A stretch of DNA of 15,621 bases from Methyloglobulus sp. (GTDB lineage Bacteria; Pseudomonadota; Gammaproteobacteria; Methylococcales; Methylomonadaceae): contig JABFSV010000389.1 of the NCBI GenBank assembly GCA_013140405.1, forward strand, positions 1 through 15,621, in the 5' to 3' direction. The notes below the pieces were generated by a model, which saw only the letters and a program-made list of their open reading frames with translations, searched no databases and was not told where the DNA came from. Positions within the stretch are counted from its first letter, which is position 1, and every line of letters starts with the position of its first letter. The position numbers and the translations under genes were made by a program. Positions 1 through 15,621 of this stretch are shown in pieces.

Positions 1-92
1 AAGAACAACGCCACCAGACATTCGGTGCCGACCACAATCAGCGGTATTGAAATGAATACGGCAATTGCAATTACAATCAATTCGAATGCCAT
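1..92 (-). CDS. N-terminus of a membrane-anchored protein, probably a GT2 glycosyltransferase (partial)
   Basis: Only the first 30 codons are inside the window; the gene runs off the left edge. Its ATG at 92-90 overlaps the TGA stop of the upstream glycosyltransferase by one base (TGATG), so the two are very likely translationally coupled. The visible residues form one hydrophobic helix (about residues 4-23, FELIVIAIAVFISIPLIVV) followed by ECLVAL. A short N-terminal membrane helix ending in an E-x-L-A-A-L-like patch is common in GT2 enzymes of exopolysaccharide clusters, where the catalytic domain follows on the cytoplasmic side. The catalytic domain is not visible, so the product is inferred from this helix and from the neighbours. 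It could be another kind of membrane protein. Confidence 0.55.
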   Translation of the reverse strand, partial: MAFELIVIAIAVFISIPLIVVGTECLVALF

Positions 93-1300
93 CAGATAAC
101 AGCCTCAGTGAACAATGCCGCCAATTTTCCGGCTTCTTTTTCTATATCATGTTGAGCGAAAACGGCATTAAACCCCTGTTCACCCATAGTTTCAAGGTCA
201 GCATCACTGGTATTTAGCAGTTCCTGCATGGCTGTTTTCAAACTGCCGACATCACCAGGAGGCACTAACCAGCCATTTTTGCCGTGTTGGATTAATTCAG
301 GTATTCCGGCAACATAGGTTGAGATAACTGGGCGACGCAATGCCAATGCTTCCATGATAACGACAGGTAAGCCCTCCGCAAAGCTGGGCAGGACCATTCC
401 CCTGGATGTAATCAATAACGATTTAACTTGCTCACTGCTGATCCAACCTGTAATTTCAACCACGTTGTCCAATTGATATGCCGCAATCCGGTTCTCGACA
501 TCTTTACGCATAGGGCCGTCACCTGCCAAAATCAGCTTGCAACTAATGCCTTCGTCATGGAGTTGTTTCATGGCATCCAGCAACAACAGTTGGCCTTTTT
601 GTTCGCACAAACGACCAATACAGAGGAGTTGCCGAGACGCTTTAGGTATTTTTGTGGCCTTTTGGGCCAGGAAAGCCGCATCAAGCCCACAACGCACAAT
701 TTTGACCTTATGCCATTCTGATGCGGGAAGCCAACGAAATAACTGGCTGCGTCCATAAGAACTGATGGCAACCACAAAACGGCTGTGGCGTATTTTTTCC
801 GCCAGATGTATAAATTCCGGCTTATCGAATTCTTCTGGGCCGTGGACTGTAAAGCTATAGCCTACGCCACCCAATAGTTGCGCCAACATCACTACGGCGG
901 TTGAATTAGTGCCAAAATGCGCGTGTATATGTTCGATGCCAGTGGTTTTTTCCCATTGCAACAAGACACAGGCTTCTATTAGGTAGACGATATGCCTGAT
1001 TAATCCGCGGTCAGAGCGTAATCCCAATTTAATGGCCACTTTAAGGCTCTTTAAGAACAACTGAGGTGACGAGCAAAATGTTTTTGTGAATGCTGATGCT
1101 ATTTTGAGCGGATGTTCAGCAAGAATATATCGTGTTTTTGGTAGTTCGCTTTGATCTAAGGGATCTACCAGTTCATCCTTGTCTGTGCGTAACGCAAAAC
1201 GCTCAACGGAATAACCGAGACGTTCCAACGCCAAAATTTCCCTACGAATGAAGCTATGGCTTACTTTAGGGTATTGGTTGACAAAATAGGCTAATTTCAT
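92..1300 (-). CDS. GT4-family glycosyltransferase (GT-B fold)
   Basis: A 402-residue cytosolic retaining glycosyltransferase that would transfer a sugar from a nucleotide-sugar donor to the growing lipid-linked repeat unit; donor and acceptor cannot be read from sequence. The N-terminal acceptor half opens with LAYFVNQYPKVSHSFIRREI (residues 3-22), typical of colanic-acid/EPS type GT4 enzymes, and includes HAHFGTNS (126-133) and FTVHGPEEFD (150-159). The C-terminal donor half has IGRLCEQKG (228-236), LILAGDGP (256-263) and the EX7E motif with Glu309 and Glu317, followed by GIPELIQHGKNGWLVPPGD (332-350). Length is normal for the family. The ATG at 1300 follows a 196-base spacer after the GT25 gene. 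I see no strong ribosome binding site there, so initiation may be weak. The stop overlaps the next gene by one base. Confidence 0.93.
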   Translation of the reverse strand: MKLAYFVNQYPKVSHSFIRREILALERLGYSVERFALRTDKDELVDPLDQSELPKTRYILAEHPLKIASAFTKTFCSSPQLFLKSLKVAIKLGLRSDRGLIRHIVYLIEACVLLQWEKTTGIEHIHAHFGTNSTAVVMLAQLLGGVGYSFTVHGPEEFDKPEFIHLAEKIRHSRFVVAISSYGRSQLFRWLPASEWHKVKIVRCGLDAAFLAQKATKIPKASRQLLCIGRLCEQKGQLLLLDAMKQLHDEGISCKLILAGDGPMRKDVENRIAAYQLDNVVEITGWISSEQVKSLLITSRGMVLPSFAEGLPVVIMEALALRRPVISTYVAGIPELIQHGKNGWLVPPGDVGSLKTAMQELLNTSDADLETMGEQGFNAVFAQHDIEKEAGKLAALFTEAVI

Positions 1301-1496
1301 GCAGCTATATGCTTTCGTTACTCAAATAATGTTAATCTATCAGCTAACACAGCATAACCTTGCTATCTTGCAAATAGGATTGTTGTGTTATGTAAGATTA
1401 GATGTGGTTGTTAATATTTATGAGGCACAAAATTGCTGGCTTTGGCAGCTATAAATATTTGAAAGGCCGATGTTTCATTCAGAAAATCAATCATCG

Positions 1497-2210
1497 CTAG
1501 TTTATCCGGTTCATGACTTTTCTTGCTTTAGCGGTTAGAAAGCGTACGACAGGTATGTTATCAAACCATTTATTCAGGGCGACATCGCTGCGGGAACTTC
1601 TTTGCCAGCCCAAATTAGGGCAAGCTAGTAAAGTGACTATTTCTGGATTTTGTTGTCTAAAGGTTGTTAGTGCGCCATCATAATGCATAGGTCCACCATC
1701 AGGGTGGCCGGGTGGTCGTTGCAAAACAGTTTCAAGGAATGCTATTAAACGATCTAAGGTATTGCCGTTTACAGCATAGAAGTGTGTTGTCATTACTGGC
1801 TTAGAATAAACCAGTAATTCCAAATCGCCTTCGATTTTCAAGTCTTCAACATGACCTAAATAGCAAATATTCCACTCCATAGCTTTCAAAGAGTTTACTA
1901 AGTAAGGTATAACGTCATGCAATTTCGGTGAAATTGCCAAATCATCTTCCATGAACAGCACAGATTGTGCTTTGCTGTCCCTGGCTTGTTTTAGAATGGC
2001 TAGATGGCTTAGGAAACAGCCCCGGGCGCCCACACTCGGAAACTTGCCTTTGTCGTCAGGCTTGATGGCGGGAAAGACGACAACCTGTTTATTTTGGTAG
2101 CCTAGGTTTACCTTTTTTAATTCAAGTTCCATTTCCAAGCGCCTATCAACCCGTTCGGGTAAGTTGACGATATAGACAGCAGCAAAAATGTCAGTCAATA
2201 ACTCTTTCAT
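1497..2210 (-). CDS. Glycosyltransferase family 25 (LPS/EPS biosynthesis type)
   Basis: A 237-residue inverting glycosyltransferase of the GT25 family, which in Gram-negative bacteria adds sugars, often galactose, to LPS or other surface glycans. The N-terminal VYIVNLPERVDRR (12-24), then GARGCFLSHLAILKQA (61-76), then the acidic metal/donor site FMEDD (86-90) are the standard GT25 signature in the standard order. A C-terminal block HYDGALTTF (176-184) and ACPNLGWQRSSRSD (196-209) is also usual for the family. The start is supported by an AAAGG ribosome binding site six bases before the ATG; that site overlaps the TAA stop of the pyruvyl transferase gene nine bases upstream, so the two are probably coupled. 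The specific sugar transferred is not predictable here. Confidence 0.9.
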   Translation of the reverse strand: MKELLTDIFAAVYIVNLPERVDRRLEMELELKKVNLGYQNKQVVVFPAIKPDDKGKFPSVGARGCFLSHLAILKQARDSKAQSVLFMEDDLAISPKLHDVIPYLVNSLKAMEWNICYLGHVEDLKIEGDLELLVYSKPVMTTHFYAVNGNTLDRLIAFLETVLQRPPGHPDGGPMHYDGALTTFRQQNPEIVTLLACPNLGWQRSSRSDVALNKWFDNIPVVRFLTAKARKVMNRIN

Positions 2211-2219
2211 GGTTAGCCT

Positions 2220-3083
2220 TTATTTGTTTAGGAACGTGACATTTTTATAGTTGTCGCGCATTGAAAAATCATAGACCGAGTAGTTTTTGTTGTATGAATT
2301 CTTATAGAAATTGACTTCCTTTCCTAATAAGGTCGAGGCAATAGCAACATGCAGCCTATTGGTATTTACGGTTTTAAATTTATCGATGTATTTGAATACC
2401 CTATACGAAGTCTCGTGAGAGTATAAACGCGACATATTGTCGGTGGCGAACGCCTGGGAAAAGTCGATATTGTTGAATGGGATGGCGATATCCGATTTTT
2501 CATCATCCATCCTGAATGAATTCAACACGCCAGCACTTAAGCTGTTTTTGATGCCATAAATTGCAGTCCTGATGCATCTTTTGGTGTTCCTGGATAAGAA
2601 CTGGTCAGTAAAAGAAAATAGCTTGTCACCGTCGCTGATCGTTTTTTTGATGTCTACCCCAAACACCAAATCATCTGCCGTGAATACGTTGGCTTTGGTG
2701 ACATGCTGGGTGACGTATTGGTAGGAATCATTTTCCCTGCAAAACAAGTCAACATTGTCGCCTAAGCCGGCGAGCATTTCAGGATACGCTTGGATGCTAT
2801 GGGGCAAGACCACCAGTTTCTTGACTTTGTTGTAGTTGTTTTCTATGAAGCGCAAGGCATTTTTATAGAGTCCGACAAGGTTGCCGCCACCACCATAAAA
2901 TACCACCCGGCCTTCATAAACCGCTTTGATGTCGCCTTCATGAAAATTGATCCCTGCACGATCCAGTATTTGATGGGCGGCATGGGCGATCAAGGAGTCG
3001 CCGGCATTGCCTGGGTTGGGTATATAGATTGCTTCTTCATTGGCATACTGTTTTAAGTAATCGTTTATATTGGTTTTAGTCAT
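2220..3083 (-). CDS. Polysaccharide pyruvyl transferase family protein
   Basis: A 287-residue member of the family that transfers the pyruvyl group of phosphoenolpyruvate to a sugar, forming an acidic pyruvate ketal on a polysaccharide repeat unit. Supporting features are IPNPGNAGDSLIAHAA (21-36), with the family's N-terminal GN.GD signature, the glycine cluster VVFYGGGGNLVG (60-71), VVLPHSIQAY (91-100), FCRENDSYQYV (114-124), VFTADDLVF (133-141) and the C-terminal NRLHVAIASTLLGKEV (242-257), where the conserved R-x-H is seen. The closest familiar style is the EpsI/EpsO-like 'predicted pyruvyl transferase' group. Its ATG lies one base after the TAA of the upstream GT2 gene. Some members of this superfamily have other ligands, so pyruvylation is a family-based inference. 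Confidence 0.88.
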   Translation of the reverse strand: MTKTNINDYLKQYANEEAIYIPNPGNAGDSLIAHAAHQILDRAGINFHEGDIKAVYEGRVVFYGGGGNLVGLYKNALRFIENNYNKVKKLVVLPHSIQAYPEMLAGLGDNVDLFCRENDSYQYVTQHVTKANVFTADDLVFGVDIKKTISDGDKLFSFTDQFLSRNTKRCIRTAIYGIKNSLSAGVLNSFRMDDEKSDIAIPFNNIDFSQAFATDNMSRLYSHETSYRVFKYIDKFKTVNTNRLHVAIASTLLGKEVNFYKNSYNKNYSVYDFSMRDNYKNVTFLNK

Positions 3084-3084
3084 A

Positions 3085-4080
3085 TTATTTGTATTCTATT
3101 AGTGTTGCCCGGTATTTTAACAAGCGAGCCAAGTGATAGCTGACCACGCCCATGAATTGGGGAAATTTGATTAAGACGAAAGAACCAGCGATTAAATACT
3201 GGAAATTTTTGGCGTAATTATGGCGAACATTGAAAGACGCAATCCTGACAATTTGCACTAAATAGATGCCCCACCCGATCATAAACCACTTGTTCAATAA
3301 ACCGAGTGACAATAATAAAATAGGCAACAAGCCGCCCCAAAATACTATGCTGCGGTTTTCTTTGACCCAATAGCGTTCTTTCGATGCGCCATGTAAGGCA
3401 CTTCCCGCTGCATAAGCAAAACCGGCCCGTTTGCTGCGTCGCCACCATTGCCCAAACTGCGTGATTGCGGCATCATGCCAAGTCATTTCGGCATCCAGGC
3501 GGTAAATTTTCCAGCCTTTATGGCGTAACCGAAAACACATTTCTGGTTCTTCCCCTGCGATTAAGTCTTCGCGGTAGCCATCGACTTCTACAAATGCTTC
3601 CACCCTGATGAGGGCATCGCCGCCACAGGCGGTGGCGCCACCTATTGGCGTGTCCCATTCAACATCGCAAAGTCGGTTATAAAGGGATTTTTCTGGAAAC
3701 CGTTCCCGCCTGCGCCCACACGCCACCGCATAATAGGTATGTTGCTCTAGGAAATCCGTGGCGCTTTCCAGCCAACTTGAAACCAATTGGCAGTCGCCGT
3801 CAATAAACTGCACGTACTTGAGTGACGGGTTACTGCTTATCAATGTCTTGAACCCAGCATTCCGCGCACGGGCGGCGGTGAAGGGCTGTGCCATATCAAG
3901 CGGAACTACGGTCATGCCCATTTTTGTCGCCAGATCCACGCTGCCATCGCTTGAACCGGAATCTACATAAACAATATGGGTCAGGTTTTGGGATAATGAT
4001 TCCAGGCAAGTACGCAACCGCTCCCCCTCATTGCGACCAATAACGACAGCACCGATTGTTGCGCTAAAAGTTGTTTTCAC
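3085..4080 (-). CDS. GT2-family glycosyltransferase with C-terminal membrane segments
   Basis: A 331-residue inverting GT-A enzyme. The donor-binding start IGAVVIGRNEGERL (9-22), VYVDSGSSDGS (37-47), FTAARARNAGF (67-77), the metal-binding DGD (94-96) and AGEEPEMCFRLRHKGW (175-190), supplying the catalytic acidic cluster, occur in the expected order. The segment after about residue 243 is hydrophobic (245-262 and 263-282, perhaps 294-310), suggesting the protein sits on the inner face of the cytoplasmic membrane, as ExoA-like EPS glycosyltransferases do. The start codon is GTG at 4080. It is the natural start because the GT2 core begins about eight residues later. The gene is 26 bases downstream of the 60-residue ORF and one base upstream of the pyruvyl transferase gene. 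Confidence 0.91.
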   Translation of the reverse strand: MKTTFSATIGAVVIGRNEGERLRTCLESLSQNLTHIVYVDSGSSDGSVDLATKMGMTVVPLDMAQPFTAARARNAGFKTLISSNPSLKYVQFIDGDCQLVSSWLESATDFLEQHTYYAVACGRRRERFPEKSLYNRLCDVEWDTPIGGATACGGDALIRVEAFVEVDGYREDLIAGEEPEMCFRLRHKGWKIYRLDAEMTWHDAAITQFGQWWRRSKRAGFAYAAGSALHGASKERYWVKENRSIVFWGGLLPILLLSLGLLNKWFMIGWGIYLVQIVRIASFNVRHNYAKNFQYLIAGSFVLIKFPQFMGVVSYHLARLLKYRATLIEYK

Positions 4081-4106
4081 GATGCTACTTTATAAGGTTT
4101 AGCTAG

Positions 4107-4289
4107 TTATACGGGATAGATAAGGGAAACTTGAGCAGGTCGAATCCGAGCGGCTTTCGACACTGCCACTAAGAACGGAATCAATTTGCCGCCGCCCAAC
4201 CTGCCGTAGGTCTTAACCAGGGATTCCATAACAAACGCCGTATAGTATTGCGTGCAATCAATCACTAAATAGCGTGGTTGTGATGCCAT
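4107..4289 (-). CDS. Small ORF of unknown function, 60 residues, abutting the GMC oxidoreductase
   Basis: I do not recognise this protein. It starts MASQPRYLVIDCTQYY and ends in a basic-hydrophobic tail (ARIRPAQVSLIYPV). Its ATG at 4289 directly follows the TAA of the GMC oxidoreductase (TAAATG), a classic coupling arrangement, and it ends 26 bases before the GTG of the next glycosyltransferase. Without this ORF that spacing would leave a gap of about 200 bases in an otherwise tightly packed operon. There is no signal peptide. Residues 34-45 (GKLIPFLVAVSK, with preceding GRLGGG) are mildly hydrophobic but too short to be a confident membrane helix. It could be a real small accessory protein of the oxidoreductase, or the remnant of a longer gene. 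The position argues for the former; the lack of recognisable homology leaves it open. Confidence 0.5.
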   Translation of the reverse strand: MASQPRYLVIDCTQYYTAFVMESLVKTYGRLGGGKLIPFLVAVSKAARIRPAQVSLIYPV

Positions 4290-5744
4290 TTATGATAGAT
4301 GCTTGGCAAGCCTGAGGGCGAGTTCGACTATGGTAAACGTCGGGTTTGTCCCGCCGCCAGTCGAAAAAACGCTGCTGCCGCCGATATATAAATTGTCAAT
4401 CCCAAAAACCTTGCAGTCCTTATCAACAACGCCATACTCAGGGCTTTTGGACATTCTTGTCGTACCAATGCTATGGCAATGATAACCTACCGGGATCTTT
4501 GCGTTTTCGTCCAAGATGTATGATGCCAATTGGACTCGGCCATAATCCTGGCGGGCAAATTCTTTGGCCAATTCAATCCCTATAGTCCGTATTGTCCTTT
4601 TGTCCAACTCATTCATTTGCCAAGAAAGATTGACACGGCGCAAACCAAAGCTGTCCGTTTCTTTGTCGAGGGAGACCCTGCTGTTTTTGTTAGGCGACTG
4701 TTCCATCAACGTACCCAAAATGCCGTCGCCAGGGCATTGAAAATCTACAAATTTACGTGACAATTCCGTTATCTCGTCCCATTTGCAGACATTGTTCCTG
4801 ATATATTTTCTAAGTTCTTTTGACCGACCGCCACCTGTAGGGGGGTCAGGCGAAATGCTCATGGAAACATTGCCGTTGCCTATTTTGTGCTCCAGCGAAA
4901 ATTGGCTGTCGGTATAAAGGCTGAGGCCCTTTTTCATGTTTTTCCAATATTTTGGATTGCCGGAAAAAAAGCCATAATTAATATTATAGTGTTCCATAAA
5001 ACATCGACCCACAAAATCTGACTGGTTGCCGATGCCTCCTTTAAGTTGGGTATCGCAGTTCAAAAGCATTCTTGCGTTCTCAATCGCGCCGAGAGCGATT
5101 ACGATATTTTTGCCAGTGAACGTAAAGCGTTTTTTGCCGTAATCCATTACCACCAGTTCTGTCACGCTGCTCAGTTCTTTATTCAGCCTGACATCAATCA
5201 GGTTGGCGTTGATGAAAAGGCTGATATTACCGGATACTTCAATTTCGGCGCGGTATTTATCGCCGAATCGGGTAGGTGCGCTTATTGCGTAACGGTCTGG
5301 GATAAATTTGCCAGAAGTCCAGTTCGATATGTCGGCTGCCGTAAAGTCTCCGCTGATGTCTACAACGGATTTGGCTTCTGCCTCATAATTTGCCAAGTCA
5401 CTTTTTTGTATAGGCCATCCCGGCAACTCAAAAAAATCTCTTTCCATAAAGTCCACTTCGTCTAAAGGCTTGCATCGGCCTGACCAATGGTTTGTCGTGC
5501 CACCTAAATATCTAAGGCGGCAGGTATCCAAGCCCCAATATTCCATGCCAGTGTTTTTGCCTTTGTAGCAATCATACGATTGGTCGGAATATTCAAATCC
5601 ACCCGCTTCCAGCAAGGCAACTTTTTTGCCAGCCCTAGCCAAGTAAACGGCTAACGTAATCCCTGCCGCACCGGCACCGCAAATACAAACGTCGTAGTCT
5701 GCCGTTTTTACATTTTTTGTGGCCGTATCTAAATCAATAATCAT
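4290..5744 (-). CDS. GMC-family FAD-dependent oxidoreductase
   Basis: A 484-residue glucose-methanol-choline family flavoenzyme, which oxidises alcohols or sugar hydroxyls to aldehydes or ketones using FAD. The ADP-binding Rossmann motif GAGAAG (23-28) and the ribose-binding LLEAGG (44-49) are at the N-terminus. LGGTTNHWSGRCKPLD (80-95) matches the flavin-binding loop of bacterial GMC enzymes, and FMERDFFELPGWPI (99-112) follows. The C-terminal signature YHCHSIGTTRMS (421-432) supplies His424 and STGGGTNPTFTI (461-472) supplies Asn467, the usual active-site pair. The length is ordinary. There is no N-terminal export signal, but its first codons overlap by 11 bases the end of a tiny Tat-signal ORF, so co-export is possible. 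Its substrate is not determinable; the surrounding glycan genes suggest a sugar or glycan hydroxyl, which is inference. A GGA eight bases upstream may serve as the ribosome binding site. Confidence 0.92.
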   Translation of the reverse strand: MIIDLDTATKNVKTADYDVCICGAGAAGITLAVYLARAGKKVALLEAGGFEYSDQSYDCYKGKNTGMEYWGLDTCRLRYLGGTTNHWSGRCKPLDEVDFMERDFFELPGWPIQKSDLANYEAEAKSVVDISGDFTAADISNWTSGKFIPDRYAISAPTRFGDKYRAEIEVSGNISLFINANLIDVRLNKELSSVTELVVMDYGKKRFTFTGKNIVIALGAIENARMLLNCDTQLKGGIGNQSDFVGRCFMEHYNINYGFFSGNPKYWKNMKKGLSLYTDSQFSLEHKIGNGNVSMSISPDPPTGGGRSKELRKYIRNNVCKWDEITELSRKFVDFQCPGDGILGTLMEQSPNKNSRVSLDKETDSFGLRRVNLSWQMNELDKRTIRTIGIELAKEFARQDYGRVQLASYILDENAKIPVGYHCHSIGTTRMSKSPEYGVVDKDCKVFGIDNLYIGGSSVFSTGGGTNPTFTIVELALRLAKHLS

Positions 5745-5913
5745 TTGTTGAATCCAAGTCCGATTTCAGTAAGACCCAACCATTCCTGATAATAAATTCG
5801 TCATCGTCAAAATAATCGTCAAATGCAATTAAGTTTGGGAATAATTTTTTTGATAACCCAAGAGCCACAGTAACGCTCAATAAATTACGCAGAAATTTTC
5901 TTCTATTTGTCAT
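5734..5913 (-). CDS. 59-residue twin-arginine (Tat) signal-bearing small protein upstream of the GMC oxidoreductase
   Basis: This short ORF starts at ATG 5913 and ends at TGA 5736-5734, overlapping the GMC oxidoreductase start by 11 bases. The N-terminus TNRRKFLRN (2-10) closely fits the Tat consensus S/T-R-R-x-F-L-K. A short, moderately hydrophobic stretch follows (LLSVTVALGL, 11-20), then SKK (21-23), the kind of basic residues that disfavour Sec export. The rest is strongly acidic (FDDYFDDDEF, 31-40), followed by IIRNGWVLLKSDL (41-53). No clear A-x-A cleavage site is seen. Tat-signalled small subunits escort signal-less GMC subunits in gluconate- and fructose-dehydrogenase-type complexes, but those subunits are much longer, so this is at most a minimal analogue. 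AGGA just before the ATG, or AAGGGA further up, could be the ribosome binding site. Confidence 0.7.
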   Translation of the reverse strand: MTNRRKFLRNLLSVTVALGLSKKLFPNLIAFDDYFDDDEFIIRNGWVLLKSDLDSTNDY

Positions 5914-6166
5914 TATCCTATTTATCCCTTATCAAAAGATTATTTGGCAAAGCCATTTTCGGTTGTCCAATTCATCGGGGCATCAGGTTATTGGTATCGC
6001 CGCTATAGGTCGTAATAGCAAGAAATAAATTGTACTTGCAGGATGCGTCCCGCCGATGTTTAAGAACAGGAGTAAAATCACCTTTCTGGGCAGCTTTGTT
6101 TGTTAACGTCCCAGGCAGTTCGGCATTAACGAAAACTGTGATGCAACAATCATAGACCACAACCGA
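5914..6166 (-). other. 253-base gap between sulfotransferase and Tat-protein genes
   Basis: This is the longest gap in the minus-strand run. One GTG-started frame of 62 codons (5972-6160) is open here, but it has no ribosome binding site that I can see and no recognisable motif, and other frames are interrupted, so I do not call it a gene. On the minus strand TTGCCA followed after 18 bases by GATAAA lies near 5918-5950 and could be a weak sigma-70 promoter for the Tat/GMC pair. No terminator hairpin with a T-run is evident. It may be a leader region or a decayed gene. Confidence 0.35.
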
Positions 6167-7033
6167 TTATTTCCAAGTTAAGGCGTTGGTCTTTGCTATC
6201 GTGGCGAAGTTGTCACAGCTTATTTCCAAGCCCAGCCATGTGCCCAAGGTGTTCAAATCATCATTGAAAATAGTTGTTAGCTTTTCGATGTGTTTTTTGT
6301 CCAACTCTGGCCGATTTTGCATGGTCAGGTTGTTTTTGACGCGATCCCGAATGAATTGCGGGATCAAATGCCGCCGCAGGAAGGTCATCAGGTTAGATTC
6401 GACCAATAACTCATATCCCCAAAAGCGTTTGATCCGTTCGTTGGAGACATTTTGCAATGCAATGTTATCGTGCCAAGTGACGGGTTGGGTGTAACCGATG
6501 AACCGGGCTATTTTTTCAAGTTCTTGTTGAGGTTGGGATTTCACAGCTTCAAAAAAAATCGGTAAGATATTCGTCTTGCCATAGGCTTGGATATAAGGTT
6601 CAAGCTGTCTTGCATAACAACTGTACGCGGCCAATTCCTCGTATTGGTCTACCGCTTGGTTAATATCACAGCTAAAGACATTTTGCGACCATTGGTGGAT
6701 ATAGTGCGAAACCAATCGGTCGATAGGATGGCGCATGACATAAATGAGCTTTACGGACGGCAAATAAGCGGACATCCGTTGGATGCACTGGGGATAAGTC
6801 GGCAACTTGGTGTAATGGGTGCTGGATTCACCGCATAGGTCGCCGGGTTGGGCATCTTTGAAAAGGGCTTCGTACCAGTTTAATCCGCGTGCATATTGGT
6901 CGTCATCACTGAAGAAATTAGGTTCTTTTGGTGTACTCATAAAAATGCCCGGCTGGTGCGCCAACTGGGTATGGAGCGAACTGGTCGCGCATTTCATTGC
7001 GCCGACAATAATAAAGTCAGGCTTATTTGCCAT
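6167..7033 (-). CDS. PAPS-dependent sulfotransferase (heparan-sulfotransferase-like superfamily)
   Basis: A 288-residue cytosolic enzyme predicted to move sulfate from PAPS to a hydroxyl or amino group of a sugar. The 5'-phosphosulfate-binding loop is FIIVGAMKCATSS (7-19) with Lys14. The family motif STPKEPNFF (33-41) carries Glu37, which lines up with the catalytic glutamate of glycosaminoglycan sulfotransferases. The 3'-phosphate-binding element is YVMRHPIDRLVSHY (98-111) with Arg101 and Ser109. The length is typical. The ATG overlaps the 3' end of the GT2 gene by 11 bases, and a GGA five bases upstream may serve as ribosome binding site. It shares the whole N-terminal layout with the sulfotransferase at 11461-12435, to the residue (Lys14, Glu37, Arg101, Ser109 in both), so they are paralogues. 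The acceptor is inferred to be the repeat unit made by this locus. Confidence 0.9.
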   Translation of the reverse strand: MANKPDFIIVGAMKCATSSLHTQLAHQPGIFMSTPKEPNFFSDDDQYARGLNWYEALFKDAQPGDLCGESSTHYTKLPTYPQCIQRMSAYLPSVKLIYVMRHPIDRLVSHYIHQWSQNVFSCDINQAVDQYEELAAYSCYARQLEPYIQAYGKTNILPIFFEAVKSQPQQELEKIARFIGYTQPVTWHDNIALQNVSNERIKRFWGYELLVESNLMTFLRRHLIPQFIRDRVKNNLTMQNRPELDKKHIEKLTTIFNDDLNTLGTWLGLEISCDNFATIAKTNALTWK

Positions 7034-8012
7034 AATTGTCCGGGTGAATGTAAGGTTTTAAGGGATTTAGGAAGTTGATCAAAATATCCCGCCATTGTTT
7101 TTCCGAGGTATCCGGCATGTAAGAAGGCGACAACAGGCTTCGGAACGAGGCAATCGACCAACCTAATTCCCACAACAAATTTGCACATAGCAGCCCAACC
7201 CTGCCGTAAGCCTGGAAAAAAAAACGTGTACGGGATTCATAATAATAGCGGGGCAAGCGTTTGCGTAATTTGGCTTGCGCTTTCACTGGGGAACTGCCTC
7301 CCCGCAAATGCACGATATGCGATGCAGGTTCTTGCCAAATCTCCCAGCCCGCTTTTTTGGCGCGTCGGCAAAATTCCACGTCTTCAAAATACATGAAATA
7401 GCCCTCGTCCAAAAAGCCAATGGCATTAAAAACCTCGGCCTTGACCATGACACAAGCAAAGCTCACCCAGCAGTAAGGACGGGAAATTTCAGAAACTGGC
7501 TGGGCAACGACGAATTTTTTAAAGATTTTGGTTATCAAGCCTGTTTTCGCTGAACCAATGAGTTCGCTGATAGGGGTATGGTAGTTAAAACAACTTTCTT
7601 GGGGCGTTCCGTCGAGCCATTCGAGACGGGGGGCGATTAGTCCCACCTTTTTTTCCCGGCTGATGGCGTTTAACATGGTTTGGATTGCGCCTTTCCGTAC
7701 CAAGGCATCGCTATTCAATAATAAATAATGATCCGCTTGTACGGTTTTTATACCAATATTGTTTCCGCCTGAAAAACCGGAGTTAACGGGAGATCTGATT
7801 AGCTTTATGTTATCAGGTTGATTATGCTTTAAAATCCAGTTTTCAACGATTGTCACTGAATTATCATTGGAGGCGTTATCAACCACAGCAATCACCCAAT
7901 TGTCCTCAAGTTCAGGCAACAGGCTTTCCAGGCAATCCAATAACAATTGCGGTGTTTTATAGTTAACAATGACAATACAGAGGTTATAAGGCATGTTCCC
8001 GTACCATGACAT
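7023..8012 (-). CDS. GT2-family glycosyltransferase, rhamnosyltransferase-like
   Basis: A GT-A glycosyltransferase of up to 329 residues, of the type often annotated as rhamnosyltransferase. It shows LCIVIVNYKTPQLL (11-24), VVDNASNDNS (43-52), NSGFSGGNNIGI (77-88), LLLNSDALV (97-105), where NSDA replaces the canonical DxD as is usual in this subgroup, and GYFMYFEDVEFCRRAKKAGW (204-223) with the acidic pair Glu210-Asp211. The C-terminal RYYYESRTRFFFQAYG (255-270) is also typical. The start is ambiguous: ATG 8012 lacks a ribosome binding site, while an internal ATG at 7994 (residue 7) follows GGGA at short distance and puts the N-terminus where homologous enzymes usually begin. The end overlaps the sulfotransferase start (TATGGCAAATAA), implying coupling. 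The sugar donor is not certain. Confidence 0.9.
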   Translation of the reverse strand: MSWYGNMPYNLCIVIVNYKTPQLLLDCLESLLPELEDNWVIAVVDNASNDNSVTIVENWILKHNQPDNIKLIRSPVNSGFSGGNNIGIKTVQADHYLLLNSDALVRKGAIQTMLNAISREKKVGLIAPRLEWLDGTPQESCFNYHTPISELIGSAKTGLITKIFKKFVVAQPVSEISRPYCWVSFACVMVKAEVFNAIGFLDEGYFMYFEDVEFCRRAKKAGWEIWQEPASHIVHLRGGSSPVKAQAKLRKRLPRYYYESRTRFFFQAYGRVGLLCANLLWELGWSIASFRSLLSPSYMPDTSEKQWRDILINFLNPLKPYIHPDNYGK

Positions 8013-8092
8013 GCGCTAAACAGCGATTGTTGCCTGAAGTTATTTTTTTATATCGATACGAATATTTTTTAAGCATATCTTCAAAGCGAAGG

Positions 8093-8968
8093 TTAGGCAT
8101 TTGAGTTATTGGCGTATTCTTCCTTGAGTTTTCTTAAATGACCATTGCAAATGTCTTGGAAGGCCGTGATGTCTTCTGGATTGATATTTTCAGGCAGGGC
8201 TGGTGCGACATTTGAACGGTTGCTACGGGTGCCTACCATTGTTGAAAGCACCTCCCTACCCACGGGTATATTCAACTGGCGAAATAATTGTTCTAATGCA
8301 TGTATATCATTGAATGCATTGGTGTCGATATGGACGACCGGTACTGATGGGTATTTAGCCGAGAAAGCAATCATTCGAGCCTCAATCTCATACCAATACC
8401 AAAGGCATTTGAAAAAATCATGTTGAAACCGTTCGTCGGTATCCAGTAACTCTGAAAGATTCAGGCTATTTTTCGCTGCTCGGTAGTTAAGCGTCCAATC
8501 ATCACCAATGGGAGTTCCTGGAATGTTACCCCGCAAGTAATAACTGTTGCTGACTTCGATGGGGTCGCGGGTCAAATGGATCAGCCTTAATTTTGAGCCA
8601 AAAGTCTTATACGCAAAATCACCGAAACTCTTGATAAACATATGGCTTGATTCTATGTACCAAGTAGAGAATGCCGAAGCCCAAAATATATGGGGCAGTT
8701 TTCTCAAGTAAAATTGGTTTTTGGCGGGCTTTTCATCCCCCTGATTATAAGAAATCATGATATCCCCGTTCATCATGGGATGGGGCTCGTGCAGGGATTC
8801 GCACTTAGGGATTTTAGCGCAAATATTGGCTAAGGTATTCGTGCCGCAACGTCCCGTGCTGACAACAAATACATATTCCTTTGCGGAACTTGCGAGCAAA
8901 CGCCCGACATTACGGGCAACAAATGCCGTGAAAAAATTAACTTTGATCCGTTTAAAAACCGATGTCAT
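8093..8968 (-). CDS. Sulfotransferase family protein, lineage distinct from the other two
   Basis: A 291-residue predicted PAPS-dependent sulfotransferase. The phosphosulfate loop is VVSTGRCGTNTL (35-46), with Arg40 where the other two enzymes of this locus have Lys. HEPHP follows (60-64), and the 3'-phosphate element is LIHLTRDPIEVSNSYY (129-144) with Arg134 and Ser142. The KEP-x-F-F catalytic motif of the two paralogues is absent, so this is a different branch of the superfamily and probably sulfates another position. I chose ATG 8968 because GGAA lies seven bases upstream. An in-frame ATG at 9046 would add 26 residues without clear homology, and its AAGG sits only one base from the codon. 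A protein of this class could act on a small sugar acceptor; the target is inferred from the cluster. Confidence 0.82.
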   Translation of the reverse strand: MTSVFKRIKVNFFTAFVARNVGRLLASSAKEYVFVVSTGRCGTNTLANICAKIPKCESLHEPHPMMNGDIMISYNQGDEKPAKNQFYLRKLPHIFWASAFSTWYIESSHMFIKSFGDFAYKTFGSKLRLIHLTRDPIEVSNSYYLRGNIPGTPIGDDWTLNYRAAKNSLNLSELLDTDERFQHDFFKCLWYWYEIEARMIAFSAKYPSVPVVHIDTNAFNDIHALEQLFRQLNIPVGREVLSTMVGTRSNRSNVAPALPENINPEDITAFQDICNGHLRKLKEEYANNSNA

Positions 8969-8975
8969 ATTGAAT

Positions 8976-8979
8976 TTCC
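8976..8979 (-). promoter_or_regulatory. Ribosome binding site deciding the sulfotransferase start
   Basis: GGAA on the minus strand, seven bases before ATG 8968. It is the best-spaced Shine-Dalgarno element near this gene's 5' end and favours 8968 over the upstream ATG at 9046. Confidence 0.55.
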
Positions 8980-9128
8980 AATTATTAGCCTTTGCATAAA
9001 AATTATACACTCTATACAAGTTATTTATGTTGTTTAGCCAAACCATACCTTATATTACTGGCTATAAGGCAAGCGTTACGTATTGTTATGAATCTGCCCC
9101 AATAAAGCGGTCATCAGCCCAAAAAATT

Positions 9129-10292
9129 TCAAGTTAACTGTTTTAAATGCTCAATTCTTTTGGAAAAAATATTTTCAACAGAGTGGCCTTTAGAGAACAT
9201 TAAGGCATTATGCGCCAATTTCTTTAGGGTAACCCTGTCGTTGGAAAGCGTACCAATCAGGTTAGCCAATTTCTGGTAATTATCCATTGGTGCTGAATAC
9301 CCAACCTCCGCACGTTTCAGGATGCCATCGAATGCTTCATTACAATAACCAACGATAGGTACCCCACAAGCAAGGGTTTCTATATAAGTACAGGATGGGT
9401 CGCCTTGCCTGTGGCAACATACAAATAAATCTATGGAACTTTGGATTCTCGGCAGTAACTCGCTTTCAAATTCTAGTACGCCTTCGAGCTTAACAAGGTT
9501 TTCGAGGTGGCTGGATTTAATGGACGCTTTCATTTCTCGTTCTAAGCTACCGCCGCCGAAGATTGACATAGTAAATGGGATGCCGAGTGCTTTTAATTCC
9601 TGAGCCACTTTTATCAGATGGTCAGCGCCTTTTATTTCGATTAACCTGCCGGAAAAAGCGAGCCTAAGCGGGTTTCCTTGTACCAGGTAGGATAACCTAT
9701 CCTCCAATACTTCAGGAGAAATGAATTTGGAAATTGAAACCCTATTGTCGAAATAGAGCATCGGATTTTTGTTTATTTTGCAATATGGCTCAAAGGTCGG
9801 GGTGCCATTGCATTGTAAACCAGATGCTATCCTGATTGCTTTTCTTTGTTTACATTCTTGATTAATTTCCCAAAATACTCGCCGCAACTTCACAGCAAAA
9901 TTAACGCGGCTAGATCTAATTATTTGTAACCTAGTTTTTAATGAATATTCTGAAATGTAAACACAAGGTGTGCCAAGTTCAAGGCATAAAGAACCAATTA
10001 AGTTGTTTTTGTAAGAAACACTGACTAGCACAATTGACGCACCGCTTAAATCAGACGGCATAACATCATCGGTTTTAACAAAGACTAACTCGAAAGGTAG
10101 CTTAGTTAAATCAATGTCAATATTATCAAGGTTTGTGCTGGGTTGGCTGCTTGCCCTCATTAAGACTTTTATTTCACCGTCCCAGTATTGCTTGTACTGC
10201 TCAACCCCATCAATAAATTTTTTAGTCAAAAACTTTCTGTTTGAACTATCAATGGTCGCTTCCAGCGCAGGAATGATTAATAATTTTTTCAT
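9129..10292 (-). CDS. GT4-like glycosyltransferase with altered EX7E motif
   Basis: A 387-residue GT-B fold glycosyltransferase. The donor-binding half is recognisable: LRLAFSGRLIEIKGADHLI (209-227), MSIFGGGSLE (242-251), VKLEGVLEF (267-275) and GDPSCTYIETLACGVPIVGY (297-316). The second glutamate of the EX7E motif is present (Glu305), but the position of the first is Gly297, next to Asp298, so donor phosphate/ribose contacts may differ. The N-terminal half is divergent, as is usual for acceptor domains. The start has an AGG eight bases upstream. There are 78 bases to the upstream glycosyltransferase and 160 bases to the next start, so this gene is less tightly packed than most. By eye its sequence is richer in A and T than its neighbours. 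Donor and acceptor are unknown. Confidence 0.82.
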   Translation of the reverse strand: MKKLLIIPALEATIDSSNRKFLTKKFIDGVEQYKQYWDGEIKVLMRASSQPSTNLDNIDIDLTKLPFELVFVKTDDVMPSDLSGASIVLVSVSYKNNLIGSLCLELGTPCVYISEYSLKTRLQIIRSSRVNFAVKLRRVFWEINQECKQRKAIRIASGLQCNGTPTFEPYCKINKNPMLYFDNRVSISKFISPEVLEDRLSYLVQGNPLRLAFSGRLIEIKGADHLIKVAQELKALGIPFTMSIFGGGSLEREMKASIKSSHLENLVKLEGVLEFESELLPRIQSSIDLFVCCHRQGDPSCTYIETLACGVPIVGYCNEAFDGILKRAEVGYSAPMDNYQKLANLIGTLSNDRVTLKKLAHNALMFSKGHSVENIFSKRIEHLKQLT

Positions 10293-10315
10293 TGTCAGAA
10301 CCTACTGTTAATCAC

Positions 10316-10333
10316 GGTTGTCAGTAAACAACC
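10316..10333 (-). repeat. Short stem-loop in the leader of the GT4-like gene
   Basis: GGTTGT and ACAACC form a perfect six-base-pair stem around a six-base loop, about 24 bases upstream of the ATG at 10292. No T-run follows, so it is not an intrinsic terminator. It could be an RNA processing or stability element, or chance. Confidence 0.25.
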
Positions 10334-10370
10334 TTGAGATTTCTTACACATAAAGCCTCACAATACCAGT

Positions 10371-11459
10371 TTATCGTTCAGGTGTGTTTGCATATTGAAG
10401 CAGCGCTTGCTCAAAACAAGAAAATGCTTCAGACCAAGTATGCTTTAATGAAGCTTCGTATGCGTTTTGAGAAAGCTGGAGCCATTGTTCATTAGGCATT
10501 TCAGCGACTGCAATAATGGCATTTGCCATAGCTGGGACATCATCGATTTCAAGAAGAAAACCGTTGGTTTGGTTAATCAATTCTGGTGCAGCGCCTGCTC
10601 TTGTCCCGATGACGGGAGTTCGGCAAGCCATTGCTTCTAAAATGGGTAGGCCATAACCTTCCGAGCGGCTGGAAAATAACCAGGCATCACAAAGACCGTA
10701 ATGTTTACTGAGTTCGCTTTGGTTGGGTCTTAAATGATATGAAGTATCTTGCGGCAAAATAACCGTTTGCGAGGGCTGTTCTGAACCAAAAATGACTAGT
10801 TTCAGGTTAGGTATGAATTTTTTTGCCATGTTAAATGCCTCCAACGCAACATCAAAACCTTTGAATGATCTGGGCGAGTAGATAGTGCCGATAGTTGGTA
10901 TTGGTTGTTTATCCCTTTTGGGTGAATGAAACTGCTGGGTATCCACTCCATTGGGCGCGACTACAACATCGTTATCGCCGAATTCGTAGGCTAAAATGTC
11001 AGCTATCCATTGGGACACGACAATTTTTTTAAAGGGCTGTTTTAGGGTCGCTTTAACTCTTTCTACGGGCAACCAAGGATGCGTTTCATAATGTTGGATG
11101 AAATAGATTTTTTTGCCTTTAGACGTAGGGAAATCTGCAATCCATTCGGCAGTATTCCAAAAAGTTGCAATCAGGATATCCCCATCGTCTATGTCGTTAG
11201 CTTCGACGGGTCGGTATTTGTCCAATACCACAAGGTTCACTAAGGGGCTGTCAAAGAATGTTGAGTCGTAAGATTTCTTTAAAACGAATCCACGCCACTT
11301 TATCAGGGACTTTAGCCTTTCCTTAAGGGTTGCCTTTCTTCGGTTGGGGGATACTACAGAAACTTCATGGCCTTTTTCGGTAAGTAATTTGGCGTAAACT
11401 GCCACGACTCTTAGGCCGCCTGACAGGTTCAGCGTAGGGACTACAAAAGTAATTTTCAT
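10371..11459 (-). CDS. GT4-family glycosyltransferase
   Basis: A 362-residue retaining GT-B glycosyltransferase. The N-terminus KITFVVPTLNLSGGLRVVA (2-20) is the usual GT4 opening with the glycine-rich donor-side loop. VYAKLLTEKGHEVSVVSP (21-38), IYFIQHYETHPW (118-129) and VVVAPNGVDTQQF (165-177) follow. The donor half has IGTIYSPRSFKGFDVALEAF (190-209) and the full EX7E motif with Glu267 and Glu275 (SRSEGYGLPILEAMA, 264-278), then GAAPELINQTNGFLLE (289-304). Its ATG comes one base after the TAG of the upstream sulfotransferase; with no clear ribosome binding site, translation probably depends on coupling. It would act in the cytosol on the lipid-linked repeat unit. The specific sugar cannot be read. 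Confidence 0.92.
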   Translation of the reverse strand: MKITFVVPTLNLSGGLRVVAVYAKLLTEKGHEVSVVSPNRRKATLKERLKSLIKWRGFVLKKSYDSTFFDSPLVNLVVLDKYRPVEANDIDDGDILIATFWNTAEWIADFPTSKGKKIYFIQHYETHPWLPVERVKATLKQPFKKIVVSQWIADILAYEFGDNDVVVAPNGVDTQQFHSPKRDKQPIPTIGTIYSPRSFKGFDVALEAFNMAKKFIPNLKLVIFGSEQPSQTVILPQDTSYHLRPNQSELSKHYGLCDAWLFSSRSEGYGLPILEAMACRTPVIGTRAGAAPELINQTNGFLLEIDDVPAMANAIIAVAEMPNEQWLQLSQNAYEASLKHTWSEAFSCFEQALLQYANTPER

Positions 11460-11460
11460 G

Positions 11461-12435
11461 CTAATTTCGATTTTTTTGTTGCCACGATGACAAGTCGCGC
11501 TTCCAGAAATCTTCCAATCCTATAATCTCGTCTTTGAAAATTTCATGTAAATAGCCCTCGGCGCGAGGGCTCATTTTTGCTGGCCGCGACAGGTTGTTCG
11601 TTTTTTTGAACAGCAAGGTGTAGCAATCTAAGAGTCGTTTCTTAATTGCCATAGGGGTCATCTGGATAAGTTTACGGCCAATCGGATTACTTTTTACTTT
11701 GCTGACAAGGCCTTGCCTTGTAATTTCTGCGTCGGCATACTGAAAGTGTTCACTAGAGATGTTTTCCCTGACTTCTTCTGTGGTTCGCATTTCGCTAATG
11801 TCCAAATTCAAAAACTCGCAGACATCCACCATCACCTTATCAGGATTTTCTACTAATTCTTTGAAATCTAAAAGTAATAGCTGGCTGCGGTCAAATGCAC
11901 ATAAATAATTATTGATTTGCGTCATGTATCGGCTACCGTCAAGCAAGGTTCTTGGGTCGTCTGGCAAATGTTTATCAAAAGGTGCAAAAAATTGTACTCT
12001 ACTGCATCGATTAGGGTATAAGTCCGGGAACAAGCATTCGTCAAATGTCCTGTTGACATTGAAGTTTCGGGTGCAGTTCTGGTAGTTTTTGACCAGTTGT
12101 GTGTAAAAAGAATAAGCGCGATTTACGGGTTCCCTTAGCACGTAAATCAATTTCGCTTGCGGTACGGTATTGTGCATTCTTGATACGGTATGGGGGAAAA
12201 GGGTGGTCAATGTGTACAGTGTGGAGGCTTCCCCACAAAGTTGGCTATCGGTTGCCGATGCGAACAGGTTGGCATACCAGTCCAGCCCTTTTTCATATAT
12301 ATCGTCCCTGGCAAAAAACTCAGGTTCCTTGGGGGTACTCATAAACACCCTAGGGTGGTTGGCCAGTTTTTTATATAGAGTTGTCGTGCCGCACTTGGCG
12401 GCGCCGATAATGATGAAGTCGGGTAATCTGGCCAT
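11461..12435 (-). CDS. PAPS-dependent sulfotransferase (heparan-sulfotransferase-like superfamily)
   Basis: A 324-residue predicted sulfotransferase. The 5'-phosphosulfate loop is FIIIGAAKCGTTTLY (7-21) with Lys14. STPKEPEFF (33-41) contains Glu37, matching the catalytic glutamate of glycosaminoglycan sulfotransferases. LCGEAST (66-72) and the 3'-phosphate element YVLREPVNRAYSFY (98-111), with Arg101 and Ser109, follow. It is paralogous to the enzyme at 6167-7033 over the first 110 residues, but has a longer middle (about 120-165) and a different C-terminal end, so the acceptor specificity probably differs. The ATG overlaps the TAA stop of wzx by one base (TAATG), tying sulfation to the export gene in one operon. 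Its role is inferred to be sulfation of the repeat unit before flipping, because PAPS is cytosolic. Confidence 0.91.
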   Translation of the reverse strand: MARLPDFIIIGAAKCGTTTLYKKLANHPRVFMSTPKEPEFFARDDIYEKGLDWYANLFASATDSQLCGEASTLYTLTTLFPHTVSRMHNTVPQAKLIYVLREPVNRAYSFYTQLVKNYQNCTRNFNVNRTFDECLFPDLYPNRCSRVQFFAPFDKHLPDDPRTLLDGSRYMTQINNYLCAFDRSQLLLLDFKELVENPDKVMVDVCEFLNLDISEMRTTEEVRENISSEHFQYADAEITRQGLVSKVKSNPIGRKLIQMTPMAIKKRLLDCYTLLFKKTNNLSRPAKMSPRAEGYLHEIFKDEIIGLEDFWKRDLSSWQQKNRN

Positions 12436-13799
12436 TAAAAATAAATACCTGCTGCCAGTTTGCCTAGATAAGCTCCCAAGAACAACATGGGAAGCATCAG
12501 TAATTCTTTACCTAAATGGAAAAAAAAGTGAATTTTCATAAATATTCCAGAAATAACCAAGCGTATGAGGGGTGTGCAAGCTATTGCCCAGATTGCGCCA
12601 CGCAAGCCATATTCCATATAGGCCAATGGAAGCGTTGTGTACAAGGCGAGCGTTTGGCTGCCAACCATTAAAGTGAACATTGCGGACCGCCCATGTGCCA
12701 TGAAACATTGCCCCGCCAGCGTAAAACCCACGCTTGCCATAGACAAGGCCAGGATTTGCAGCATCCATCCGGCTTCGTGATACCTGTTGTCATACAAAAG
12801 ATCAACGACCCGACCGCCAGCAGTAAATAAAAACCCTGACGAGAACATGGCGACAGCATCAATCCGATGGCGAATTTTATAGTAAACTTGTTTAAGCCGC
12901 TCAGGACGGTTTCTTACCGTGTCACTTAAAACGGGATAAAAAACGGAAGAAAGCAGCTTGCTTAATACGTCTTTGACCGCGTTGGCGAGGAAAAACGCCA
13001 CCGTGTAAACCCCAAGCAGTTCTGGCGTGATAAAAGCGCCTAACAGTAGGCGGTCGCCCTGGTTAAATAAAAATCCCAAAATAGAAGACACCAATATCCA
13101 TCGACCAAAATGGGCTATGTCGGTTACGGTTTCCTTGTCCCAGGCAAAGCGGCAACGCTCCTTGATGATAAGGTGGGAAAGCAACAACTTGGTGGTCGAG
13201 GTGACGATATTGCCGGAAGCCAGTGCGTAAACCGTCCTTTCATGCCAAGCAATGTAAATAATGACCGCTAACCCTAAAATTTGGCTGGTAATTTCAATAA
13301 AAACCGATTTGCCCAATTGTAGCTTTCTATTCAGCAAGATCAAGTGGATCGAGTTAAAGCTGGATATGAAAACGCCCATTGCGATTATGCCCAACAAGAA
13401 GGGCAAATCTTTATTAGCATAAACCATCGTTTGGGGGATAAATCCTAATACGTTCGCTTGATATAGCCCAAAGCTGGTCAATAAAACCAGCCCGCACACC
13501 GAAATTCCCCGCAAAATTTGGATAGTCCACACCGTATTGAGAAAGACGGGGTCTTCCCCCCTTTTGTTCTGCACTACATTTTGCGAAATCCCGATATCTG
13601 AAATCATGCTCAGGCCCGTCATGATGGCATTTACAATCGCCATAACGCCAAACATTTCAGGGACTAACAAACGGGTCAGGATCAGGTTGCCTCCAAAACG
13701 GATGGCCTGGGACGAAAGATGGCCAACCAAGGCCCAGCGGCTTGCAGCAAAAGCACGCTTTTTTAAAGTTTTTGGCTTTGCTTGCGCTTGCATCGGCAT
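12435..13799 (-). CDS. wzx: Wzx-type polysaccharide flippase
   Basis: An integral membrane protein of 454 residues, of the MOP exporter superfamily, expected to flip the undecaprenyl-diphosphate-linked repeat unit from the cytoplasmic to the periplasmic leaflet. The N-terminal SRWALVGHLSSQAIRFGGNL and LTRLLVPEMFGVMAIVNA blocks (first 60 residues), then SDIGISQNVVQNKR, are the classic opening of the family. About a dozen hydrophobic segments follow at regular spacing, and the length is typical. I chose ATG 13799. A TTG at 13817 would add six residues (LLQNRM context) and is less likely. No good ribosome binding site precedes 13799, but a seven-codon mini-ORF ends two bases upstream of it. It is the first gene of the minus-strand run, so the operon promoter should lie just upstream. 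Wzx substrate specificity is not predictable. Confidence 0.9.
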   Translation of the reverse strand: MPMQAQAKPKTLKKRAFAASRWALVGHLSSQAIRFGGNLILTRLLVPEMFGVMAIVNAIMTGLSMISDIGISQNVVQNKRGEDPVFLNTVWTIQILRGISVCGLVLLTSFGLYQANVLGFIPQTMVYANKDLPFLLGIIAMGVFISSFNSIHLILLNRKLQLGKSVFIEITSQILGLAVIIYIAWHERTVYALASGNIVTSTTKLLLSHLIIKERCRFAWDKETVTDIAHFGRWILVSSILGFLFNQGDRLLLGAFITPELLGVYTVAFFLANAVKDVLSKLLSSVFYPVLSDTVRNRPERLKQVYYKIRHRIDAVAMFSSGFLFTAGGRVVDLLYDNRYHEAGWMLQILALSMASVGFTLAGQCFMAHGRSAMFTLMVGSQTLALYTTLPLAYMEYGLRGAIWAIACTPLIRLVISGIFMKIHFFFHLGKELLMLPMLFLGAYLGKLAAGIYF

Positions 13800-13800
13800 T

Positions 13801-13824
13801 CTATTTTGCAGAAGCAATTGGCAT
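13801..13824 (-). other. Possible seven-codon leader mini-ORF before wzx
   Basis: ATG 13824 opens a frame encoding MPIASAK and closes with TAG one base before the wzx ATG (TAGAATG). AGGG lies five bases before its ATG, the best ribosome binding site near the wzx start. It could allow coupled initiation at wzx. The same AGGG adjoins a TATAAT box, so if transcription starts from that box the site would be missing from the mRNA. This is tentative. Confidence 0.25.
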
Positions 13825-13833
13825 TTTTGCCCT

Positions 13834-13839
13834 ATTATA
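13834..13839 (-). promoter_or_regulatory. Perfect -10 box (TATAAT) upstream of wzx
   Basis: On the minus strand TATAAT lies 35 bases before the wzx ATG at 13799. It is embedded in a perfect inverted repeat (13830-13842, arms CCCTAT/ATAGGG around one base). No convincing -35 hexamer is found 16-18 bases further upstream (CAAATT at best), so if this is a promoter it may need an activator. It is in the right place to drive the whole 13-kb minus-strand run. Confidence 0.4.
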
Positions 13840-13893
13840 GGGCTGATTGTCGCGGTAATTTGTAACGCTGGCCTGAGACATTGTAAAATTTTC

Positions 13894-13921
13894 TTGACGT
13901 ATTATGAGACTAAATCCTAAT
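13894..13921 (+). promoter_or_regulatory. Candidate sigma-70 promoter for the wzy-like gene
   Basis: TTGACG (13894-13899; five of six bases of the -35 consensus) is followed after 16 bases by CCTAAT (13916-13921; four of six). It would give a leader of about 125 bases before the ATG at 14055. The -10 element lacks the important second-position A, so this is only a plausible site. Confidence 0.3.
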
Positions 13922-13945
13922 CATTTGGAGTGGATTAAGCTTGGA

Positions 13946-13979
13946 TTGGGCTAATGAAGTACCTGATATGAAAGCCCAA
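13946..13979. repeat. Inverted repeat in the wzx-wzy divergent region
   Basis: TTGGGCT (13946-13952) and AGCCCAA (13973-13979) are perfect seven-base inverted arms separated by 20 bases. GCCCA of the second arm could also pair with TGGGC at 14003-14007. This could be an operator half-site pair or alternative RNA stems in the leader of the wzy-like gene; it may also be chance. Confidence 0.25.
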
Positions 13980-14054
13980 ATGTGCGATACTTAACTAAAC
14001 TGTGGGCCTTCACATTCTCTGTAATCTCCTTGAAATTAAACCAGCGTAAACAAG

Positions 14055-15545
14055 ATGTCTGAATTAATTCGTACTTTTATTGTTGTTGTCATGTTAAGTG
14101 GAGCCACATTTTGGGTCACCCAAAAGGCATTGCCTGAGTTTGTCCCCGTAAAGGAATTTAAGCGCTGGCGAAACGCCTGGTTAATCCTTGTTGTCGCCGC
14201 TTTTTTTGCCCAGTCGATTTGGTTACTGTTTACAATTATAACCGCTTTTTGCATTTTTTTTGTCTCATCAAAGCAAAAAGAACGGGTCATATATTATTTG
14301 TTGTTGCTTTGCGCGTTGCCGATGTTTCCAGTCGAAATACCGGGCTTTGCAGGCATACGCTACATTATCAATGTTAATTATGTACGCTTGTTAACTCTAG
14401 TGTTATTGCTGGGAATATACTTAAAAAATATTGGTAAAATTCGTTTATTTTATTTTAAATCAGATGCTTATATTTTAGCGTTTGTGGTCTTGACAAGCTA
14501 TCTTTCATTCCGTGACAACTCATTTACGAACGGCCTAAGAGAATGCTTGATGAATATCTTGGATATCCTGATACCTTATCTTGTATTAAGCCGATTTATA
14601 GACAATAAGGATCAACTGAATCGGGCATTTGTGGCGTTATTGATTGGGATTGCGCCGTTCGCATTGATGGGCATTTTTGAGACCCTCAAAAGTTGGCATC
14701 TTTTTGTTGCCTTGAAAAGTAGTTATTCTTGGGGAAAAGGCGGTTACGACATCAGGGATGGTTCCTTAAGGGCTTCCGCCATATTTGCAAGCCCAATTGT
14801 GTTGGGATATGTCCTTGCCATCGCATTCGGCTTGTTGCTGTATTTACAGCCCCTCATTAAGAATCAACGCTTTGTCATTTTGGCAGGGCTTACCATTTTT
14901 GTAGGCCTGTTGGCGACAGTTGCCCGTGGCCCCTGGATAGGCTTTGCCTTTTTGTGTTGCGCCTATATGTGGACAGGCCGTGAGGCGGTCAAAAAAATCG
15001 CTTTGTGGGGAGTGGGCGTTGTCGCAATGTTACCGATCTTGGCCGTGACGCCTTATGGCGAAAAGTTTATCAATCTATTGCCTTTTATTGGCACTACCCG
15101 TGCCGACACGGTTGACTACAGGAAGCGGCTTATTGAAAATGCGTGGATTGTTTTTAAACGGCATCCTTGGTTGGGTTCAACTACCTATCGTGAAACACCT
15201 GAAATGGAGAGTATGCGCCAGGGGCAAGGTATTATCGACTTGGTAAACTCGTACATTGGCCTCGTGTTGCCTTATGGCATTGTGGGGTTGTCGCTGTTTT
15301 TGATTATATTCCTTGGGCTATCGTACCGTTGCTATTTCATACTTAAACGGATTCCGCCCTCGGAAGTTGACCTTCTCCGCATGGGGCGGGCCTTATTTGC
15401 AATTTTGGCGAGCATCATGCTGATGATAGCCACAGTTAGCTCGATAGATTATATTCCGGTGCTGTATTGGACTTTTGCCGCCATTGTGGCCGCATACCTT
15501 AAAGTTGTTGAAAATACGATCAGGCAGCATAGGGTCGGCATTTAA
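14055..15545 (+). CDS. wzy: O-antigen polymerase/ligase family membrane protein (Wzy-like)
   Basis: A 496-residue polytopic inner-membrane protein, with about ten to twelve hydrophobic segments, for example 6-21, 42-70, 78-92, 107-123, 137-150, 190-208, 242-266, 272-290, 316-334, 400-424 and 447-463. It carries the Wzy_C/O-antigen-ligase signature: LLATVARGPWIGF (285-297), with the Arg-Gly pair at 291-292, then a long periplasmic loop (about 336-400) containing DTVDYRKRLIENAW (351-364) and FKRHPWLGSTTY (367-378). The family either polymerises lipid-linked repeat units or ligates glycan to lipid A core or protein. With an adjacent flippase and many glycosyltransferases, polymerase is the likelier role, but sequence alone cannot separate the two. 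It is transcribed away from wzx, so it has its own promoter. No strong ribosome binding site precedes the ATG. No terminator is seen after its TAA. Confidence 0.85.
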   Translation: MSELIRTFIVVVMLSGATFWVTQKALPEFVPVKEFKRWRNAWLILVVAAFFAQSIWLLFTIITAFCIFFVSSKQKERVIYYLLLLCALPMFPVEIPGFAGIRYIINVNYVRLLTLVLLLGIYLKNIGKIRLFYFKSDAYILAFVVLTSYLSFRDNSFTNGLRECLMNILDILIPYLVLSRFIDNKDQLNRAFVALLIGIAPFALMGIFETLKSWHLFVALKSSYSWGKGGYDIRDGSLRASAIFASPIVLGYVLAIAFGLLLYLQPLIKNQRFVILAGLTIFVGLLATVARGPWIGFAFLCCAYMWTGREAVKKIALWGVGVVAMLPILAVTPYGEKFINLLPFIGTTRADTVDYRKRLIENAWIVFKRHPWLGSTTYRETPEMESMRQGQGIIDLVNSYIGLVLPYGIVGLSLFLIIFLGLSYRCYFILKRIPPSEVDLLRMGRALFAILASIMLMIATVSSIDYIPVLYWTFAAIVAAYLKVVENTIRQHRVGI

Positions 15546-15616
15546 TTGCACTTTTGTTCAGGATTCCTTAAGCCACGCAATGGACAATGCCTTTCATTCC
15601 CTATCTCAAGGATAAA

Positions 15617-15621
15617 ATGAC
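15617..15621 (+). CDS. Start of a further plus-strand gene (partial)
   Basis: An ATG at 15617 is preceded by a well-placed AAGGA (15608-15612) with a four-base spacer. Only two codons (Met-Thr) fit before the window ends, so no product can be named. The 71 bases after the wzy-like stop show no terminator, so this gene is probably in the same transcript. Confidence 0.5.

Follow-up and report, generated by a model that had tools for sequence, protein, structure and literature searches.

A short twin-arginine protein paired with a GMC oxidoreductase in exopolysaccharide loci: a candidate minimal Tat hitchhiker

A gene pair in a Methyloglobulus locus

The window, by which we mean the whole 15,621-nucleotide stretch of Methyloglobulus sp. 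DNA analyzed here, carries on its minus strand a gene for a 59-residue protein whose end overlaps the start of a gene for a GMC oxidoreductase (Table 1). A preliminary description of this DNA had noted Arg4-Arg5 of the small protein within the segment TNRRKFL, the 11-base overlap and the lack of an export signal on the flavoenzyme, all of which we confirmed. The FAD-binding motif of the enzyme lies ~22 residues from its start, which leaves no room for a signal peptide, and both its GxGxxG FAD-binding start and its C-terminal domain (PF05199, for which 71.7 bits compares with a cut-off of 24.6) are features of the GMC family. The arrangement, in which the gene for a small Tat-signaled subunit adjoins that for a signal-less GMC enzyme, is of the hitchhiker type, and the overlap may couple the translation of the two genes. 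Directly after the GMC stop codon starts a 60-amino-acid ORF (positions 4107–4289, minus strand), for which Pfam gave no match and the 80 GMC loci described below contained no relative.

The surrounding genes are of an exopolysaccharide (EPS) type. In addition to a flippase and a polymerase- or ligase-like protein, which we take to be of the Wzx and Wzy/O-antigen-ligase types, respectively, the neighbors include a GT25-type glycosyltransferase, a pyruvyltransferase, other proteins that are presumably glycosyltransferases, and three sulfotransferase-like proteins, of which one falls below the Pfam cut-offs. This last protein (8093–9046, minus strand) scored 17.2 bits against cut-offs of 22 and 27 and had no relative in the 80 GMC loci. 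TatC is present in the same genome.

Table 1. Positions of the gene pair, its candidate docking segment and selected neighbors in the window.
Feature	Positions	Strand	Basis and remarks
Candidate Tat escort, 59 aa, ATG start	5734..5913	minus	RR signal ~residues 1–22, variable linker, C-terminal EFIIRNGWVLLKSDL motif
GMC oxidoreductase, 484 aa, no signal peptide	4290..5744	minus	PF05199, 71.7 bits; fold matches of relatives
Overlap of small ORF and GMC ORF, 11 bases	5734..5744	minus	
Docking-hairpin candidate EFIIRNGWVLLKSDL, residues 39–53	5755..5799	minus	Translation; G and W invariant in 36 members; strand-turn-strand in AlphaFold models
Sulfotransferase, upstream of the pair	6167..7033	minus	PF00685, 70.7 bits; relatives in 4/80 loci
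Flippase, taken to be Wzx-type	12435..13817	minus	Relatives in 54/80 loci; Polysacc_synt families in neighbor scan
Protein taken to be Wzy/O-antigen-ligase-like	14055..15545	plus	Relatives in 65/80 loci; Wzy_C most frequent neighbor family

As expected of a Tat substrate, the small protein has a twin-arginine motif followed by a hydrophobic stretch, the best 15-residue hydropathy after the arginine pair being 1.43, below the family median of 1.77. The Tat signal that had been proposed for it was thus borne out by the motif and fell short by the model, since the protein scored 14.9 bits with TIGR01409, under the cut-off of 16.7. Among the 36 members of its family alignment, 11 matched TIGR01409 and 5 matched TIGR02811 (formate dehydrogenase region Tat target) at E ≤ 1; apart from these Tat signal models and TIGR02811, Pfam and NCBIfam scans of the family returned scattered weak matches. 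The window protein itself had no Pfam match at E ≤ 1, no Pfam small-subunit family was found for it or for the 36-member alignment, and a PDB search with it gave no meaningful homologue. A word search with the small protein recovered the protein itself and one relative of 68% identity, and a search with the 36-member alignment recovered 66 proteins at E ≤ 0.01, those with names being called 'hypothetical protein' or 'twin-arginine translocation signal domain-containing protein'.

Conservation of the pair, its motifs and its setting

Using an alignment of the GMC enzyme, we scanned 84,980 species, with a single genome per species, confirmed 551 relatives and kept the best 80. Conservation of the small ORF beside homologous GMC genes had been named beforehand as a point on which the proposal would stand or fall, and the ORF was kept at 80 of these 80 best loci. 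A script located an RR...GW ORF directly upstream of the GMC gene at 79 of them, and the remaining locus (L061) has a KR version. By their labels, 55 of the best 80 loci belong to Pseudomonas or Pantoea and 25 to others, which include Methylocucumis, Methylophaga, Nitrosomonas, Methylotenera, Bradyrhizobium, Parvularcula and marine gammaproteobacteria. When the 80 loci were searched on both strands with the pattern RR(or KR)...[DNG]GW[VMIT][LIVFM], 81 of their 11,681 frames of 40–160 amino acids matched, of which 79 (from 79 loci) lay just before the GMC gene and 2 lay elsewhere; with 79 of 81 matches at the GMC start, the pairing is not a product of chance. Start codons were set by a fixed rule and the junction was measured at 79 of the 80 loci; the two genes overlapped by 4 bases in 54 cases, and the whole range ran from an overlap of 11 bases, found in two relatives as well as the window, to a gap of 26.

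At one of these loci, that of Methylocucumis oryzae Sn10-6 (L028, 6001–7450), the GMC gene beside the small ORF appears split over two frames, with matches 2–333 and 329–484 in L004/L017, apparently through a sequencing error or decay.

Within the 36-member alignment, R5, G45 and W46 are invariant and R4 is present in 90% or more of the members. Among the best 80 of the 551 loci the arginine pair reads RR in 79 and KR in 1, with F or L at +2 of the pair in 75, and the sequence NGWVL is exact in 60, as part of a C-terminal hydrophobic motif that typically reads [FY]VVxNGWVL. The two motifs are separated by an unconserved spacer (23–45 residues, counted from RR up to the fourth residue ahead of the motif), and 6–21 residues follow GWVL. 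In 23 Pseudomonas loci the median dN/dS of the small gene was 0.24, with 81 of 87 non-independent pairs (dS 0.05–1.2, last four codons left out) below 0.5, which shows that the small protein is under purifying selection in these relatives.

The preliminary description had pictured an acidic tail docking on the GMC surface. The acidic stretch of the window protein, DDYFDDDE (residues 32–39), belongs to the variable linker and is no shared feature of the family: across the 80 loci the net charge of the 14 residues that precede the motif lies between an excess of 3 basic and an excess of 3 acidic residues, and the tails after the motif are neutral or basic in 70. Because the charge varies in this way and the conserved candidate for docking is the hydrophobic NGWVL motif, we rejected docking through the acidic stretch.

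In AlphaFold models of two read-through fusions of relatives, the motif was predicted as strand-turn-strand, that is, a β-hairpin, in both cases, with a pLDDT for the motif of ~80 in one model (in which the signal had ~28 and the join ~55) and ~43 in the other. The folded alignments were A7 and A13 only, which hold no separate small-protein rows, and the modeled motif is therefore backed by just two sequences. By sequence and fold, the nearest solved relatives of the GMC enzyme and its homologues are fructose dehydrogenase and FAD-glucose dehydrogenase (FAD-GDH); the VIA-align rows of the fold matches begin at model residue 67 or later, and the hairpin lies outside them. Joint alignments of the small protein and the GMC enzyme were set aside where MAFFT had placed the small-protein GW onto a GMC GW (A3, A5, A6 and A10–A12) or onto another GMC tryptophan (A9), and alignment A4 was good but holds no GMC rows.

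The setting of the pair is of an EPS type at most of the 80 loci: EPS-type neighbors, counted as a relative of at least one EPS-type protein of the window (phmmer, E ≤ 1e-5; GMC loci only), were present at 71. A Pfam scan of neighboring genes, which covered 111 of 150 listed ORFs in 13 of 17 chosen loci, was led by the Wzy_C, Glycos_transf_2 and Polysacc_synt families. The Wzy-like protein had relatives at more of the GMC loci than any other window protein searched. The sulfated polysaccharide that had been suggested as the setting of the pair does not hold as a general feature, because sulfotransferase relatives occur near the pair at only 4 of the 80 loci.

Longer relatives and more distant GMC genes

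Several more distant GMC genes (L005, L006, L119, L120, L122, L124, L125 and L129) are accompanied by long-form small subunits of 128–144 amino acids, for which no Pfam family was found at cut-off. Like the window protein, the long forms have an RR start, a C-terminal GW motif and a gene that adjoins the GMC gene; unlike it, they carry ~70 extra residues in the middle of the protein and a C-terminal extension, SxTExxLC, ending in a DFxxG...GWxLSxTExxLC-like stretch. A profile of eight long forms matched the window protein over residues 1–32 (12.3 bits) and 33–50 (4.7 bits), both of them weak matches, which corresponded to profile positions 3–34 and 107–123 only and skipped the middle. When run against the frames of whole-genome loci, this profile found the window ORF at E 0.0015, and hhalign aligned the long and short profiles over the GW motif (89.9%, E 1.7e-6). 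Both ends of the window protein thus resemble those of a longer Tat-type small subunit, and the protein looks to be a long form minus its middle; the tree is unrooted, and the opposite course, in which the long form gained its middle, may have been taken instead. The long-form gene lies directly downstream of the GMC gene at L119 and L129, where the two overlap by 4 bases, and at L005 and L006, where gaps of 12 and 32 separate them; at L120, L122 and L124 it precedes the GMC gene.

In a quick tree of 56 GMC enzymes, the 37 rows with a short form all fell to the same side of a branch whose support was 88. Fifteen of the tree rows were at first without a partner; a long form was then found by pattern in five of these loci and by profile in three more (L123; L128, with 27.3 bits and NGL in place of NGW; and L008, with 28.6 bits), and the other seven had no partner by pattern or long-form profile. 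At L007, which is outside the tree, the profile revealed a further long form. At L008 the long form, in a minus-strand frame of 316 amino acids, appears to run into an extra C-terminal domain of ~150 residues.

We also sampled genomes by class and by order. Among the 369 genomes of the class sample, 19 had a GMC match at E ≤ 1e-60, and one GMC gene was examined in each of 18 of them (G395 was left out). The partner was a short form in six (G000, G319, G441, G472, G553 and G672) and a long form in eight (G332, G346, G411, G479, G503, G510, G536 and G667, of which G510 is weak and lacks the W), one GMC enzyme (G675) had an RR start of its own, and no partner was found in three (G481, G614 and G673, the flanks of the last two being masked or short). 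The order sample of 311 genomes contained 14 with a GMC match at E ≤ 1e-30, with short forms in G000 and G223 and long forms in G081, G122, G222 and G308; the other eight, all with distant GMC genes, had no partner by the long-form profile within flanks of ~1.5 kb. The small partner is not universal beyond the clade of the window. At L121 (1664–3316), a distant GMC enzyme has its own RR start (MNRRELITAWVAALFATR...) ahead of the FAD domain; a small ORF separate from the GMC gene was not seen at this locus.

Short forms also precede more distant GMC genes in two further families of a phylum sample (L134, L135, L140, L142 and L138). Matches of the short profile inside long frames, which we presume to be multicopper oxidases (L106, L136, L137 and L139) and an aldehyde dehydrogenase (L141), were taken as a coincidental GW after a Tat signal. 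Neither the profile matches that were read nor, judged by length (up to 500 amino acids), the 120 listed matches included a natural fusion in which the entire small protein was joined to a GMC enzyme.

A candidate escort for the GMC enzyme

The reading that we favor, and consider probable, sees in the small protein a minimal Tat hitchhiker with which the GMC enzyme, already folded, is exported; this enzyme would be a periplasmic, sugar-active one of EPS loci. For the pair we infer binding, co-export, a periplasmic location, a substrate and an electron acceptor. The small protein would begin with a twin-arginine signal, which a short linker of unconserved sequence joins to a β-hairpin (FIIR-NG-WVLL) and then a short helix at the C terminus. 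Binding of the hairpin to the GMC enzyme would take place in the cytoplasm, with the enzyme folded and loaded with FAD, and the signal would take the resulting complex through the Tat translocase. The enzyme would then act in the periplasm and most likely oxidize a sugar there, either in the EPS that the surrounding genes produce or in the lipid-linked repeat of this EPS.

Alternatively, the signal might stay uncleaved and hold the hairpin-bound GMC enzyme at the membrane, such that the job of the small protein is to anchor the enzyme near Wzx/Wzy. The window protein, in which no clear A-x-A cleavage site was seen, and the 21 of 80 family members whose spacers lack A-x-A are consistent with such a tether, but the other 59 spacers contain A-x-A, and the arginine pair, which is near-invariant in the family, is a hallmark of Tat recognition that plain anchors do not need. 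Moreover, an anchor inserted by Tat would place the enzyme outside anyway, and we consider simple tethering unlikely.

We give only a small chance to a cytosolic role, in which the small protein, as a chaperone or activity subunit with a merely Tat-like N terminus, stabilizes the GMC enzyme with no export. The sub-threshold TIGR01409 score of the window protein would fit this explanation, as would the γ subunit of a known enzyme, which is also described as needed for folding of the catalytic subunit (PMC6719666, accessible part). It fits poorly with the persistence of RR at all but one of the 80 loci despite the drift of most of the signal and linker, with the F or L kept at +2, and with the distant GMC enzyme that has an RR start in cis instead. 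It is very improbable that the small ORF is a leader with a functionless peptide, translated only to adjust expression of the GMC gene that it overlaps. Overlap is common (4 bases in most measured pairs, rarely 11), but selection acts on the protein, its invariant residues extend from Bradyrhizobium to Pseudomonas, other pairs are separated by gaps of up to 26 nt, and the small subunit, upstream in the short clade, is encoded directly downstream of the GMC gene in the four measured long-form loci.

Returning to the hitchhiker reading, we compared the pair with known systems. The fructose dehydrogenase of Gluconobacter japonicus is a three-subunit membrane complex with heme c, and its small subunit is much longer than the window protein. 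It counts among the nearest known types (PDB 7W2J, 8JEJ and 9JQA). The preliminary description knew of no described system of this form; in fact, GMC dehydrogenases with a small subunit that acts as a Tat hitchhiker have been reported (PMC6719666 and PMC12542777, accessible parts), and hitchhiking in general is the subject of PMC10924467 (also in its accessible part). What survives of that claim concerns the reduced short family, for which we found no description in the open-access literature, weak evidence given that most subscription papers lie outside it.

The accessible part of PMC6719666 calls the small subunit (γ) of FAD-GDH a hitchhiker. Like the window protein, γ is a small Tat-signal subunit that partners a GMC catalytic subunit, and the GMC parts are related; a further likeness is the hydrophobic C-terminal tail of γ, which covers the interface like a lid. 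It differs in having five helices, a body for which the 59-residue window protein is too short, and the window protein lacks both this helical body of hitchhiker subunits and the middle of the long form. No PDB γ chain was matched at E ≤ 10 by either the short or the long form. FAD-GDH also differs in its 3Fe-4S loop cysteines: the equivalent stretch of the window enzyme (residues 130–184) has no cysteine, and hence none of the 3Fe-4S cysteines of the DET-type catalytic subunit. A Collimonas GMC oxidoreductase likewise has a small subunit with a Tat signal, and random mutagenesis indicated that the tat genes of Collimonas are essential for weathering; this enzyme differs from ours in converting glucose to gluconate and in having a cytochrome subunit (PMC12542777, accessible part).

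As for a multiheme cytochrome c gene, no CxxCH was present in any window frame of 80 amino acids or more. Within 2.5 kb on the GMC strand, frames with CxxCH occurred at 11 of the 80 loci, each with one CxxCH only, and that of L080 we read as part of the N-terminal extension of a hexapeptide transferase. Among the 25 neighbor families listed (of 113) there was no cytochrome c, and a cytochrome c assembly family had two members.

A bolder version of the hitchhiker reading, which we advance tentatively as having a little less than an even chance, would make the small protein the smallest Tat hitchhiker known: a signal and a hairpin of 15–25 residues would export a 484-residue flavoenzyme in trans, having arisen by loss of the helical body from a longer, undescribed family of Tat small subunits, and the flavoenzyme, a sugar oxidase beside Wzx/Wzy, would oxidize EPS repeats after flipping. 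If the hitchhiker reading as such holds, a Tat escort needs little more than a signal and a short docking hairpin, which would provide a conserved, testable peptide–enzyme interface and possibly a tool for exporting folded enzymes in trans, and an FAD sugar oxidoreductase would act outside the membrane step of EPS assembly in many Pseudomonadota, including Pseudomonas. The KR locus (L061, 5797–5988), the sole one of the 80, reads SKRALLK at this site and constitutes a natural test of Tat tolerance.
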